DNA of 64,000 bases from Flavobacterium gilvum (lineage in GTDB: Bacteria; Bacteroidota; Bacteroidia; Flavobacteriales; Flavobacteriaceae). The stretch is taken from positions 2,914,001 through 2,978,000 of the forward strand of contig NZ_CP017479.1 of assembly GCF_001761465.1 (NCBI RefSeq). Direction: 5' to 3'. Below, piece by piece: positions 1 to 64,000 of this stretch. Position 1 is the stretch's first letter. Each line of letters starts with the position of its first letter. The notes under the pieces are model-generated. The model saw only the letters and a program-made list of their open reading frames with translations. It searched no databases and was not told the origin of the DNA. The position numbers and the translations under genes were made by a program.

Positions 1-1377
1 GCTAACATTTTCCCAAGAATGATCTGTATTCATTCCTTTTATTCTTAATGCATTGGTGCGGTCTTTATCTTTATATAAATTGACCGCTCTATCTATGGCG
101 TCACAAACATCTTCTGCCGAAGGCTGTTCATGGCAAATTCCATTTCCATTGTCTTCAAAATCACTAATTGTATCTCTCAAGCCACCAGTTCTTCGTACAA
201 TTGGTATTGTTCCATATCGCAAAGCATACATCTGATTCAATCCGCAAGGCTCAACGCGTGACGGAATCATAATAAAATCTGAACCTGCATAGGTTTTATG
301 CGCCAGTTCTTCATTGTAACCTATATATACGGAATAATTTCCTTTATAAACGGGAAGCAACTGTGTCAGTTGATTTTCTATTTCCGTATCTCCATATCCC
401 AGAATCAGTATATTAATTTCTTCTTTTAAAGTTGCCATAGCTGATTGAACTACTTTTGACAGTAAATCAGCACCTTTTTCATTATATAATCTTCCAATAA
501 AGCTAAAAAGTGGTTTTGCTGGATTCATTCCAAAATGCAAACACAATTCTTCTTTATTTCGTTGTTTTCCTTCGTAAAAATCAGAATTCGAATAATTTGT
601 ATTAATCATAAAATCCTTTTCGGGATTCCAAATAGTAAGGTCAATTCCGTTGAGAATACCTTTTGATTTGTCTCGAACCCGCTGATACAATGTTTCCAAT
701 CCACTACCCGTATAATTTATTTCGTTGAGATAACTTGGAGAAACAGTTGTAATTGCATCGGCGCATTTTATTCCTGAGGCCAAAGAATTAATATAATTTT
801 CCCATTCCAACTCTTTTATATGAACCAAATCAAATTCGGGCAAATAATATAATTTATTAAATGTAAATATCCCTTGGTACAAACTGTTATGAATCGTAAT
901 CAGGGTTGTTATGTCTTTTATTTTCTCATATTTTGGACAAAATTTTTTCATAAAAGGAATCAATCCTGTATGATGATCATGGCAATGAATGATATCAGGC
1001 ATTGAATTTCTTCCAATTATCCAGTCTAATGTTGCAATCTGAAAAGATACAAACCGTTCTATATCGTCTTTATAATTATAAACGTTAGGGCGGTCAAAAA
1101 GTTCTGGTATTTCTATCAGATACAATTCAAAACCCAATTTATTGGATGTTTCCTTTTGTACAGTAAAAGGGAAATTAAAAGTGCCAAGTTTTAATTTTCC
1201 CCAATGAACGCACTCAAAATTATTTTCTTTTCTAAACGTTGTTTCATAAGACGGAATAACTACACGAACCTGATTTTTGAAGCTACTTTGATATTTTGGC
1301 AACGCTCCAATTACATCGGCCAAGCCACCCACTTTTGCTACTGGGTAACATTCTGCTCCAATGTGAAATATCTCCAT
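1..1377 (-). CDS. glgA: Glycogen synthase, partial (C-terminus beyond window)
   Basis: GT5-family glycogen/starch synthase, transferring glucose from ADP-glucose to alpha-1,4-glucan in the cytoplasm. The protein starts at ATG 1377 with MEIFHIGAECYPVAKVGGL, so the ADP-glucose-binding KVGGL motif is at residues 15-19. Near residue 376 the C-terminal lobe shows the family hallmark PCGLNQMYALRYG followed by VRRTGGLRDT. 459 codons are in the window and the last residues read HSWENVS, close to the usual end, so only about 10 residues should be missing. It is divergent from the hydrolase gene at 1566. The frame is intact throughout. The motifs leave little doubt about the family; the donor specificity (ADP-glucose) is inferred. 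Confidence 0.93.
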   Translation of the reverse strand, partial: MEIFHIGAECYPVAKVGGLADVIGALPKYQSSFKNQVRVVIPSYETTFRKENNFECVHWGKLKLGTFNFPFTVQKETSNKLGFELYLIEIPELFDRPNVYNYKDDIERFVSFQIATLDWIIGRNSMPDIIHCHDHHTGLIPFMKKFCPKYEKIKDITTLITIHNSLYQGIFTFNKLYYLPEFDLVHIKELEWENYINSLASGIKCADAITTVSPSYLNEINYTGSGLETLYQRVRDKSKGILNGIDLTIWNPEKDFMINTNYSNSDFYEGKQRNKEELCLHFGMNPAKPLFSFIGRLYNEKGADLLSKVVQSAMATLKEEINILILGYGDTEIENQLTQLLPVYKGNYSVYIGYNEELAHKTYAGSDFIMIPSRVEPCGLNQMYALRYGTIPIVRRTGGLRDTISDFEDNGNGICHEQPSAEDVCDAIDRAVNLYKDKDRTNALRIKGMNTDHSWENVS

Positions 1378-1565
1378 GAATTTTACTTTATTTTTAATGA
1401 CAGGGCTTTAATAATCTCCATCATTTGAATACAAAAATTAAAAAATAACTTTTTTTGTGGGGTTTATTCAAGTTATTTTACCATTAAATTTATTAGTACT
1501 TTTATGTTTTTTTAAATATAATTAAAAAAAACTAAATACTCAATCAATTGTTCAATTTTATTGAT

Positions 1566-2429
1566 ATGACAAAAAATACTTCGAATCATATAAAGCCTTT
1601 GAAAATTCCTAAGATTTTAGTACTCTCTAGTAAGGTTATTGCGTTTTTGTCAGACAAATGGGTAACTGTTTACGCTTCAAAATTATTTACAACTCCCATA
1701 AAACATAAAGTTCCGAAACGAGAAATTGATATGGATCAAAAGAGTATCCAACAAATGATTGTAATTCCCGAGATAAATAGAAAGGTAAATATCTATCAAT
1801 ACGGGAAAAGCGAGAAAAAAGTGTTGCTGGTTCATGGATGGTCAGGAAGAGGAACACAATTGTGCAAAATTGCAGATGAAATGCTGAAACTAGGATATGC
1901 AACTGTTAGTTTTGATGCTCCAGCACATGGTAAATCGCCAGGAAACTCAACTATTATGGTGGATTTTATTGCTTCAATTTTGGAAATAGACAGACTATTT
2001 GGGCCTTTTGAAATTGCTATTGGACATTCTCTGGGAGGCATGTCTGTGCTAAATGCCATTAAAAAAGATTTCCGTGTAGATAAGGCAATCATTATAGGAA
2101 GCGGCGATATTGTTCAGGATATTACAGATGATTTTATTTCGAAGTTAGGATTGAAACCCAAAATCAGTAAACTACTGTGTCAGTATTTTGAAAAAAAATA
2201 TGGTGAAAGAATGGAAAATTTTGATGCGTATAAAGCTGCAGAAAAAACATTAATTCCAACTTTGGTAATTCATGACGAAAATGATCCCGAAGTTCCTGTT
2301 AAAGCAGGAATACATATTTATGATCATCTTAAAAACGGAGAATTGATGTTGACCAAAAGATTAGGTCATAGAAAGATTCTTGCTGATTTTCTGGTGATTG
2401 AAAAAATAACTAATTTTATTAAAAAATAA
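1566..2429 (+). CDS. Alpha/beta hydrolase
   Basis: Serine hydrolase of the alpha/beta fold, substrate unknown. Counting from ATG 1566, the oxyanion-region HGWSGRG is near residues 90-96, the nucleophile elbow GHSLGG places Ser near 155, HDENDPEVP gives the acid near 240, and LGHRKI gives His near 268, so the triad is complete. The frame also opens at a TTG at 1548, but the ATG 18 bases later is preferred. A basic, weakly hydrophobic N-terminal stretch of about 60 residues precedes the fold and has no clear signal peptide. msrB follows after only 5 bp, so the two are probably co-transcribed. Esterase, lipase or thioesterase activity are all possible. Confidence 0.8.
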   Translation: MTKNTSNHIKPLKIPKILVLSSKVIAFLSDKWVTVYASKLFTTPIKHKVPKREIDMDQKSIQQMIVIPEINRKVNIYQYGKSEKKVLLVHGWSGRGTQLCKIADEMLKLGYATVSFDAPAHGKSPGNSTIMVDFIASILEIDRLFGPFEIAIGHSLGGMSVLNAIKKDFRVDKAIIIGSGDIVQDITDDFISKLGLKPKISKLLCQYFEKKYGERMENFDAYKAAEKTLIPTLVIHDENDPEVPVKAGIHIYDHLKNGELMLTKRLGHRKILADFLVIEKITNFIKK

Positions 2430-2434
2430 TAATC

Positions 2435-2827
2435 ATGAACTATCCTTTTTTAAAATCAGAAAAAGAATGGGAAGAAGAATTAGGAGCCGAGCGTTACAGA
2501 ATTCTTCGGCAAAAAGGAACCGAATACCCACATACCGGTAAATATAATTTGCATTTTGAAAATGGAGTATATTGCTGTGGCGGCTGCGGCACTTCCCTAT
2601 TTGAAAGTGATTCTAAGTTTGATGCCCATTGTGGATGGCCGTCTTTTGATAAATCGATCCCAGGAAAAGTAGAATATATTGTCGATAATTCACATGGAAT
2701 GCAACGAACTGAAATTGTTTGTGCTAATTGTGGAGGTCATTTAGGACACGTTTTTGAAGATGGTCCTACAAAAACCGGACAGCGTTATTGCGTAAATTCG
2801 TTGTCAGTAGATTTTAAAGAAAAATAA
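2435..2827 (+). CDS. msrB: Peptide-methionine (R)-S-oxide reductase
   Basis: MsrB reduces methionine-R-sulfoxide in oxidised proteins, using thioredoxin as reductant. At 130 residues it is a single-domain MsrB. Two CxxC pairs that bind structural zinc are visible (CGGC at 48-51, CANC at 96-99), followed by GGHLGHVFEDGP and the catalytic Cys 119 in RYCVNSLSV. CGWPSF at 66-71 is the other conserved block. There is no signal peptide, so it should be cytoplasmic. It lies 5 bp after the hydrolase and before a strong bidirectional terminator, so it is the last gene of a two-gene unit. No MsrA domain is fused to it. Confidence 0.95.
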   Translation: MNYPFLKSEKEWEEELGAERYRILRQKGTEYPHTGKYNLHFENGVYCCGGCGTSLFESDSKFDAHCGWPSFDKSIPGKVEYIVDNSHGMQRTEIVCANCGGHLGHVFEDGPTKTGQRYCVNSLSVDFKEK

Positions 2828-2840
2828 TTGAATTTCGTTA

Positions 2841-2883
2841 AACAAAAAAGCTTTACATATTAAATTGTAAAGCTTTTTTGTTT
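2841..2883. terminator. Bidirectional intrinsic terminator
   Basis: A long hairpin with an AAGCTTTACA / TGTAAAGCTT stem and an 8-nt loop, flanked by A-runs on one side and T-runs on the other. It sits between the convergent msrB and the minus-strand gene ending at 2895, so it can stop transcription in both directions. Confidence 0.85.
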
Positions 2884-2894
2884 AGGAAAAAGTT

Positions 2895-3323
2895 TTAAAA
2901 AGCCACATTCCACCTTGGTAATCTGCCATTTTCATTTAGAAAATTCTGCAAAATTTGCCCTTCAACACTTGTTGGAATTGCTTTTATTGTATCATTGAAA
3001 GTTTCAAACCAAAACACTTCCAAAGCATCAATATTTCCCTTTTTCATTTGTGTTGGCCATGAATATTTTCGGCCTGTTTTTGCAAATTGATGACCATTTA
3101 CAATTTTGTCATATAGGCCTCCATTTTTACTTTTTAGAGTTCCGTCATTTTGAACCGTTCCTGTAGAACCAACCATTATTAATTCTTTAGTATCATTTGC
3201 AACAGCGTAAACAACAAAAACTCCACTTCCTGTTTGTGAGGCGTCACAAACTGCTTCTAAATTATCTTCTTGTGAAAACGTAAAATTTCCTTTTACTGTA
3301 AACTGTTCTAATTCTTTGTACAT
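2895..3323 (-). CDS. Hypothetical protein, GIY-YIG-like
   Basis: A 142-residue cytoplasmic protein I do not recognise by name. Residues 33-55 read GVFVVYAVAND...ELIMVGSTG, which resembles the two short strands GIY and YIG at the start of GIY-YIG nucleases (GVF-VVY, then MVGST). KYSWPTQ, EVFWFET and the C-terminal LPRWN also suggest the compact fold. The canonical catalytic Arg and Glu cannot be assigned with certainty. It lies downstream of sucD on the same strand, separated by a hairpin at 3340-3369, so it may have its own promoter. The fold is an inference and the function is unknown. Confidence 0.55.
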   Translation of the reverse strand: MYKELEQFTVKGNFTFSQEDNLEAVCDASQTGSGVFVVYAVANDTKELIMVGSTGTVQNDGTLKSKNGGLYDKIVNGHQFAKTGRKYSWPTQMKKGNIDALEVFWFETFNDTIKAIPTSVEGQILQNFLNENGRLPRWNVAF

Positions 3324-3339
3324 ATCCTATTTATTAATC

Positions 3340-3369
3340 AAAATGCCCCACAAAATCGTGAGGCATTTT
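3340..3369 (-). terminator. Hairpin terminator after sucD
   Basis: AAAATGCC and GGCATTTT arms (3340-3347 and 3362-3369) around a short centre form a stable hairpin directly 3' of the sucD stop on the minus strand. A run of T follows only weakly, so read-through into the 142-residue gene is possible. Confidence 0.6.
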
Positions 3370-3396
3370 GGAATTTATTATTTATGATATTGGAAA

Positions 3397-4269
3397 TTAT
3401 CCCAATATTTCTTTAACTTTTTTACCAATTTCTGCAGGAGAATCAACAACGTGAATTCCGTTATCTCTCATAATTTGTTTTTTGGCAGCAGCAGTATCGT
3501 CAGAACCTCCAACAATTGCACCAGCGTGACCCATTGTTCTACCGGCAGGAGCAGTTTCTCCAGCAATGAAACCTACAACTGGCTTACGGTTACCATCAGC
3601 TTTAACCCATCTTGCAGCATCAGCCTCTAATTGACCACCGATTTCACCAATCATGATGATACATTCAGTTTCTGGATCGTTCATCAATAATTCTACAGCT
3701 TCTTTGGTAGTTGTTCCAATAATTGGATCTCCTCCGATACCAATGGCAGTAGTAATTCCTAATCCTTGTTTAACAACTTGGTCTGCAGCTTCATAAGTTA
3801 AAGTCCCTGATTTTGAAACAATTCCTACAGTTCCTTTTTTGAAAACGAAACCTGGCATAATTCCAACTTTGGCTTCACCTGGAGTAATAACTCCTGGACA
3901 GTTTGGACCTATTAAGCGTGCATTTCTTGTTTTAACATAATTGTTTGCTTTAATCATATCGGCAACAGGAATACCTTCTGTAATAGCAATGATAACTTTT
4001 ATTCCAGCATCTGCAGCTTCCATAATTGCATCAGCAGCAAAAGCAGGTGGTACAAAAATAATACTTGTATCGGCTCCCGCTTGCTCTACTGCATCTTTAA
4101 CAGTATTAAAAACCGGAAGATCCAAATGTGTAGTCCCTCCTTTTCCTGGAGTAACACCACCTACAACATTTGTACCGTATTCAATCATTTGTGAAGCATG
4201 GAAAGTTCCTTCGCTACCTGTAAATCCCTGAACAATTATTTTTGAATCTTTATTAACTAAAACACTCAT
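3397..4269 (-). CDS. sucD: Succinyl-CoA ligase alpha subunit
   Basis: The alpha subunit of succinyl-CoA synthetase interconverts succinyl-CoA and succinate with formation of NTP in the TCA cycle. The length of 290 residues is standard. The N-terminal CoA-binding Rossmann domain starts with [11 protein letters not shown] (15-25), and the phosphorylated histidine is His 248 in [17 protein letters not shown] (121-126) is another family block. The beta subunit gene (sucC) is not adjacent, a common arrangement in Flavobacteria. A TAnnTTTG box at 4305-4312, about 35 bp upstream of the ATG, suggests its own promoter even though lipid A genes lie upstream on the same strand. Confidence 0.96.
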
Positions 4270-4304
4270 GATATATTTTTTATGTAGTTTTTAAAATTGT
4301 GAAG

Positions 4305-4312
4305 CAAAAGTA
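4305..4312 (-). promoter_or_regulatory. -7 promoter box of sucD
   Basis: On the minus strand this reads TACTTTTG, a match to the Bacteroidetes -7 consensus TAnnTTTG, about 35 bp before the sucD ATG. No clear -33 TTTG lies at the expected distance. Confidence 0.5.
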
Positions 4313-4355
4313 AGGCATTTGTTGTTATTTTTAATTCTTTTTTAGAATAAAAAAA

Positions 4356-4718
4356 TTACATCACTTGACTCATTTGATATCCTCGGTATAATTTATTGTC
4401 TTTTAATTCCCAAATAATCATAATATGAGCCAAAAACATTTCTTCTCTCGGATTTTCAATCGTTTTTACATAATGTGAAAAACGAACAGATACCGTATTA
4501 TTTTCTTCAACAATATGGCTGATTCTGGCTTTGCTACGAACATACGCTCTACTGATATCAGCAGTCAAATTGATTAATGATTTATAGTCCATTTGTATAT
4601 AACCCTCACTGCTATTCCAATCCAGAATGCATTCAGGGTGCAAATACTCTTTCATTATCGTTGGATTAATGAAGGCATCTGATTTATAAAAACTTTTTAC
4701 AATTTCTTTAGCAGACAT
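4356..4718 (-). CDS. NTF2-like / SnoaL-like protein
   Basis: A 120-residue protein with the cone-shaped NTF2-like layout: an N-terminal helix (AKEIVKSFYKSDAF), a YLHPECILDW strand region, then alternating strands ending in LYRGYQMSQVM. Proteins of this fold range from small hydrolases and isomerases to ligand-binding domains, so no reaction can be assigned. The start is 1 bp after the stop of the upstream LpxD-like gene, which indicates tight co-transcription and perhaps coupling. The link to lipid A genes is only by position. Confidence 0.7.
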   Translation of the reverse strand: MSAKEIVKSFYKSDAFINPTIMKEYLHPECILDWNSSEGYIQMDYKSLINLTADISRAYVRSKARISHIVEENNTVSVRFSHYVKTIENPREEMFLAHIMIIWELKDNKLYRGYQMSQVM

Positions 4719-4719
4719 A

Positions 4720-5649
4720 TTATTCTAATTTTTTTAAAATTTCGGGGATCTTTTTAATATTAGCTAACTGCTTCAATTTTTCTCTTGATTCTTCAATTGG
4801 AGTTCCAAAATAACTTTTGCCACCTTCCACTGATTTTGTAACACCGGTTTGTCCAAGAATTACCGCATTTGCACCTATCGTAATACCACTTGTAGTTCCT
4901 ACTTGTCCCCAAATTGTAACTTCGTCTTCGATAATTACACATCCTGCAATACCTGTTTGCGAAGCGATTAGACATTTTTTACCAATTACAGTATCATGTC
5001 CCACGTGTACCTGATTGTCTATTTTGGTTCCTTCTCCAATAGTTGTATCTCCAGTTACCCCCTTGTCAATTGTGCAAAGAGCACCAATTCCGACATTATC
5101 TTTTATAACAACTCTACCTCCTGAAATTAATTGATCAAAACCATCTGGTCTTTTTTTATAATAAAAAGCATCGGCTCCAAGAATTGTTCCAGAGTGAATA
5201 ATAACATTATCGCCAATTACTGTGTGGTCATAAATAGTAACATTGGCATGTATTAAGCAATTTTCACCAATAACGACATTGTTACCAATGAAAGTATTGG
5301 GCTGAATTGTTGTTCCATTTCCAATTTTTGCGGAAGCGGAAATAGCTACATTTGACTGTACAAAAGGTTTGAAATGTTTTGTCAATACATTAAAATCTCT
5401 AAAAGGGTCATCTGAAATCAACAACGCTTTTCCTTCCGGACAATCTACTTTTTTATTGATTAAAACAATTGTTGCTGCAGATTGCAGAGCCTTATCGTAA
5501 TATTTTGGATGATCAACAAAGACAATATCTCCAGATTCGACAACGTGAATTTCATTCATGCCGGAAACCGGAAATAAAGCATCACCAACAAATTCGCACT
5601 GAAGCAAATCTGCTATTTCTTGTAGAGAATAGTCTTTTGGAAATTTCAT
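4720..5649 (-). CDS. LpxD-like N-acyltransferase (second copy)
   Basis: A 309-residue member of the LpxD family of left-handed beta-helix acyltransferases. Residues 1-95 resemble the LpxD uridine-binding domain, and from about 100 onward there are hexapeptide repeats ([19 protein letters not shown] and similar). The catalytic-type histidine is His 218 in [10 protein letters not shown]. It is shorter than the other LpxD in this window (347 residues) and lacks most of the C-terminal helical extension. Known LpxD enzymes add a 3-hydroxyacyl chain to UDP-3-O-acyl-glucosamine; whether this paralogue uses the same substrate is unknown. It lies downstream of efp in the same direction. Confidence 0.82.
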
Positions 5650-5663
5650 ATTTTTAATTAGAG

Positions 5664-5822
5664 AATTAGATAATTATTCAATTTGATAATTGTGTAATTT
5701 GATAATTTTATAATTTGACAATGTGACAAATAAATACAATTTAGATTTAATAATATTTTTCTAATTCGCTTATTATCACACTGAATAATTATCCAATTAT
5801 CAAATTGACTAATTATCTAATT
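5664..5822. repeat. AT-rich inverted repeat between efp and the LpxD paralogue
   Basis: Arms at 5664-5691 and 5795-5822 are inverted copies matching at 27 of 28 positions, separated by about 100 bp of equally AT-rich sequence. Both are built from words such as AATTAT and CAATTTGATAATT. No open frame is present. Confidence 0.75.
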
Positions 5823-5828
5823 AATAAA

Positions 5829-6395
5829 CTACTCTTTTACACGCTCCATATAGGAACCTGAAGCAGTATCGATTTTGATTTTGTCTCCTTCATTAATAAA
5901 TAAAGGAACGTTTACTGTAGCTCCAGTTTCAACAGTAGCTGATTTTGTAGCGTTTGTAGCGGTATTTCCTTTTACACCTGGTTCAGCATAAGTAACTTCG
6001 AGTATTATAGATGCTGGCATATCTACAGATAAAGGTAAATCTGTTTCTGTATTAATCTGAACCATTACGTTTGTTCCTTCTTTTAATAAATCTGGAGCGT
6101 CAAGGATATTTTTGTCTAAAGTAATTTGCTCAAAAGATTCCGCATTCATAAAATGAAATTGGTCTCCCTCTGCGTATAAAAATTGAAAAGTATGTGTTTC
6201 AACACGAACATCTTCGATTTTGTGTCCTGCAGAAAATGTATTATCTAATACTTTTCCTGTTGTTAAGCTTTTTAATTTTGTTCTAACGAAAGCTGGTCCT
6301 TTTCCAGGTTTTACGTGAAGAAATTCGATAATTTTATAAATATCGTGGTTGTATTTAATACATAATCCGTTTCTAATATCTGATGTAGATGCCAT
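5829..6395 (-). CDS. efp: Elongation factor P
   Basis: EF-P binds between the ribosomal P and E sites and relieves stalling at polyproline stretches. The 188-residue length and the three beta-barrel domain layout fit. The loop that reaches the peptidyl-transferase centre reads HVKPGKGPAF, with Lys 32 at the tip of PGKG, the position modified in many species. The start MASTSDIRNG is typical of Bacteroidetes EF-P. It sits between lpxA (upstream, 138 bp) and the LpxD paralogue (downstream, 179 bp), both unusually long spacers for this operon because each holds a repeat element. Confidence 0.96.
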   Translation of the reverse strand: MASTSDIRNGLCIKYNHDIYKIIEFLHVKPGKGPAFVRTKLKSLTTGKVLDNTFSAGHKIEDVRVETHTFQFLYAEGDQFHFMNAESFEQITLDKNILDAPDLLKEGTNVMVQINTETDLPLSVDMPASIILEVTYAEPGVKGNTATNATKSATVETGATVNVPLFINEGDKIKIDTASGSYMERVKE

Positions 6396-6412
6396 TGTAT
6401 TTGTTTTTATTT

Positions 6413-6532
6413 CCCCACCCCGACCCTCCCCGAAAGAGAGGGAGACGAAGCGGATAATTGTTATTTATTAATTGTATTTATTTTATATCTATCTTTTTTG
6501 ACCCCTCCCCTTCGGGGAGGGCTGGGGAGGGG
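6413..6532. repeat. GC-rich paired palindromic element abutting lpxA stop
   Basis: Arms at 6413-6446 and 6502-6532 are inverted copies of a C/G-rich sequence: CCCCaCCCCgaCCCTCCCC on the left, and the reverse complement of the right arm reads CCCCTCCCCAGCCCTCCCC. Each arm holds a hairpin (CCCTCCCCGAA then G/A-rich return). About 55 bp of AT-rich sequence lies between them. The right arm begins right after the lpxA TAA. The base composition differs sharply from the flanks. It resembles REP pairs or a gene-less mobile element. Confidence 0.75.
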
Positions 6533-6533
6533 A

Positions 6534-7319
6534 TTAATAGTTTCCGGTATATCCTTTCATTACCCCTCTAGACGAGTTTCTGATAAAATCAATAATTTCA
6601 TCTCGTTCAGGAGTAGCCTCCATTTCGGCTTCAATTATTCCAATTGCTTGTGTTGTATTGTAATTTTTTTGGTACAGAATTCTGTAGATATTTTGAATTT
6701 CTCTTATTTTTTCAAGAGTAAAACCTCTTCTTCTTAATCCAACAGAATTGATGCCTACGTAAGATAAAGGTTCTTTAGCGGCTTTTGTATAAGGTGGCAC
6801 ATCTTTTCTTAGTAATGACCCACCCGAAATCATTGCGTGATCACCAATACTGATGAATTGATGTACAGCAGATAATCCTCCAATTACGGCATAATTTCCA
6901 ACAGTTACGTGTCCTCCCAAAAGTACACCATTAACGATAATGGCATTGTCACCAACATGACAATCGTGTGCAATGTGAGCGGCAGCCATAATTAGACAAT
7001 TATTGCCAATTACTGTCTGTCCTGAAGCGATAGTTCCTCTGTTTATGGTTACACATTCTCTAATTGTGCAATTATCTCCAATGATTGCCAAAGAATCTTC
7101 TCCGCCAAACTTTAAATCCTGAGGTACAGCTGCGATTACAGCTCCTGGAAAAATATTGCAATTTTTACCAATTCTTGCTCCCTCCATTATTGTTACATTA
7201 GAACCTATCCAAGTTCCATCGCCAATAACCACATTGTTATGAATAGTTGTAAAAGGTTCTATTACAACGTTTTTGGCAATTTTTGCACCTGGGTGAACGT
7301 ATGCTAACGGTTGATTCAT
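6534..7319 (-). CDS. lpxA: Acyl-ACP--UDP-GlcNAc O-acyltransferase
   Basis: LpxA performs the first step of lipid A synthesis, moving a 3-hydroxyacyl chain from ACP to the 3-OH of UDP-GlcNAc. The 261-residue protein has N-terminal hexapeptide repeats forming a left-handed beta-helix and a C-terminal helical part. The catalytic histidine is His 118 in HIAHDCHVGD. GGLSAVHQF and RRGF further on are family blocks. It follows lpxC-fabZ after 66 bp. Its stop codon is directly joined to the GC-rich repeat element at 6502-6532. Confidence 0.95.
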   Translation of the reverse strand: MNQPLAYVHPGAKIAKNVVIEPFTTIHNNVVIGDGTWIGSNVTIMEGARIGKNCNIFPGAVIAAVPQDLKFGGEDSLAIIGDNCTIRECVTINRGTIASGQTVIGNNCLIMAAAHIAHDCHVGDNAIIVNGVLLGGHVTVGNYAVIGGLSAVHQFISIGDHAMISGGSLLRKDVPPYTKAAKEPLSYVGINSVGLRRRGFTLEKIREIQNIYRILYQKNYNTTQAIGIIEAEMEATPERDEIIDFIRNSSRGVMKGYTGNY

Positions 7320-7385
7320 TTTTTTTTGTTTAATTGTTTAACAATTCAATTGATTCATCGCTTAAACGATTAATCAACAAAAAAA

Positions 7386-8783
7386 TTATTGTTTTCTTGC
7401 TATTTGAGCCATTAATTCTGCTTGCGCAACCAATCTTCCGTTGGCATAAGCATTGGCTTGCATATGACATATACCTCTTCGGATAGGTGTAATCAAATCA
7501 CATTTGAAGATTAACGTATCTCCAGGAAGCACTTTCTGCTTGAATTTTACATTATCAATTTTCATGAAAAATGTCAAATAATTTTCTGGATCTGGAACGG
7601 TGCTCAATACCAATATACCTCCTGTTTGTGCCATTGCTTCAACAATTAAAACTCCTGGCATTACTGGTGCATTTGGGAAATGTCCAACAAAGAAGTTTTC
7701 ATTCATTGTCACATTTTTCATACCAACAACATGACTGTCAGACATTTCTATAATTCTGTCAATCAACAAGAATGGAGGTCTGTGAGGCAACATTGACATA
7801 ATTTTATTTATGTCCATCAAAGGCTCTTGGTTCAAATCATAAGTAGGAACATAGTTTCTTTGTTCGTTTTTGATGATTTTGGCCATTTTTTTTGCAAACT
7901 GAGTGTTTACATAATGTCCTGGTTTATTAGCAATAATCTTTCCTTGAATTTTTGAACCAATTAGAGCTAAATCTCCAATAACATCAAGTAATTTATGTCT
8001 TGCAGCTTCGTTTGGATAATGCAAAGTCAGATTATCCAGAATTCCATTTGGTTTTACTGTAATTTCATCTTTTCCAAAAGCTATTTTCAAGCTTTCCATT
8101 GTGCTGTCCGAAATATCTTTGTCAACATAAACAATAGCATTGTTTAAATCGCCACCTTTTATCAAACCATTTTCCAATAATTCTTCCAACTCGTGTAAAA
8201 AGCTAAAAGTTCTAGCATTGGCAATTTCGGTTTTGAAATCTCCGATAGATTTTAGAGTGGCATTTTGAGTGCCTAATATTTTTGTTCCAAAATCAACCAT
8301 TGTAGTAACACTATAATGATCACTTGGCATAACCATGATTTCACTTCCAGAAGCTTCATCTGTAAAGGAAATAACTTCTTTTACAACATATACTTCTCTG
8401 TTTAATTCCTGCTCGATTATACCTGCTTCTTCAATGGCTTCCATGAAAAACTTAGAAGAACCATCCATAATAGGAAGTTCGGATGCATTTAACTCTATAA
8501 TAATGTTATCCAGATCACACCCCATTAAAGCAGCCAAAACATGTTCAGGAGTCTGAATTTTAACTCCTAATTTTTCCAAATTAGTTCCGCGCTGTGTATT
8601 AACTACATAATTTGCGTCAGCTTCAATAACGGGTTGACCTTCAAGATCTGCACGAACAAACGTAAAACCGTTATTTACCGGAGCAGGTTTAAAAGTCATT
8701 TTGACTTCGTTTCCAGTATGTAATCCAACTCCAGTTAGCGAAATTTCTGTTTTGATGGTCTTCTGTTTAACCATTGTTTCCAT
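7386..8783 (-). CDS. lpxC-fabZ: Bifunctional LpxC deacetylase / FabZ dehydratase
   Basis: A 465-residue fusion typical of Bacteroidetes. Residues 1-305 are LpxC, the zinc deacetylase that commits UDP-3-O-acyl-GlcNAc to lipid A: the base and zinc ligands are visible as Glu 80/His 81 in TPEHVLAAL and His 263/Asp 267 in [11 protein letters not shown], with His 290 in KPGHYVN. Residues 325-465 are FabZ, the hotdog-fold 3-hydroxyacyl-ACP dehydratase, with [10 protein letters not shown], His 368 in [12 protein letters not shown] and Glu 382. The start at 8783 overlaps lpxD by 17 bp; an ATG at 8774 is an alternative. The fusion couples lipid A and fatty acid synthesis. Confidence 0.95.
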
Positions 8784-9810
8784 TTTTTTGGTTTAATATT
8801 TCTTTTTTTAACTCTTCTATTTCTTTTACCAGTTTTGGTAAATTCTTAAAGTGCACGTATGATTTGCTGTAATCAGAATATCCAAAAGTTGGACTACCCT
8901 GCAATACTTCATTGTCTTTAATATTGCTTGCAACACCAGATTGGGCTTGAATACGTACATTATTTCCTATTGTTAAATGGCCAACAATACCAACTTGACC
9001 GCCAATCATACAATTTTCTCCAATTTTTGTCGAGCCTGCAATTCCGGTTTGTGCTGCAATAACAGTATTTTTTCCAATTTCAACATTATGAGCAACTTGG
9101 ATTTGATTATCCAATTTTACTCCAGCTCTGATAACGGTTGAACCTAATGTAGCTCTATCAATAGTCGAATTGGCTCCGATATCAACATTATCTTCTATTA
9201 CAACATTCCCAATTTGTGGTATTTTATTATAAGTACCATCTTCATTTGGAGCATAACCAAAACCGTCTGCACCAATAATCGCACCAGAATGAATTGTACA
9301 ATTATTACCAATAATAGTTTCTGAGTAAATTTTTGCACCAGCAAAAATAATTACATTATTTCCAATAGTAACATTATCACCTATGAAACTACCGGGATAT
9401 ATTTTGACATTATCACCAAGAACAACATTATCACCAACATAACCAAAGCTTCCTAAATAGAGATTTGCACCATACTTTGCGCTATCCGAAATGAAAGAAG
9501 GAGCTTCAATACCATTCTTATTTAGTTTAACCTGGTTATAAAATTCCAATAATTTTGAAAATGACTTATAAGCATCGGCAACTTTGATAAGAGTTGTGGT
9601 TATTGGTGCTTCAGGAACAAAAGTATTGTTAACAATAGTTATCGAGGCTTTTGTAGTGTATATGTAGTTGTTATATTTTGGATTGGATAAAAAAGTAAGT
9701 GAGCCTTCTGCCCCCTCCTCAATTTTAGATAAGCGAGAAACCTCGATGTTTGGATCACCAACAATTTCTCCTTCTAATATTCCTGCTATTTGTTCAGCTT
9801 TAAATTTCAT
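8767..9810 (-). CDS. lpxD: UDP-3-O-acylglucosamine N-acyltransferase
   Basis: LpxD adds the N-linked 3-hydroxyacyl chain, the third step of lipid A synthesis. The 347-residue protein has an N-terminal uridine-binding domain (1-95), a long hexapeptide-repeat beta-helix, catalytic His 241 in [10 protein letters not shown], and a lysine/glutamate-rich C-terminal helix. It is the first gene of the lpx cluster and overlaps lpxC-fabZ, so the two are translationally linked. It is longer and closer to the standard enzyme than the paralogue at 4720-5649, so this copy is taken to be the lipid A enzyme. Confidence 0.95.
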
Positions 9811-9939
9811 CTTATTGATTTGTATTTTTAGAAAGTATAAGATGGAACATGCTAATGTAAGTTCTCACAATATTTAATAAAAATAGATTGGCTAGTTTTT
9901 TGCGACAAAAATATAAAAAATAGGTTTTAAATGTTAATT

Positions 9940-11169
9940 TTAAAGCAGTTGTTTTGGAAAACAAATATAATACTTAGTCACCAATTTGGATAATGATTTC
10001 AAACTCAGTTGGTCAGAGACATCTACTACATCTTCGATTGTCTTGTCTTTGTTCAAAATCCGTATCGGTTCAGCTGCTTTACTATAGGCCTGGCTTTTTA
10101 TTTTTCCTTTGAAAATAAAATAACCCGATTCGTATAAAGATATTTTATTTTGAATTGAAAAACGCTCTTTTTGAATCTGTAATTCTTCCAACTGAACCTT
10201 TTCATTCGTTAGTTTTATTTTCAAAAGATCTCTATTGATAATCATTTTGCTCAATGAGGCAAGTATGAAATCTTCATGACTTTCCCAAGCTTTTAGCGCA
10301 CTTATAATGTCAAAATCATCTAGTTTGGTAAATAATTTTAATGTTTTAGTGTCAAAAGTATCCAGTGTAACTTTGTTTTGCATAAAAAAAAGCAAGGGTT
10401 CACTACAAGCTAGAATGACACCTTTTTCTGTGAGTTCTTTGGCTCGTTTTAAAACTTTGGTCAAAATTAATTCGGCAGTGAGACTGGTTTTGTGTAAATA
10501 CACCTGCCAATACATTAAGCGCCTAGACATGAGGAATTTTTCAACAGAATAGATTCCTTTTTCTTCGATTACTAATACATCATCAACAACATTCATCATC
10601 TGAATCAATCTTTCCGAATTGATATTTCCTTCTGAAACCCCCGAATAAAAACTATCTCTTTTTAAATAATCCATTCTGTCCATATCGAGTTGGCTGGAAA
10701 TTAACTGAAGCATGAATTTACGGTGGTACTCTCCTTTGAAAACTTTGATCGCAAGTTCCAATTGGCCATTAAATTCATCGTTAAGCTGATTCATCAGCAA
10801 TAAAGAGATTTCTTCGTGATGTACATCTTCTACAATGCTACTTTCCATGGCATGCGAAAAAGGGCCATGTCCAACATCGTGCAATAAAATGGCTATGTAT
10901 AGTGCATTTTCTTCCTCGGGACTGATGGTAACATCTTTAAATCGTAGTACTTCAACAGCTTTTTGCATCAAATGCATACATCCTAATGCATGATGAAAAC
11001 GAGTGTGATTGGCTCCTGGATAGACCAAATACGACAATCCCATTTGAGTAATACGTCTTAGCCGCTGGAAATAGGGATGCTGTATTAAGTCGTAAATTAA
11101 TGGATTTGGTATTGTAATAAATCCATATATGGGATCATTAAATATTTTTAGTTTATTAATTTGAGACAC
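9940..11169 (-). CDS. HD-domain phosphohydrolase
   Basis: A 409-residue cytoplasmic metal-dependent phosphohydrolase of the HD superfamily, in the dGTPase-like group. Ligand motifs are HTRFHHALG (His 59/60) and ILLHDVGHGPFSH (His 97, Asp 98), and QLDMDRMDYL supplies the later Asp. PIYGFITI and HPYFQRLRRITQMG at the N-terminus are typical of this family, often annotated as HD superfamily phosphohydrolase YdhJ-like. The substrate is unknown; dNTPs are plausible. The -7 box at 11192-11199 gives it its own promoter, separate from the lpx cluster downstream. Confidence 0.88.
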   Translation of the reverse strand: MSQINKLKIFNDPIYGFITIPNPLIYDLIQHPYFQRLRRITQMGLSYLVYPGANHTRFHHALGCMHLMQKAVEVLRFKDVTISPEEENALYIAILLHDVGHGPFSHAMESSIVEDVHHEEISLLLMNQLNDEFNGQLELAIKVFKGEYHRKFMLQLISSQLDMDRMDYLKRDSFYSGVSEGNINSERLIQMMNVVDDVLVIEEKGIYSVEKFLMSRRLMYWQVYLHKTSLTAELILTKVLKRAKELTEKGVILACSEPLLFFMQNKVTLDTFDTKTLKLFTKLDDFDIISALKAWESHEDFILASLSKMIINRDLLKIKLTNEKVQLEELQIQKERFSIQNKISLYESGYFIFKGKIKSQAYSKAAEPIRILNKDKTIEDVVDVSDQLSLKSLSKLVTKYYICFPKQLL

Positions 11170-11191
11170 AATTAAGTAATTTTTAGGTCAA

Positions 11192-11199
11192 CAAATATA
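11192..11199 (-). promoter_or_regulatory. -7 box of the HD phosphohydrolase gene
   Basis: On the minus strand this reads TATATTTG (TAnnTTTG), about 22 bp before the ATG. A TTTG-containing stretch lies about 23 bp further upstream, slightly longer than the usual 19-21 bp. Confidence 0.55.
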
Positions 11200-11265
11200 C
11201 TTAAAATTTGGTGTAGTTTTCTCAAAATATAGTTAAGGCAGCCATCCTTACATTAAGGACAATTG

Positions 11266-11526
11266 TTAATTCCCATTCTGCATTAAATCTTCAGCCGCAT
11301 TAATCTGGTCAAGAATATTCGTTTGATTTGGTGAAATATAATTTTTTGTTTCGTGAGTTTCTTCTTTTTTAAATAACAGCATTAATGCATTATGCAGTTT
11401 CAATAATACATCCTTGTCTTCTTTGTCAATATCTACAGCTGTGTTGAAATCAAAAATATAATTATTTGAGTTTCGTACTTCTATTTTTATTGTTTTGGGA
11501 GTGATTTTAAATTTTACTATATCCAT
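11266..11526 (-). CDS. Small hypothetical protein
   Basis: An 86-residue protein starting MDIVKFKITPKTIKIEV. The frame opens further upstream, but this ATG is preferred because a GGAAAT sequence precedes it and the upstream residues overlap a terminator-like region. The N-terminal half looks like beta strands and the C-terminal half (LLKLHNALMLLFKKEE) like an amphipathic helix. I do not recognise the family. It lies downstream of the DinB-like gene beyond a terminator and upstream of the HD gene, and may be transcribed alone. Confidence 0.55.
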   Translation of the reverse strand: MDIVKFKITPKTIKIEVRNSNNYIFDFNTAVDIDKEDKDVLLKLHNALMLLFKKEETHETKNYISPNQTNILDQINAAEDLMQNGN

Positions 11527-11588
11527 TTTATTTCCTTCAAAAATCTTATTGCAAATTAAGTTTTTTTTAATGTAAAACAATAGCCAAA

Positions 11589-11620
11589 AAAAAACTTCTC
11601 TTGAAATCGAGAAGTTTTTT
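11589..11620. terminator. Intrinsic terminator after the DinB-like gene
   Basis: A 12-bp stem, AAAAAACTTCTC with GAGAAGTTTTTT, and an 8-nt loop. A- and T-runs on both sides make it usable in either direction; on the minus strand it follows the DinB-like gene. Confidence 0.85.
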
Positions 11621-11640
11621 ATAAAATTATTTTAAAGAAA

Positions 11641-12156
11641 TTACAGATATCTTTCTGCAAAAACTTTTTGGTGGTGTTTAAGATGACCTATTATTAAAAA
11701 TCCTAAAGCTCTTGCAGAAATTTCATGCCCAGAGGCGATTCCAATTCTTCTTAATTGTTCATCCGAAAAACTTTTGAACATCAATAAGTTGGAGTGTCTT
11801 ACGGCTGAAAACTCAGATAATAAATCCTGAATACTTCTGCTTTTGGCATCGGTGTTGTTTACATAATCATCTTCCTCAAACCCAGGTAATGGTGTTTTGT
11901 CATTTCTGGAAATTCGAAGTGCCCGATAAGCAAAGATTCTTTCAGCATCAATGATATGCTGAATAATTTGTTTTATGGTCCATTTTCCTTCGGCATAACT
12001 ATAATCAAATTTGTCCATCGGAATATTTTGGACAAATCTGATGAAGTCATGTAAACTTATTTCTAATTCTTCAAACAATTCAACATTTTCAAGAGCTTGT
12101 ATATAAGTAGCGTTGAATTTTGAGTATTCATTTACTGGCAATTGATTTGAATTCAT
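11641..12156 (-). CDS. DinB-family protein
   Basis: A 171-residue four-helix-bundle protein of the DinB/YfiT superfamily. These bind a metal through three histidines; candidates are His in TIKQIIQHIIDAE (near 72) and HLKHHQKVF (near 158-163). KFDYSYAEGKWTIKQI is the typical start of the second helix region. Known members include bacillithiol-type S-transferases and damage-inducible proteins, but most are uncharacterised, so no reaction is assigned. It is downstream of ppc on the same strand with a 38-bp gap. Confidence 0.8.
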   Translation of the reverse strand: MNSNQLPVNEYSKFNATYIQALENVELFEELEISLHDFIRFVQNIPMDKFDYSYAEGKWTIKQIIQHIIDAERIFAYRALRISRNDKTPLPGFEEDDYVNNTDAKSRSIQDLLSEFSAVRHSNLLMFKSFSDEQLRRIGIASGHEISARALGFLIIGHLKHHQKVFAERYL

Positions 12157-12194
12157 ATTTTATTTTTTAGAATTAAAAAACTAAATTTTTCAAA

Positions 12195-14780
12195 TTAAGC
12201 AGAGTTTCTACTCGCATTAGTGTTTCCGAAAAGTGAACGAGTTACAATTTTCTCGTATACATTTATCAAATTCGTATCCGGATTCGCTTCTTTATTCAAT
12301 TCATTGATTCTCAACAAAGCATACTGTTGAATTGTCAATAATGGCAGAACAATTCGCTCTCTCATTAAAATAGATGCAATTCCGTCAGGGTAATTTTCCA
12401 TCAATTCGGTAAAGCCTGCAATTTTTAACAATAATCGTTTGGTTTCCAAAAATTCATTGTAAATGATTTTCCAGAATTCTCCAAATTCAGGATCCTTACT
12501 CATATAGGCGGTCAAAGGGAAGAATGATTTGGCCAATGACATCATACTGTTTTCAAGCAATGTTCTAAAAAACAACGAGTTGTTGTAAAGATTTTGGGCT
12601 TTTTCCCATTGGTTTGTGTCTTCAAAATGTTTCAAAGCTGCTCCTACACCAAAAAATCCAGGAACATTTTGTTTCAACTGACTCCAAGATCCTACAAATG
12701 GAATCGCTCTTAAATCAGCAAAATCAAGCGTTTCGGACTTGCTTCTTTTAGAAGGTCTACTTCCGATATTGGTTTTTGCATAATATTTCAAAGTACTCAT
12801 TTGTTCCAAATAAGGAATGAATTTCGGATGGTTTTTGAAATCCAAATATTTATTGTATCCCAAATTGGCCATTTGATCCAAAATTTCTTTTTCTTCAGCA
12901 GATAATTCATTTTGTCCTTGATTGAAAACCTGGTTTGCAACACCTGCACTCAATAGATTTTCCAAATTATAGCGACAAGAATCCAAAGTTCCAAAATTAG
13001 AACTAATTGTTTGTCCTTGTATCGTAACTTGAATTTCATTGTTTTCAATATTCGGACCTAATGAGGCATAAAATTTATGGGTTTTTCCACCACCACGAGC
13101 TGGAGGTCCACCACGTCCGTCAAAAAATATAGCGTGAATTCCATATTTTCTTGACATTTCTGTCAAAGATTCTTTTGCTTTATAAATACTCCAGTTGGCC
13201 ATCAAATAACCACCATCTTTTGTTCCGTCAGAGAAACCAAGCATGATGGTCTGTTTGTTGTTTCTATTTTTTAAATGTTGTGCATACTCAGGGTTGGTAT
13301 ATAATTTTTCCATCACCAAGTGCGCATTATGTAAATCATCCACAGATTCAAAAAGTGGAATAATATCAACCGTTGGGTTTTCCCAATTACATAATTTGAA
13401 CAATGCAAAAGTTTCCATTACATTCAGCGCGCTCTCGTTATTACTAATAATATAACGGTTGGCACCAAATTCTCCATTATTTTCTTGAATTGTCTTGATT
13501 GCCTGAATAGATTCAATTGTAGATCTTGTCATTTCATTTTCAAAATCGGCTGAATCTAAATTTCCCTTCAAAGTTGAAAGAACATTTATTTTTTCCTCTT
13601 CCGTTAAATGGAAATAATTCTCAGGAAAAATGTTTGTTTTGGATTTTGAATAATAATCAACAATATCGTAAAAAACATTTTGGTGAATTTTACTGTTTTG
13701 TCTGATATCCAAAGTTGCAAAATGGAAACCAAATAAATTTAATCGAATAATCAAAGCATCAATTTGATCAAGATAAAGCGATTGATGTTGTTCAATTATT
13801 ATCGTTTTAATCTTATTTAATTGCGTTTTTAGTTCTTCATAAGTAATGAAAATTTCTCCTTTTGAATAAAAAACAGAACGATATAATTTTTGCTCCAATT
13901 CCATTACCAAAGCATCAACAACTGGGAAAGTAAGTTTTCGCTTTAGATTTCGTATTTCGATATAATAACATTTCAAAATAGAACTTCTCAAACGATCAGC
14001 AACTTTCAGGGTAATTTCTGTTGTAACAAATGGATTTCCATCGCGGTCACCACCAGGCCAAAAACCTAATTTGATTAATGGATTTTTGATAGCATCACCT
14101 TCAAAAACATTTTTTTGCAAATAATGAACCATCTCACCCGAAGTGTTGTAAAAAACATTTTCAAGGTACCAAATCAAACTTACGGCTTCGTCATAAGGGT
14201 TAGGTTTTTCATTTTGGATAAATGGAGTTTTACCTAATTGAGCAAGTAATTGCTTGATTTCAAGAAGGTCATTATTTCTGATGGCTTCGGTAAGATCATT
14301 GATAATTCCTAATACAGGTCCAGGATAAAATTGAGTTGGGTGAGCTGTCAAAACAGTTCTCACATTGAAGTTTTCAAGAAAATCAATAAGTTCTTCTCGA
14401 TTACCTCTTACATCTGATTTTTCTTTTATATCACGCAGCGAACCTCTTCCCTCCATATTGTTTACAACCGGGAATGCTGCATCTTCGATAGCATCAAACA
14501 AAACAATTTGACGTTCAATATATTGTATAAAATGAAACATCAGATTAATTTTATCTTTTTCTGTAGCGCTATGCAGATACTTGTCCGAGAAAAAATCAAA
14601 AATTTCCTTCGGGGTCTCCTGTTTTTTGAAACCACTATCGCAAAGCTCTGTGAAAATAGGAAGTAAAACCCCCGTATTATCTACAGAATCAAAAGGTAAT
14701 GTGATGAAAACACTGTTATAAATATGGTATTTAGACAGAACATTTTGATTAAAACGTTCTATTTTCGGCAACGTGTACAT
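12195..14780 (-). CDS. ppc: Phosphoenolpyruvate carboxylase
   Basis: PEP carboxylase converts PEP and bicarbonate to oxaloacetate, replenishing the TCA cycle. The 861-residue length fits the bacterial enzyme. The catalytic His is in LTAHPTQ (near 149), GGDRDGNPFVT (near 268) is the second signature, GFSDGTKDGGYL and FDGRGGPPARGGG are the PEP/bicarbonate loops. The C-terminus ends NASRNSA rather than the common RNTG, a variation seen in divergent enzymes. The frame is intact. It is followed by the DinB-like gene and preceded by a terminator for the Lrp gene. Confidence 0.96.
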   Translation of the reverse strand: MYTLPKIERFNQNVLSKYHIYNSVFITLPFDSVDNTGVLLPIFTELCDSGFKKQETPKEIFDFFSDKYLHSATEKDKINLMFHFIQYIERQIVLFDAIEDAAFPVVNNMEGRGSLRDIKEKSDVRGNREELIDFLENFNVRTVLTAHPTQFYPGPVLGIINDLTEAIRNNDLLEIKQLLAQLGKTPFIQNEKPNPYDEAVSLIWYLENVFYNTSGEMVHYLQKNVFEGDAIKNPLIKLGFWPGGDRDGNPFVTTEITLKVADRLRSSILKCYYIEIRNLKRKLTFPVVDALVMELEQKLYRSVFYSKGEIFITYEELKTQLNKIKTIIIEQHQSLYLDQIDALIIRLNLFGFHFATLDIRQNSKIHQNVFYDIVDYYSKSKTNIFPENYFHLTEEEKINVLSTLKGNLDSADFENEMTRSTIESIQAIKTIQENNGEFGANRYIISNNESALNVMETFALFKLCNWENPTVDIIPLFESVDDLHNAHLVMEKLYTNPEYAQHLKNRNNKQTIMLGFSDGTKDGGYLMANWSIYKAKESLTEMSRKYGIHAIFFDGRGGPPARGGGKTHKFYASLGPNIENNEIQVTIQGQTISSNFGTLDSCRYNLENLLSAGVANQVFNQGQNELSAEEKEILDQMANLGYNKYLDFKNHPKFIPYLEQMSTLKYYAKTNIGSRPSKRSKSETLDFADLRAIPFVGSWSQLKQNVPGFFGVGAALKHFEDTNQWEKAQNLYNNSLFFRTLLENSMMSLAKSFFPLTAYMSKDPEFGEFWKIIYNEFLETKRLLLKIAGFTELMENYPDGIASILMRERIVLPLLTIQQYALLRINELNKEANPDTNLINVYEKIVTRSLFGNTNASRNSA

Positions 14781-14820
14781 ATATTATTACTAATTATTGG
14801 GTTAGTTAATTCATCATAAA

Positions 14821-14850
14821 AAAACCTCAAGATTTCGCTTGAGGTTATAT
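14821..14850 (-). terminator. Terminator after the Lrp-family gene
   Basis: AACCTCAAG and CTTGAGGTT pair perfectly around a 6-nt loop. On the minus strand the stem is followed by an A/T-rich tail with several T, about 30 bp past the Lrp-family stop. Confidence 0.75.
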
Positions 14851-14878
14851 TTATAATAATATAGCATTCAAGATATTC

Positions 14879-15358
14879 TTACATTTCCTTGAAAATAGTA
14901 TGCATCAAACGCTTTTTATCGTTTATACTTTCTTCTAATGAAATCATTGTTTCTGTTCTGTAAACTCCTTCGATATCATCTATCATGAAAATAACATCTT
15001 TTGCATGTTTAGTATCTTTTGCTCTGATTTTGCAAAAAATATTAAACTTTCCGGTAGTAACAGATGCAACAGTTACAAACGGAATTTCATTGATGCGCTC
15101 TAAAACAAATTTTGTTTGTGAAGTATTGTTAAGAAAAACACCAACATAAGCAATAAATGAATAGCCAAGTTTGTCATAATCAAGCACCAAAGAGGAACCC
15201 ATTATGATACCTGCATCTTCCATCTTTTTTACTCTCACATGAACTGTTCCAGCTGAAATCAATAATTTTTTTGCAATGTCTGTAAACGGTACTCTTGTGT
15301 TGTCTATCAACATATCTAATATCTGGTGATCTACTTCATCTAAACGAAACTTACTCAT
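14879..15358 (-). CDS. Lrp/AsnC-family transcriptional regulator
   Basis: A 159-residue regulator with an N-terminal winged helix-turn-helix (about 1-62; DEVDHQILDMLIDNTRVPF, then ISAGTVHVRVKKMEDAGII as the recognition region) and a C-terminal RAM domain (about 68-150) that binds amino acids and forms octamers. FVTVASVTTGKFNIFCKI is the RAM strand region. Lrp/AsnC proteins usually sense amino acids; the ligand here is unknown. It lies between the M14 peptidase and ppc, all on the minus strand, but a terminator separates it from ppc. Confidence 0.92.
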   Translation of the reverse strand: MSKFRLDEVDHQILDMLIDNTRVPFTDIAKKLLISAGTVHVRVKKMEDAGIIMGSSLVLDYDKLGYSFIAYVGVFLNNTSQTKFVLERINEIPFVTVASVTTGKFNIFCKIRAKDTKHAKDVIFMIDDIEGVYRTETMISLEESINDKKRLMHTIFKEM

Positions 15359-15433
15359 AATTCTCTTATTATATGGTTATTTGATACTGAAAAGTTAAAA
15401 TTATAAATAAAAATCAAATAAACAGTAAAACAT

Positions 15434-16588
15434 TTATTTTATTATCATTCCGTTAACAAAAAAAGTTTCCCCGTTCAAATTAAAGTCAGCTTTTTGGTTT
15501 TGATTTGGGTAATTATTATAATCATCTTTGTATAAAGCTTTTTTAGCATCATAAACTCTATGACCAAAATACCCTTCCAAATCCCCTACTTCAACTATGT
15601 AAGCATTAAAAATTATTTTATTATCAATTAACTCTTCTTTATATTGAGCTACAAAATTCGTGATTATTTCAATACCATCATAATTTATTTTGACATTTTT
15701 GAACATAAAATCAAAAAAAGCAACATTATTCTGCGGAATATTTAAATATTTATCATTTCTATTGCCGACTATATCGTTTTCGCAAAGGATGGTAAAACTT
15801 GACACCAAGGCAAAGAATATAAATTTTCGCGTTATTTCTCTGTCGTAGTCGTCTGGAAAATGTCCGGCTTCAAACAAAATAGTAGGAACTCCTAAGTATT
15901 GAAATGTATCTCCTATACAATTAATATTAAATGAATCGTCAAATCGCCCTATTTGTCCCGGAATGTATTCCTGTAAAACGTCATTTATTCCAGCAATCAG
16001 ATTAATTGCTTTCAGACGGGATTCATTTACTTCCCTTTCTTCGTTATACGAAGGTGCCAAAAAAGAAACAGTTGCAGGTTTTCCCGTATCAGCAACTCCA
16101 AAAATAGTACGTTGATCGTGAAGATTAAAACAGAAATCTGGTTTGAATTCTTCAAAAACCGCTCTTAACACCTTGCTTTCAGGCTGAGTTAAGTTTTGAG
16201 AATCCCTATTCAAATCTATATCATTGGCATTGGCTCTGGTGTATAATTTGGCTCCATCAGGATTTAACATCGGAATACAATAAAATGTAAATGTATCCAA
16301 AAGTTGCTTGGCCAAATCAGATCCACTATTTAATAAGTTTATAAAGTCAAACAAAGCTTTGGTAGTGGTGCTTTCGTTTCCGTGCATTTGTGACCAAAGA
16401 TAAATTTTAAAATTGCCATTCCCTTTTTGATAACTATAAATGGGTTTTCCCAAAACGGATTCTCCAATTATCTTTACATCATTCTTTATTGATTCTTTTT
16501 TTAATAAAGGTTCAATATCCTCTAGAGTAATATAACGACCTTTAATTGTTTCTTCTTTATTTTGGCTAAATAGTTCTTCTAAATTCAT
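15434..16588 (-). CDS. M14-family zinc carboxypeptidase
   Basis: A 384-residue metallopeptidase of the M14 family. Zinc ligands are visible as His 69 and Glu 72 in QMHGNES and His 157 in FNLHDQR; the catalytic Glu is Glu 240 in LFEAGHF. NDIDLNRDSQ supplies the substrate-binding Asn-Arg pair. The frame opens at a TTG at 16609, but that codon lies in a TAnnTTTG promoter box, so ATG 16588 is chosen. No signal peptide is seen, so it is probably cytoplasmic; release of C-terminal residues or cell-wall peptides are both possible. It sits upstream of the Lrp-family gene. Confidence 0.85.
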   Translation of the reverse strand: MNLEELFSQNKEETIKGRYITLEDIEPLLKKESIKNDVKIIGESVLGKPIYSYQKGNGNFKIYLWSQMHGNESTTTKALFDFINLLNSGSDLAKQLLDTFTFYCIPMLNPDGAKLYTRANANDIDLNRDSQNLTQPESKVLRAVFEEFKPDFCFNLHDQRTIFGVADTGKPATVSFLAPSYNEEREVNESRLKAINLIAGINDVLQEYIPGQIGRFDDSFNINCIGDTFQYLGVPTILFEAGHFPDDYDREITRKFIFFALVSSFTILCENDIVGNRNDKYLNIPQNNVAFFDFMFKNVKINYDGIEIITNFVAQYKEELIDNKIIFNAYIVEVGDLEGYFGHRVYDAKKALYKDDYNNYPNQNQKADFNLNGETFFVNGMIIK

Positions 16589-16606
16589 CTTATAATATTT
16601 GAATGA

Positions 16607-16614
16607 CAAAAGTA
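16607..16614 (-). promoter_or_regulatory. -7 box of the M14 peptidase gene
   Basis: The minus strand reads TACTTTTG (TAnnTTTG), 18 bp before ATG 16588. It overlaps the TTG that would extend the frame, which argues against that longer start. Confidence 0.55.
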
Positions 16615-16800
16615 AACATCTTTATTTTTACATTAGTAAATGGAATATCAATTTAAAAAATTAATTTTGTAAGCAGTTTTTTTTAACAAAAACTCAATTG
16701 TTTGCCATTATAATTTAACAGGATTTGTAACGCGCGAGAATTGAATATTCCTCACAAGGATTCGGAAAAAAAAATCTACGCGATTCTCAGCGAGTTAAGT

Positions 16801-17355
16801 TCAAGGAAATTTATAGTCGTTTTCTGGAATTTTTCCTTTTGCATTTACAAAATGTTTATTTAAAGAAAGCAAATCGGAATCTAAATTGCCTGTAGTGTAA
16901 AAAGGCTTTCCAAATTCAACTATTTTTTTTTCAAAATTTAAGGAAACAGGAATAACTGGAACATTTGCGTGAAGAGCTATATAATAAAAACCTGTTTTTA
17001 ATTGTTCGACTTTTTTTCGGGTTCCTTCCGGTGAGATTCCCAATCTAAAAATTTCTTTGGAATTAAATATATTTACAATGGATTCTACTTTGTTTAAACC
17101 TCCTGCACGATCCAAAGGTGTCCCTCCAAAATATTTAAAAAAATAACCAAAAGGAAAACGAAATAATTCTTTCTTCCCAACCCAATTGATGTCGACCCCC
17201 AGCGCTCCTCTGCAAATAATAGCTATGTAAAAATCATGCCAGCTAGTGTGAGGCATTACGATTAGGATACATTTTTTTATTTCTTCGTCGAAGTTTCCCT
17301 CTATTTTCCAGCCCATTAGATTTTCAAAAATCCATTTATAGATTTGTTTCTTCAT
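16801..17355 (-). CDS. 1-acyl-glycerol-3-phosphate acyltransferase-like protein
   Basis: A 184-residue PlsC-like acyltransferase. The HX4D catalytic motif is His 36 to Asp 41 in PHTSWHD, and the substrate-binding block SPEGTR is at 108-113; FKYFGGTPLDR (74-83) is the middle motif. A short hydrophobic N-terminal region would anchor it to the inner membrane. Short proteins of this type in Bacteroidetes are annotated as lysophospholipid acyltransferases; the acceptor is unproven. It is divergent from the spermidine-synthase-like gene at 17417. Confidence 0.85.
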   Translation of the reverse strand: MKKQIYKWIFENLMGWKIEGNFDEEIKKCILIVMPHTSWHDFYIAIICRGALGVDINWVGKKELFRFPFGYFFKYFGGTPLDRAGGLNKVESIVNIFNSKEIFRLGISPEGTRKKVEQLKTGFYYIALHANVPVIPVSLNFEKKIVEFGKPFYTTGNLDSDLLSLNKHFVNAKGKIPENDYKFP

Positions 17356-17392
17356 TTATGATTATTTTTTACAAATAAAATAATAATTATCT

Positions 17393-17400
17393 TATTTTTG
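17393..17400 (+). promoter_or_regulatory. -7 box of the spermidine-synthase-like gene
   Basis: TATTTTTG matches TAnnTTTG and lies 16 bp before ATG 17417, implying a very short leader. Confidence 0.5.
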
Positions 17401-17416
17401 ATAAAAACCGAAATTA

Positions 17417-18082
17417 ATGCTGTACAAATTATTGAGTTATATACTTCCTGTAAAAATTTTTCAAGCCAAGTCTAAATTGAGCAAGACTATCGAAATTACT
17501 TGGGTCAATGGCGAGTTAGTTATGGATTCCGAAAACACCAATTATTCGTATGGGAGTTTGCAACGTATATTAAGAAAAGGATTAAATCATTTAGGATTTG
17601 AAAAAATTTCAAAAATGAATAATGCTTTAATATTAGGAGTTGCTGGCGGAAGCGTGATTAAAACTTTGGTTGACGAAATTAATTTTAAAGGCCAAATTAC
17701 AGGTGTCGATATTGACCCAAATATTATAAAAATTGCAAATGACTATTTTAAACTCGATGAAATTAAAAATCTGAATATTGTAATTGATGATGCATTTGAA
17801 TTTGTACTAAAAACGAAAGAACGTTACGATTTGATTGTTATCGATATATTTCAGGACACAACTATGCCAAATTTTTTGTTTGAAAAATTTTTCATCAATA
17901 GAATTTGTTTTTTGCTTCAAAGCAAAGGTGTTGTTCTTTTTAATACAATGTGTTTAAGTTCTAAAGACAATTTAAGAAACCAAAATTTAATTGAGGAAAT
18001 CAATGATGATAGCTACAAAATACAATCCATTCCTAGGGTTGAAGTTCACAATGAATTGATTATCATCGAAAAATTAGATTGA
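17417..18082 (+). CDS. Spermidine-synthase-like SAM-dependent protein
   Basis: A 221-residue Rossmann-fold protein of the spermidine synthase/methyltransferase group. Motif I is LILGVAGGSVIKTL (near 71-84), the acidic residue after strand 2 is in GVDIDP (96-101), DDAFEF (124-129) is the adenine-side motif, and YDLIVIDIF (137-145) is strand 4. The full-length polyamine synthase has an N-terminal beta domain that is only partly present (20-45), so a polyamine product is uncertain. It is alone on the plus strand between two minus-strand genes. Confidence 0.75.
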   Translation: MLYKLLSYILPVKIFQAKSKLSKTIEITWVNGELVMDSENTNYSYGSLQRILRKGLNHLGFEKISKMNNALILGVAGGSVIKTLVDEINFKGQITGVDIDPNIIKIANDYFKLDEIKNLNIVIDDAFEFVLKTKERYDLIVIDIFQDTTMPNFLFEKFFINRICFLLQSKGVVLFNTMCLSSKDNLRNQNLIEEINDDSYKIQSIPRVEVHNELIIIEKLD

Positions 18083-18124
18083 TTTTTTTTTCAAATTTGA
18101 TTTATTTGACCAAATAAAGTCTAA

Positions 18125-18162
18125 AAAAATGCTTCTTAATTCAAATTTAAAGAAGCATTTTT
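18125..18162. terminator. Terminator overlapping the kdsB 3' end
   Basis: AAAAATGCTTCTT pairs with AAGAAGCATTTTT around an 11-12 nt loop. The right arm encodes the last residues and stop of kdsB, so the hairpin serves the convergent 17417 gene and lies partly inside kdsB. Confidence 0.75.
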
Positions 18163-18875
18163 CTCGCTTTTTCTAAATCCTCCACAGTATCAATTCCGAT
18201 TCCTATATGTGTTGTTTCCACCATTTTAATACTTTTCCCGAATTCCAAGTAACGTAATTGTTCTAGTTTTTCAGAAGCTTCCAATGATTTCATCGGTAGA
18301 TTGTAGAAATCCATCAAAGCTTGTTTTCTGAAAGCATAAATTCCAATGTGTTTCATATAACAAACGCCTACATTCATTTCTCTAGGATAAGGAATCACCG
18401 AGCGCGAAAAGTATAAAGCAAAACCATTTTGATTCACCACTACTTTCACGTTATTCGGATTATTGATCTCAGTTTCTTCTTTTATTTCACACATTAAGGA
18501 AGCCAAATCTACTTTCTTTTCAGTGTCATTTTTGTACACTTCGATTAGTTTTTCCATGGCAGTTGTATCAATAAAAGGTTCGTCACCTTGAACATTCACA
18601 ACAATATCCACATCCATATTTTCAACAGCTTCGGCAATTCGGTCACTTCCTGATTCATGTTCTTTGATGCTCATAATGGCTTTGCCTCCATTCGAAGCGA
18701 TTTCATTAAAAATCAAATCCGAATCGGTGACCACAAAAACATCATCAAAAAGATTCGACTTTTTGGCGGCTTCATACGTTCTCAAAATCACTGTTTTCCC
18801 TCCCAAATCTTCCATCAGTTTGGCGTGAAATCTTGTTGAGGCGTAACGCGCGGGAATGACTGCTATTATTTTCAT
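18147..18875 (-). CDS. kdsB: 3-deoxy-manno-octulosonate cytidylyltransferase
   Basis: KdsB activates Kdo with CTP to CMP-Kdo for attachment to lipid A. The 242-residue length matches. The nucleotide-binding start is [15 protein letters not shown] (7-21), and [11 protein letters not shown] (near 91-101) is the second signature. Its C-terminal LEKARKMLL is part of a terminator hairpin. A -7 box lies 31 bp upstream. It is separated from the lpx cluster by about 8 kb, but it acts in the next stage of the same pathway. Confidence 0.95.
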
Positions 18876-18905
18876 TTTTGATTAAATCTTCTGGTTTTTT
18901 TTTTT

Positions 18906-18913
18906 CAAATATA
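18906..18913 (-). promoter_or_regulatory. -7 box of kdsB
   Basis: The minus strand reads TATATTTG, a full TAnnTTTG match, about 31 bp before the kdsB ATG. Confidence 0.55.
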
Positions 18914-18930
18914 TGGTTTATAATCTAAAT

Positions 18931-19764
18931 CTAATTTGAAATCTTCACCGAAGTCATACTCAATGATCCTCCAATTAATTTGTCATTAAACAAACTCAAT
19001 TCTTCTGATTTTCCTTTTAGCCCCAAAGTGTAAATCAAAGGCAAATAATGATCTGGAGTTGGTATCGAAAGTTGAAAAGCTTTACTCTGTTTTTCAAAAT
19101 CAATAAGCGGTTGAAAGTCGCTATCAATCAAATAATTATTGATTTTTTCTCTGGCTTCAAAAGCCCAATCATAGCCATAATTATCCGTATTGATGTTTCT
19201 GAAATCGACCAATCTTAAATTATGAATAATGTTTCCGCTGCCTACTATCAGGATTCCTTTGGTGCGTAATTCGCTTAATTTTTGTGCCAATTCAAAATGA
19301 TATTGCCCTGATTTTGTATAATCGATACTCATCTGAATTACAGGAATATCGGCATCGGGATATAAATGTTTAATTACACTCCAGGCGCCGTGATCCAATC
19401 CCCAATAATGGTCCAATTCTACATCAGTCGGAAGCAATAATTCTTTTGTGGCGATAGCTAATTCAGGGCTACCTTTTGCAGGATATTGTACTTCGAATAA
19501 TTCCTGCGGAAAACCTCCAAAATCATGAATTGTTCTTGGCATTTTCATTGCAGTTACTTTTGTTCCATTGGTAAACCAATGCGCCGAAATACACAAAATA
19601 GCATCGGGTTTGGGTAATGTTTTGGCTAAATTTCTAAAACCCGTCACAAATTGGTTTTCTTCAATAGCATTCATCGGACTTCCATGTCCCAAAAATAAAA
19701 CGGGCATTTTTTCGGTATTTGAAAATGAACCGGAAATTTTATGTAAATCGTTTAGAGTGTTCAT
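18931..19764 (-). CDS. ygiD: 4,5-DOPA-extradiol-dioxygenase-like protein
   Basis: A 277-residue member of the LigB/YgiD class III extradiol dioxygenase family. GHGSPMNA (27-34) and CISAHWF (59-65) supply metal-binding histidines, and LDHGAWSVIKHLYPDADIPV is the signature middle segment with a further His. VGSGNIIHN is another active-site block. E. coli YgiD opens the ring of L-DOPA; the natural substrate here is unknown. It lies on the minus strand after the RecD-like gene, with an unusual perfect hairpin between the two. Confidence 0.87.
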   Translation of the reverse strand: MNTLNDLHKISGSFSNTEKMPVLFLGHGSPMNAIEENQFVTGFRNLAKTLPKPDAILCISAHWFTNGTKVTAMKMPRTIHDFGGFPQELFEVQYPAKGSPELAIATKELLLPTDVELDHYWGLDHGAWSVIKHLYPDADIPVIQMSIDYTKSGQYHFELAQKLSELRTKGILIVGSGNIIHNLRLVDFRNINTDNYGYDWAFEAREKINNYLIDSDFQPLIDFEKQSKAFQLSIPTPDHYLPLIYTLGLKGKSEELSLFNDKLIGGSLSMTSVKISN

Positions 19765-19778
19765 AATTATTTTTTTTT

Positions 19779-19838
19779 ACCGCAAATTCGCAAATTTTTT
19801 AATTTAACATTAAATGATATAATTTGCGAATTTGCGGT
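19779..19838. repeat. Perfect 18-bp inverted repeat
   Basis: ACCGCAAATTCGCAAATT (19779-19796) is the exact reverse complement of 19821-19838, with 24 bp between. Each arm itself repeats GCAAATT. It lies between the ygiD-like start and the RecD-like stop. A T-run on the plus side precedes it, so on the minus strand it could also act as a terminator for the RecD-like gene. Confidence 0.8.
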
Positions 19839-19849
19839 CAATTTTAAAA

Positions 19850-21274
19850 TCATTCCACAAAATTTTCATCCTTAAATCCTATCAAATATAGCTTGTTTTT
19901 TGCTCTGGTCATAGCGGTGTATAACCATCGAATATAATCTCTGTCGATACCATTTAGCAAATAGGGTTGCTCGATAAAAACCGTATTCCACTGCCCTCCT
20001 TGTGATTTATGACAGGTAATTGCATACGAGAATTTGACTTGCAGCGCATTGAAATATTCGTTTTCTTTTACTTTCTGAAACTTTTTGTATTTGGTCGTTT
20101 CACTTTCATAATCTTTCATCACTTCCTGATACAAACGATTTGATTCTTCAAAAGTTAACGAAGGGGATTCACTTTTTATGGTGTCCATCAAAAGTACAGT
20201 TTCGAAGGGTTTTTGGTCGGGATAATCAATCATTCGGATTTTTACTTTTGCGAATTTAAAACCATACAATTCCTTTATTCCAAACATTTCCAAAACTTCA
20301 ATAATATCACCATTGGCAATAAATCCGGCTTCATCCGAATCTTTTAGCCAAAAATAATTATTCTTGACCACCATCAAGAAATCACCTGTCGATAGTTCGC
20401 TTTCTTTATCGAGGATTTTCGAACGAATTTGCTCATTATATTGGTTTGCCCTTTTATTGGAACGAACAATAAAAGCGGTGTCTTCGATGCTGTAATTGCT
20501 GTAAGCCGAGTGAATTGCATCCTGAATATCATATCCGTCAATCAAACGAACAATATCTTTGAATTTTCGAACATTAAATTTGAATTCGGTTATAAAAGTG
20601 TCTTTCAATAGTTCACGTAATTCGGTTGCATTATGCAAAATTCCAGAGTTTTCTTCCTGACGCATTACTTCGTCAAGTTCGATATGCTCAACTTCTTTAT
20701 TATAATGAATTCCTAAAGTATGAATGTCGAGCGCCGGACTTATGTCAAGGTTTACAGGTGGTAATTGAGCCGTGTCCCCTAGCAGGATCATTTTGCAATT
20801 GGTTCCCGAATACACATACGAAATCAAATCATCGAGCAAAGATCCGTTTTCATACATTTTGGAATCCGAATTCATGTCTGAAATCATGGAAGCTTCATCG
20901 ACTATGAAAATCGTATTTTTGTGTTTGTTCTGTTGCATTGTAAATGAAACACCACCACCTGAATTCTTTTTTGGAAAATAGATTTTTTTATGAATTGTAA
21001 AAGCTGGTTTATTCGAATAATTGGCAATTACTTTGGCCGCACGACCCGTTGGTGCGAGCAAAACATACTTTTTATTAATTTCTAATAAACTATTTACGAT
21101 AGTCGAAATCACCGTTGTTTTCCCCGTTCCCGCATATCCTTTCAGTACAAAAATGGTCTCGTTATGAGTATCGGTCAGAAATATAGCTATTTTTTGAAAA
21201 AAAATATCCTGATTGTATGTCGGCTGGAAAGGAAATTTTTTCTGTAAATAACTGTAAAATGCTGAGGAATTCAT
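19850..21274 (-). CDS. RecD-like ATP-dependent DNA helicase
   Basis: A 474-residue superfamily 1B helicase. Walker A is GYAGTGKTT (near 45-53), Walker B is IFIVDEASMIS (near 121-131), LLGDTAQLPPV (near 161) is motif III, and the C-terminal UvrD_C_2 part shows ITCHKSQGGQWNTVFI and YTAMTRAKNKLYLIGF (motifs V and VI). Bacteroidetes carry this as a stand-alone short RecD/Pif1-like protein without a RecBC partner nearby. The role is probably DNA repair or replication restart; this is inferred. It is divergent from the DUF3822 gene across a repeat-filled spacer. Confidence 0.9.
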   Translation of the reverse strand: MNSSAFYSYLQKKFPFQPTYNQDIFFQKIAIFLTDTHNETIFVLKGYAGTGKTTVISTIVNSLLEINKKYVLLAPTGRAAKVIANYSNKPAFTIHKKIYFPKKNSGGGVSFTMQQNKHKNTIFIVDEASMISDMNSDSKMYENGSLLDDLISYVYSGTNCKMILLGDTAQLPPVNLDISPALDIHTLGIHYNKEVEHIELDEVMRQEENSGILHNATELRELLKDTFITEFKFNVRKFKDIVRLIDGYDIQDAIHSAYSNYSIEDTAFIVRSNKRANQYNEQIRSKILDKESELSTGDFLMVVKNNYFWLKDSDEAGFIANGDIIEVLEMFGIKELYGFKFAKVKIRMIDYPDQKPFETVLLMDTIKSESPSLTFEESNRLYQEVMKDYESETTKYKKFQKVKENEYFNALQVKFSYAITCHKSQGGQWNTVFIEQPYLLNGIDRDYIRWLYTAMTRAKNKLYLIGFKDENFVE

Positions 21275-21306
21275 TGGGTCGATTTTGTTTGCAAAGTAAG
21301 GTTATT

Positions 21307-21545
21307 TCAATATCAATATCAAAAATCAATTGCAAATATCAATGGAAATGACAATGGCAAAAATCAATTTTAATGACAATAAAAAATTAAAAACTAAATT
21401 CATAAAATGATATTTCTATTTAATCTTGATTTTTAGCAATCCTGTTGATGTTGATATTTGCAATTGATATTGATTTTTGCCATTGCCATTGCCTTTGTCA
21501 TTGCCATTGTTATTATCATTGATATTGAAATTGATTTTTGCCATT
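21307..21545. repeat. Low-complexity inverted-repeat region
   Basis: The 305-bp divergent spacer 21275-21579 holds two arms (about 21307-21385 and 21430-21545) that are inverted relatives built from words CAAAAATCAAT, CAATATC and CAATGGCAA. The match is patchy, with several registers possible. No open frame or clear promoter stands out apart from these words. Confidence 0.65.
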
Positions 21546-21579
21546 TAAATTTGTAAGTTTGCAATATTGCAAAAAGACT

Positions 21580-22392
21580 ATGAACATCAATATAACCGAT
21601 AAAAAATACAAAAAACTCTCCATTCAGGTTTCACTGACCGGATTGTCTTTTTGTTGTTTTGACACGCTTCACAACAAAATCACATCCATTAACGAAATTC
21701 ATTTTAACACTTTTCATAAATCTACCAAGATTGAGGAATTGTTTTCGGATGCGTTTCGCAATTATCCAGAACTGAGTGAAAGTTATGATGAAATTCAGGT
21801 TATTCACAATAACAATCTTTCAACGTTTGTACCCACTGCCCTATTTGACGAAAATTTTATGGGGAGTTATTTGCAATACAACACTAAAGTTTTTGAAACC
21901 GACTTTTTTGCATTTGATGAAATCATCAATTATCATATGAATGCAGTTTACATTCCGTATGTAAACATCAATAATTTTTTTATCGACCAATTTGGATCTT
22001 TTGATTACAGACACGCCAATAGTATATTGGTTACAAAGCTTTTGGATGCATCCAAAAACAATGACAATAAAAAAATGATTGTTCATTTTAATCCCGGACA
22101 TTTTGAAGTTATTGTGATTCAAAATCAAAAATTGCTTTTATTCAATTCCTTCGAATATAGAACTCCTGAGGATTTTATTTACTACCTGCTTTTTACAGCC
22201 GAACAATTGAATATGAATCCAGAAAGTTTCCAATTGGAATTATTGGGAGCTATAACTGAAGAGGATGATTTTTATAAAATCGCTTTCAAATACATTCGAA
22301 ATATTTCTTTCTTTGATGTATCTGATTTACAAAAAAACAATGCCTTTTCCAGAGCACAAAACCAACAACATTTTATACTATTCAACTCATGA
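21580..22392 (+). CDS. DUF3822-family protein
   Basis: A 270-residue conserved Bacteroidetes protein, DUF3822 as far as I can judge, beginning MNINITDKKYKKLSIQVSLT. It looks like two half-domains resembling the actin/hexokinase-like ATPase fold (KKLSIQVS then KMIVHFNPGHFEVIVI with FNSFEY), but no phosphate loops are clear. The frame extends to a TTG at 21538 inside the repeat region; ATG 21580 is preferred. It overlaps rsmD by 4 bp (ATGA), so the two are translationally coupled, a conserved pairing in Flavobacteria. The function is unknown. Confidence 0.75.
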   Translation: MNINITDKKYKKLSIQVSLTGLSFCCFDTLHNKITSINEIHFNTFHKSTKIEELFSDAFRNYPELSESYDEIQVIHNNNLSTFVPTALFDENFMGSYLQYNTKVFETDFFAFDEIINYHMNAVYIPYVNINNFFIDQFGSFDYRHANSILVTKLLDASKNNDNKKMIVHFNPGHFEVIVIQNQKLLLFNSFEYRTPEDFIYYLLFTAEQLNMNPESFQLELLGAITEEDDFYKIAFKYIRNISFFDVSDLQKNNAFSRAQNQQHFILFNS

Positions 22393-22991
22393 GAATCATA
22401 TCCGGAAAATACAAAGGAAGACGCATTTCTCCGCCAAAAGGACTCCCCGTTCGACCTACTACCGATATGTCCAAAGAGGCATTATTCAATGTTTTGAATA
22501 ATACTTTTGATTTTGATGGTTTAAAAGTTTTGGATTTATTTGCGGGAACTGGCAATATAAGCTACGAGTTTGCTTCACGCGGAAGTAAGCCTATTACCTC
22601 TGTTGATGCTGATTTTGGTTGTGTAAAATTCATCAAACAAGTGGCATCAGAATATGATTTTGATATTGCGGCTATCAAGAGTGATGTTTTTTCTTTTTTG
22701 GAAAAAAACAAAGCAACTTACGATATTATTTTTGCCGATCCTCCTTATGGTTTGGATCAAAAAACATTTGAAAGGATTGTTTTGTTGGTTTTTGAAAAAG
22801 AAATACTCAATGACGAAGGCATGATGATTATTGAGCATTCCAAGTACACTAAATTGAATCATTTGATTAATTTTTCTTTTCAAAAAAGTTATGGTGGTTC
22901 TATTTTTAGTTTCTTCGAATTGGATTCAACCGAAGAGGAAGAAATTGAAGATGAGTCTAACCGAAAAGAAACAGAAGAAGACGAAGGTTAA
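22389..22991 (+). CDS. rsmD: 16S rRNA (guanine966-N2)-methyltransferase
   Basis: RsmD methylates G966 of 16S rRNA in the small ribosomal subunit. The start MRIISGKYKGRRISPP and RPTTDMSKEALFNVL are the typical N-terminal blocks; SAM-binding motif I is LDLFAGTGNIS (48-58), and the catalytic IV motif is FADPPYG (near 116). The C-terminus carries an acidic tail (EEEEIEDESNRKETEEDEG) longer than in most homologues. Start and stop overlap the DUF3822 gene. A strong terminator follows. Confidence 0.93.
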   Translation: MRIISGKYKGRRISPPKGLPVRPTTDMSKEALFNVLNNTFDFDGLKVLDLFAGTGNISYEFASRGSKPITSVDADFGCVKFIKQVASEYDFDIAAIKSDVFSFLEKNKATYDIIFADPPYGLDQKTFERIVLLVFEKEILNDEGMMIIEHSKYTKLNHLINFSFQKSYGGSIFSFFELDSTEEEEIEDESNRKETEEDEG

Positions 22992-23010
22992 TTGATTAAA
23001 ACATAAATAG

Positions 23011-23048
23011 CACAAAGCCCTTGCAATTGCAGGGGCTTTGTGTTTAAT
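23011..23048 (+). terminator. Terminator after rsmD
   Basis: CACAAAGCCC pairs with GGGCTTTGTG around a 12-nt centre, followed by TTT. It lies 20 bp after the rsmD stop. Confidence 0.85.
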
Positions 23049-23109
23049 AGATATGAGTTCGATAATTTTATTTTTTGAATGATCCTAAAAAAGCCAAATC
23101 TTTCTCTTT

Positions 23110-23180
23110 AGCCCCGATAGAAGTGAAAATCCTTTTCTTTTTTTCTTTAAAAAAGAAAAGATTGTAACGGATAGCGGGAA
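23110..23180. ncRNA. Structured repeat, copy A (Flavo-1-like)
   Basis: A 71-nt element starting AGCCCCGATAGAAG and ending GATAGCGGGAA. A 12-bp internal stem (CTTTTCTTTTTT with its reverse complement) closes a TCTTT loop, and the ends pair CCCG/CGGG. Copies B (47261) and C (38327) keep the pairing while changing bases. It resembles the Flavo-1 RNA motif reported from Flavobacteria; this identity is from memory. It lies between rsmD and rnpB. Confidence 0.65.
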
Positions 23181-23235
23181 CCATGCTTGCTAAAATCACA
23201 AATCTTTCTGCTCCAAAATGAAATTGAAATAAAAA

Positions 23236-23567
23236 ATGCAGACCTGTAAGCCGGATTCTGTTCTTGTCTCGTTTTGCAACGAGACAATACCTTATCATTT
23301 ATCTAGATCTTGAATTACTCCAAGACTCGAGCTATCTACCCTTCAGCAACGGACGAGAAACCCTTAAATGCTGATATACTTGATATTTCACCGCATAGAG
23401 TTTACCTGGTTTCACTACAGCATTACCTGTACATACTTTCTGTTGCACTTGTCCTATCTCGTCCCAAAAGACGAGATGACGGGTGTTACCCGCTATGCTT
23501 CTCTATGGTGTCCGGACTTTCCTCTCTCTTGTCCCAAAGGACCTGACAGCGATAAGGCGGTCTGCGG
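23236..23567 (-). ncRNA. rnpB: RNase P RNA
   Basis: The catalytic RNA of RNase P, which trims the 5' leader of tRNA precursors. On the minus strand the 5' conserved region reads GAGGAAAGTCCGGACACC (near 23507-23525), and the 3' end reads ACAGAATCCGGCTTACAG (near 23243-23260). P1 is formed by GCAGACC at the 5' end and GGTCTGC at the 3' end, which fixes the limits to within a few bases. A hairpin at 23457-23477 lies in a variable helix. A promoter with TAGATTTG lies just upstream. Confidence 0.95.
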
Positions 23568-23569
23568 TG

Positions 23570-23601
23570 CAAATCTACAACATTAATAAAGGTTTATCAA
23601 G
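23570..23601 (-). promoter_or_regulatory. rnpB promoter
   Basis: The minus strand reads TTG, a 20-nt spacer, then TAGATTTG (23570-23577), which fits the Bacteroidetes TTTG/TAnnTTTG promoter. The RNA 5' end follows within about 5 nt, consistent with P1. Confidence 0.75.
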
Positions 23602-23688
23602 GATAGTTTTTTTACTTTAACAAGTCGTTTGCAATGTTTTGTAAATAAAATAGTTACCTTTAATAAACGACCAATAAAATTTTGAATT

Positions 23689-23985
23689 ATGAAACCAACC
23701 TATCATTATACCACCGTTTTGGAAGCCTTGAATGATTTGAAAGAAAAAGGTTTTCACTATGATTTCAATCTAAATCATGAAGCCATTACGGCAAATCCAA
23801 ATGATTATGCTGTCGAGCACATATATCGTTATGAAGGCGATTCGGATCCCGACGAGGAATCAGTGGTTTATGGCATAATTTCTATTACAGGGAAAAAAGG
23901 AGTTTTTGTTGCTGGTTTTTCGGCAAATTCTGATGCTGAAGCATCTCAGATTTTAGAAAAATTATACATAGAAAATAGCAGATAG
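23689..23985 (+). CDS. Small conserved hypothetical protein
   Basis: A 98-residue protein, MKPTYHYTTVLEALNDLKEKGF at the start. An amphipathic helix is followed by strands and DPDEESVVYGI, then KGVFVAGFSANSDAEASQILEKL. Similar small Flavobacteria proteins carry the misleading name phosphoribosylpyrophosphate synthetase in some annotations; nothing here supports that activity, as there is no PRPP loop and the protein is far too short. A TACCTTTA box lies about 30 bp upstream. The function is unknown. Confidence 0.65.
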   Translation: MKPTYHYTTVLEALNDLKEKGFHYDFNLNHEAITANPNDYAVEHIYRYEGDSDPDEESVVYGIISITGKKGVFVAGFSANSDAEASQILEKLYIENSR

Positions 23986-24019
23986 TATTGGTATTTGTAC
24001 TAAGGAAAACAACTATTCT

Positions 24020-24373
24020 TTATGAGTTTTCTTCTAAATTAGTGTGACTGTCTCCGCCAATGCTGTAAAGGCCATTTTCCTCGTCTTCGTTTCCTGCAAT
24101 TTCAAGTTCATCATCAAACTCCGAACCTGGAATATCTAAATCAGACCCAGACATAGCCTCGTCAAATTCCTTTTGATTTAATTCACTAATGTTGTTGATT
24201 TCTACCGGAGCTTTCTTTTTCGAAATATCTTCAGGGTCGATGTCACTTTCCTTATGGAATTTTCTATAAATATCTTCTTCCGGAGGGTACAAAAGGGAAT
24301 CTGGCAATTTGTTTTTATCTTTTTTATCTAGACTTATGCCATTTGTTCTTAATTGTTTTTCTATCGCTTTCAT
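24020..24373 (-). CDS. Acidic hypothetical protein
   Basis: A 117-residue, mostly disordered and acidic protein. A short basic N-terminus (MKAIEKQLRTNGISLDKKDKNK, shortened here to its start) is followed by PPEEDIYRKF and a C-terminal acidic motif DIPGSEFDDELEIAGNEDEEN ending YSIGGDSHTNLEE. The motif DIPGSE...NEDEEN..YSxGGD recurs in Bacteroidetes proteins of unknown role, often next to mobile or accessory genes. No catalytic residues are evident. It is convergent with the gene at 23689. Confidence 0.6.
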   Translation of the reverse strand: MKAIEKQLRTNGISLDKKDKNKLPDSLLYPPEEDIYRKFHKESDIDPEDISKKKAPVEINNISELNQKEFDEAMSGSDLDIPGSEFDDELEIAGNEDEENGLYSIGGDSHTNLEENS

Positions 24374-24529
24374 CTCATCTCCATTTTTCTGATTTTCAAT
24401 ACACTAATTTACGAATTTTAACTAAATCTATAAATCAATTAATTTGTTTTTTTGATGGGCTTCTTATTTTAATAAAATAGAAATAGCTAACTTTAATCTA
24501 TCTTTTCAGGATAAAATAAAACTTTTACT

Positions 24530-25324
24530 ATGGAAAAAGATGATTTCATTAAGATTGAAGCAATTCAGATAGCCGAAGTTTTTAATATAAAAAAATTGAG
24601 GGCAGAATTTGGTATTGAACCTCATTCAAGTTCACCTTCGGAAATTTTTTATACGATCAAAAACAAAAAAAGGTATCTCTATATATTCGATTATGGTGTG
24701 ATTGTATTTGCAAATTATACTGTAACTGAGAAAAATAAAATCATTGATTTTGTCAAAAATTATGCTTCAACAATGGTTAATTTGGACTTGCTTGAAGAAT
24801 ACCGAATTGAAATTGATGAGAATGTTTCAAAAGTGATTATCAAAAATGACTACGTTTCTGTTCCTTTCGTTGATCCTTCTGTTATGAAAATCGTAATGCT
24901 AAATATCGCTCAATCTGTAGCTCTTGATTATTATGAAGTCCTTACAGATGAACTTATAACTTCTTCCAAAGAATACATAATAGAATTGGAACAGCGAGGA
25001 AAATTGAGCATTTCCAAAAAAAATCTGCTCAAGTATATTGGTAAAGTATTGAATGTCAAAAATAGTATTGTAGACAATCTCTACATACTTGATGATCCTA
25101 ATTTGGTTTGGGACAATGAAGAACTCAATCTGTTAAACCGCCACTTGAAAACAAATTTTGACATCAATCCGCGTTTTAGGGATCTTGATTATCGGTTGGA
25201 CATTGTTGAGGATAATCTAAAACTTTTTACAGATGTTTTGAATGTTCGCGAAAGTTCCCGATTGGAATGGATTGTTATAATATTGATTTTTCTGGAAATC
25301 ATGATAGCATTATTGATTCATTAA
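24530..25324 (+). CDS. RMD1/DUF155-family membrane protein
   Basis: A 264-residue protein of the RMD1 (YagE, DUF155) family. The N-terminal 100 residues hold the alpha/beta domain (YLYIFDYGVIVFANY), the middle is helical (VALDYYEVLTDELI), and the C-terminus has VRESSRLEWIVIILIFLEI, one membrane helix with its end in the periplasm or cytoplasm undetermined. The RESSRLEW block before the helix is a family hallmark. Eukaryotic members act in mitochondrial translation and sporulation; the bacterial function is not known. It stands alone on the plus strand. Confidence 0.82.
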   Translation: MEKDDFIKIEAIQIAEVFNIKKLRAEFGIEPHSSSPSEIFYTIKNKKRYLYIFDYGVIVFANYTVTEKNKIIDFVKNYASTMVNLDLLEEYRIEIDENVSKVIIKNDYVSVPFVDPSVMKIVMLNIAQSVALDYYEVLTDELITSSKEYIIELEQRGKLSISKKNLLKYIGKVLNVKNSIVDNLYILDDPNLVWDNEELNLLNRHLKTNFDINPRFRDLDYRLDIVEDNLKLFTDVLNVRESSRLEWIVIILIFLEIMIALLIH

Positions 25325-25406
25325 TTACTCCTTTAAAAATTCTAATAATTCTGCAGGAGAAATAATTCATAATTTTTCACAAATACTAAAGTAAAGCTTT
25401 AAATAA

Positions 25407-26195
25407 TTAATCTAGCTTTTTGAAAACTAATTCTTCATCTGAATTATTAATAAGAATCAAACGCCTGTTTTCTACGTTATATTTAGTTGTACTTTGAAGT
25501 ATTTTTATAAAATCGTTTTCTTTATTATTTGCACCGCAAGTCATTCTTGTTGTAATAACGTTAGTAAAACGGAGTAATCCTCTCTCAAAGAAAATAGTTC
25601 CGTTCATTCGGTTACAGCCTGCAAAACCCAAGAATTTATTGGTTGAAGTGTTTATTTCAAGATTAGGTAATTCTTTGGCAAAATCGGTCAAACTTACTTT
25701 TTGTCCATTTATTTGTTCCAAAACCCAAATATCGTGCAAGTGGGAATCGGTTACATAGTTTCCGCAACCGCTCAAAAAAGTAGATTTATTGTCTTTAATG
25801 AGTTCTATTCGAACAGAATATCCAGATTTATCGCCAGACATTGTATTACTACATTTCTGTTGCATAATTTGGATAATCAGTGTAACGACATTAGTATTAA
25901 CCCGATACATTTTTACATTTGCATCCATGGCGTGAATGGGCTCAACATGATTAGTTGTCAATGTGTCGAAACCTTTAATCAAAGAAGTGAATTCAATGGC
26001 TTTCTCCGATATTTTCAAATTCCAATCGGGTTCATTGCCATTTCCTCTAAAATAAATTCCTTTCTCCAAGTTTTCCATTTGCTGTTTGTAGGCAAAAGTA
26101 GGTTCGGATTTCCCAGTATCTGTTGAAGTTGTTAGTGTGCTTTTGCATCCAATAATTAGCAAAATAATAGGTAAAAGCGGAATCAATTTCTTCAT
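25407..26195 (-). CDS. META-domain lipoprotein
   Basis: A lipoprotein of about 262 residues. The start MKKLIPLLPIILLIIGCKS has a lipobox (LIIGC), so it is lipidated and exported. Residues about 45-140 contain GNGNEPDWNLKISE, typical of the COG3650/NlpE-like partner region, and residues about 160-262 form a META (HslJ-like) domain with LEQINGQKV, FAGCNRMNGTIFFE and TRMTCG. Members are linked to heat shock or motility in other bacteria, without clear mechanism. An ATG 9 bp further upstream is possible. It is the last of a minus-strand cluster that starts at 27571. Confidence 0.85.
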   Translation of the reverse strand: MKKLIPLLPIILLIIGCKSTLTTSTDTGKSEPTFAYKQQMENLEKGIYFRGNGNEPDWNLKISEKAIEFTSLIKGFDTLTTNHVEPIHAMDANVKMYRVNTNVVTLIIQIMQQKCSNTMSGDKSGYSVRIELIKDNKSTFLSGCGNYVTDSHLHDIWVLEQINGQKVSLTDFAKELPNLEINTSTNKFLGFAGCNRMNGTIFFERGLLRFTNVITTRMTCGANNKENDFIKILQSTTKYNVENRRLILINNSDEELVFKKLD

Positions 26196-26225
26196 TATTT
26201 TCAATTTGAATTTTGAGCTTCAAAA

Positions 26226-26606
26226 TCATTTAAACTTTCCATCAACATAAAACCAACTTCCGTTTTCCTGCTTAAAAGTAGAAAACTCATGATGCACTTG
26301 GTTTGCATTGTTTTCGTCAATAAAATAAGCTTTAAATTCGACTGTATTTTCGGTTGCAGAGACAATTTCCAGTTTTTGCCATTTGTTGGCTTTTCCCCAA
26401 TGCAAAATTTCTTCTCGAGAATAATATTTTCTTTCAGAGCGATGAGTTGTAGCCAATAGATAATCAGCCTGATGTGTAGCATAAGCCGAATATCTCGATT
26501 TCATCAAAGCCAAAGCCGTTGGTGCTTGCTGAGCTCCGCTGATATAAAGACCACAGCAAGAATCAAAAGAGTTGGAAGAACCACAATAACATTTTTGTGA
26601 ACTCAT
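26226..26606 (-). CDS. YchJ-family SEC-C protein
   Basis: A 126-residue YchJ/UPF0225 protein. The N-terminal cysteine cluster CYCGSSNSFDSCCG (near 6-19) is a SEC-C zinc-binding motif, followed by the NTF2-like domain with ALMKSRYSAYATHQADYLLAT and FKAYFIDENN. Function in bacteria is unknown. It is 26 bp after the small hypothetical gene upstream and 30 bp before the META lipoprotein on the same strand, so it is probably in one operon. Confidence 0.88.
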   Translation of the reverse strand: MSSQKCYCGSSNSFDSCCGLYISGAQQAPTALALMKSRYSAYATHQADYLLATTHRSERKYYSREEILHWGKANKWQKLEIVSATENTVEFKAYFIDENNANQVHHEFSTFKQENGSWFYVDGKFK

Positions 26607-26632
26607 AATTCTATAAAAATTAATATTCAGAA

Positions 26633-26863
26633 TTAAACCTGTCCGTCAAGCTGAACAATTCTTTGATGCAATTGATTTAGCAATACCTGATATTTACTGA
26701 TTTCGATAAGTTCCTCATCCTCTTCTGCATGATCCAATAATTCGTCCAGTTCTTCGCTTACTTCTACCAATTTATTATTGGCTTCTTTTCCATTTTTGCA
26801 AGCGATAAGATCAATTATTTCCTGAACGCCGTCTCTTAGAGCGCTAAATTTATTTTTGTCCAT
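26633..26863 (-). CDS. Small helical hypothetical protein
   Basis: A 76-residue, largely helical, acidic protein starting MDKNKFSALRDGVQEIID. It contains a DELLDHAEEDEELIE stretch likely to form a coiled coil. An alternative start 24 bp upstream is in frame, but ATG 26863 is chosen because the longer version overlaps the gene upstream. The family is not recognised. It lies between the 53-residue gene and the YchJ gene in the same orientation. Confidence 0.6.
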   Translation of the reverse strand: MDKNKFSALRDGVQEIIDLIACKNGKEANNKLVEVSEELDELLDHAEEDEELIEISKYQVLLNQLHQRIVQLDGQV

Positions 26864-26867
26864 AATT

Positions 26868-27029
26868 CTATTGGTTTTCAGTATCATCAGAAGATTTACT
26901 CTCGTTGAACTTCTTTGTTATTTGCTTGAGTTTTTCTTTGCGTTCCACTTCGGCTTGCTTTGCTTTTGCCTGGGCTTTATGCAATTTATCGTTGTGTTTC
27001 TTTATGTTTTTTTCGTTGTTTCTGCCCAT
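26868..27029 (-). CDS. Small basic hypothetical protein (53 aa)
   Basis: A 53-residue lysine-rich protein beginning MGRNNEKNIKKHNDKLHKAQ and ending SSDDTENQ. Its ATG shares one base with the upstream stop (TAATG), a strong sign of translational coupling. The middle is an uninterrupted K/A/E/Q helix (AKAKQAEVERKEKLKQITKK), and the tail is acidic. It resembles small nucleic-acid-binding or ribosome-linked proteins by composition, but no function can be given. It is followed after 4 bp by the 76-residue gene. Confidence 0.65.
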   Translation of the reverse strand: MGRNNEKNIKKHNDKLHKAQAKAKQAEVERKEKLKQITKKFNESKSSDDTENQ

Positions 27030-27571
27030 TATATTTCTCTTTTTATTTCTTCCAATGTCTTATTGGTAAAAATTAGTTCCTCTATGATTTTCCTGCGTAA
27101 TTCATCAATATCCTCATACTCAAAATATTTGGCCCACGACGTTAATTCAAATAAATTCCGAATCTGTTTTATCCGTTTAGTGGTGGCAAAACTCGTTCTC
27201 AAAATAGCTTTCGAATCGTACTTTGGGTTGTTTCGATGCTGATAATTAACCGTTTTCTTCTCATAATTGGCTTCCAAATAATATAATTCTTCTTCCGCAT
27301 TATCGGGATAAAACTCATTCCAGCGAGCAAAACCAATTTTAAATTTCGACTCTGTTTCCTGCTCCATTGGCTCCAATCGCCATTTACTATTGGCCAAACG
27401 CCCCCAATGATTGGATAATCGATACATTCCTTCGGTTGTATAATAATATTTACTCCCAGACTGACTATCATATTGAACCGGCATTCCCGCAATCCGTTCT
27501 GGAAGCACTTCATGAAAAACACAAAATGTATTTTTGAATGATTTTGGACTCGGTCGAAATATTTTTTCCAT
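27029..27571 (-). CDS. Conserved hypothetical protein
   Basis: A 180-residue protein beginning MEKIFRPSPKSFKNTFC. The first part is PVQYDSQSGSKYYYTTEGMYRLSNHWGR, rich in aromatic residues and reminiscent of a small beta-rich nucleic-acid or peptide-binding domain; the C-terminus (ELRRKIIEELIFTNKTLEEIKREI) is helical. The frame extends 54 bp further upstream, but ATG 27571 is preferred. Its stop overlaps the ATG of the 53-residue gene. I recognise it only as a Flavobacteria-conserved protein of unknown role. Confidence 0.6.
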   Translation of the reverse strand: MEKIFRPSPKSFKNTFCVFHEVLPERIAGMPVQYDSQSGSKYYYTTEGMYRLSNHWGRLANSKWRLEPMEQETESKFKIGFARWNEFYPDNAEEELYYLEANYEKKTVNYQHRNNPKYDSKAILRTSFATTKRIKQIRNLFELTSWAKYFEYEDIDELRRKIIEELIFTNKTLEEIKREI

Positions 27572-27639
27572 AGTGCAAAGGTAACCACAAACAACAGTTT
27601 CCACCAAATATATATACTTATCCAATTATTATGGGGTGC

Positions 27640-27700
27640 CCCCGTTGCAAAAATGGGCTTACTGACAGTGCCGCTTATACAGCCCATTCTTGCAACGGGG
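27640..27700. repeat. GC-rich 20-bp hairpin in a 295-bp spacer
   Basis: CCCCGTTGCAAAAATGGGCT (27640-27659) pairs with 27681-27700 apart from one mismatch, with a 21-nt loop. It is followed by a GGGCTATCCGCGCTACTTC stretch of unusually high GC for this genome. The rest of 27572-27866 holds nothing I can assign. Confidence 0.65.
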
Positions 27701-27866
27701 TCGGGCTATCCGCGCTACTTCGGTAGCTAGCTCCTATCCCTCACCCAGCTCGCAATCGTGTTTTAGTTTAAAAAGAAAATTTCCATTTCCCGAAAAACAT
27801 TTCAACTCCAAATCCCAATAAATTAGCTAACTTTGTCCCCAGAAATACATTTAAAATAAACAGATT

Positions 27867-28109
27867 ATGACCAAAGCATCAGAAACAAAAATGTTACAAA
27901 AAGGCGTTTTTACAGGAGTAATGGAGCAGGATGAAAACAAAAACTTCTTTTGTGGTGAATATTTATTAGATTTCAAAATGGCTCAGAAATTCAACCTTGG
28001 CGATTGGATTACCATAAAAAGTGTCATCGAAAATCCAAGTGATATCAGTTATAACAAATATCCAAAAAAATCCAAAAACTTCGACAAAGCAAATAATAAG
28101 CCTGAATAA
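27867..28109 (+). CDS. Small hypothetical protein
   Basis: An 80-residue protein starting MTKASETKMLQKGVFTGVMEQ, with a central FCGEYLLDFKMAQKFNLGDWITIKSVIENP and a basic lysine-rich tail. The centre reads like a small beta-barrel domain. I do not recognise the family. It stands alone on the plus strand, 170 bp before the DnaJ/KTSC gene. Confidence 0.5.
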   Translation: MTKASETKMLQKGVFTGVMEQDENKNFFCGEYLLDFKMAQKFNLGDWITIKSVIENPSDISYNKYPKKSKNFDKANNKPE

Positions 28110-28201
28110 CAGATTCTTAGAGAGTTGAAATAATTCAAAAATCAAAAAAGCTCTTTTTTTGATTTTTTTTTAGCCCAAAACTAAAAAGTTAAAAAAAAGT
28201 G

Positions 28202-28209
28202 TACCTTTG
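28202..28209 (+). promoter_or_regulatory. -7 box of the DnaJ/KTSC gene
   Basis: TACCTTTG matches TAnnTTTG and lies 70 bp before ATG 28280. The leader after it holds a small inverted repeat AACCAAA/TTTGGTT. Confidence 0.55.
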
Positions 28210-28279
28210 CAAAAAATTGTCAAAATCCAACCAAAATTAATTTGGTTTTATTGTAAAAGACAAGCAGTTAACCTTATTT

Positions 28280-28720
28280 ATGAAAAAAATAGTTGAATAC
28301 CGAAAACTACTTAATGTAGAGAAAACAGTAGAGCTTAAAGAATTGAAAACCATCTATCGCAACGCGATGAAAGATGCGCATCCTGATAAATTTCAAGGTG
28401 ATGATGCTGGTTTAAAAGCAGCAGAAGAAAACAGTAAAAAAATAATTGAAGCCTACCACTTTTTGGTTAGCATCAATCCAGAAACAATCAAACAACTTTT
28501 GCCTGAATATACTGAAACAACTTCAACTCAAACTATTACAGATTACAAATTTGTAGACGGAAGGTTGATTGTTAATTTCTCAAACGGAAGTGTTTACGAA
28601 TATATTAGCGTACCAAAAGCTACTTATGTAAAAATGGTAAATGCAGATTCTCCTAACAGATTTGCAAAAAGACATATCCTTAATTCTTATCCTTGGAGAA
28701 AAACAACAAACCAAGAATAG
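28280..28720 (+). CDS. DnaJ-like / KTSC-domain protein
   Basis: A 146-residue two-domain protein. Residues 1-65 resemble a J domain: helix II TIYRNAMKDAHPDKF contains HPD at 34-36, and ENSKKIIEAYHFLV is helix III. Residues about 85-140 match the KTSC domain (YKFVDGRLIVNFSNGSVYEYISVP, given here in parts: DYKFVDGRL and VYEYISVP), a short domain often attached to lysyl-tRNA synthetase or phage proteins. J domains stimulate DnaK; whether this one does is not known. A terminator follows directly. Confidence 0.8.
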   Translation: MKKIVEYRKLLNVEKTVELKELKTIYRNAMKDAHPDKFQGDDAGLKAAEENSKKIIEAYHFLVSINPETIKQLLPEYTETTSTQTITDYKFVDGRLIVNFSNGSVYEYISVPKATYVKMVNADSPNRFAKRHILNSYPWRKTTNQE

Positions 28721-28737
28721 ATTAAAAATATTTTCTT

Positions 28738-28773
28738 CAAAAAGCACTCTTTCCTAAGGGTGCTTTTTTTTTG
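28738..28773 (+). terminator. Terminator after the DnaJ/KTSC gene
   Basis: AAAAGCACTC pairs with GGGTGCTTTT around a short loop and is followed by a run of T. Confidence 0.8.
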
Positions 28774-28898
28774 GGGTCGAAAAAATAATAATTTGCTCAA
28801 AAGACCAAATATCAAAATTACAGGTAATTGCTATTTATTTAATAAGTTTTTTATTAAATTTGTTTTGCCCAAATTAATCAAACCTAACCCCTATAAAA

Positions 28899-29135
28899 AT
28901 GAACGACCAAATTAATTGGTACAAGAGGCAATACAAAAACGCCCTTAAAACCTACGAAAAGCTAAAAACTACAAAAGAAGAAATTGATCTTAAATTGGAA
29001 TCAAATCCTGTTTGTTCCCATCTCCACAAAGATTTAAGAGACGTAAATTTAGATATTACAATCACCTTAAATGAGATTGAACATATTGAATCCCATATCT
29101 TCAAATCGACTTCCCAGAAAAGTAATCATCTATAA
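28899..29135 (+). CDS. Small helical hypothetical protein
   Basis: A 78-residue protein, MNDQINWYKRQYKNALKTYEK at the start, predicted to be two long helices (coiled coil) separated near NPVCSHLHKD. No catalytic motif is visible. I do not recognise it. It is isolated between two terminated genes; the spacer 29136-29331 holds the promoter of the next gene. Confidence 0.45.
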   Translation: MNDQINWYKRQYKNALKTYEKLKTTKEEIDLKLESNPVCSHLHKDLRDVNLDITITLNEIEHIESHIFKSTSQKSNHL

Positions 29136-29274
29136 ATTTATTTCATGAATACTTTTTCAATATACCACAAGTGTTAAATAACTAAGCTTTAAAAAAATAC
29201 AAAAATTTAAAAGCTGTTTTTTAAACTACTTGTAATAACTATAAATTATAACATAAATTTAGGCACTAAAGTTA

Positions 29275-29303
29275 TTGTTAATTTATAAATTTAAATACTT
29301 TTG
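29275..29303 (+). promoter_or_regulatory. Promoter of the DUF4369-thioredoxin gene
   Basis: TTG (29275-29277), an 18-nt spacer and TACTTTTG (29296-29303) fit the Bacteroidetes promoter, with the ATG 29 bp downstream. Confidence 0.6.
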
Positions 29304-29331
29304 TAACCTTAAAAACAATTAACTAATAAAA

Positions 29332-30492
29332 ATGAAAAAAATTATTTTATTTCTTACTGCTACAGCATTACTTACTTCTTGTAGCAAAGACAAGTACACT
29401 GTATCTGGTGTTGCCACAGGATTTGAAAACGGAAAAACTGTGATTATGGAAACTCAAGACGAGAAAGGTTTCGGATTGATTGCTGTGGACACTGTAAAAA
29501 TAGAAAATGGTAAATTTGAAATTAAAGGAAAAGCCGTAGAGCCTGCTTTCCATACTTTGCAAATTGAAGGTGTTCAGGGAAAAATTCCTTTCATCTTAGA
29601 AAATGGAGACATTACAATCGTTGTAAACAAAGATACAATTCAAAAATCTAAAGTTTCTGGTTCATACAATAATGATGAGTATGTAAAATTCAACGAAGAG
29701 ATGATCAAAATCCAAAAACCTTTAATGGATTTTCAAACTGCTAATATGCAAAAAATGCAAATGGCTCAACAAGCAAAAGATACAGCTACTATCAACGGTT
29801 TGATGAAAGAGTACACTAAAATCCAAAGTGAAATTGGAAACGCTTCAAAAACAAAATATGTAGATTACGCAAATACACATCCAAAAGCGTTAATCAGTGC
29901 GTTAATTATCCAATCAATGACTAATGATCCATCTGTAGATTCTAAAAAAATTGAAACTATGTACAATGGACTTGACGAATCTTTGAAAAATTCTAAACCA
30001 GGTAAAGCAATCAAATTAAAAATTGCTCAGCTTAAAATCCCAACTGTAGGTGCTTCAGCAGCTCCAGGTGCCCCTGCTACTAAATGAAGAACAGATTTCT
30101 CGGCTCCTAATCCACAAGGGAAAACAGTTTCTCTTAAGGAAAGTCTGGGAAAAGTTACAATAGTAGATTTTTGGGCTTCTTGGTGTGGTCCTTGCCGAAG
30201 AGAAAATCCGAATGTAGTTGCTATTTATAATGAATTACATTCAAAAGGCCTTAACATAGTAGGTGTTTCTCTTGACGATGATCCTGTAAAATGGAAAGAA
30301 GCTATTGCAAAAGATAAATTGATTTGGACTCAGGTTTCCAATCTAAAAGGTTGGGAAGATCCAATTGCAAAGCAATACATGGTTGAATCAATTCCTGCCA
30401 CTTTTGTTCTTGATCAGTCAGGAAATGTAGTAGCACAAGGATTGAGAGGCGATGAATTAAAAGCAAAAATCATTGAATTACTAGGAAAATAA
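29332..30492 (+). pseudogene. DUF4369-thioredoxin lipoprotein split by an in-frame TGA
   Basis: One reading frame with a single TGA at 30085-30087 (codon 252). The N-terminal part is a lipoprotein (LLTSC near 13-17) with a DUF4369 domain (VSGVATGFENGKTVIM...) and a helical linker ending GASAAPGAPATK. The frame then continues RTDFSAPNPQGKTVSL and a TlpA-like thioredoxin with FWASWCGPCR (active CxxC) and SIPATFVLDQSGNVV, ending at TAA 30492. The combined length of 386 residues matches the family, a periplasmic thiol-disulfide protein. One base change (for example GGA to TGA) would explain it; a sequencing error or read-through is possible too. Confidence 0.82.
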
Positions 30493-30514
30493 CCCTTTTT
30501 AGTATTTAAAATAA

Positions 30515-30545
30515 AAAACTCTCCCTCGTGGAGAGTTTTTATTTT
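30515..30545 (+). terminator. Terminator after the thioredoxin gene
   Basis: AAAAACTCTC pairs with GAGAGTTTTT around a CCTCGTG loop and is followed by an A/T-rich tail. Confidence 0.8.
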
Positions 30546-30595
30546 ATTCAATTCCAATGTATTAAAAATTATATTAAAATAAAGTGCAAAAAAAG

Positions 30596-30626
30596 TTTGT
30601 ATAACTAAAAACAGTCTCTATATTTG
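30596..30626 (+). promoter_or_regulatory. tRNA-Tyr promoter
   Basis: TTTG (30596-30599), a 19-nt spacer and TATATTTG (30619-30626) form an ideal Bacteroidetes promoter, 40 bp before the tRNA. Confidence 0.8.
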
Positions 30627-30666
30627 CACCCGGTTAACGCAATAAGCGCTACCAAATACAAGGCTT

Positions 30667-30747
30667 GGGAAGATACTCAAGCGGCCAACGAGGACGGACT
30701 GTAAATCCGTTGTGAAAACTTCGCAGGTTCGAATCCTGCTCTTCCCA
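30667..30747 (+). tRNA. tRNA-Tyr (GTA)
   Basis: Acceptor GGGAAGA pairs with TCTTCCC, the anticodon loop CTGTAAA gives GTA (Tyr), there is a long variable arm as expected for a class II tRNA, and the T-loop GGTTCGAATCC is intact. The discriminator is A and the CCA is not encoded. A T-rich hairpin terminator follows at about 30749-30782. Confidence 0.97.
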
Positions 30748-30748
30748 C

Positions 30749-30782
30749 AAAAACGCTTCAAGAAATTGGAGCGTTTTTTTTT
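30749..30782 (+). terminator. Terminator after tRNA-Tyr
   Basis: AAAACGCT and AGCGTTTT pair around a 12-nt loop, then T8. Confidence 0.8.
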
Positions 30783-30797
30783 ACTTTTAGTTTAAAA

Positions 30798-30836
30798 AAA
30801 ATCCCATCTCATTTTTTCAAATAAGATGGGATTTAT
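30798..30836 (-). terminator. Stranded terminator of the SIMPL gene
   Basis: AAATCCCATCT and AGATGGGATTT pair; on the minus strand the hairpin is followed by T8, so it terminates minus-strand transcripts. The nearest minus-strand host gene is the SIMPL gene 3 kb away, with the IS dimer in between, so the insertion separated them. Confidence 0.7.
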
Positions 30837-30888
30837 ATGGGATCAATCCTAAAACGGATCAATCCTAAAACCTGTGGGGAAGTAAAAT

Positions 30889-31707
30889 TTATGCATAGAT
30901 ATTGGTTAGCCTGAAAAGGAAGAATCCAATGTTTCTAACCCCTCTAAATTGAGATCTAAACGCTTTTATTTTTGCATTAAAAGATTCAGCTGAAGCATTG
31001 GTACTTCTGTTATCAAAATAATTCAAGATTGTTTGATAGTGATTCTCTATTGATCGTGAGATTGTGTTAAAGGATTTAAATCCGGATTGATTTACTTTCT
31101 CGTGCCATTTAGCCAATCTTGAGAGTCCAATAATTTTATTCTGTGTATTCTCGAAGATGTTTCTTAAGTCTTGAGCTAATTCATATGCTTTTTGGATTTC
31201 AGGATATAAATCGAACAATAATATAGCTCTAATTATTTGGCTTTTTGACCATTTAGACTTGTTTTTGTTGAGAAAGTGCCGGCTTCTGGCTAATAATTAC
31301 TTATTGGTATCTCCATTTGATAACATTTGAGATTCGTACTTAATTTTACTGCTTTTAGCCTTCTCAATAGCTTCGTTTTCTAGGTCTATCGCTTGCCAAC
31401 GGTATTTTATTCTGATTTCTTGTAAAGCGTCTAGTGCTAGTTTTTGAACATGGAAACGGTCGGTGACTTGAATTGCATTTGGAAAACATTTCTTGGCTAT
31501 TAATCCCATATTTGCTGCCATATCCAAAGTAATTTCTTTGACTTGCTTGCGCTGTTTGATTGGGATTTGTTCAATGAAAGATATTACCGTTTCCGCTTTA
31601 GTTCCAGCAATCATAGCAACTATGGTTCCTTTTCTTCCTTTAGCCGCTTTGTTGGTTACAACGGTATATAGTTCGCCATTGGAAAGGGAAGTTTCATCTA
31701 TTGACAA
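30889..31707 (-). pseudogene. Transposase catalytic part, copy 1 (nonsense mutation)
   Basis: The DDE catalytic part of the ISL3-type transposase in copy 1. It is the same length as in copy 2 (272 codons) but TAA replaces CAA (change at 31299) after GDTNK, leaving 136 residues and then 135 more in frame. Motifs are SIDETSLS (first Asp), TLDMAAN (second Asp), VTDRFHVQK and AESFNAKIK (Glu). No transposition from this copy is expected unless read-through occurs. The open frame upstream of the TTG extends to about 31880 without a start codon, so it normally depends on frame-shifting from the N-terminal part. Confidence 0.85.
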
Positions 31708-31852
31708 GCGTTTGCCTATGTTTTGGGGAAAGAGAAGCCATTTTTCCGCATGTTTGAGTTGATCCCAAGCTTTGAAATTACTTAAAAACTCTTTGTATTG
31801 ATATTGTAAATTTCTACCTGAAACTCCATAGAAAGAGGCAATGGCATTACAA

Positions 31853-32224
31853 TCATTTGGTTTGGAATCTATTGATCTCTTTTAAAAAAGACGCAAACTC
31901 TTGTGTTACTCGAGTGCCGTCCGCTACTAAACTCCAATCTCTAAACGCCACTTTTCCAGTGTCTTGGTTAAGCCATCTTCTGCGAGTGATATGCAAATAC
32001 ACTTGGTGTCCTCGGATAGGAAAATCCTGCACCGTTATCTCATCAAAGAATCCTTTTGAACTTAATTTAGACGCCCTGTATTCTTTAGGAACTGAATTAA
32101 TCTCTCTAAGGTACAGATGAAGTATCTCATCTCCTTTTTCATAAGAAGTAAGTTCAAAATAATCTACAATTATTTCAGGTAATAACAATTTAAGTAAGTC
32201 GATAAAGGAATCTTGCATTGGCAT
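31853..32224 (-). CDS. Transposase N-terminal part, copy 1
   Basis: A 123-residue N-terminal part of the ISL3/ISAon1-type transposase, MPMQDSFIDLLKLLLPEIIV at the start. It carries the region that in relatives binds the IS ends (SSKGFFDEITVQDFPIRG, then VYLHITRRRWLNQ). The reading frame crosses a T6A4 run and ends at TGA 31853, in a different frame from the catalytic part. In related elements, one polypeptide or a frame-shift product is thought to be active. Confidence 0.8.
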   Translation of the reverse strand: MPMQDSFIDLLKLLLPEIIVDYFELTSYEKGDEILHLYLREINSVPKEYRASKLSSKGFFDEITVQDFPIRGHQVYLHITRRRWLNQDTGKVAFRDWSLVADGTRVTQEFASFLKEINRFQTK

Positions 32225-32310
32225 ATAATATGAAATGACAAATGTCTAGATTTTTAAATTTCTCCACAACTTTTCGTCTTGATCCCCTAAAACCTGTGGG
32301 GAAGTAAAAT

Positions 32311-33129
32311 TTATGCATAGATATTGGTTAGCCTGAAAAGGAAGAATCCAATGTTTCTAACCCCTCTAAATTGAGATCTAAACGCTTTTATTTTTGCATT
32401 AAAAGATTCAGCTGAAGCATTGGTACTTCTGTTATCAAAATAATTCAAGATTGTTTGATAGTGATTCTCTATTGATCGTGAGATTGTGTTAAAGGATTTA
32501 AATCCGGATTGATTTACTTTCTCGTGCCATTTAGCCAATCTTGAGAGTCCAATAATTTTATTCTGTGTATTCTCGAAGATGTTTCTTAAGTCTTGAGCTA
32601 ATTCATATGCTTTTTGGATTTCAGGATATAAATCGAACAATAATATAGCTCTAATTATTTGGCTTTTTGACCATTTAGACTTGTTTTTGTTGAGAAAGTG
32701 CCGGCTTCTGGCTAATAATTGCTTATTGGTATCTCCATTTGATAACATTTGAGATTCGTACTTAATTTTACTGCTTTTAGCCTTCTCAATAGCTTCGTTT
32801 TCTAGGTCTATCGCTTGCCAACGGTATTTTATTCTGATTTCTTGTAAAGCGTCTAGTGCTAGTTTTTGAACATGGAAACGGTCGGTGACTTGAATTGCAT
32901 TTGGAAAACATTTCTTGGCTATTAATCCCATATTTGCTGCCATATCCAAAGTAATTTCTTTGACTTGCTTGCGCTGTTTGATTGGGATTTGTTCAATGAA
33001 AGATATTACCGTTTCCGCTTTAGTTCCAGCAATCATAGCAACTATGGTTCCTTTTCTTCCTTTAGCCGCTTTGTTGGTTACAACGGTATATAGTTCGCCA
33101 TTGGAGAGGGAAGTTTCATCTATTGACAA
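32311..33129 (-). CDS. Transposase catalytic part, copy 2
   Basis: An intact 272-residue DDE catalytic part identical to copy 1 except for the nonsense position. Catalytic blocks are SIDETSLS, TLDMAAN and AESFNAKIK, and RSQFRGVRNIGFFLFRL follows. The annotated start is a TTG; the open frame extends upstream to a TAA at 33304-33306, which in this copy is the in-frame stop of the N-terminal part. So in copy 2 both parts are in one frame separated by one stop, unlike in copy 1. Confidence 0.85.
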   Translation of the reverse strand: MSIDETSLSNGELYTVVTNKAAKGRKGTIVAMIAGTKAETVISFIEQIPIKQRKQVKEITLDMAANMGLIAKKCFPNAIQVTDRFHVQKLALDALQEIRIKYRWQAIDLENEAIEKAKSSKIKYESQMLSNGDTNKQLLARSRHFLNKNKSKWSKSQIIRAILLFDLYPEIQKAYELAQDLRNIFENTQNKIIGLSRLAKWHEKVNQSGFKSFNTISRSIENHYQTILNYFDNRSTNASAESFNAKIKAFRSQFRGVRNIGFFLFRLTNIYA

Positions 33130-33303
33130 GCGTTTGCCTATATTTTGGGGAAAGAGAAGCCATTTTTCCGCATGTTTGAGTTGATCCCAAGCTTTGAAAT
33201 TACTTAAAAACTCTTTGTATTGATATTGTAAATTTCTACCTGAAACTCCATAGAAAGAGGCAATGGCATTACAATCATTTGGTTTGGAATCTATTGATCT
33301 CTT

Positions 33304-33642
33304 TTAAAAAAAAGACGCAAACTCTTGTGTTACTCGAGTGCCGTCCGCTACTAAACTCCAATCTCTAAACGCCACTTTTCCAGTGTCTTGGTTAAGCCAT
33401 CTTCTGCGAGTGATATGCAAATACACTTGGTGTCCTCGGATAGGAAAATCCTGCACCGTTATCTCATCAAAGAATCCTTTTGAACTTAATTTAGACGCCC
33501 TGTATTCTTTAGGAACTGAATTAATCTCTCTAAGGTACAGATGAAGTATCTCATCTCCTTTTTCATAAGAAGTAAGTTCAAAATAATCTACAATTATTTC
33601 AGGTAATAACAATTTAAGTAAGTCGATAAAGGAATCTTGCAT
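33304..33642 (-). CDS. Transposase N-terminal part, copy 2
   Basis: The N-terminal part in copy 2, starting MQDSFIDLLK at ATG 33642 (a GTG further upstream at 33690 is in frame because of a 1-bp deletion relative to copy 1). It ends at TAA 33304 after FASFF because the T/A run has eight T on the coding strand rather than six. The frame then matches the catalytic part directly. Confidence 0.75.
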   Translation of the reverse strand: MQDSFIDLLKLLLPEIIVDYFELTSYEKGDEILHLYLREINSVPKEYRASKLSSKGFFDEITVQDFPIRGHQVYLHITRRRWLNQDTGKVAFRDWSLVADGTRVTQEFASFF

Positions 33643-33755
33643 TGCATATAATATGAAATGACAAATGTCTAGATTTTTAAATTTCTCCACAACTTTTCGT
33701 CTTGATCCATTTATATATTTTGCCCTATCGTAACATATTGACGTTAAATATAGGC

Positions 33756-34448
33756 TTAATCCAGCTTGAAGCTCACACTTACGTTGGCTGTGATTTCAAT
33801 TTCTCCTGCTGCCATCGTTTCTCTAGGAGCAGCATCATTCATAGATTCAGTTTTCATTGCCCTCATGGCATATACAGGCTGGGGATAATAGGTTTGCGAA
33901 TTATCGGCTATTGTTATCGCTGCTCCTACTTTTTGTCCAAGAACAGATACATAATCCTCCGCTTTTATTTTGGCTTCTTTCATCGCCAATTTACGAGCTT
34001 CGGATTGAAATTGTGCCAATTTAGAAGATTGGAAAGTAACATTATCAATTCTGTTGATTCCTTTATCAACCAACCCCTCCATAAGCTCATCGTACTTTGA
34101 CAAATCCTTCAATAAGATTTCTACGGTTTGCGTTGCATTATAACTACTTTTCTTTTTTTCATAATCATATTGAGGATTTAGTGAAACCCTTTTTGTCTTG
34201 TAATCCGTTGGGGCTAAATCCATGCTTTTAACTAATTTCAAAACCGCTTCCATCTGTTGGTCATTTTGTTTTTTTACGTCTTTGGCGTTAGTTCCTTTGG
34301 TTTCAACAGTTGCCAAAATAAGTACCTGATCGGGAGCTATTTTTACTTTCCCTTCTCCGGTAACGCTTATTTGAGGAATTGGTTTGATTTCTTGGCTATG
34401 CGCCATAACTGTAAAAAGGCAGATAAGGAAGAAAATTGATTTTTTCAT
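33756..34448 (-). CDS. SIMPL-domain (DUF541) protein
   Basis: A 230-residue exported protein. The signal peptide is MKKSIFFLICLFTVMAHSQ, then a SIMPL/DUF541 domain: ISVTGEGKVKIAPDQVLILA (32-51), KKQNDQQMEAVL (66-77), a YKTKRVSL block, DVTFQSSKLAQFQSEA-like helix and VSVSFKL at the end. These periplasmic or outer-membrane-linked proteins are widespread (for example BP26 and YggE) with oxidative-stress links. The IS dimer ends 48 bp from its stop and separates it from its terminator. It is 30 bp after the rhomboid gene. Confidence 0.87.
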   Translation of the reverse strand: MKKSIFFLICLFTVMAHSQEIKPIPQISVTGEGKVKIAPDQVLILATVETKGTNAKDVKKQNDQQMEAVLKLVKSMDLAPTDYKTKRVSLNPQYDYEKKKSSYNATQTVEILLKDLSKYDELMEGLVDKGINRIDNVTFQSSKLAQFQSEARKLAMKEAKIKAEDYVSVLGQKVGAAITIADNSQTYYPQPVYAMRAMKTESMNDAAPRETMAAGEIEITANVSVSFKLD

Positions 34449-34478
34449 GACATTGATGTTTATAGATTAAAATTGATT

Positions 34479-35117
34479 TTAAAGTTTTCCTGTTTTTGCC
34501 ATTCCAAATAGAATAATAATTGGTATAGCTAATAAAACAGTCATTAAAGTATGTTCCTGTATTAATGCGGGATTTTTGATAAGAGTTATCAAATAGCCTC
34601 CCATAGCTCCTCCAAAATGTGCTGTGTGACCTATATTATCATTTTTGGCCTTCATTCCATAAATTGAATACAACAAATACAGAATTCCGAATAAGTATGC
34701 AGGAATAGGCAAAACAAAAAATATCCCAAGCATCATATCGGGTTGTAATAAAATAGCCGAATATAAAACTCCGGTTACAGCTCCAGATGCTCCAACAGCT
34801 CTGTAATTGTAGTCGTTTTTATGAAATGACATTGTCAATAAACTGCCAAAAATCAAACTGCCAAAATACACCAAAACAAATGAAAAATTCCCAAGATAGC
34901 TGGCAACAACCGGAGCAAAGAAATAAAGAGTAAGCATATTAAATAATAAATGCCCCATATCGGCATGGAGAAATCCTGACGAAATCATTCGGATTTGTTC
35001 TCCGGCACGAATGCTGCCCACATGGAATTCATATTTTCTAAAGAACGAAAAGTCATTAAATCCTTTGTAACTTACAATGACATTAGCAGCAATTATTAAA
35101 ATCAAAAGAATATTCAT
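34479..35117 (-). CDS. Rhomboid-family intramembrane serine protease
   Basis: A 212-residue, six-helix membrane protease. The catalytic Ser is Ser 111 in GASGAVTG and the catalytic His is His 167 in HTAHFGGA. HADMGHLLFNML (51-62) with Asn 60 is the conserved helix-2 region, and the loop GFLHADMGH matches. Rhomboids cut single-pass membrane proteins inside the bilayer; the substrate is unknown. It is transcribed with the SIMPL gene downstream, 30 bp away. Confidence 0.93.
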   Translation of the reverse strand: MNILLILIIAANVIVSYKGFNDFSFFRKYEFHVGSIRAGEQIRMISSGFLHADMGHLLFNMLTLYFFAPVVASYLGNFSFVLVYFGSLIFGSLLTMSFHKNDYNYRAVGASGAVTGVLYSAILLQPDMMLGIFFVLPIPAYLFGILYLLYSIYGMKAKNDNIGHTAHFGGAMGGYLITLIKNPALIQEHTLMTVLLAIPIIILFGMAKTGKL

Positions 35118-35344
35118 AAAACAGTAGGTTTATAATTTTAGTGTAAAACTAAATTAATAATCTATTTTCTACTAATAAAGAAATCATAAACTATCCGATA
35201 ATTCATTTATTGTTTAATTTCAAAAAAAAAACAGAAGAAAATCTAATTTTAAATAAATTGATAGATTTGGGATGAGTCTACCGGGAAAATGTTATTTATC
35301 AAAAATCATTTAGGTACAAATTACGAACCGCATAAAAAGTATTA

Positions 35345-35352
35345 TATATTTG
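35345..35352 (+). promoter_or_regulatory. -7 box of the LpxL-like gene
   Basis: TATATTTG (TAnnTTTG) 16 bp before ATG 35369. Confidence 0.55.
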
Positions 35353-35368
35353 CATAAATTTTTAATAA

Positions 35369-36238
35369 ATGCAATACCTCGTATATTTACTTGCATATCC
35401 GATAATTTGGGCAATTTCGATGCTTCCTTTTCGAATATTATATCTGTTTTCTGATTTTGTTTATATTATCGTTTATCGAATTATTGGATACCGAAAAAGA
35501 ACTGTTCGCGAAAATCTAAATTTGGCTCTGCCCCATTTGTCCCAAAAAGAACTTTTAGTAATCGAAAAAAAGTTTTATCACCACATGTGTGATATGTTTA
35601 TTGAAATGATAAAAACAATGAACATTTCTAAAGAAGAAATTTGCAAACGATTTGTTTTTAAAAACATTGAAATCTATAAAGAACTTGAAAAACAGGGGAA
35701 AAGTGTTGCCGTTATCTGTTCGCATTATGCAAGTTATGAGTGGATTTTTTCAATGAATTATTATTCAGATTTTGCAGGATACGGAATTTACAAACAAATA
35801 AAGAATCCATATTTTGACAAATTAGCTCACAAAATACGTTCCAGATTCAATGCAAAATTGATTACCACCAGACAAACAGTGCCAACAATCATTAGCAATA
35901 ATAAAAATAAGGTTTTGTCATTATATGGTTTTGCCAGTGACCAATCCCCTAAAGCAAAAGCAGCCGTTCATTGGGCAAAATTCATGGGAATTGAAGTTCC
36001 TGTTCACATAGGTGCTGAAATGTTGTCCAAAAGATACGATATGAATTTGGTCTATTTGAATACCAAAAAAGTCAAGCGAGGACATTATGAAGCGACACTC
36101 GAAATCCTTTCTGAAAATCCAAAAGAAGTTCCAAATTACCAACTTACCGACCAATATCTGAAACTTTTGGAAAATCAAATTTATGAAGCTCCCGAATATT
36201 ATTTGTGGACTCACAAAAGATGGAAGTATAGAAGATAG
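35369..36238 (+). CDS. LpxL/HtrB-like acyltransferase
   Basis: A 289-residue late lipid A acyltransferase-like protein. An N-terminal membrane helix is at about 5-38, the HX4E catalytic motif is His 119 to Glu 124 in CSHYASYEW, and YGIYKQIKNPYFDKL is the substrate-binding block. DQSPK near 192 is the conserved Asp-Gln motif. Such enzymes add a secondary acyl chain to Kdo-lipid IVA; here the acyl chain and acceptor are not provable. It is on the plus strand and convergent with the aminotransferase. Confidence 0.87.
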   Translation: MQYLVYLLAYPIIWAISMLPFRILYLFSDFVYIIVYRIIGYRKRTVRENLNLALPHLSQKELLVIEKKFYHHMCDMFIEMIKTMNISKEEICKRFVFKNIEIYKELEKQGKSVAVICSHYASYEWIFSMNYYSDFAGYGIYKQIKNPYFDKLAHKIRSRFNAKLITTRQTVPTIISNNKNKVLSLYGFASDQSPKAKAAVHWAKFMGIEVPVHIGAEMLSKRYDMNLVYLNTKKVKRGHYEATLEILSENPKEVPNYQLTDQYLKLLENQIYEAPEYYLWTHKRWKYRR

Positions 36239-36309
36239 GGATTTTAGAATGCAGATTTTAGAATTAAGATTACAGATTTATGAATTGAGATTTCAAAATT
36301 ATTCAAAAC

Positions 36310-36352
36310 AAAAAAAACACCTTTGAGAATTGAATTTCAAAGGTGTTTTTTG
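36310..36352. terminator. Bidirectional terminator
   Basis: AAAACACCTTTGA and TCAAAGGTGTTTT arms with an 11-nt centre, flanked by A- and T-runs, between the convergent LpxL-like and aminotransferase genes. Just before it, 36241-36300 is made of repeated AGATTT-type words with no gene. Confidence 0.8.
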
Positions 36353-36386
36353 CTTTTGCCAAGTAACTCAGATTTTAGTTTTTATT

Positions 36387-37874
36387 TTATAAAGAAAACC
36401 AATCATGAACTAATTTGTCTTCAACTGAACTTGCTTCTTTGTGCAAAAACTCATTTGTGTTTTTATCGTAATTATAACCCAAAGCCCAATTTTTATGATT
36501 TTCGGCCAAAGATTTAATGCTGTTACAAACGAATTCAATTTCGTCTGTAGTAGTCGTGGGATGAATAGACATTCTAATCCAACCCGGTTTTTTGATTAAA
36601 TCGCCCAAAGTGATTTCGTCAATCAGTTTATTTGATGCTTCTTGATCCACATGCAGTAAAAAATGGCCATACGTTCCCGCACAACTGCAACCACCACGCG
36701 TTTGGATTCCGAATTTATCGTTTAATAATTTTACCCCCAAATTGAAGTGCAAATCTTCAATAAAAAAGGAAATAACCCCTAATCGATTGCGATGTTGTCC
36801 AGCAAGGATTTTAATATTTGGAATATTTTCCAGAGAATCAAAAACATAGTCTACAATTTCATGTTCTCGATTGAGAATGTTTTCAATCCCCATTTGTTCT
36901 TTCAGCTGAATGGCCAAAGCTGTTTTAATTACCTGAAGAAATCCTGGAGTTCCACCATCTTCCCTATCTTCGATATTATCAATATATTTGTGTTCACCCC
37001 AAGGATTTGTCCAGGAAACGGTTCCTCCGCCCGGACAGTCTGGCACCATATTGTGGTATAGTTTTTTATTGAAAACTAAAACACCTGAAGTTCCAGGGCC
37101 ACCCAAAAATTTATGAGGAGAAAAGAAAATGGCATCCAAATAGGATTCTGAATCTTCGGGATGCATATCAATTTTCACGTAAGGTCCCGAACAGGCAAAA
37201 TCAACAAAACAAACCCCATTGCTCTGATGCATCAACTTGGCAACCTGGTGATAAGGCGTCTTGATTCCCGTTACATTGGAACACGAAGTTATGGAAGCAA
37301 TTTTATACGGTCTGTTTTTGTATTTCTCTAATAAAACAGCTAGGTTATCCAAACTAAAAAGTCCTTCTTCACAGGAAGGAATAACTTCTACATCGGCTAT
37401 TGTTTCCAACCAGGAAGTTTGATTGGAATGGTGTTCCATGTGCGAAATAAAAACAATTGGCTTTTTTTCGGCAGGAATATCAAAATATTTGGTAAGATTT
37501 TCAGGAACTTTCAATCCCAAAATTCGCTGAAATTTATTCACAACTCCAGTCATACCGGTTCCATCTGTTATCAAAACATCTTCTGGACTTGCATTTACGT
37601 GCTTTTTAATAATATCTCGCGCATGATGATAGGATTTGGTCATGGCAGTCCCGGAAACGGTAGTTTCTGTATGAGTATTAGCAACAAACGGTCCGAATTC
37701 ATTCATCAGTTTTTCTTCAATTGGGCGATACAAACGCCCGCTTGCTGTCCAATCAGTATAGGTGATTTTTTGAAGGCCAAATGGTGATTCAAAACTTTGA
37801 TCTATTCCGATAATATCTTTTCTGAACTGCTGAAAATAGTTTTCTAATTTTGTTGTAACTTCTGTAACTGCCAT
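36387..37874 (-). CDS. Class V PLP-dependent aminotransferase
   Basis: A 495-residue fold-type I PLP enzyme of the class V (cysteine desulfurase-like) group. The PLP lysine is Lys 255 in FFSPHKFLGGPG, the cofactor Asp is Asp 225 in CFVDFACSGP, and His 145-149 (SHMEHHSN) stacks on the ring. GGCSCAGTYGHF near 415-426 has cysteines in the active-loop region, but the context does not say whether it is a desulfurase, selenocysteine lyase or other. The length is greater than in typical IscS/SufS proteins. A -7 box lies at 37893-37900. Confidence 0.85.
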   Translation of the reverse strand: MAVTEVTTKLENYFQQFRKDIIGIDQSFESPFGLQKITYTDWTASGRLYRPIEEKLMNEFGPFVANTHTETTVSGTAMTKSYHHARDIIKKHVNASPEDVLITDGTGMTGVVNKFQRILGLKVPENLTKYFDIPAEKKPIVFISHMEHHSNQTSWLETIADVEVIPSCEEGLFSLDNLAVLLEKYKNRPYKIASITSCSNVTGIKTPYHQVAKLMHQSNGVCFVDFACSGPYVKIDMHPEDSESYLDAIFFSPHKFLGGPGTSGVLVFNKKLYHNMVPDCPGGGTVSWTNPWGEHKYIDNIEDREDGGTPGFLQVIKTALAIQLKEQMGIENILNREHEIVDYVFDSLENIPNIKILAGQHRNRLGVISFFIEDLHFNLGVKLLNDKFGIQTRGGCSCAGTYGHFLLHVDQEASNKLIDEITLGDLIKKPGWIRMSIHPTTTTDEIEFVCNSIKSLAENHKNWALGYNYDKNTNEFLHKEASSVEDKLVHDWFSL

Positions 37875-37892
37875 TATATTTTAATTTGTCGC

Positions 37893-37900
37893 CAAATATA
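37893..37900 (-). promoter_or_regulatory. -7 box of the aminotransferase gene
   Basis: The minus strand reads TATATTTG, about 19 bp before the ATG. The remaining spacer to tRNA-Pro (37901-38139) holds nothing else I can identify. Confidence 0.55.
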
Positions 37901-38139
37901 TTGCTTTTTGACAAACTAACATATCCTGTTGATTTCGTTTTTGACAATATATCAATACAAAAACATGTCTATTGCTATTTTTTGCACTATTTGTAATGTG
38001 ATTTTTATTAAAACTTTAAGCAACCGAGTTTTGCTTAGCTACATTTCTTCTCAATAAAACCTCGTTGAGTCTGCGACAAATTGTTTTTAAAATTTCAAAA
38101 AAAAGATTCTTATAATTTTCTTTATTATTTATAAAAAAA

Positions 38140-38147
38140 TATATTTG
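38140..38147 (+). promoter_or_regulatory. -7 box of tRNA-Pro
   Basis: TATATTTG (TAnnTTTG) 12 bp before the tRNA; the -33 region is AT-rich without a clean TTTG. Confidence 0.6.
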
Positions 38148-38159
38148 CAATCGAAAATT

Positions 38160-38233
38160 CGGGATGTAGCGCAGCCTGGTAGCGTACTAGCATGGGGTGC
38201 TAGGGGTCGCTGGTTCGAATCCAGTCATCCCGA
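38160..38233 (+). tRNA. tRNA-Pro (GGG)
   Basis: Acceptor CGGGATG pairs with CATCCCG, the D-arm GCGCAGCCTGGTAGCG and T-arm GGTTCGAATCC are intact, and the anticodon stem CTAGC/GCTAG holds the loop ATGGGGT, so the anticodon is GGG. The discriminator is A, the CCA is not encoded, and a terminator follows. Confidence 0.97.
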
Positions 38234-38242
38234 CTAAATATA

Positions 38243-38287
38243 GAAAAACCCGTTTGTTTATTAAAACAAAACGGGTTTTCTTTTTTT
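38243..38287 (+). terminator. Terminator after tRNA-Pro
   Basis: GAAAAACCCGTTT and AAACGGGTTTTC pair around a T/A-rich loop, followed by a T-run. Confidence 0.8.
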
Positions 38288-38326
38288 CTATATTATAAAT
38301 CCAAAAATAGACTTTGCTTACTTTTT

Positions 38327-38398
38327 AGCCCTGATGGAGCCGATATCCTCGAATCTCGTCTTTTGGGACGAGAGAAGAGATAAAGGCGAGAGCAGGAA
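38327..38398. ncRNA. Structured repeat, copy C (Flavo-1-like)
   Basis: A 72-nt relative of the element at 23110: starts AGCCCTGATGGAGC and ends AGCAGGAA, with outer pairing CCTG/CAGG where copy A has CCCG/CGGG. The internal hairpin is TCTCGTC ttttg GGACGAGA, different in sequence from copies A and B. It lies 40 bp downstream of the glmM stop. Confidence 0.6.
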
Positions 38399-38438
38399 CT
38401 TTGTTTACTGATAAAGCCTATTCTTTCGCTCCTGAAAA

Positions 38439-39827
38439 TTAAATTCCAGCTACTGCTTTTATTTCATCAATAATTCGAAGAGCCAAATCATCTGCCAATT
38501 GTTGTGTTGCTGCTTCGGTATAGATACGGATAATTGGTTCTGTATTTGATTTTCTTAAATGTACCCAGTTTTCGGCAAAATCGATTTTTACTCCATCAAT
38601 TGTGGTAATATCCTCGTTTTTATATTTCTCAGTCATCGCTACGAGAATTGCATCAACATCGATTTGCGGTGTCAATTCAATTTTGTTTTTGCTCATATAA
38701 TATTCCGGATAGGAAGCACGTAAAGCCGAAACTGACATTTTTTTGTTTGCCAAATGAGTTAGGAACAAAGCCACGCCCACCATACTGTCACGGCCATAAT
38801 GAGACTCTGGATAAATGATTCCACCATTACCTTCTCCACCGATGATTGCATTGTTCTTTTTCATCAATTCCACCACGTTTACCTCGCCTACTGCGCTGGC
38901 TTCGTAGCTTCCGTTGTGTTTGTTTGTCACGTCACGCAAAGCACGGGAAGACGACATATTTGACACTGTATTTCCTGGAGTCTTGCTCAAAACATAATCG
39001 GCAACAGCTACTAAAGTATATTCTTCGCCAAACATTTCTCCGTCTTCACTAATGAAAGCCAAGCGATCCACGTCTGGGTCAACCACGATTCCAAAATGTG
39101 CTTTTTCTTTAACCACCAATTCTGAAATATCTGTCAAGTGCTCTTTTAAAGGCTCTGGATTGTGAGGAAAATGTCCGTTGGGTTCGCAGTATAATTTTAC
39201 TACTTCAACGCCCATTAATTCTAATAATTTTGGAATAATAATTCCTCCTGACGAGTTCACGCCATCTACAACAACTTTGAATTTTGCGGCTTTTACAGCT
39301 TCAATATCTACCAAAGGCAAGTTCAAGACTTCGTCGATATGAATATCCATATAAGCGTCATTTACAGTGATTTGACCTAAACTGTCTACGTCTGCAAAAT
39401 CAAAAGCTTCGGCTTCGGCAATTTCAAGAATTTTTTCGCCTGCAGCACCGCTTAAAAACTCACCTTTTTCATTAAGTAATTTTAAAGCATTCCATTGTTT
39501 TGGATTATGCGAAGCTGTCAAAATGATTCCGCCGTCAGCTTTTTCCAACGGTACGGCTACTTCGACAGTTGGCGTTGTAGATAATCCTAAATCGATCACA
39601 TCAATTCCTAATCCGATAAGGGTGTTAATTACTAAATTGTGAATCATGGGCCCAGAAATGCGGGCATCACGACCTACAACAACTGTTAGGTTTTCTTTTT
39701 TTGAATACGTTTTAAGCCAAGTTCCATAGGCTGAAGCAAATTTTACGGCATCTACCGGAGTCAGATTATCCCCTACTTTTCCTCCTATCGTTCCTCGAAT
39801 TCCGGATATTGATTTTATTAAAGTCAT
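38439..39827 (-). CDS. glmM: Phosphoglucosamine mutase
   Basis: GlmM interconverts glucosamine-6-P and glucosamine-1-P, feeding UDP-GlcNAc for peptidoglycan and lipid A. The 462-residue length is standard. The phosphoserine is Ser 106 in TASHNPKQWNA; the metal loop is VDPDVDRLAF (near 247-256); GEGNGG and SNTEPIIRIYTEA are the sugar- and phosphate-binding loops. The GNGG block separates it from ordinary phosphomannomutase. Its promoter box lies inside a pair of inverted repeats. It is divergent from the AcpH-like gene. Confidence 0.93.
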   Translation of the reverse strand: MTLIKSISGIRGTIGGKVGDNLTPVDAVKFASAYGTWLKTYSKKENLTVVVGRDARISGPMIHNLVINTLIGLGIDVIDLGLSTTPTVEVAVPLEKADGGIILTASHNPKQWNALKLLNEKGEFLSGAAGEKILEIAEAEAFDFADVDSLGQITVNDAYMDIHIDEVLNLPLVDIEAVKAAKFKVVVDGVNSSGGIIIPKLLELMGVEVVKLYCEPNGHFPHNPEPLKEHLTDISELVVKEKAHFGIVVDPDVDRLAFISEDGEMFGEEYTLVAVADYVLSKTPGNTVSNMSSSRALRDVTNKHNGSYEASAVGEVNVVELMKKNNAIIGGEGNGGIIYPESHYGRDSMVGVALFLTHLANKKMSVSALRASYPEYYMSKNKIELTPQIDVDAILVAMTEKYKNEDITTIDGVKIDFAENWVHLRKSNTEPIIRIYTEAATQQLADDLALRIIDEIKAVAGI

Positions 39828-39844
39828 TGTGAATTATGATTTTT

Positions 39845-40076
39845 GATTAGCGATTTCTGATTGCAGATTTTTATTTTGCAATCTAATTTTTGGTTTTTTT
39901 TATTAGGGCAAATATAAAAAAGTTTATGTGTTTGTGAAGTGAATTACAAAAGGAATTGTATTTTGGTGTGCTATATCTTTTAACAAAGAGTTTTGTTTTT
40001 TGTATCTTTATAGACTGTAATTAGACCGCTAGCGTGAGACATCGTTTAAAAATCAAAAATCAGAAATCGCTAATCC
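39845..40076. repeat. Inverted 17-bp repeat flanking the glmM promoter
   Basis: GATTAGCGATTTCTGAT (39845-39861) has its exact reverse complement at 40060-40076, about 200 bp apart; both lie in longer, imperfectly matched arms. The glmM -7 box (39909-39916) is between them. The spacer 39828-40092 holds no gene. Confidence 0.7.
39909..39916 (-). promoter_or_regulatory. -7 box of glmM
   Basis: The minus strand reads TATATTTG, about 82 bp before the glmM ATG; the leader is long and crosses one arm of the inverted repeat. Confidence 0.5.
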
Positions 40077-40092
40077 TCAATCTAAAACCTCA

Positions 40093-40683
40093 ATGAACTT
40101 TCTGGCTCACATTTATTTATCCGGAGAAAATGATTTGATAAAAATCGGAAATTTTATGGCTGATGGAATCAAAGGAAAACAGTTTGAAAATTATTCCTCA
40201 GAAATTCAAAAAGGGATTATTCTGCATCGCTTTATTGATAGTTATACCGATTCTCACTCTATTTTTAGAAAAAGCACCAAACGATTGCATGAAAAATATC
40301 ATCATTATTCTGGTGTAATTATAGATGTGTTTTACGATCATTTTTTGGCAAAAAACTGGAGTAATTATTCTGATGAAACTTTAGTGGATTTTACCAATCG
40401 TTTTTATGAATCTTTGAAGGATAACTATGATTTTTTATCCGAAAGAGCCAAAGAGATAATGCCTTATATGATTGAACGAAATTGGCTTATTAGTTATCAA
40501 ACCGTTGAAGGAATCAACAGAATTTTGACTCAAATGGATAGTCGGACAAAAAATGCATCAAATATGCGATTTGCATCCAATGAACTTTTGGAATATTATG
40601 ATGATTTTGAATTAGAATTCTCAACTTTTTTTGAAGATATAAGAATTCAATCCAAACAAAAACTTGATTTTTTAAACAGTTAG
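40093..40683 (+). CDS. AcpH-like acyl carrier protein phosphodiesterase
   Basis: A 196-residue protein of the ACP phosphodiesterase family, which removes 4'-phosphopantetheine from ACP. The start MNFLAHIYLSGENDLIKIGNF and the block GIILHRFIDSYTDSH (with His and Asp metal ligands) are typical, followed by VIIDVFYDHFLAKNW with Asp and His. Several close relatives in Bacteroidetes carry this name without biochemical proof. It is followed by an AlkD-like gene after 60 bp. Confidence 0.85.
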   Translation: MNFLAHIYLSGENDLIKIGNFMADGIKGKQFENYSSEIQKGIILHRFIDSYTDSHSIFRKSTKRLHEKYHHYSGVIIDVFYDHFLAKNWSNYSDETLVDFTNRFYESLKDNYDFLSERAKEIMPYMIERNWLISYQTVEGINRILTQMDSRTKNASNMRFASNELLEYYDDFELEFSTFFEDIRIQSKQKLDFLNS

Positions 40684-40743
40684 ATTTTTGACTTATCGAT
40701 TCAAATTGACCATTTTACAATGAATTACAACTAATTTTAAATT

Positions 40744-41409
40744 ATGAATTTCATAAACGCTCTAGAAAAAGCATTTGCAGAAAACAATAACTCTGAAAAT
40801 GCTGATATTATGTCAAAATACATGAAAAACAAGTTTCTGTTTTTTGGAATAAAAACAGATCAAAGAAGACAAATTTTTAAAAATATTTGGGCAGATAATC
40901 AAAAAGAAGTAACTGACAATCCTAGAGAAATTGCTTTGATTTTATTTTCAAAAAAAGAAAGAGAATTTCATTATTGCGCCCTGGAAATTTTAATAAAAAA
41001 ACTAAAGAAAAAATATTTAAAAGAAGATATTCAGTTAATAGAAAATCTCATAATTACCAATTCTTGGTGGGATAGTGTCGATGTTATAGCTAAATTCATT
41101 CTGGGAGAATATCTGTTGCAATTTTCTGCGGAAACCGATACTGTCATAAATCGTTTTTCAAACTCAGATAATATGTGGCTCAATCGAAGCGCCATTCTTT
41201 TTCAGTTGGGTTATAAAGAAAAAACAAACTTTGATTTGTTGAAATTAATCTGTGAAAAACATAAAACATCAACAGAGTTTTTTATTCAAAAAGCCATTGG
41301 TTGGTCGTTACGGGAATATACAAAAACAGATCCAGAAACAGTAAAAAGTTATGTATCAGTTGCCAATTTGAAGAATTTGAGCACGAAAGAAGCTTTGAAA
41401 AATCTATAA
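40744..41409 (+). CDS. AlkD-like DNA alkylation repair protein
   Basis: A 221-residue HEAT-repeat protein of the AlkD family. These glycosylases bind DNA with alkylated purines. Typical blocks are KNKFLFFGIKTDQRRQIFKN (29-48), NSWWDSVDVIA (109-119, with the Trp and Asp of the active cleft), NMWLNRSAILFQL and FFIQKAIGWSLREY. The alternation of helices is consistent through the protein. It follows the AcpH-like gene on the same strand. Confidence 0.87.
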   Translation: MNFINALEKAFAENNNSENADIMSKYMKNKFLFFGIKTDQRRQIFKNIWADNQKEVTDNPREIALILFSKKEREFHYCALEILIKKLKKKYLKEDIQLIENLIITNSWWDSVDVIAKFILGEYLLQFSAETDTVINRFSNSDNMWLNRSAILFQLGYKEKTNFDLLKLICEKHKTSTEFFIQKAIGWSLREYTKTDPETVKSYVSVANLKNLSTKEALKNL

Positions 41410-41496
41410 AAATTTTCAAACCAAATAGTATTATTTAAAACGGTTATGAAAGATATTTCTATTTGATGGAATTGTCTCTTTTTACATTAAAAAGAG

Positions 41497-41504
41497 TATT
41501 TTTG
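41497..41504 (+). promoter_or_regulatory. -7 box of the ClC gene
   Basis: TATTTTTG (TAnnTTTG) 20 bp before ATG 41525, with a TTG at 41473-41475 and a 21-nt spacer. Confidence 0.6.
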
Positions 41505-41524
41505 TGATAAACTAATTTAAGGAA

Positions 41525-43318
41525 ATGTTTAAAAAGTTTTTATCCAAAATAGAGTTTCTTCTGGAATTATGTCAATCTCTTTTCTCTCCAAAACAATTTA
41601 TCTTTTTATCGAGTGTTTTGGTTGGAATTTCTGTTGCAATTGCTGTAATCATATTAAAAACATTTGCTCACTGGGTTTTTAGATTTGCTACTTATTTAAC
41701 GATTCGTATTGATATTTTCAATATTGGTCTTTTTAAAATAATGCTACCGGTTATAGGTATCGTGTTAACCGTATTTGTTGTAAAACGTTTTTTGGGAGGA
41801 ACTATAGAAAAGGGAACTTCTCAAATTTTATATTTAGTTGCAAAAAAAGCTGGTATCATCCCGAGAAAACAGATGTATGCACAAATTATGACCAGCTCGC
41901 TTACTGTAGGTTTGGGAGGTTCCGCAGGTCTTGAAAGTCCTATTGTAGTTACAGGAGCTGCATTTGGTTCTAATTATGCACAAAGGTATAAATTGCATTA
42001 TAAAGATAGAACATTACTAATTGGTTGCGGAGTTGCAGCTGGAATTGGAGCGGCCTTTAATGCGCCGATAGCAGGAGTTTTATTTGCTGTTGAAGTACTG
42101 TTGGTAGATGTAAGTATCTCGGCTTTTACGCCCATAATGATTGCTGCAGCTACAGGTGCAATAGTGTCGACAATAGCTTTGGATGAAACTATTTTATTAA
42201 ATTTTACAACTAAGCAAACGTTTAATTTTCATAACACGCCCTATTATGTCTTATTGGGTGTTTTTACGGGATTTGTAGCTGTATTTTATGCGCGAAAATT
42301 TCAAAAAACAGAACATTTTTTCAGTCGTTTACGAACATCTGATTACAAAAAAGCTTTTTTTGGGGCATCAATTTTAGCTTTTTTAATATTTATTTTTCCA
42401 ACACTTTTTGGAGAAGGCTATGAAAGCATCCGAACACTCTCTGGAAGTGATCCGGGGCAATTGATGGAAAATACTTTTTTTAAAGGATTAAGGAACAACA
42501 ATTGGGCATTATTGGCTTTTGTTGGTTGTTCTTTACTACTCAAAGCTTTTGCGACCGGAATAACTTTAGGAAGTGGCGGTAACGGTGGAAATTTTGCCCC
42601 TTCACTTTTTTTGGGGTCTTATGTTGGTTTTTTCTTTTCAAAATTCCTTAATCTGATAGGTTTAACGAATTTACCGGTTGGTAATTTTACGCTGGTGGGA
42701 ATGGCAGGTATTTTGAGCGGATTATTCCACGCGCCATTAACTGCAATTTTCTTAATTGCCGAGATTACTGGAGGTTACGGCTTAATGGTTCCGCTTATGA
42801 TAGTGGCTTCCATTAGCTTTGCTATTTCCAAACGATTTGAAAAACATTCCTTGGATGTCAAAAATCTAGCGAAGAAAGGTCATGCTTTTACCAGTAACAA
42901 AGATTCGAATGTGCTTTCTACATTGGATACAAACTCGATTATTCAGACAGATTATTTGACGATTACACCTGATGAAAATCTTGAAAAATTAGTGGATTTA
43001 ATTTCGCATTCCAATCAGGTTATTTTTCCTGTGGTTTCTCCTGATAATAGTCTTTTGGGGATAGTTCATTTTAATGATATTCGGGAAATTATTTTTAATT
43101 CGTATCGAGTTAAATATACTTTAGTCAAAGAAATAATGGTTCAGCCTGTAGCCATTGTTCATCCTTCGAACAGTATGGAAATTGTAATGGACAAATTTGA
43201 ATCTTCTCAAAAAAGTTTCCTTCCCGTAATTAGTGATGATAAATATTATGGTTTTATTTCCAAAGCCGTTGCGCTCGATGCCTACAGAGCCAAACTGAAA
43301 TCGATGATTATTGAGTAA
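41525..43318 (+). CDS. ClC-family chloride channel/transporter with CBS domains
   Basis: A 597-residue ClC protein with about 10-12 membrane segments in residues 30-440. Filter motifs are GGSAGLESP (the gating Glu is Glu 138), GAAFNAPIAGVLFAVE, and GSGGNGGNFAPSLFLG. The second gate region GLFHAPLTAIFLIAEITGG is also present. Two CBS domains follow at about 465-590 (LTITPDENLEKLVDLI and VKEIMVQPVAIVHP). Retention of the gating Glu is compatible with a transporter; the mode is undetermined. It precedes uvrA with an 86-bp gap. Confidence 0.9.
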   Translation: MFKKFLSKIEFLLELCQSLFSPKQFIFLSSVLVGISVAIAVIILKTFAHWVFRFATYLTIRIDIFNIGLFKIMLPVIGIVLTVFVVKRFLGGTIEKGTSQILYLVAKKAGIIPRKQMYAQIMTSSLTVGLGGSAGLESPIVVTGAAFGSNYAQRYKLHYKDRTLLIGCGVAAGIGAAFNAPIAGVLFAVEVLLVDVSISAFTPIMIAAATGAIVSTIALDETILLNFTTKQTFNFHNTPYYVLLGVFTGFVAVFYARKFQKTEHFFSRLRTSDYKKAFFGASILAFLIFIFPTLFGEGYESIRTLSGSDPGQLMENTFFKGLRNNNWALLAFVGCSLLLKAFATGITLGSGGNGGNFAPSLFLGSYVGFFFSKFLNLIGLTNLPVGNFTLVGMAGILSGLFHAPLTAIFLIAEITGGYGLMVPLMIVASISFAISKRFEKHSLDVKNLAKKGHAFTSNKDSNVLSTLDTNSIIQTDYLTITPDENLEKLVDLISHSNQVIFPVVSPDNSLLGIVHFNDIREIIFNSYRVKYTLVKEIMVQPVAIVHPSNSMEIVMDKFESSQKSFLPVISDDKYYGFISKAVALDAYRAKLKSMIIE

Positions 43319-43380
43319 AATATATTTCTTTTTTGGCACAATCTTCCATCCTCTTCTATCAAAAGTAGCAATCAAAATGG

Positions 43381-43388
43381 TAACTTTG
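43381..43388 (+). promoter_or_regulatory. -7 box of uvrA
   Basis: TAACTTTG (TAnnTTTG) 17 bp before ATG 43405; no clear -33 TTTG. Confidence 0.5.
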
Positions 43389-43404
43389 CTTTTTTGCAAA
43401 AATT

Positions 43405-46236
43405 ATGTTAGATACAGACAATACGATTGAAGTTCAGGGCGCACGCGTTCACAATCTAAAAAATATAGATATTTCTATTCCTCGCGAAAAACTGGTAGTT
43501 ATTACAGGGCTTTCGGGTTCGGGCAAATCATCATTGGCATTTGATACTATTTATGCCGAGGGACAACGTCGATATGTAGAAACATTTTCGGCTTACGCGA
43601 GACAATTTCTTGGCGGATTGGAACGTCCGGAAGTCGATAAAATTGACGGACTCTCCCCTGTTATCGCAATCGAACAAAAAACGACCAGCAAAAGTCCTCG
43701 TTCTACAGTAGGCACCATTACAGAAATTTATGATTTTCTGCGATTGCTTTATGCTCGTGGTGCAGATGCCTACAGTTATAATACGGGCGAAAAAATGGTT
43801 TCCTACTCGGATGACCAAATCAAAGAACTAATTATTCAGGATTTCATTGGAAAGCGAATTAATATTCTTGCTCCGGTTATCAGAGCCAGAAAAGGACATT
43901 ATGCCGAACTTTTTCAGCAAATTACCAAACAAGGATTCCTGAAGGTTCGTGTTAATAGCGATATTTTGGACTTGGTTTCGGGTATGAAATTAGATCGTTA
44001 CAAGACTCATGATATTGAAATCGTTGTTGATAGAATGGTCATTGAGAACACTCCTGACAATGAAAAACGTTTATCCGAAAGTATCAATACGGCGATGCAT
44101 CACGGAGAAAATGTATTGATGGTTCTTGATCAGGATACGAATGAAGTACGTTATTTTAGTAGAAATTTGATGTGTCCAAGTACCGGAATATCCTATCAAA
44201 ATCCGGAACCCAATTTGTTTTCTTTCAACTCCCCAAAAGGAGCCTGTGATAGTTGCAACGGATTGGGAACGATAAATCAAATCAATCTAGATAAAATCAT
44301 TCCGAATCCTAAATTATCAATAAAAAATGGTGGATTTGCGCCTTTGGGCGAATACAGATCATCGTGGATTTTTAAGCAGTTGGAAATTATTGGTGAGAAA
44401 TTTGGCTTTAAAATAACCGACCCTATCGAAACTATTTCTGCAGAAGCAATGGAAATGATTTTGAATGGAGGAAAAGAAAAATTTGCAATTGAATCTAAAG
44501 TTTTAGGTGTTACCAAAGAATACAAAATCGACTTCGAGGGTATAGCTCATTTTATAAAAACCCAGCATGATGAAAGTGGCTCAACCACAATCAAGCGTTG
44601 GGCCAAGGAATTTATGGACGAAGTAAAATGTCCTACCTGCGAAGGTTCAAGATTAAAAAAAGAAGCAAATTATTTTAGAATAAATAAAAAAAGCATATCC
44701 GAGTTGTGTGATATGGATATTTCGGATTTGACAGCTTGGTTTTTGGATTTAGACCATCATTTATCTGATAAACAAAAAAGAATAGCGACTGAAGTTATCA
44801 AGGAAATCAAAGATCGTTTAGCTTTCCTAATGAATGTAGGTTTGGATTATTTGGCTTTGAGCCGAAGTTCCAAATCGCTTTCGGGTGGAGAAGCTCAACG
44901 CATTCGATTGGCGACACAAATCGGTTCGCAGCTAGTGGGTGTTTTATATATTTTGGACGAGCCGAGTATTGGTCTGCACCAAAGGGATAACGAAAAATTG
45001 ATTCATTCTTTGGAGCAATTGCGGGATATAGGCAATTCGGTTATTGTGGTTGAACACGACAAAGACATGATTGAACGTGCCGATTATGTAATAGACATCG
45101 GTCCAAAAGCCGGTAAATATGGAGGCGAAATCATAAGTATTGGAACTCCGAAAGAAACTTTGGAATCCGATACGATTACTGCTCAATATTTGAATGGAAA
45201 AATGAAATTGGAAATTCCATCAACACGTCGTGAAGGAAATGGCAAATTCCTAAAACTAACCGGTGCTACAGGAAATAATCTGAAAAATGTTTCGATTGAA
45301 TTACCTTTGGGTAAAATGTTGTGCGTTACAGGTGTTTCCGGCAGCGGTAAATCGACATTGATTAACGAGACCCTATACCCTATTTTGAACGCGCATTATT
45401 TTAATGGTGTTAAAATTCCGATGCCTTATAAAAAAATAGAAGGTTTGGAACATATCGATAAAGTGATTGATATCGATCAAAGTCCGATTGGAAGAACACC
45501 TCGTTCGAATCCTGCCACATACACCGAAGTTTTTACCGAAATAAGAAACTTGTTTACGATGACTTCTGAAAGTATGATTCGAGGATACAAAGCGGGACGT
45601 TTTAGTTTTAATGTAAAAGGTGGTCGATGCGAAACCTGCGAAGGCTCTGGAGTGCGCACGATCGAAATGAACTTTTTGCCTGATGTTTATGTAGAATGCG
45701 AAACCTGTCAGGGGAAGCGTTTTAACAGAGAAACGCTAGAAATTCGATATAAAGGAAAATCCATTTCGGATGTGTTGAATATGACGGTAGACGAAGCCGT
45801 TCCATTCTTTGAAAACATTCCAAAAATATACCGAAAAATAAAAACGATTCAGGATGTTGGTTTGGGTTACATCACGCTGGGACAACAAAGTACAACTCTT
45901 TCGGGAGGTGAAGCGCAACGTATTAAACTGGCGGGAGAATTGTCTAAAAAAGATACCGGAAACACTTTTTATATTCTTGATGAACCCACAACAGGTTTGC
46001 ATTTTGAAGATATTCGGGTATTGATGGACGTGATTAACAAATTGGTAGACAAAGGGAATACCATTTTGATTATCGAACACAATATGGATGTTATCAAACT
46101 TGCCGATTATATCATCGATATTGGCCCTGAAGGTGGAAAAGGCGGCGGACAGCTTGTCGCCAAAGGAACTCCTGAAGAAATCGTGAAAAATAAAAAAAGC
46201 TATACAGCACAATTTTTGAAAAAAGAGTTATCTTAA
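43405..46236 (+). CDS. uvrA: Excinuclease ABC subunit A
   Basis: UvrA scans DNA for damage as a dimer and loads UvrB. The 943-residue protein has two ABC modules: Walker [10 protein letters not shown] (35-43) and GVSGSGKST (near 646-654), signatures [12 protein letters not shown] and [12 protein letters not shown], and Walker [13 protein letters not shown] and [12 protein letters not shown]. Zinc modules are [17 protein letters not shown] and [10 protein letters not shown]. The stop is TAA formed by the junction with a GC-rich repeat, and the last 51 bp recur at 47162-47212, where the same frame ends with TAG. That second copy probably preserves the original 3' end. Confidence 0.96.
46185..46235 (+). 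repeat. 51-bp direct repeat, copy 1 (uvrA 3' end)
   Basis: The last 51 bp of uvrA before the third base of its stop; identical to 47162-47212. Confidence 0.9.
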
Positions 46237-46401
46237 TTCCCCTCTCCTAGAGGGGTGCCCGTAGGGCGGGGTGTTTAGTCTGTTGATTAATTTTTTTTCG
46301 TGAATTTATTTCCAAAATAATATAATTAGGGAATTAGGAAAATGATTGATATAAATTAAAAAACCACCCCGCCCTATGGACACCCCTCCAGAGGTTGGGA
46401 A
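46235..46401. mobile_element. Non-autonomous element with GC-rich inverted ends
   Basis: Left arm 46235-46276 (AATTCCCCTCTCCTAGAGG..., with GCCCgtaGGGC) and right arm 46361-46401 are inverted relatives. Between them are only about 85 bp of AT-rich DNA. The inner sequence (GTGAATTTATTTCCAAAAT-like) resembles the region just before the DUF559 gene in the element at 46529, so this looks like an internal-deletion derivative. Confidence 0.75.
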
Positions 46402-46528
46402 ATGAGACCGGGTATCAGAATCAAAACATCTAAAAGAATCAGAAAAAATTTTAAAACGTGATTTAAGAGAAATTTTATAAAATATAAATAATTATTCATC
46501 ACATTTTCAAAAAAGGTTCAGTTACTTT

Positions 46529-47131
46529 AATTCCCCTCTCCTAGAGGGATGCCCATAGGGCGGGGTGTTTTTTCTGTAAACTAAATCGTATTTTCAATAA
46601 GCAGTATTGTTATTTTTTTTGTAAATTTATTCTTAAAAATAAATACATGAAAAGTAATAATGATATAACTGCATACATAAATAACTTCCCCGTTTATAGA
46701 AATTTTGTCGAAAACCTACCTTATAATATAAAACTAAAATCAAGAGCCAGAGCTTTGCGTAAGGCAGGAGTATTATCAGAAGTTATTTTTTGGTTACAGG
46801 TTCATAAAGGGATGTTTTGGAAAATAGATTTTGACAGACAAAGAATCATAGGTAATTATATAGTTGACTTTTATATAAAATCTTTAGGATTGATAATCGA
46901 AATTGACGGAGCTAGCCATAATGACAAAGAGGAATACGACAGCAAAAGAGAAAATTATTTTATTTCCTTAGGCTTGAAAATTTTCAAAATTTCAGATTTG
47001 AGAGTAAAGCACGATTTGAATAATGTAATGATGGAATTGGAGAAATATATTATTGAGGAGTTTGGGTGAAATCATTTGAACAGACTAAAAAACCACCCCG
47101 CCCTATGGGCACCCCTCCAGAGGAGGGGAAA
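46529..47131 (+). mobile_element. Element carrying a DUF559 nuclease gene
   Basis: Left arm 46529-46572 and right arm 47090-47131 are inverted copies, sharing AATTCCCCTC-type ends, a CCCTCtcctAGAGGG hairpin, GCCCatAGGGC and the tract GGCGGGGTGkTTTTT. The right arm reversed also shares TTTAGTCTGTT with the first element. One gene for a PD-(D/E)XK nuclease lies inside. GC content of the arms is far above the rest of the genome. Confidence 0.75.
46647..47069 (+). CDS. DUF559-domain endonuclease
   Basis: A 140-residue protein of the DUF559/Vsr-like PD-(D/E)XK nuclease group. Positions match the core: Glu 45 in SEVIFW, Asp 74 in NYIVDFYIKSLGL, and Glu 85/Asp 87 in IIEIDGASH. FDRQRIIGNY (62-71) is the strand before the catalytic Asp, and FKISDLRV follows the last helix. 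Relatives include very-short-patch repair nucleases and many uncharacterised proteins. The gene starts inside an element whose ends are inverted repeats, so it is likely the mobility or maintenance gene of that element. The exact cut is unknown. Confidence 0.85.
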   Translation: MKSNNDITAYINNFPVYRNFVENLPYNIKLKSRARALRKAGVLSEVIFWLQVHKGMFWKIDFDRQRIIGNYIVDFYIKSLGLIIEIDGASHNDKEEYDSKRENYFISLGLKIFKISDLRVKHDLNNVMMELEKYIIEEFG

Positions 47132-47161
47132 TGAAACTGGAGAGTTTTTGTAAAAAAAATG

Positions 47162-47212
47162 GAAAAATAAAAAAAGCTATACAGCACAATTTTTGAAAAA
47201 AGAGTTATCTTA
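47162..47212 (+). repeat. 51-bp direct repeat, copy 2
   Basis: Exact copy of uvrA bases 46185-46235, in the same frame and followed by G so that the frame ends with TAG. It is out of reach of uvrA translation. Confidence 0.9.
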
Positions 47213-47260
47213 GTAAAACATCTTATTAAAGATTGAGTTTAAACTGAAAACAGATGCCCT

Positions 47261-47331
47261 AGCCCCGATAGAAGTGGAAATCCTTTTTATTTTTTCTTTA
47301 AAAATAAAAAGATTGTAGCGTATAGCGGGAA
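47261..47331. ncRNA. Structured repeat, copy B (Flavo-1-like)
   Basis: A 71-nt copy of the element at 23110. The 12-bp stem is CTTTTTATTTTT with its reverse complement, closing the same TCTTT loop, so two base pairs differ from copy A with both partners changed. It ends 23 bp before the LOG-family ATG. Confidence 0.65.
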
Positions 47332-47354
47332 AAAGCTTCAAAAAATAATAAAAA

Positions 47355-48083
47355 ATGAGATTAGAAGATTTTGACAACGACGAAGAAAGAGTAATCCAAG
47401 ATAAATTTAAACGCAAAACTTGGAATGAAATAAAAACTAATGACAGTTGGGCGATTTTTAAAATCATGTCCGAATTTGTAAATGGATATGATACTATGAG
47501 CCGAATTGGGCCTTGCGTAACTATTTTTGGTTCGGCGAGGCTGAAGCCAGATAATAAATATTATATGTTGGCTGAAAAAATTGCGTACAAAATAAGTAAA
47601 GCCGGTTATGGCGTGATTACAGGCGGTGGCCCCGGAATCATGGAAGCCGGTAACAAAGGGGCACATTTGGGAGGAGGTCCTTCGGTGGGGTTGAACATTG
47701 AGCTACCTTTTGAGCAACACTTTAACCCTTATATTGACAACGATAAAAACCTGAATTTTGATTATTTCTTTGTTCGAAAAGTAATGTTTGTTAAATATTC
47801 ACAAGGTTTTGTTGTGATGCCAGGTGGATTTGGAACAATGGATGAATTGTTTGAGGCGATTACCCTGATTCAGACCAAAAAAATTGGCAAATTCCCAATA
47901 ATATTAGTCGGAACTGCATTTTGGTCCGGTTTGATTGAATGGATTAAAACTGTGTTGGTAGAAAGGGAACACACTATAAGTCCGGACGATTTGAATTTAT
48001 TTAAAGTTGTAGACACAGAGGATGAAGTAGTTGAAGTCCTTGATAAATTCTATAAAAAGTACGATTTAAGTCCAAACTTTTAA
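47355..48083 (+). CDS. LOG-family (TIGR00730) protein
   Basis: A 242-residue Rossmann-fold protein of the LOG / lysine decarboxylase-like family, which cleaves nucleoside 5'-monophosphates to the base and ribose-5-phosphate. Signature blocks are VITGGGPGIMEAGNKGA (near 92-108) and VVMPGGFGTMDELFE (near 153-167), which hold the PGGxGTxxE nucleotide-binding motif. The substrate in Flavobacteria is unproven; in plants and some bacteria it makes cytokinins. The leader overlaps the structured repeat copy B. A terminator follows. Confidence 0.92.
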   Translation: MRLEDFDNDEERVIQDKFKRKTWNEIKTNDSWAIFKIMSEFVNGYDTMSRIGPCVTIFGSARLKPDNKYYMLAEKIAYKISKAGYGVITGGGPGIMEAGNKGAHLGGGPSVGLNIELPFEQHFNPYIDNDKNLNFDYFFVRKVMFVKYSQGFVVMPGGFGTMDELFEAITLIQTKKIGKFPIILVGTAFWSGLIEWIKTVLVEREHTISPDDLNLFKVVDTEDEVVEVLDKFYKKYDLSPNF

Positions 48084-48084
48084 T

Positions 48085-48127
48085 AAAAAAAAGCCGTCTC
48101 ATCCCACAAGAATAGACGGCTTTTTTC
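48085..48127 (+). terminator. Terminator after the LOG-family gene
   Basis: AAAAAAGCCGTCT and AGACGGCTTTTTT pair around a 14-nt loop, with a run of T on the 3' side. Confidence 0.85.
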
Positions 48128-48233
48128 ATTTAACGTTTATAGTTGCATTTTGACCAATTAATACTGTACTTTTCTTAATTTTTTGTAAATTGTATTAGAA
48201 TACTATTTTTAGAAACCTAATAATTTCCCCAAA

Positions 48234-51059
48234 TTGAGAACTCACAGTAAAATTATTTTTTTTCTGATATTGTTGTTTTTCAACAAACAATATGCACAGC
48301 ATCATTCCAAGATGACTGCGACTGTGGATATGGGTGCAAAATACCTATCTGTAGATCAGGAAATTACTTTTTACAACCAAACCGGGGATATTTTAACCTC
48401 TATTGTGCTTAATGACTGGAATAATGCTTTCTCGGATCGTAACAGTCCTTTAGGAAAACGTTTTTCAGACGAATTTTATACTAAATTCCATATGGCGCAA
48501 CCTCATGAGCGCGGAGGAACTATCAATTTATATATCGAGGATCAGGATAAAAATGTTTTTACATGGGAAAGAACTACTAAAAATCCCGATTATATTAAAG
48601 TTTTACTCAATCGGGTGTTGCTTCCTGGACAAAAGCTAAAGTTACATCTTACTTATATTTCTAAGATTCCAAGCGAAAAATTTACCAAATATGGCTATTT
48701 TGAGGGAAGATATGGAATGCATTTAAAAAACTGGTTTCTTACTCCTGCCCGCTATGAAAATCATCAATTTATAAAATACAGTAATGAAAACCTTGACGAT
48801 AGTGCCAATGGAATTTCGGATTTTGAAATTGGTTTGAAAATCCCGAATCAGAATGCAATAACAACCGATTTGGTTGTTGATGATTTAATACAAACTGAAA
48901 AAGGAACAACAGTCAAACTTTCGGGTAAAAACAGAACTGATTTTGATCTTATTATAGAAAAAGAATCAAGTTACAGAAGCTACAAAATTGGCGATTTGGA
49001 AATTATGTCTAATATTGGCTCCAGTAGGTTTGAAGACTCATTGAAGACTACAATTATTAATCGCGTGGCTGATTTTGCCAATACCCAAATAGGACGATAT
49101 CCTTATGATAAAATTATTATTTCGCAGGAAGATTACGAGAAAAATCCATTTTATGGACTGAACCAATTGCCAAAATTCATGCGCCCGTTTCATTCTGATT
49201 TTATTTTTGAAATAAAATTTTTGAAAACGTATTTGAATAATTTTCTCAAAAATAGTTTGACTTTGGATTCTAGAAAAGACAATTGGATTTATGATGGCAT
49301 CCAAGTGTTTACGATGATGAATTATATTGACAAATACCATCCAGAGAGTAAAATGATGGGATCGGCCTCTAAATCTTTTTTGCTAAAGGGATTCAAAATG
49401 GCTCAAACCGACTTTAATGAGCAATACAGTTATTATTATATGCTTATGGCGCGCAAAAATCTGGATCAGTCGCTAAATGCTCCCAAAAATTCATTGATAA
49501 AATATAATGTACAAATTGCCAACAAATACAAAGCTGGGCTAAGCCTGAAATATTTGGATGATTATTTGGGCAATGATTTGGTTTCGTCTGGAATTCAACA
49601 ATTCTATAAACTGAATAATGAGAGCCAAACTGAGAGAGGAGATTTTGAATCGATATTAAAAACCAAAGCTTCAAAAGACATTGATTGGTTTTTTAAATAT
49701 ATTATCGATAGCCGGGAACCTATTGATTATAAATTTGGAGATTTTTCCAAAACAAAAGACAGTCTTACTTTTATCGTAAAAAACAAAGGAGTACCGTTGG
49801 TTCCTATCCCTGTGTATGGAATCAAAGACAAGCAAATCATTTTTAAAAAATGGCTTGAAACCAATGAAATAGACACTACGCTTACTTTTGACAGAAAAAA
49901 TGTTGACAAACTGGTATTAAATTATAACAATGAAGTGCCAGAATTCAATTTAAGAAACAATTGGAAATCACTGAATTCTTTTTCATTGAATCGCCCATTG
50001 AAACTCACTTTTTTTGAGGATTTAGAAGATCCTCATCGTTCCCAGTTATTTTATGTCCCAACATTATTTTACAATAAATATGACGGATTTGCACCCGGAA
50101 TCAGCTTTTACAATTATAGTTTTTTTGACAAACCGTTTATGTTTACCTTGAATCCGATGTACTCTATCAATACAAAATCTATAATCGGAAGTTATGCATT
50201 GGTTGTCAATAGATATTTAAGAGAAAGAAGATTGTACAATATGCGCTATTCTTTGAATGGTTCCTATTATCATTATGCCTCGGATGCGGCTTATTTTAAA
50301 TTATATCCAAGTTTATCGCTTTTCTTTCGTGAACCAAGTTATAGAGACAATCGAAAACAAGCAATTTTTGTCAAATACAATATTATTTTCAAGCAACCAT
50401 CTGCTACCGTAATTGACAGTACCGATAATTATTCTATTTTGAACCTTAAATATTCCAATATAAAAACGGAAGTTACAAGCCACGTAAAATTCTTAACGGA
50501 TGTTCAGTTTTCGGGCTATTTTGGAAAAGTATCTGCAGAAATGGAATATCGTAAATTATTCAACGATAATCGCTATTTTAACGCCAGGGTGTTTTTGGGA
50601 ACATTTTTATACAATACAAATAATACTCAAAATTATAATTTTGGGGTTTCAAGAGTCAACGATTATTTGTTTGATTATGCGGTTTATGCACGCTCTGATA
50701 CCGAAGGAATTTTGAGTCAGCAGTATTTCTTTGCGCAAGGAGGATTCAAATCATTTGTAAATCCACCGCAATCCAATCAATGGCTGGCTACAACCAATTT
50801 GAGCTACAGTTTATTGTGGAATTGGGTAGATGCTTATGCCGATTTTGGTTTGGTAAAAAATAAAGCAATGCATAACACCTTTATATATGATAGCGGAATA
50901 AGACTCAATTTGGTTCAGGATTATTTTGAATTATTCTTTCCCGTATATTCTTCAAATGGATTTGAAATTACCCAAAAAAATTACAACGAAAAAATAAGAT
51001 TTATTTTTGTTTTCAACCCAAAATCGTTAATTAATCTTTTTACCCGAAAATGGTTTTAA
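48234..51059 (+). CDS. M1-like protein without zinc site, with a C-terminal barrel-like region
   Basis: A 941-residue exported protein. The signal peptide is MRTHSKIIFFLILLFFNKQY with a TTG start (no nearby ATG gives a signal peptide). Residues about 25-480 follow the M1 aminopeptidase layout (GAKYLSVDQEITFYNQT, then a gluzincin-like region), but HEXXH is replaced by FEIKFLKTYL and the later NExWLNEG Glu by DNWIYDG. So it should be inactive as a zinc peptidase. Residues about 600-941 alternate strands typical of an outer-membrane beta barrel and end in a Phe. Similar Flavobacteria proteins may be pseudo-peptidases or adaptors; the role is inferred only. Confidence 0.75.
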   Translation: MRTHSKIIFFLILLFFNKQYAQHHSKMTATVDMGAKYLSVDQEITFYNQTGDILTSIVLNDWNNAFSDRNSPLGKRFSDEFYTKFHMAQPHERGGTINLYIEDQDKNVFTWERTTKNPDYIKVLLNRVLLPGQKLKLHLTYISKIPSEKFTKYGYFEGRYGMHLKNWFLTPARYENHQFIKYSNENLDDSANGISDFEIGLKIPNQNAITTDLVVDDLIQTEKGTTVKLSGKNRTDFDLIIEKESSYRSYKIGDLEIMSNIGSSRFEDSLKTTIINRVADFANTQIGRYPYDKIIISQEDYEKNPFYGLNQLPKFMRPFHSDFIFEIKFLKTYLNNFLKNSLTLDSRKDNWIYDGIQVFTMMNYIDKYHPESKMMGSASKSFLLKGFKMAQTDFNEQYSYYYMLMARKNLDQSLNAPKNSLIKYNVQIANKYKAGLSLKYLDDYLGNDLVSSGIQQFYKLNNESQTERGDFESILKTKASKDIDWFFKYIIDSREPIDYKFGDFSKTKDSLTFIVKNKGVPLVPIPVYGIKDKQIIFKKWLETNEIDTTLTFDRKNVDKLVLNYNNEVPEFNLRNNWKSLNSFSLNRPLKLTFFEDLEDPHRSQLFYVPTLFYNKYDGFAPGISFYNYSFFDKPFMFTLNPMYSINTKSIIGSYALVVNRYLRERRLYNMRYSLNGSYYHYASDAAYFKLYPSLSLFFREPSYRDNRKQAIFVKYNIIFKQPSATVIDSTDNYSILNLKYSNIKTEVTSHVKFLTDVQFSGYFGKVSAEMEYRKLFNDNRYFNARVFLGTFLYNTNNTQNYNFGVSRVNDYLFDYAVYARSDTEGILSQQYFFAQGGFKSFVNPPQSNQWLATTNLSYSLLWNWVDAYADFGLVKNKAMHNTFIYDSGIRLNLVQDYFELFFPVYSSNGFEITQKNYNEKIRFIFVFNPKSLINLFTRKWF

Positions 51060-51212
51060 TTCAAAATAAAAACTTTAATTTATTGAATTATAGTTTGTTT
51101 TTTTAAGTTAAAATTATATATAAATCAAAAATATATTTATTTTAATGAAAATTATTCCGTAAAAAAATACATAATTACATAATTACATAACGATATATAT
51201 ATAGTTTTTGAT

Positions 51213-51220
51213 TAGCTTTG
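51213..51220 (+). promoter_or_regulatory. -7 box of the E1 dehydrogenase gene
   Basis: TAGCTTTG matches TAnnTTTG, 26 bp before ATG 51247. Confidence 0.5.
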
Positions 51221-51246
51221 CACCGTGAAAGCTATACTTTTAAATT

Positions 51247-53655
51247 ATGATAAAGGAGAAAGTCGATACTGGTTTAACATTTGAAGATTTTAAAACCGAA
51301 GTCTTAAATGATTACAGAATTGCCGTAATAAGCCGAGAATGCAGTTTATTGGGTCGTAAAGAGGTATTAACTGGGAAAGCCAAATTCGGTATTTTTGGAG
51401 ATGGCAAAGAAGTCCCACAACTTGCTATGGCCAAATGCTTTAGAAACGGAGATTTCCGTTCTGGCTATTATCGGGACCAAACCTTTATGATGGCTATAGG
51501 CGAATTGACTATTGAACAATTTTTTGCCGGTTTATATGGTCATACCGATATTGAACAGGAGCCAATGTCTGCAGGAAGACAAATGGGAGGGCATTTTGTC
51601 ACCCATAGTCTAAACGAAGACGGATCTTGGAAAAACTTAACACAACAAAAAAATTCAAGTGCCGATATTTCTCCAACAGCCGGGCAAATGCCCAGACTAC
51701 TTGGATTAGCACAAGCTTCTAAAATATACCGAAACGTACCAGGAATTCCCAATGCAGAACAATTTTCTATTGATGGAAATGAAATAGCTTGGGGAACTAT
51801 AGGAAATGCGAGTACATCTGAAGGTTTGTTTTTTGAGACCATCAATGCTGCCGGAGTATTACAAGTTCCGATGGTTATGAGTATTTGGGATGATGAATAT
51901 GGAATTTCGGTTCATGCAAAACATCAAACAACTAAAGAATGTATTTCTGAAATTCTAAAAGGATATCAAAAAGATGAAAATTCGAATGGCTTTGAAATAC
52001 TTAAAGTAAAAGGATGGGATTATGTAGATTTGATTGCTACTTATGAAAAAGCGTCCGAAATAGCCCGAGAAAAACATGTTCCGGTTCTCATTCATGTAGA
52101 ACAACTTACGCAGCCACAAGGACATTCAAGTTCCGGTTCGCATGAGCGATATAAAAATGCAGCCCGATTGGCGTGGGAAAAAGATTTTGATTGTATTCGC
52201 CAAATGAAACTTTGGATGATTGCCATCAATATTGCATCTCCAGAAGAAATTGAAGCGATAGATTTAGAAGCAAAAAAAGAAGTTTTTGAAGGAAAAAAAA
52301 CCGCATGGAATTCTTTTATAGGTGAAATTGTTGAAGAACAAAATCAGGTAATTTCTATTTTAGAAAGAATAGCAACCACTAGTCCAAAAAAAGACGAAAT
52401 TCTGAAAAATGTTACGACATTAAAAAACATCAAATCGCCTTTGAAAAAGGAAATAATGATAATCGCCCGAAAAACGTTGCGACTAATCGTTAATGAGGAA
52501 GACAAGATCGAATTATCCAATTGGATTACTGATTATATAAAGAGAACACAAGTAAAATTCAGTAGTCATTTGCACTCTGAATCTAATAAAAATGTGTTTT
52601 CTATTAAAGAAGTTTCTCCCGAGTATCCAAATCATGCCACAGCAGATACTGACGGCAGAATGATCCTTAGAGATAACTTTGATGCCCTTTTCTCCAAATA
52701 TCCAGAAGCTCTTATTTTTGGTGAAGATGCCGGAAATATTGGTGACGTAAACCAGGGACTCGAAGGAATGCAGGAGAAATACGGCGAATTGCGTGTTGCT
52801 GATACCGGAATTCGTGAAGCAACCATTATTGGTCAGGGAATCGGGATGGCTTTGAGAGGATTGCGTCCAATTGCAGAAATTCAGTATCTGGATTACCTTT
52901 TATACGCCATTCAGATAATGAGTGATGATTTGGCAACATTACAATATAGAACAGTCGGACGACAAAAAGCACCGTTAATTATTCGTACCCGCGGACATCG
53001 TCTGGAAGGCATTTGGCATTCTGGTTCTCCGATGGGAATGATAATCAATGCAGTTCGCGGAATTCATGTTTTGGTTCCAAGAAATATGACAAAAGCAGCA
53101 GGTTTTTACAACACCTTATTAGAAAGTGACGAACCTGCACTAGTTATTGAATGTTTGAACGGTTACCGATTAAAAGAAAAAGCTCCTTTGAATTACGGTG
53201 AATTCAAAACGCAAATCGGGGTTGTAGAAACATTAAGAAATGGAAAAGATATTACACTTATTTCATACGGATCTACCTTGAGATTGGTAGAACAGGCTAC
53301 CAAAGAATTATTTGAAATTGGTATCGATTGTGAAATAATTGACATTCAGTCATTACTGCCTTTTGATATAAATCATGATATTGCAAAAAGTATTGCCAAA
53401 ACCAACCGATTATTAATAATTGACGAAGATGTTCCCGGTGGTGCTTCAGCATTTATTTTACAACAAATTATTGAGCAGCAAAAAGCTTATAATTACTTGG
53501 ATAGTCAACCACAAACACTTACTGCGCAAGCACACAGACCTGCTTATGGAACAGACGGTGATTATTTTTCAAAACCCTCTACCGAAGATATTTTCGAGAA
53601 AGTTTATGAAATGATGAATGAAGTAAATCCTTCAAAATATCCGAGTTTGTATTAA
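51247..53655 (+). CDS. Fused alpha/beta E1 2-oxoacid dehydrogenase
   Basis: An 802-residue thiamine-diphosphate enzyme in which the E1 alpha and beta chains are one protein. Residues about 20-340 form the alpha part, with the ThDP-Mg region in GNASTSEGLFFETINAAG (near 186-203) and WDDEYGISVH. Residues about 460-802 are the beta part, with GEDAGNIGDVNQG, DTGIREATIIGQG and PRNMTKAAGFYNTL. Known enzymes of this type decarboxylate branched-chain 2-oxo acids or pyruvate; the exact substrate is not proven. No E2 or E3 gene is adjacent. A terminator follows. Confidence 0.88.
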   Translation: MIKEKVDTGLTFEDFKTEVLNDYRIAVISRECSLLGRKEVLTGKAKFGIFGDGKEVPQLAMAKCFRNGDFRSGYYRDQTFMMAIGELTIEQFFAGLYGHTDIEQEPMSAGRQMGGHFVTHSLNEDGSWKNLTQQKNSSADISPTAGQMPRLLGLAQASKIYRNVPGIPNAEQFSIDGNEIAWGTIGNASTSEGLFFETINAAGVLQVPMVMSIWDDEYGISVHAKHQTTKECISEILKGYQKDENSNGFEILKVKGWDYVDLIATYEKASEIAREKHVPVLIHVEQLTQPQGHSSSGSHERYKNAARLAWEKDFDCIRQMKLWMIAINIASPEEIEAIDLEAKKEVFEGKKTAWNSFIGEIVEEQNQVISILERIATTSPKKDEILKNVTTLKNIKSPLKKEIMIIARKTLRLIVNEEDKIELSNWITDYIKRTQVKFSSHLHSESNKNVFSIKEVSPEYPNHATADTDGRMILRDNFDALFSKYPEALIFGEDAGNIGDVNQGLEGMQEKYGELRVADTGIREATIIGQGIGMALRGLRPIAEIQYLDYLLYAIQIMSDDLATLQYRTVGRQKAPLIIRTRGHRLEGIWHSGSPMGMIINAVRGIHVLVPRNMTKAAGFYNTLLESDEPALVIECLNGYRLKEKAPLNYGEFKTQIGVVETLRNGKDITLISYGSTLRLVEQATKELFEIGIDCEIIDIQSLLPFDINHDIAKSIAKTNRLLIIDEDVPGGASAFILQQIIEQQKAYNYLDSQPQTLTAQAHRPAYGTDGDYFSKPSTEDIFEKVYEMMNEVNPSKYPSLY

Positions 53656-53673
53656 AATTAAAAAACAATATTC

Positions 53674-53710
53674 AAATCCCATTCGCTTCTGCAAATGGGT
53701 TTTTTTTATC
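53674..53710 (+). terminator. Terminator after the E1 gene
   Basis: AATCCCATT with AATGGGTT arms around a 12-nt loop, then T8. Confidence 0.75.
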
Positions 53711-53742
53711 TTTAGCAAAAAACAAATCAGAACTATTTTTTA

Positions 53743-54420
53743 ATGAAATCTTTAGAAACTTTATTTTTAGATTTAAATGAGATAAAAGTAATTGACAGCT
53801 CAATCCCCTATTCAGATTACTTTCCGTTGGATTTATCGGTTTCAAATCAGGAATTAAGTCAACTTAACATCTCCGATTCTTCGCAATTTAAAATCTACCT
53901 CAAAAACTATTTGTTCAAAAATAAAGCCTGTGTTGCCTATGGTGGTTATTGCGAAATACGTAGTTTGTACAAAAGAAGTACCGTTTTTAATAATTTAAAC
54001 ACCGAAGAACGAAATATTCATATAGGTTTGGATTTATGGATCGATGCAGGAACTTCTGTTTTGGCGGCTTTCGATGGAAAAGTTCATAGCTTTCAATACA
54101 ATAATAATTTGGGAGATTATGGCCCAACCATAATTTTGGAACACAAACTAGAAGAAAATGTTTTTTATACTTTGTATGGACATTTGTCTTTAGAAAGTAT
54201 TGCTTGTATCAAAATTGGTGATTTTTTTGAAAAAGGACAGCAGCTGGCAACTCTTGGAAATTCAAACGTGAATGGCGATTATGCTCCTCATTTGCATTTT
54301 CAAATCATCAAAAATATCGGTGATTCTTTTGGAGATTATCCGGGTGTTTGCAGTAAAACCAATTTGAAGTATTACTTGGAGAATTGCCCTAATCCTAACT
54401 TACTATTGAAAATTTACTAA
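53743..54420 (+). CDS. M23-family metallopeptidase
   Basis: A 225-residue LytM/M23 peptidase. Zinc ligands are His 93 and Asp 97 in HIGLDLW and His 185 in HLHF; the catalytic His is His 147 in YGHLS. Residues 100-190 hold the barrel strands (VLAAFDGKVHSF and TIILEHKL). No signal peptide or membrane helix is seen at the N-terminus, which is unusual for a cell-wall enzyme. It may act in the cytoplasm, be secreted by another route, or need an unidentified start. It is alone between two terminated units. Confidence 0.82.
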   Translation: MKSLETLFLDLNEIKVIDSSIPYSDYFPLDLSVSNQELSQLNISDSSQFKIYLKNYLFKNKACVAYGGYCEIRSLYKRSTVFNNLNTEERNIHIGLDLWIDAGTSVLAAFDGKVHSFQYNNNLGDYGPTIILEHKLEENVFYTLYGHLSLESIACIKIGDFFEKGQQLATLGNSNVNGDYAPHLHFQIIKNIGDSFGDYPGVCSKTNLKYYLENCPNPNLLLKIY

Positions 54421-54880
54421 GAACTCATTTTAAACTGGCGTTCTTTTTTGTCTTTGAATTTAAAACTTCTAATGATTTTTCATTAATTCACCACACAGCA
54501 CTCCTAGCCTATTATTTGAACAAAATATTTTCATTGAAATGATAAAATAATTAAATCAACAGTTGATATACTTGAGTTTTTTGCATCAATTTTTATCGAC
54601 AAAAGCCTGTTTTCAGAAGAAAAATGGACATATTAATCATTTTAACACAAAAAAACGTCTATTTTAAACTGACAATAAATTTTCTCGATAACGTAATAGC
54701 TTTTAAAAATAATCATCAAAATAATCTATTACTTGTACAAAAGTCTCTAGTTGTTACAATACCTTAATATTTATTTAAAAATCAATATTGATGTTTAATC
54801 AATTCGTAAAATCGTTAATTTTACTATTGTAAATCAGATTGTTATAATCACATAAAAATTAACTACAAACATTTATCAAA
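54421..54880. promoter_or_regulatory. 460-bp spacer upstream of pflB
   Basis: No protein gene is supported. It holds inverted pairs of ATCAA and TTGAT half-sites: ATCAACAGTTGAT near 54556, and TTGATGTTTAATCAA at 54788-54802, about 80 bp before the pflB ATG. A 47-codon frame at 54624-54767 is not clearly coding. The half-sites resemble CRP/FNR-type operators, which would fit an anaerobic gene, but the spacing is not standard. Confidence 0.35.
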
Positions 54881-57115
54881 ATGAAAAGTACGAGTGAAAC
54901 ATTATATTTTAAAACAGGAAATTGGAACAATGCAATTGATGTTTATGATTTTGTAATACAAAATGTTACCCCCTATGAAGGAGATTCCAAATTTTTAGCA
55001 GGACCATCTGAGAGAACAAAAACACTTTGGAATATTTGTAAAGAAAATTTACTTGAAGAAAGAAAAAACAATGGTTGTTTAGCAATTGACACCAATGTAA
55101 TTTCAAATTTGACTTCATTTGGACCAGGATACATTAATAAAGAAAATGAAACAATTGTAGGTCTTCAGACAGACCAACTTCTAAAAAGAGCGATGAAGCC
55201 TTTTGGAGGAATTAAATTGGTTCAATCTGCTTTGGCAGAAAGAGGATTGAAAGTTTCTGATGAAGTTGTTAAAATCTTTAATTATGCAAAAGATCACAAC
55301 CAAGCTGTATTCAGTGCTTACGATAGCGAAATTAGAGCTTTCCGTTCAAAACACTTATTGACAGGTTTGCCTGACAATTATGCAAGAGGAAGAATCATTG
55401 GTGATTTCAGAAGAATTGCTCTTTATGGAGTAGATCGTTTGATTGAAGCAAAAAAAGCTGATTTTGCTGCTGTTGGAGCTGAAATGACAGACCACAAAGT
55501 GCGTCTTAGAGAAGAAATCACTTCTCAAATAAGTGCATTGGAGGATATGAAATTAATGGCTCATACTTATGGTATTGATATTTCTGTTCCTGCAATCAAC
55601 GCTCATGAAGCAGTTCAATTTACTTACTTAGCTTATTTAAGTGCTGTAAAAGAGCAAGATGGTGCTGCTATGTCACTTGGTAATGTATCTTCTTTCTTAG
55701 ATATTTATATCGAAAATGATTTAAAAGCAGGTGTTATTACTGAAGAAGAAGCTCAGGAATTCATTGACCAATTTGTAATGAAACTACGTTTGGTACGTCA
55801 CTTGCGTCCTGGTAGTTATGATGAAATTTTTGGTGGAGACCCAACTTGGGTAACTGAAGCTATCGGAGGACAATTCAATGACGGAAGAACTAAAGTAACT
55901 AGAACTTCATTCCGTTTCTTGCAGACACTTTATAACTTAGGAGCTTCTCCAGAACCAAACTTGACTATTCTTTGGTCTAAAAAATTACCACAAGGATTTA
56001 AAGATTTCTGTGCACAAGTATCTATTGACACTTCATCTCTTCAATATGAAAATGATGATTTGATGCGTCCAAACAGAGGTTCTGATGATTACGGAATTGC
56101 TTGTTGTGTATCGTACCAAAAAATTGGTAAAAGAATTCAACATTTTGGAGCTCGTGCCAACTTGCCAAAAGCCTTACTGATGGCTTTGAATGGAGGTCGT
56201 GAAGAAGATAAAGGATCAGTAGTTATTAAAAATATTCCTCAAATGAAAGATGGAGTATTGGACTACGATTCTGTAATGGAAATTTTCAAAACAACTTTGG
56301 CCGAAGTAGCAAGAGTTTATGCTAAATCAATGTACATTATTCATTATATGCATGACAAATACTATTATGAAAGAGCTCAAATGGCTTTGATTGATAGTGA
56401 TCCAGGTATTGATATTGCTTATGGTGCTGCTGGTATTTCAATTATTGCTGATTCATTATCTGCAATTAAATATGCTAAAGTAACTCCGGTAAGAAACGAT
56501 ATTGGGTTAACTGTAGATTTCAATATCGAAGGTGATTTCCCTAAATATGGTAATGACGATGACAGAGTTGACAGCATTGCTCAGGAAATAACAAAAATCT
56601 TTATTGCCGAATTAAGAAAACACAGAGCCTACAAAGATGCTACTCCAACATTATCTCTATTGACTATTACTTCAAATGTGATGTATGGAACAAATACTGG
56701 TTCTACTCCTGACGGACGTAAAGCCGGTGAAGCTTTTGCTCCGGGTGCAAACCCAATGCACGGTAGAGATGTAAATGGTGCTATTGCTTCATTGAACTCT
56801 GTAAGTAAATTAAGTTATGAAGATGCTCAGGATGGTATTTCTAATACTTTCAGTATGGTACCAAAATCTTTAGGATCTGACAAAGAAGAGCAAATCACGA
56901 ATTTAGTTGGTATCATGGATGGTTATTTCGAAAGAAATGCACACCACTTAAACGTTAATGTTTTGGATAAAGAGACTTTAATGGATGCTTACGAACACCC
57001 AGAGAATTATCCTCAATTGACTATCAGAGTTTCTGGATATGCAGTAAACTTTGTTAGATTGTCCAAAGCGCATCAATTGGAAGTTATTACAAGAACTTTC
57101 CATGAAACAATGTAA
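54881..57115 (+). CDS. pflB: Formate C-acetyltransferase (pyruvate formate-lyase)
   Basis: PflB cleaves pyruvate with CoA to acetyl-CoA and formate under anoxia, using a glycyl radical. The 744-residue protein has the catalytic cysteine pair Cys 408/Cys 409 in IACCVSY and the radical glycine Gly 719 in RVSGYAVNF near the C-terminus. [10 protein letters not shown] and [14 protein letters not shown] are early family blocks. It is followed by pflA and a formate-type transporter, so this is an anaerobic pyruvate module. A terminator at 57152-57200 separates it from pflA. Confidence 0.96.
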
Positions 57116-57151
57116 ATTTGGAATAAAATATAAATTTTAAATTGAATTAAT

Positions 57152-57200
57152 AACCTGTCTAAAAAATTTCTCAGAATTTTGTTTTAGACAGGTTTTTTTT
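57152..57200 (+). terminator. Terminator between pflB and pflA
   Basis: AACCTGTCTAAAA and TTTTAGACAGGTT pair, with an 18-nt loop, then T8. It may lower pflA expression relative to pflB. Confidence 0.8.
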
Positions 57201-57215
57201 AAATCCTAACAATCT

Positions 57216-57998
57216 ATGTATTTTCCACAGCAAGAATATATTGACGACTCAATTGATTCAAATAATCCCGATTTATTGCGAATCCACTCCATTGAAACAC
57301 TAGGAACACATGACGGACCTGGAATAAGAATGGTTGTTTTTGCACAGGGTTGTCAGTTTAGATGCTTGTATTGTCAAAATCCGGATACTTTGGATATTCA
57401 TGGAGGAAATTTTGTGCCAATTGAAGAATTAGTCGAAAAAGCATTACATCAAAAATCTTATTTCGGTAAAAAAGGTGGTGTAACCGTTTCGGGAGGAGAA
57501 CCTCTACTACAACGCGAAAAACTGATTCACTTTTTTGATCTTTTACACGAAAATGGCATAAATACCTGTCTCGATTCCAATGGAAGAGTATTGGATTCTA
57601 AAACCGAACAATTGTTGGACAGAACAGATTTGTTGCTTTTGGATGTCAAGCACATCAACAAAGAATGGCATAAAAAATTAACAGGTCTTAAAAACAAAAC
57701 AACGTTACGAGTTGCAGAATACAGAGAAAGTACAGGAAAACCAATGTGGCTTCGCTATGTATTAGTACCCGGTTGGAGCGATCAGGAGGAATATTTGCAC
57801 GAATGGGGACAACATTTTACTTCGTATAAAACTGTGGAAAAAGTCGAAATTATTCCTTTTCACCAATTAGGAAAACACAAATGGGAAATGTTAGGTTTAG
57901 AATATCAACTGGCAGATACGGTGCCACACACAAAAGAAGAAGTAAATAAAGCAGCTGAAATTTTCAGGCTTTACTTCGACAATGTAAAAATTAAATAG
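57216..57998 (+). CDS. pflA: Pyruvate formate-lyase activating enzyme
   Basis: A 260-residue radical SAM enzyme that installs the glycyl radical in PflB. The iron-sulfur cluster motif is Cys 46, Cys 50 and Cys 53 in GCQFRCLYCQN. GGVTVSGGEPLLQ (near 86-98) is the SAM-binding region, and WLRYVLVPG and FHQLGKHKW are later blocks. It is 100 bp after pflB beyond a terminator, so it may be read at lower level. The neighbouring transporter at 58093 fits export or exchange of formate or a related acid. Confidence 0.95.
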   Translation: MYFPQQEYIDDSIDSNNPDLLRIHSIETLGTHDGPGIRMVVFAQGCQFRCLYCQNPDTLDIHGGNFVPIEELVEKALHQKSYFGKKGGVTVSGGEPLLQREKLIHFFDLLHENGINTCLDSNGRVLDSKTEQLLDRTDLLLLDVKHINKEWHKKLTGLKNKTTLRVAEYRESTGKPMWLRYVLVPGWSDQEEYLHEWGQHFTSYKTVEKVEIIPFHQLGKHKWEMLGLEYQLADTVPHTKEEVNKAAEIFRLYFDNVKIK

Positions 57999-58012
57999 TT
58001 GAATTAGTAAAT

Positions 58013-58077
58013 AGTGATTAGTAATTAGTAATTAGCATTTTTGATAGCTAATCACTGATTACTAACAGCTAATTACT
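58013..58077. repeat. Inverted repeat of ATTAG words
   Basis: Between pflA and the transporter gene, 58013-58036 and 58047-58077 are inverted relatives made of AGTAATTAG and CTAATTACT words. They form an imperfect hairpin. The same kind of region occurs at 5664-5822 with different words. Confidence 0.65.
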
Positions 58078-58092
58078 CAGAAAAAAATAATT

Positions 58093-59262
58093 ATGTCAAA
58101 AAATAAATATCTGATTGTATTGGCAGGAATGGTTATGCAACTGTCAATTGGATCTATTTATGCATACAGCAAATGGATTGAACCGTTAACGAAAGAATTA
58201 AGCTGGGATGCTCATGATACCAAAACAGGTTTCAGTCTCGCCATTTGCTTTTTGGGCTTAACTGCCGCGTTCATGGGAAAATTTGCTCAAAAAGTTGGCC
58301 CTACAAAAGGAGGAATAATAGCCGCTTTATTTTTAACTATAGGTTTATTAGGCAGTTCGCTGGCTGTCAAAATAGATTCTATTTATTTATTTTACCTAAC
58401 ATTTGGAGTTTTGCAGGGCATCGGTTTAGGTTTTGGATATATCGTTCCTGTTTATACTGTCGTAAAATGGTTTCCCGATAAACCAGGATTGGCTTCGGGA
58501 ATAATTATTATGTCATTTGCTTTAGGATCGTTATTGGCATCGTTTTTAATTGGTCCTCTTTATACCTCTTTAGGACTTTCCGGAGCCTTTTTAACTCTCG
58601 CTATTTGCTACGGAATTTGTATGTTACTAAGTGCTTCATATTTGGCAAACCCAACAGATGCTTCTGTAGCTCAACATGCGCACGTTGATTTAACTCCAAA
58701 AGAAATCTTATCCGACAAACGTTTCATTGCGTTGTGGTTACTATTGTTTTTGAATGTATGCGGCGGTATTGCTATAATTTCAAAAGCTGCCGTTTTGGGT
58801 CAAGAAGTGGTAGGAATGAGTGCCGGAGAAGCAACAATGTTTGTTGCAATTATTGGTTTATTTAATGGTTTGGGGCGTTTATTTTGGTCTAGTATTTCAG
58901 ATAAAATTGGTTGCTGGAGTACATTTATGATTTTCATCGGAATCAATGCGGCTTGTTTTGCCATGATTCCAACATTTTCAACCAATCAAATTTCGTTTCA
59001 AACATTAACCTTTATAATTATAGCGGGTTATGGAGCCGGATTTGCTACAATGCCATCTTTTGTAAAAAGTATCTTTGGTGCCGAAAAATATGGTCAGGTT
59101 CTTGGTTACACATTGACAGCATGGTCTGCAGCAGGATTTGTTGGCCCATTGTTACTAGGCTTGAGCACAGAAATTACAATTTTTTACCTGTTTGCAATAT
59201 TACTTGTCTTAGCCCTACTTGTCGGGTTATGGCTAAAAAGTTTACTATTGAAAGTTGCTTAA
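58093..59262 (+). CDS. OFA-family (oxalate/formate antiporter-like) MFS transporter
   Basis: A 389-residue, 12-helix major facilitator of the OFA family. The start KNKYLIVLAGMVMQLSIGS, then YAYSKWIEPLTKEL and the loop FMGKFAQKVGP are typical, as is AAFMGK between helices 2 and 3. The second half repeats the layout (GLGRLFWSSISDKIG). OFA proteins move oxalate/formate or lactate; next to pflBA, formate or lactate is the better guess, but this is context only. It is the last gene of the anaerobic set and is followed by a terminator. Confidence 0.87.
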   Translation: MSKNKYLIVLAGMVMQLSIGSIYAYSKWIEPLTKELSWDAHDTKTGFSLAICFLGLTAAFMGKFAQKVGPTKGGIIAALFLTIGLLGSSLAVKIDSIYLFYLTFGVLQGIGLGFGYIVPVYTVVKWFPDKPGLASGIIIMSFALGSLLASFLIGPLYTSLGLSGAFLTLAICYGICMLLSASYLANPTDASVAQHAHVDLTPKEILSDKRFIALWLLLFLNVCGGIAIISKAAVLGQEVVGMSAGEATMFVAIIGLFNGLGRLFWSSISDKIGCWSTFMIFIGINAACFAMIPTFSTNQISFQTLTFIIIAGYGAGFATMPSFVKSIFGAEKYGQVLGYTLTAWSAAGFVGPLLLGLSTEITIFYLFAILLVLALLVGLWLKSLLLKVA

Positions 59263-59280
59263 AAAATTATATTTTATAAA

Positions 59281-59316
59281 AGAAAAAGCAGTCCATTTGT
59301 GACTGCTTTTTCTTTT
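59281..59316 (+). terminator. Terminator after the OFA transporter
   Basis: AGAAAAAGCAGTC and GACTGCTTTTTCT pair around a 7-nt loop. Confidence 0.8.
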
Positions 59317-59326
59317 ATATATTCGA

Positions 59327-59384
59327 AAACTTGTCATTCTGCAGGAATCTCACATCTCGGAGATTCTTACGGAATGACAAGTTT
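59327..59384. repeat. Second hairpin with GTCATTC ends
   Basis: AAACTTGTCATTCTGCAGGAATCTC-type left arm (59327-59351) and its near-inverse at 59360-59384 form a 25-bp stem with about 3 mismatches. Such GTCATTC hairpins are repeated in many bacteria. It may also terminate the ppx-ppk transcript on the minus strand. Confidence 0.7.
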
Positions 59385-59398
59385 GGGCGAATGTGTTA

Positions 59399-60289
59399 CT
59401 AAATTTTTCCGTAGTACATTGCTTTTACAATTCCATCTGAAAGTCCAATTTTTGGAACAAAAATTTGTCGGGCTCCGCTCCATTTCATAGCATTAAGATA
59501 AATTCGAGTTGCAGGGACAATTACGTCGGCACGGTCGGGATTCAAACCTAATTGCGAAATTCTTTGTTCATAAGACAGCGAATTAAAATAAGTATATTGC
59601 GAATTCAAATAAATATAGGAAAGTGGTTTTTCTTGAATTTTTCCGGACATTTTGAATATTTTATTAATGTTTCCACCAGAACCTATTAAAGCAACTTCAT
59701 CATAATCGGCGGTATTCGTTTTAATCCATTTTTCAATTTCATTCCAAACAACGTCTGGAACCATGTCGTTCAACAATCGAACTGTACCTGCTTTGAAAGA
59801 TCTGGAATTAACCATTTTTCCATTTGAAAATAAGGTAAACTCAGTACTACCACCACCTACATCAACAAATAAATACGTTTCGTCTGTTTTTAATAAATGA
59901 TGTAAATCGGTAGAAGCAATTATTGCCGCCTCTTTTTTACCATCAATGATTTCAATTTTTATATCGGCTTTCTTTTTAATTAATGCTACGACCTCTTTTG
60001 CATTATAAGCTTCACGCATTGCCGATGTCGCAAATGCCATATATCTTTCGACTTTGTGTACTTTCATCAATAAATTGAATGCTTTCATTGCATCAACCAT
60101 TCGTTCGGTATTTTCAGGAGAAATTTCCCCAACTGTGAAAGCGTCTTGTCCCAAACGAATAGGCACACGCACTAATGAACTTTTATTGAATTGTGTTTCT
60201 TGTCCTTCTTCTTCTACAATATTGGCAATTAATAAACGCATAGCATTCGATCCAATATCAATAGCAGCATATTTTTTAATTCTTATCAT
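59399..60289 (-). CDS. ppx: Ppx/GppA-type exopolyphosphatase
   Basis: A 296-residue member of the Ppx/GppA family, which hydrolyses polyphosphate or pppGpp. The phosphate-binding loops are AAIDIGSNAMRLLI (8-21) and VDVGGGSTEFTLF (near 142-154), with GSGGNINKI (near 203-211). The short length points to an exopolyphosphatase-like protein without the extra C-terminal domain. It lies 50 bp after ppk1 on the same strand, so synthesis and breakdown of polyphosphate are linked in one operon. Confidence 0.88.
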   Translation of the reverse strand: MIRIKKYAAIDIGSNAMRLLIANIVEEEGQETQFNKSSLVRVPIRLGQDAFTVGEISPENTERMVDAMKAFNLLMKVHKVERYMAFATSAMREAYNAKEVVALIKKKADIKIEIIDGKKEAAIIASTDLHHLLKTDETYLFVDVGGGSTEFTLFSNGKMVNSRSFKAGTVRLLNDMVPDVVWNEIEKWIKTNTADYDEVALIGSGGNINKIFKMSGKIQEKPLSYIYLNSQYTYFNSLSYEQRISQLGLNPDRADVIVPATRIYLNAMKWSGARQIFVPKIGLSDGIVKAMYYGKI

Positions 60290-60339
60290 TTTCTCTAGGA
60301 TACGATTTATGGTTTAGAATAATTTATTCTAAGTATTAT

Positions 60340-62415
60340 TTAATCTTCTTTCAGTTCTCCTACCGGTTCTACTTTACTCAGGTAATATTTATATGTTTCC
60401 ATTTGAGCTCTAAAAACTGGGGTTTCCCCACGAACTCTGTATTTATTGTCTAGTTTATAGGAATGGAATCTGACTTTTACATTCCCTTTCCATGCTATAT
60501 CAAAATTTTCTATCAATTCATTTTTAATATCCTGATCGTAAATAGGACAAGTTACTTCTACCCTTGCGTCTAAGTTACGAGTCATAAAATCTGCCGAAGA
60601 AATATAAACATCAGTAAATCCAGCATTTCCAAAAATATAAACCCTTGAATGTTCCAAATAATTATCAACGATACTTATGGCTTGGATATTTTCGCTCAAT
60701 CCTTTTACTCCAGGTATCAACGAACATATTCCTCTAATTTGTAATTGAATTTTTACACCTGCACAACTTGCTTCATATAATTTATCAATCATTGTAAAGT
60801 CAGACAAACTATTCATTTTCAGCTTCATATAGGTTTTTCGACCAGCCAAAGCATGAGCAATTTCCCTGTCAATCATTTTTACAAAACGTTGTCTTGTATG
60901 TTGTGGCGAAACAATAAGATGTTTGTATCGCTGAACTTTATAATTAATGTCAAAAAATTCAAAAACCTTTGTAATGTCTTTTAAAATTTGAGGATGACAC
61001 GTAAAAAGTGTTACGTCTGTATAAATTTTTGCAGTTGCTTCATTGAAATTTCCGGTCGAAATAAAACCATATCTTTTTATTTTATTTTTCTCCATTCTTT
61101 CAATTACACAAACTTTGCTGTGAACTTTCAATCCCTTTATTCCAAATATCAGTTGAATTCCTTCTGTTTTCATTTGTTCAGAATATAAGATATTGGACAC
61201 TTCATCAAAACGTGCCTGCAATTCAATCTGAACAATTACTTTTTTTCCGTTTTTGGCTGCATTAATCAGCGAACTTATGATTTGGGAATTTTTAGCCAAT
61301 CGATATAAAGTGATTTTTATAGTAGTCACTTTTGGATCCAAAGCCGCTTCTCGCAAAAATTTTATTAAATAAGAAAAAGACTGATAAGGGGCATTTAGCA
61401 AATAGTCTCTATCTGAAATCTTTTCCAGAATACTTCCTTCAAGGCTTAATCCGGGTATTGGCAGAGGATCGTTTTTTTTATACAATAAATCAAATCTGCC
61501 TAGATTCGGGAAATCCATATAATCTCTCCTATTGTGGTATCTACCTCCGGGAATTATACTATCTGTTGCATCGATATGCATTTTATCCAAAAAGAATTTC
61601 AATGTATCCTTGCCCAATTCCTGATCATAAATAAAACGAACAGGCTCCCCTATTCTTCTATCCTTAACACTGGATGATATTTTTTCGAGCATACTTTTAC
61701 TCAAGTCGCTATCAATATCCAACTGTGCGTCACGAGTTATTTTTATCATGTGTGCCGAAACACTTTCGTAATTGAAAATATTGAAAATGTTACCCAAGTT
61801 CATCCGGATTACATCGTCAATCAGCATCACATATTGTTTTTCATTATTGGATGGCAAAACCACAAAACGATTGACTGTTTTTGGGATTTCAATGATGGCA
61901 TAACGAACTTCGCTATTTTTCTTCATTACTAGCTTTACAGCCAAATATCCCAATGAATCTTTCAGAACAGGAAATTCTGCTAAATCATTTAATATAATGG
62001 TAACCAATTCAGGACTCAATTTTTGAATAAAAAATTCTTTTAAAAATGCCTCCTGTTCTTTGCTTACATTATTTTCATTAATAATAAAGATATTTTCTGT
62101 CTTTAATTTTTTCTCAATATTACTTAGAATTCGTAAACTTTCAGACTGTTGCTGAATAACAATTTCCGTAATATCCTTTATTAATTGTTGAGTTGTAACT
62201 CCACCAAAATATTTTTCTCCCGAAATACCGCTTAAACTTAACCTTCTGATAGCAGCAAAACGTACTCTGAAAAACTCGTCTAAATTATTTGAAAAAATCC
62301 CTAAAAACCTTAATCTGTCTAACAATGGCACTGAATCATCGCCTGCCTCTTGCAATACCCGAGCATTGAAAGCCAACCAGCTTTTTTCTCTATCAATATA
62401 TTTCTGTTCAAACAC
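60340..62415 (-). CDS. ppk1: Polyphosphate kinase 1
   Basis: PPK1 reversibly makes long-chain polyphosphate from ATP. The 691-residue protein starts KYIDREKSWLAFNARVLQEA, typical of the N-domain. The catalytic C-terminal domains carry IFGIKGLKVHSKVCVIER (with the autophosphorylated His), the STGNFNEATAKIYTD block and SSADFMTRNLDARVEV (second His-containing region). The enzyme is usually tetrameric and membrane-associated. It lies between sixA (6 bp upstream) and ppx. Confidence 0.95.
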   Translation of the reverse strand: MFEQKYIDREKSWLAFNARVLQEAGDDSVPLLDRLRFLGIFSNNLDEFFRVRFAAIRRLSLSGISGEKYFGGVTTQQLIKDITEIVIQQQSESLRILSNIEKKLKTENIFIINENNVSKEQEAFLKEFFIQKLSPELVTIILNDLAEFPVLKDSLGYLAVKLVMKKNSEVRYAIIEIPKTVNRFVVLPSNNEKQYVMLIDDVIRMNLGNIFNIFNYESVSAHMIKITRDAQLDIDSDLSKSMLEKISSSVKDRRIGEPVRFIYDQELGKDTLKFFLDKMHIDATDSIIPGGRYHNRRDYMDFPNLGRFDLLYKKNDPLPIPGLSLEGSILEKISDRDYLLNAPYQSFSYLIKFLREAALDPKVTTIKITLYRLAKNSQIISSLINAAKNGKKVIVQIELQARFDEVSNILYSEQMKTEGIQLIFGIKGLKVHSKVCVIERMEKNKIKRYGFISTGNFNEATAKIYTDVTLFTCHPQILKDITKVFEFFDINYKVQRYKHLIVSPQHTRQRFVKMIDREIAHALAGRKTYMKLKMNSLSDFTMIDKLYEASCAGVKIQLQIRGICSLIPGVKGLSENIQAISIVDNYLEHSRVYIFGNAGFTDVYISSADFMTRNLDARVEVTCPIYDQDIKNELIENFDIAWKGNVKVRFHSYKLDNKYRVRGETPVFRAQMETYKYYLSKVEPVGELKED

Positions 62416-62421
62416 GTTTAT

Positions 62422-62907
62422 TTATTTTAAGTCTTTGGGGAATAGTGTTTTTTTTGTTTTTCCTTTGTTAATATCGTCCCAACTTTCAGTTTCAAATTCT
62501 ATGTGAACGAACCCGGCCGTTGGAACATTATCTATGTAAACATCCCCAAATTTATTAACAAAATTTGTAATAGCCTCGTTATGTCCGAATATAATTATAC
62601 TATCATAACCATTACTATATGATTTAATAACTTTTTCCAACTTTCTTTCATCAAATGTGTACAACTCATCCTTATATATTATGCTTTCCAAAGGGAAATT
62701 AATATTTTGGGCAAAAATCATCGCAGTTTCAATAGCTCTTTCGGCTGTACTACTCCAAATGCAAAACGTTTTTGGCAAGTATTTAATAGCATGAGAAGAA
62801 ATAAGATGAGCACTTTGCATGCCTTGTGAAGTCAATGGTCTGTCTTTATCATGCAAAGGCGCTTCCCAACTAGACTTTGCATGTCGAATTAAAATTAAAT
62901 TTTTCAT
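62422..62907 (-). CDS. sixA: SixA-type histidine phosphatase
   Basis: A 161-residue phosphoglycerate-mutase-fold phosphatase. The catalytic histidine is His 9 in LIRHAKSSW (Arg 8 and His 9, the RHG/RHA motif); the other His is in FGHNEAITNF (near 109). In E. coli SixA removes phosphate from histidine phosphotransfer domains. Here the gene is 6 bp before ppk1 on the same strand, which suggests a role linked to polyphosphate, though that is context only. Confidence 0.87.
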   Translation of the reverse strand: MKNLILIRHAKSSWEAPLHDKDRPLTSQGMQSAHLISSHAIKYLPKTFCIWSSTAERAIETAMIFAQNINFPLESIIYKDELYTFDERKLEKVIKSYSNGYDSIIIFGHNEAITNFVNKFGDVYIDNVPTAGFVHIEFETESWDDINKGKTKKTLFPKDLK

Positions 62908-63951
62908 ACATAAGAATTATTTAGTTTAAAAAACAAAAAAAATCCCATAACAAACAATAACAAATTAAAAACCAATTAATTAGTTATTCAAACAGGATTA
63001 GGAGGTATTATATAATTGAATAAAAAAATCTTTTTAAGAACATACAATTTACAAAAAAAGTTTAGAACTTTTTGCTTTTTTAAAATTGATGCGATAATAT
63101 ATTTTCAATTTCGATTCCAAAATTCAAATAATACAGGATTCAGTTCATGATAATATAGTGTTGACAGATCTTATAATTGACATTAAACTTCAAAATTTGT
63201 CTGCAAATAGTGTTTTACAAATATTTAACAACCTTGTTTTTTATTAATATTTAGCAGTATCACATTTTTTTAAATCAAAAAAAATAAAAAATGAACTATT
63301 CATACAATAAAGAGTCTTTTCTTAAAGACAATTAAATTTGGTAGCTCATTTTATAAATCCTTTTATTCCAAAAAAACACAGCACATTTCACAAAAAATAA
63401 ATTTTCCAAGGTATTTTACTTATGTTTTTGGCTCTTCAACGAGTATTTAGGCTATTCAAAGACAATCAGATTGATTTATAAACATTCTTTATAATTTTGG
63501 TTTACAGATAATTCAAACTTTTTTATTTCCTAGACAAAATACTAAAGCGAATTATCACTTAAGTTACATAATTTAAGTTTTTATAATATTTTTTTGATTA
63601 TTTCCCAAATGATAATCAAAATAAACCTACTACAAAGATTATTATTGACTGATTGCAGTTTCAATTTTGACAAAACAAAATTTTAATTTGAGTTCACTCC
63701 CAAATCTGAATCAAATTAAAATTAAAACCTACTTCAGATAAGTTATTAACTGAGCCTAATTTCAGTAAATAATTTTAGACAAAGAGAATTTTATTTTGAT
63801 CTCATTCCAAAATCTGAATCAAACTAAAAAATACATTAAGATTAAGTAAAATAACATTTTATGAACCTTTATTTTAATTATTCATTTAATAAAATAATAT
63901 AATATGCGGAACACTTCCAATAAGAAATCGTTAAATTAAAACAATAAGAAT
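62908..63951. other. 1-kb AT-rich non-coding region
   Basis: No supported gene. A 14-codon frame at about 63291 and the hairpin GTCTTT/AAAGAC near 63313-63328 are visible but weak. The last third holds a tandem repeat (see 63604-63840). It may be the regulatory region of the gene starting at 63952, or a decayed stretch. Confidence 0.5.
63604..63840 (+). repeat. Diverged tandem repeat, about 2.3 copies
   Basis: Units start CCCAAAT at 63604, 63699 and about 63806, with unit lengths of 95-108 bp. Shared words are AAACCTAC, TTATTNACTGA, TTTTGACAAA and CAAATCTGAATCAAA. The third copy breaks off after 35 bp. Identity is partial, so the array is old. Confidence 0.7.
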
Positions 63952-64000
63952 ATGGAGCCTAAAACTACTTTAAACCTATTAAAATATTTTTTTTCAAATA
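63952..64000 (+). CDS. Start of an unidentified gene (partial)
   Basis: The frame opens at ATG 63952 with MEPKTTLNLLKYFFSN and runs off the window without a stop. There are 16 codons only. The mix of charged and hydrophobic residues could precede a signal peptide or membrane segment, but nothing more can be said. The long upstream spacer would be its leader. Confidence 0.4.
   Translation, partial: MEPKTTLNLLKYFFSN

Follow-up and report, generated by a model that had tools for sequence, protein, structure and literature searches.

The end of uvrA in Flavobacterium gilvum raises the question of what the two repeat-bounded units at its stop codon are, and what a nuclease gene is doing inside one of them. 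We examined the locus within a 64,000-nt stretch of genomic DNA (the window), in which two units with inverted GC-rich arms lie at 46231-46408 and 46526-47135. An initial annotation had claimed two adjacent arm-bounded elements, and both inverted arm pairs were recovered. The arms of the nuclease element are 48 nt long, are 85% complementary, and surround an intact 140-amino-acid open reading frame (ORF); those of the gene-less sibling are 46 nt long and 78% complementary, with 85 nt between them. The features are as follows.

43405-46236, + strand: uvrA, the target gene (ORF); the element starts right at the stop codon (TAATTCCCC)
46185-46235, + strand: left copy of a 51-nt direct repeat (uvrA 3' end, in use), 100% identical to the right copy
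46231-46276, + strand: left arm of the gene-less sibling (hairpin 1, T, hairpin 2, GGGGTG)
46235-46401, no strand: gene-less sibling, a possible internal-deletion derivative
46362-46407, - strand: right arm of the gene-less sibling, degenerate, with 2 mismatches to the arm pattern
46526-46573, + strand: left arm of the nuclease element
46647-47069, + strand: DUF559 nuclease of 140 amino acids with a Vsr/EDxHD-like PD-(D/E)XK fold
47088-47135, - strand: right arm of the nuclease element
47162-47212, + strand: right copy of the direct repeat, the displaced uvrA end followed by G (stop TAG)

When up to three mismatches were allowed, the arm pattern matched these four arms and nothing else in the window, and it had no match in 100 shuffles. 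Each arm had been said to contain two hairpins, and three of the four do fold in this way (z scores of -1.75, -2.55, and -3.24); the degenerate arm at 46362-46407 does not (z of -0.18). The 51-nt direct repeat is exact, so that the 3' end of uvrA is repeated beyond both elements. The sibling's spacer had also been described as similar to the leader of the nuclease gene. That similarity turned out to be weak, since 72 of 2,000 shuffles reach the leader score, and the score against the 3' end of the nuclease gene is reached by 57 of 2,000. An origin of the sibling by internal deletion of the nuclease element is plausible from these alignments, and we rejected it as a proven origin because the shuffle significance is too low. 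A remnant of the same sibling is common to three other genomes.

The ORF belongs to Pfam DUF559 (E value of 6.9e-24), which bears out the assignment made earlier for the interval 46529-47131, and E45, D74, E85, H91, and D98 are among the residues invariant across 37 aligned sequences. The nuclease is homologous to the catalytic domain of the homing endonuclease I-Bth0305I (3R3P) by profile comparison (E value of 4.2e-5) and resembles it in fold (Foldseek E value of 1.7e-4; TM of 0.50 to 0.58); a published study places a DUF559 gene in the EDxHD family (PMC9403480). Carriage by an intron or intein was rejected, in that no Rfam intron family matched the window element or four further loci and no intein domain was found in seven fused DUF559 proteins. 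The Rfam matches that did appear, MIR4208 and MIR2606, fell far under their gathering scores and merely reflect the palindromes. A phage-borne origin was likewise rejected after one scan of viral contigs yielded three distant relatives. The window genome has one DUF559 copy, and genomes G164, G236, and G246 have two window-type copies each, among which recent within-genome copying of whole elements was not demonstrated.

The arms accompany window-type DUF559 genes well beyond this locus. In a scan of loci L132 to L161 and L192 to L247, with the 24 more distant loci L248 to L271 left out, an arm was present at 74 of 86 loci and on both sides at 49 of 86; after genes reached twice were merged, the counts for distinct loci were 68 of 80 and 45 of 80. 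A + arm upstream and a - arm downstream, each within 200 nt, occurred at 25 of 30 loci. Scored more generally, at thresholds that were picked after the scores were seen, GC-rich inverted repeats surrounded 55 of 92 DUF559 domains in the genus (displaced controls, 1 of 351), 47 of 78 in named genomes (1 of 295), and 18 of 27 in the phylum (0 of 110), with 1 of 93 domains, 2 of 80 loci, and 3 of 30 loci, respectively, omitted for short flanks. The genus set consists of 91 loci among a longer match list (30 from the search, L001, and 60 hand-picked, initially in list order and later favoring free-standing genes), and at least 6 of its genes recur in the named-genome set. DUF559 genes that lack arms, which had been named beforehand as an outcome that would count against the proposal, do occur: detectable arms were missing at 12 of the 80 distinct window-type loci and 15 of 21 Firmicutes loci, and 37 of the 92 genus domains fell under the inverted-repeat threshold, some of these having shorter arms.

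Because the Vsr-like protein VsrA of Caulobacter is a DUF559 member (PMC12907096), the nuclease might instead be a chromosomal mismatch-repair enzyme of the VSP type or part of a defense system, with the repeats incidental. We consider this highly improbable given that similar flanks recur at sites unrelated to one another and in further phyla, and given the copies in frame within metH and leuS, and the patchy presence of DUF559 in the genus (218 of 398 genomes).

Next, we considered the arms as a family. Their plan is fixed (hairpin 1, T, a covarying hairpin 2, and GGGGTG), with GGGGTG, 3' of hairpin 2, as the conserved tag; the GTAG tag of REPtrons was absent. Among arms found without requiring hairpin 2 to pair, hairpin 2 was fully paired in 35 of 48 distinct segments, compared with 24 in the best of 2,000 shuffles. 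Single arms and arm doublets that contain no nuclease gene are dispersed in genomes. With 18 dispersed arms in the window genome (reversed control, 0) and arms in 81 of 299 genomes of the genus, the family is not restricted to this locus. One gene-less doublet, between xthA and ompA, is present in the window genome and in none of 29 relatives (30 syntenic loci, the best 30 of 101 genomes), so that by comparison it is present or absent at the same place in different genomes. Arms were found in 37 of 38 nuclease genomes versus 44 of 261 others (Fisher P of 1.8e-23), an association with some circularity, since arms belonging to the nuclease itself enter the count. These 44 of the 81 arm-bearing genomes have no window-type nuclease, and one of the genus genomes, G005, has seven arms and no DUF559 match, which implies that arms persist or move without the nuclease.

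The same 44 genomes favor a reading in which some other enzyme, for instance a RAYT, moves the arms as REP-like repeats in their own right, and nuclease genes have inserted between such arms time and again. Among hand-picked genomes, furthermore, Y1 transposase genes were present in 18 of 20 with arms and in 14 of 20 without. However, arms stood at none of 30 RAYT loci among the matches listed, on which ground we rejected RAYT mobilization of the arms; the arms point inward around the gene at the 25 of 30 loci described above; and arm type follows the nuclease. Across different sites, arm distance tracked nuclease distance among the 70 domains that passed the arm filter (Spearman coefficient of 0.63; permutation maximum of 0.21). 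Of 93 domains that passed an arm filter, 22 were testable in that their same-genome partner was more than 50% different, and in all 22 the arm was closer to the arm of the nearest nuclease relative in another genome than to the other-lineage arm in its own genome. In these alignments, arm type goes with nuclease lineage rather than with genome, and comparison shows arm and nuclease to behave as one co-diverging pair. We therefore regard independent repeats as quite unlikely. The earlier analogy, a REP-like system with a Vsr-like nuclease in the place of a HUH protein, gains support from this co-divergence and from the unarmed RAYT loci.

The elements keep to few sites: the stop codon of uvrA, other gene ends, and in-frame sites. 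Arms lie directly at the ends of uvrA, photolyase, and aldehyde dehydrogenase genes, and in-frame elements occur inside metH, leuS, and a UvrD-type helicase gene in relatives, none of them in the window. Because arms are translated in frame within metH and leuS, we rejected their explanation as plain terminators, another outcome that the initial annotation had listed against its proposal. On the tree of 60 in-frame domains there were 6 changes of site, compared with at least 24 for shuffled labels, with hosts labeled by motifs (1 of 61 unlabeled) and, for seven proteins, by Pfam; free-standing copies fall into groups by common flanks. There are exceptions to this preference: two nuclease groups share metH site 1 (21 domains, and 6 mixed with site 2), three are found in leuS (9, 5, and 1 domains), and a rule of one clade for one site was dropped. 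Simple inheritance of old insertions, instead of homing, could account for part of the preference. At metH site 2, the 28 alleles comprised 14 without arms, 2 with one arm (one of them degenerate), 3 with two arms, and 9 with the nuclease, counts that are not genus frequencies because the loci were chosen for holding DUF559. This site and the xthA-ompA doublet give good support to the proposed pairing of autonomous and non-autonomous elements, which for the window's own sibling is only plausible.

These sites, together with the homology to I-Bth0305I, could mean that DUF559 is a mere homing endonuclease for conserved genes and that the arms accompany it as accessory hairpins, which terminate transcription or insulate the inserted gene. 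Clustering of in-frame nucleases mostly by site and of free-standing ones by flanks is in line with this, as are the arms directly at gene ends. Yet gene-less arms are dispersed, also as doublets, one of them confined to a single genome among 30; arms lie in frame within coding sequence; and an arm of the same kind precedes the gene as well as follows it. Homing alone thus seems unlikely.

The uvrA end was occupied in 9 and unoccupied in 26 of the loci compared (30 uvrA loci were the best-scoring of 121 genomes), and the stop-codon junction is the same in all 9, with 0 to 2 additional bases. The uvrA tail is duplicated in 7 of the 9 occupied genomes, weakly so in an eighth, and there was no clear case in the 26 unoccupied ones. 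Target duplication in this lineage spans about 27 to 100 nt. Non-uvrA elements had no consistent target duplication (3 of 16 scored 30 or more, all in arm-rich surroundings), and a short constant duplication of the IS or MITE type was seen neither in uvrA nor in other window-type elements. General target duplication was rejected, as it was seen only in the uvrA lineage. Compared among genomes, whole elements occupy few sites, located within conserved genes or at their ends, and empty sites occur in relatives. The search suggested at the outset thus returned all that it had anticipated: arm pairs are numerous, a DUF559 gene lies inside many of them, and related genomes include unoccupied sites. 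The initial annotation did not mention that elements prefer certain sites, that the uvrA end is duplicated, or that some insertions are in frame.

Taken together, our preferred reading, to which we give a probability of roughly 0.7, is that the unit is a REPtron-like mobile palindromic element in which a homing-type PD-(D/E)XK nuclease replaces the HUH protein, the cutting and copying being what we infer from sequence comparison. The nuclease would recognize its cognate arm, probably when this forms a hairpin, either extruded or single-stranded, and would nick or cut at the arm and/or the target, after which repair synthesis would copy the element to a new place. Whole elements would mostly reenter their own site (homing), and bare arms, as non-autonomous elements, would depend on copying in trans. 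Entry at uvrA may have left the long direct target duplication of that lineage, as from two offset nicks. In-frame copies may persist because the arms translate to a short Gly/Pro-rich peptide.

As described in PMC8266576 (see also PMC3116915 and PMC2817692), REP sequences and REPINs with RAYT (TnpAREP) form REPtrons, which share with the present system short, GC-rich palindromes that bear a conserved tag, copies flanking a single-copy nuclease gene, dispersed singletons and inverted doublets, and co-divergence of nuclease and repeat. They differ in having a HUH (Y1) protein rather than a PD-(D/E)XK nuclease and GTAG before one hairpin rather than GGGGTG after the hairpins, of which window-type arms have two. 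Whole elements here have occupied and empty sites and in-frame copies in essential genes, whereas PMC8266576 states that evidence for mobility of tnpAREP is lacking. EDxHD homing endonucleases such as I-Bth0305I, as presented in PMC3943268 and PMC9403480, are relatives in sequence and fold, with similarly patchy lineages and sites in conserved genes; unlike them, the present elements have no surrounding intron or intein, are bordered by structured inverted repeats, and have gene-less derivatives scattered through the genome. Rickettsia palindromic elements also lie in frame in housekeeping genes, according to PMC3733652 and PMC2996958. In contrast to these, one metH loop here has versions with and without the nuclease. 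We know of no nuclease gene linked to the Rickettsia elements. IS elements and MITEs consist of a gene between terminal inverted repeats, plus gene-less derivatives. Our elements share that layout, but their nuclease fold differs from the usual transposases and their arms are covarying hairpins. A search that covered few subscription journals found no published description of such a system, and in the DUF559 literature there was no repeat study by title or abstract start and none pairing DUF559 with "inverted repeat."

The preferred reading would give DUF559, a common family of unknown function, a likely job in these bacteria, and it suggests that a second nuclease fold, unrelated to the first, can mobilize palindromic repeats. 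MetH, LeuS, and other proteins annotated as "DUF559" fusions would be reannotated as element insertions, a natural experiment on the tolerance of conserved enzymes for in-frame DNA hairpins and an entire additional domain. Since many arm-nuclease pairs have diverged together, recognition can be tested through pair swaps in vitro. A broader reading is tentative, at somewhat less than even odds: an unnamed class of bacterial mobile elements with a homing-type Vsr-fold nuclease and a hairpin tag as a recognition pair and with two modes, homing and trans-copying. Such a class would be Bacteroidota-wide and would also occur beside some DUF559 genes of Ignavibacteriae and Clostridia; it would extend essential proteins, MetH and LeuS among them, by peptides or even by a complete nuclease domain with no splicing involved, and the main role of DUF559 in these phyla would lie in mobile elements rather than in repair. 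Two near-identical loci from Lachnospiraceae metagenome-assembled genomes (L263 and L264) carry arms of about 54 nt with the same plan.

The 3' end of uvrA in the window carries two units bounded by GC-rich inverted repeats, here called arms, and the locus has the following features.

43405-46236, uvrA, an open reading frame
46231-46408, unit 1, the gene-less sibling, bounded by one arm pair
46526-47135, unit 2, the nuclease element, bounded by the second arm pair
46647-47069, the DUF559 gene, a Pfam DUF559 match
47257-47336, + strand, Flavo-1 RNA (RF01705), 81.5 bits

The arm pattern fits 4/4 arms in the window and gave 0 matches in shuffled sequence. The initial annotation had described an arm-bounded DUF559 unit beside a gene-less one and had read them as mobile repeats, and both the observation and this main idea were upheld. 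The sibling can be aligned as the left end of the nuclease unit joined to its right end, but the similarity of its spacer to that unit is weak. Because each of three other genomes (G154, G238, and G007) has, ahead of the nuclease of its uvrA element, a left arm, then a short leader, then a right arm that has degenerated, the composite at uvrA seems from these comparisons to be old and not the product of a recent second insertion. The Flavo-1 RNA lies just to the right of the duplicated uvrA end; judged by eye, a similar sequence follows uvrA in several relatives.

The arm has a definite structure, running hairpin 1, T, hairpin 2, and the tag GGGGTG in the window type. When segments were selected by hairpin 1 and the tag alone, hairpin 2 was fully paired at its four outer positions in 35 of 48 distinct segments, compared with 16.5 on average and at most 24 across 2000 reshuffles. 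The GCCC/GGGC stem varies to GTCC/GGAC, GCCT/AGGC, or GTCA/TGAC and reaches up to 13 bp. Other DUF559 lineages have other arms, for example AGCCCCCCCCGCCCCCGAAGGGGGAGCT at metH, and some free-standing DUF559 genes have the type CCCCTCTTGAGAGGGGTTAGGGGTGTG; in both, a hairpin again adjoins a stretch of G or C. The F. gilvum genome (G000) has one DUF559 gene. When up to 3 mismatches were allowed, 18 arms were counted in it, versus 0 with the reversed pattern, and besides the window's two pairs it has five close inverted doublets with starts 51 to 71 nt apart. The outward-facing doublet, about 51 nt long, is found again in five more genomes (G007, G066, G194, G218, and G302). Twelve near-identical arms occupy a single strand of G154 (C1:95873-97588), mostly at about 153-bp spacing, and at locus L153 (G088:C1:1810117-1813457) arms in both directions cluster densely around one DUF559 gene.

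Comparisons among loci indicate that the arm goes with the nuclease. An inward-facing arm pair was present at 25/30 window-type loci; at least one arm was found at 74/86 loci (68/80 distinct) and arms on both sides at 49/86 (45/80 distinct). GC-rich inverted repeats flanked 55/92 DUF559 domains in the genus versus 1/351 displaced controls among the matches listed, 47/78 versus 1/295 in the named genomes, and 18/27 versus 0/110 in the phylum-wide set. Only 6/21 Firmicutes loci in the named-genome set scored 26 or more, so the association there is weaker or otherwise built. Arm divergence was correlated with nuclease divergence, also where the insertion sites differed (Spearman 0.63; permutation maximum, 0.21) and for free-standing genes alone (0.45; permutation maximum, 0.42). 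Where a genome held two distant lineages, the arm was closer to that of the nuclease's relative in another genome in 22/22 cases. Arms were present in 37/38 genomes with a window-type nuclease versus 44/261 others, an association that is partly trivial because the nuclease's own arms are counted; the 44 show that arms outlive the window-type nuclease or manage without it. Genes for the Y1 (HUH) nuclease of REP systems, RAYT, were found in 18/20 arm-bearing versus 14/20 arm-free genomes of our choosing, and arms were found at 0/30 fetched RAYT loci.

Whole elements appear to be restricted, though not strictly, to few sites. The nine copies with the highest similarity (identity of about 78% and above; the window's is one of them) start at the uvrA stop codon, where the junction reads TAATTCCCC or the same with one or two extra bases. 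A second uvrA end lies to the right of the element in 7/9 copies, with an eighth case weak; the window's is 51 nt long, identical, and stops in TAG. Among the uvrA loci fetched, 26 were unoccupied; these had no clear second uvrA end (two weak matches in L184) and no arm at the stop codon, which is TAG in 14/26. Groups of other window-type loci share flanks at the 3' ends of genes that we read from their sequences as photolyase (L141, L143, L146, and L147; L148 on the left side), aminotransferase (L151 and L152), and aldehyde dehydrogenase (L156, L157, and L160). One uvrA-site nuclease (L137, in G238) has an in-frame TAG within its match and so is probably decaying. Gene-less copies appear to come and go: a doublet between xthA and an ompA-like gene occurs in G000 only, 1/30 syntenic loci (the best 30 of 101 genomes), two of the doublet-free loci come from relatives whose XthA is 95% identical over the stretch compared, and the gap in the alignment, about 130 nt long, resembles an insertion.

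Many DUF559 domains are located within long open frames, in metH, leuS, and UvrD-helicase hosts by Pfam, and no intein domain was found by Pfam in seven DUF559-fused proteins. On a tree of 93 DUF559 domains, the 60 labelled in-frame domains gave 6 site changes versus at least 24 with shuffled labels. At metH site 1, 21/27 domains form one group and the remaining 6 fall among the 11 of metH site 2; leuS domains form groups of 9, 5, and 1, and the helicase site a single group of 7. Since the pattern may in part reflect insertions that are old and inherited, we infer homing of the elements to their sites with that caveat. With-gene and gene-less states are found at the same places in metH site 2 and the leuS loop. 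Among 28 readable metH site 2 loci, in frame throughout, 14 have no arm, 2 have one (degenerate in L061), 3 have two arms without a gene, and 9 have arm, nuclease, and arm; the leuS loop has no arm in L062, one in L029, and two in L070. Element-free metH site 2 loops (e.g., L063, L069, and L071) often hold a short in-frame tandem repeat, ACAACCGACAACC, so this loop accepts several kinds of insertion. Window-type nucleases lie within open frames at G241:C48:9957-10346 (1333 aa) and G061:C94:1435-1824 (1265 aa), and this lineage may thus also insert in frame. In L079 and its relatives (the group of 7), the helicase host has its own C-terminal PD-(D/E)XK domain (Pfam, L079), so that one nuclease domain is nested in the gene of another.

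We propose that the nuclease would recognize its own arm, the step best supported, by codivergence; that it might cut at the arm or target; and that repair could copy the element. At uvrA, offset nicks on both strands, as possible for a Vsr-type nickase, could yield the long duplication. No consistent target duplication was seen outside the uvrA elements, so elements may insert by more than one route. The system resembles a REPtron (REP palindromes plus RAYT) in its mode of working but is not one, because the defining HUH nuclease is missing. Its nuclease is related to the EDxHD homing enzymes, but it comes without an intron or intein. Our literature search found no description of such an arm-DUF559 system among the papers listed.

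In a 37-sequence alignment of the nuclease, R38, E45, W49, Q65, D74, F75, E85, H91, and D98 are kept. Its profile matches 3HRL (NGO0050), an endonuclease-like protein, at E 1.3e-29 and I-Bth0305I (3R3P), a homing endonuclease, at E 4.2e-5; these two are also the top fold matches of the predicted model (pLDDT 91.6). According to a review, I-Bth0305I forms a dimer at its target, which is nearly 60 bp long (PMC3943268). Caulobacter VsrA, a DUF559 protein already described, is Vsr-like and sets off an SOS response in a methyltransferase mutant (PMC12907096). The I-Bth0305I target is of the same order as the doublet spacing and the uvrA duplication, and we speculate that these might be connected. 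A DUF559 relative in a Gracilibacteria MAG (L257) has long inverted repeats on its flanks and five in-frame stop codons under table 11. These stops are perhaps TGA read as glycine, a usage known from Gracilibacteria.
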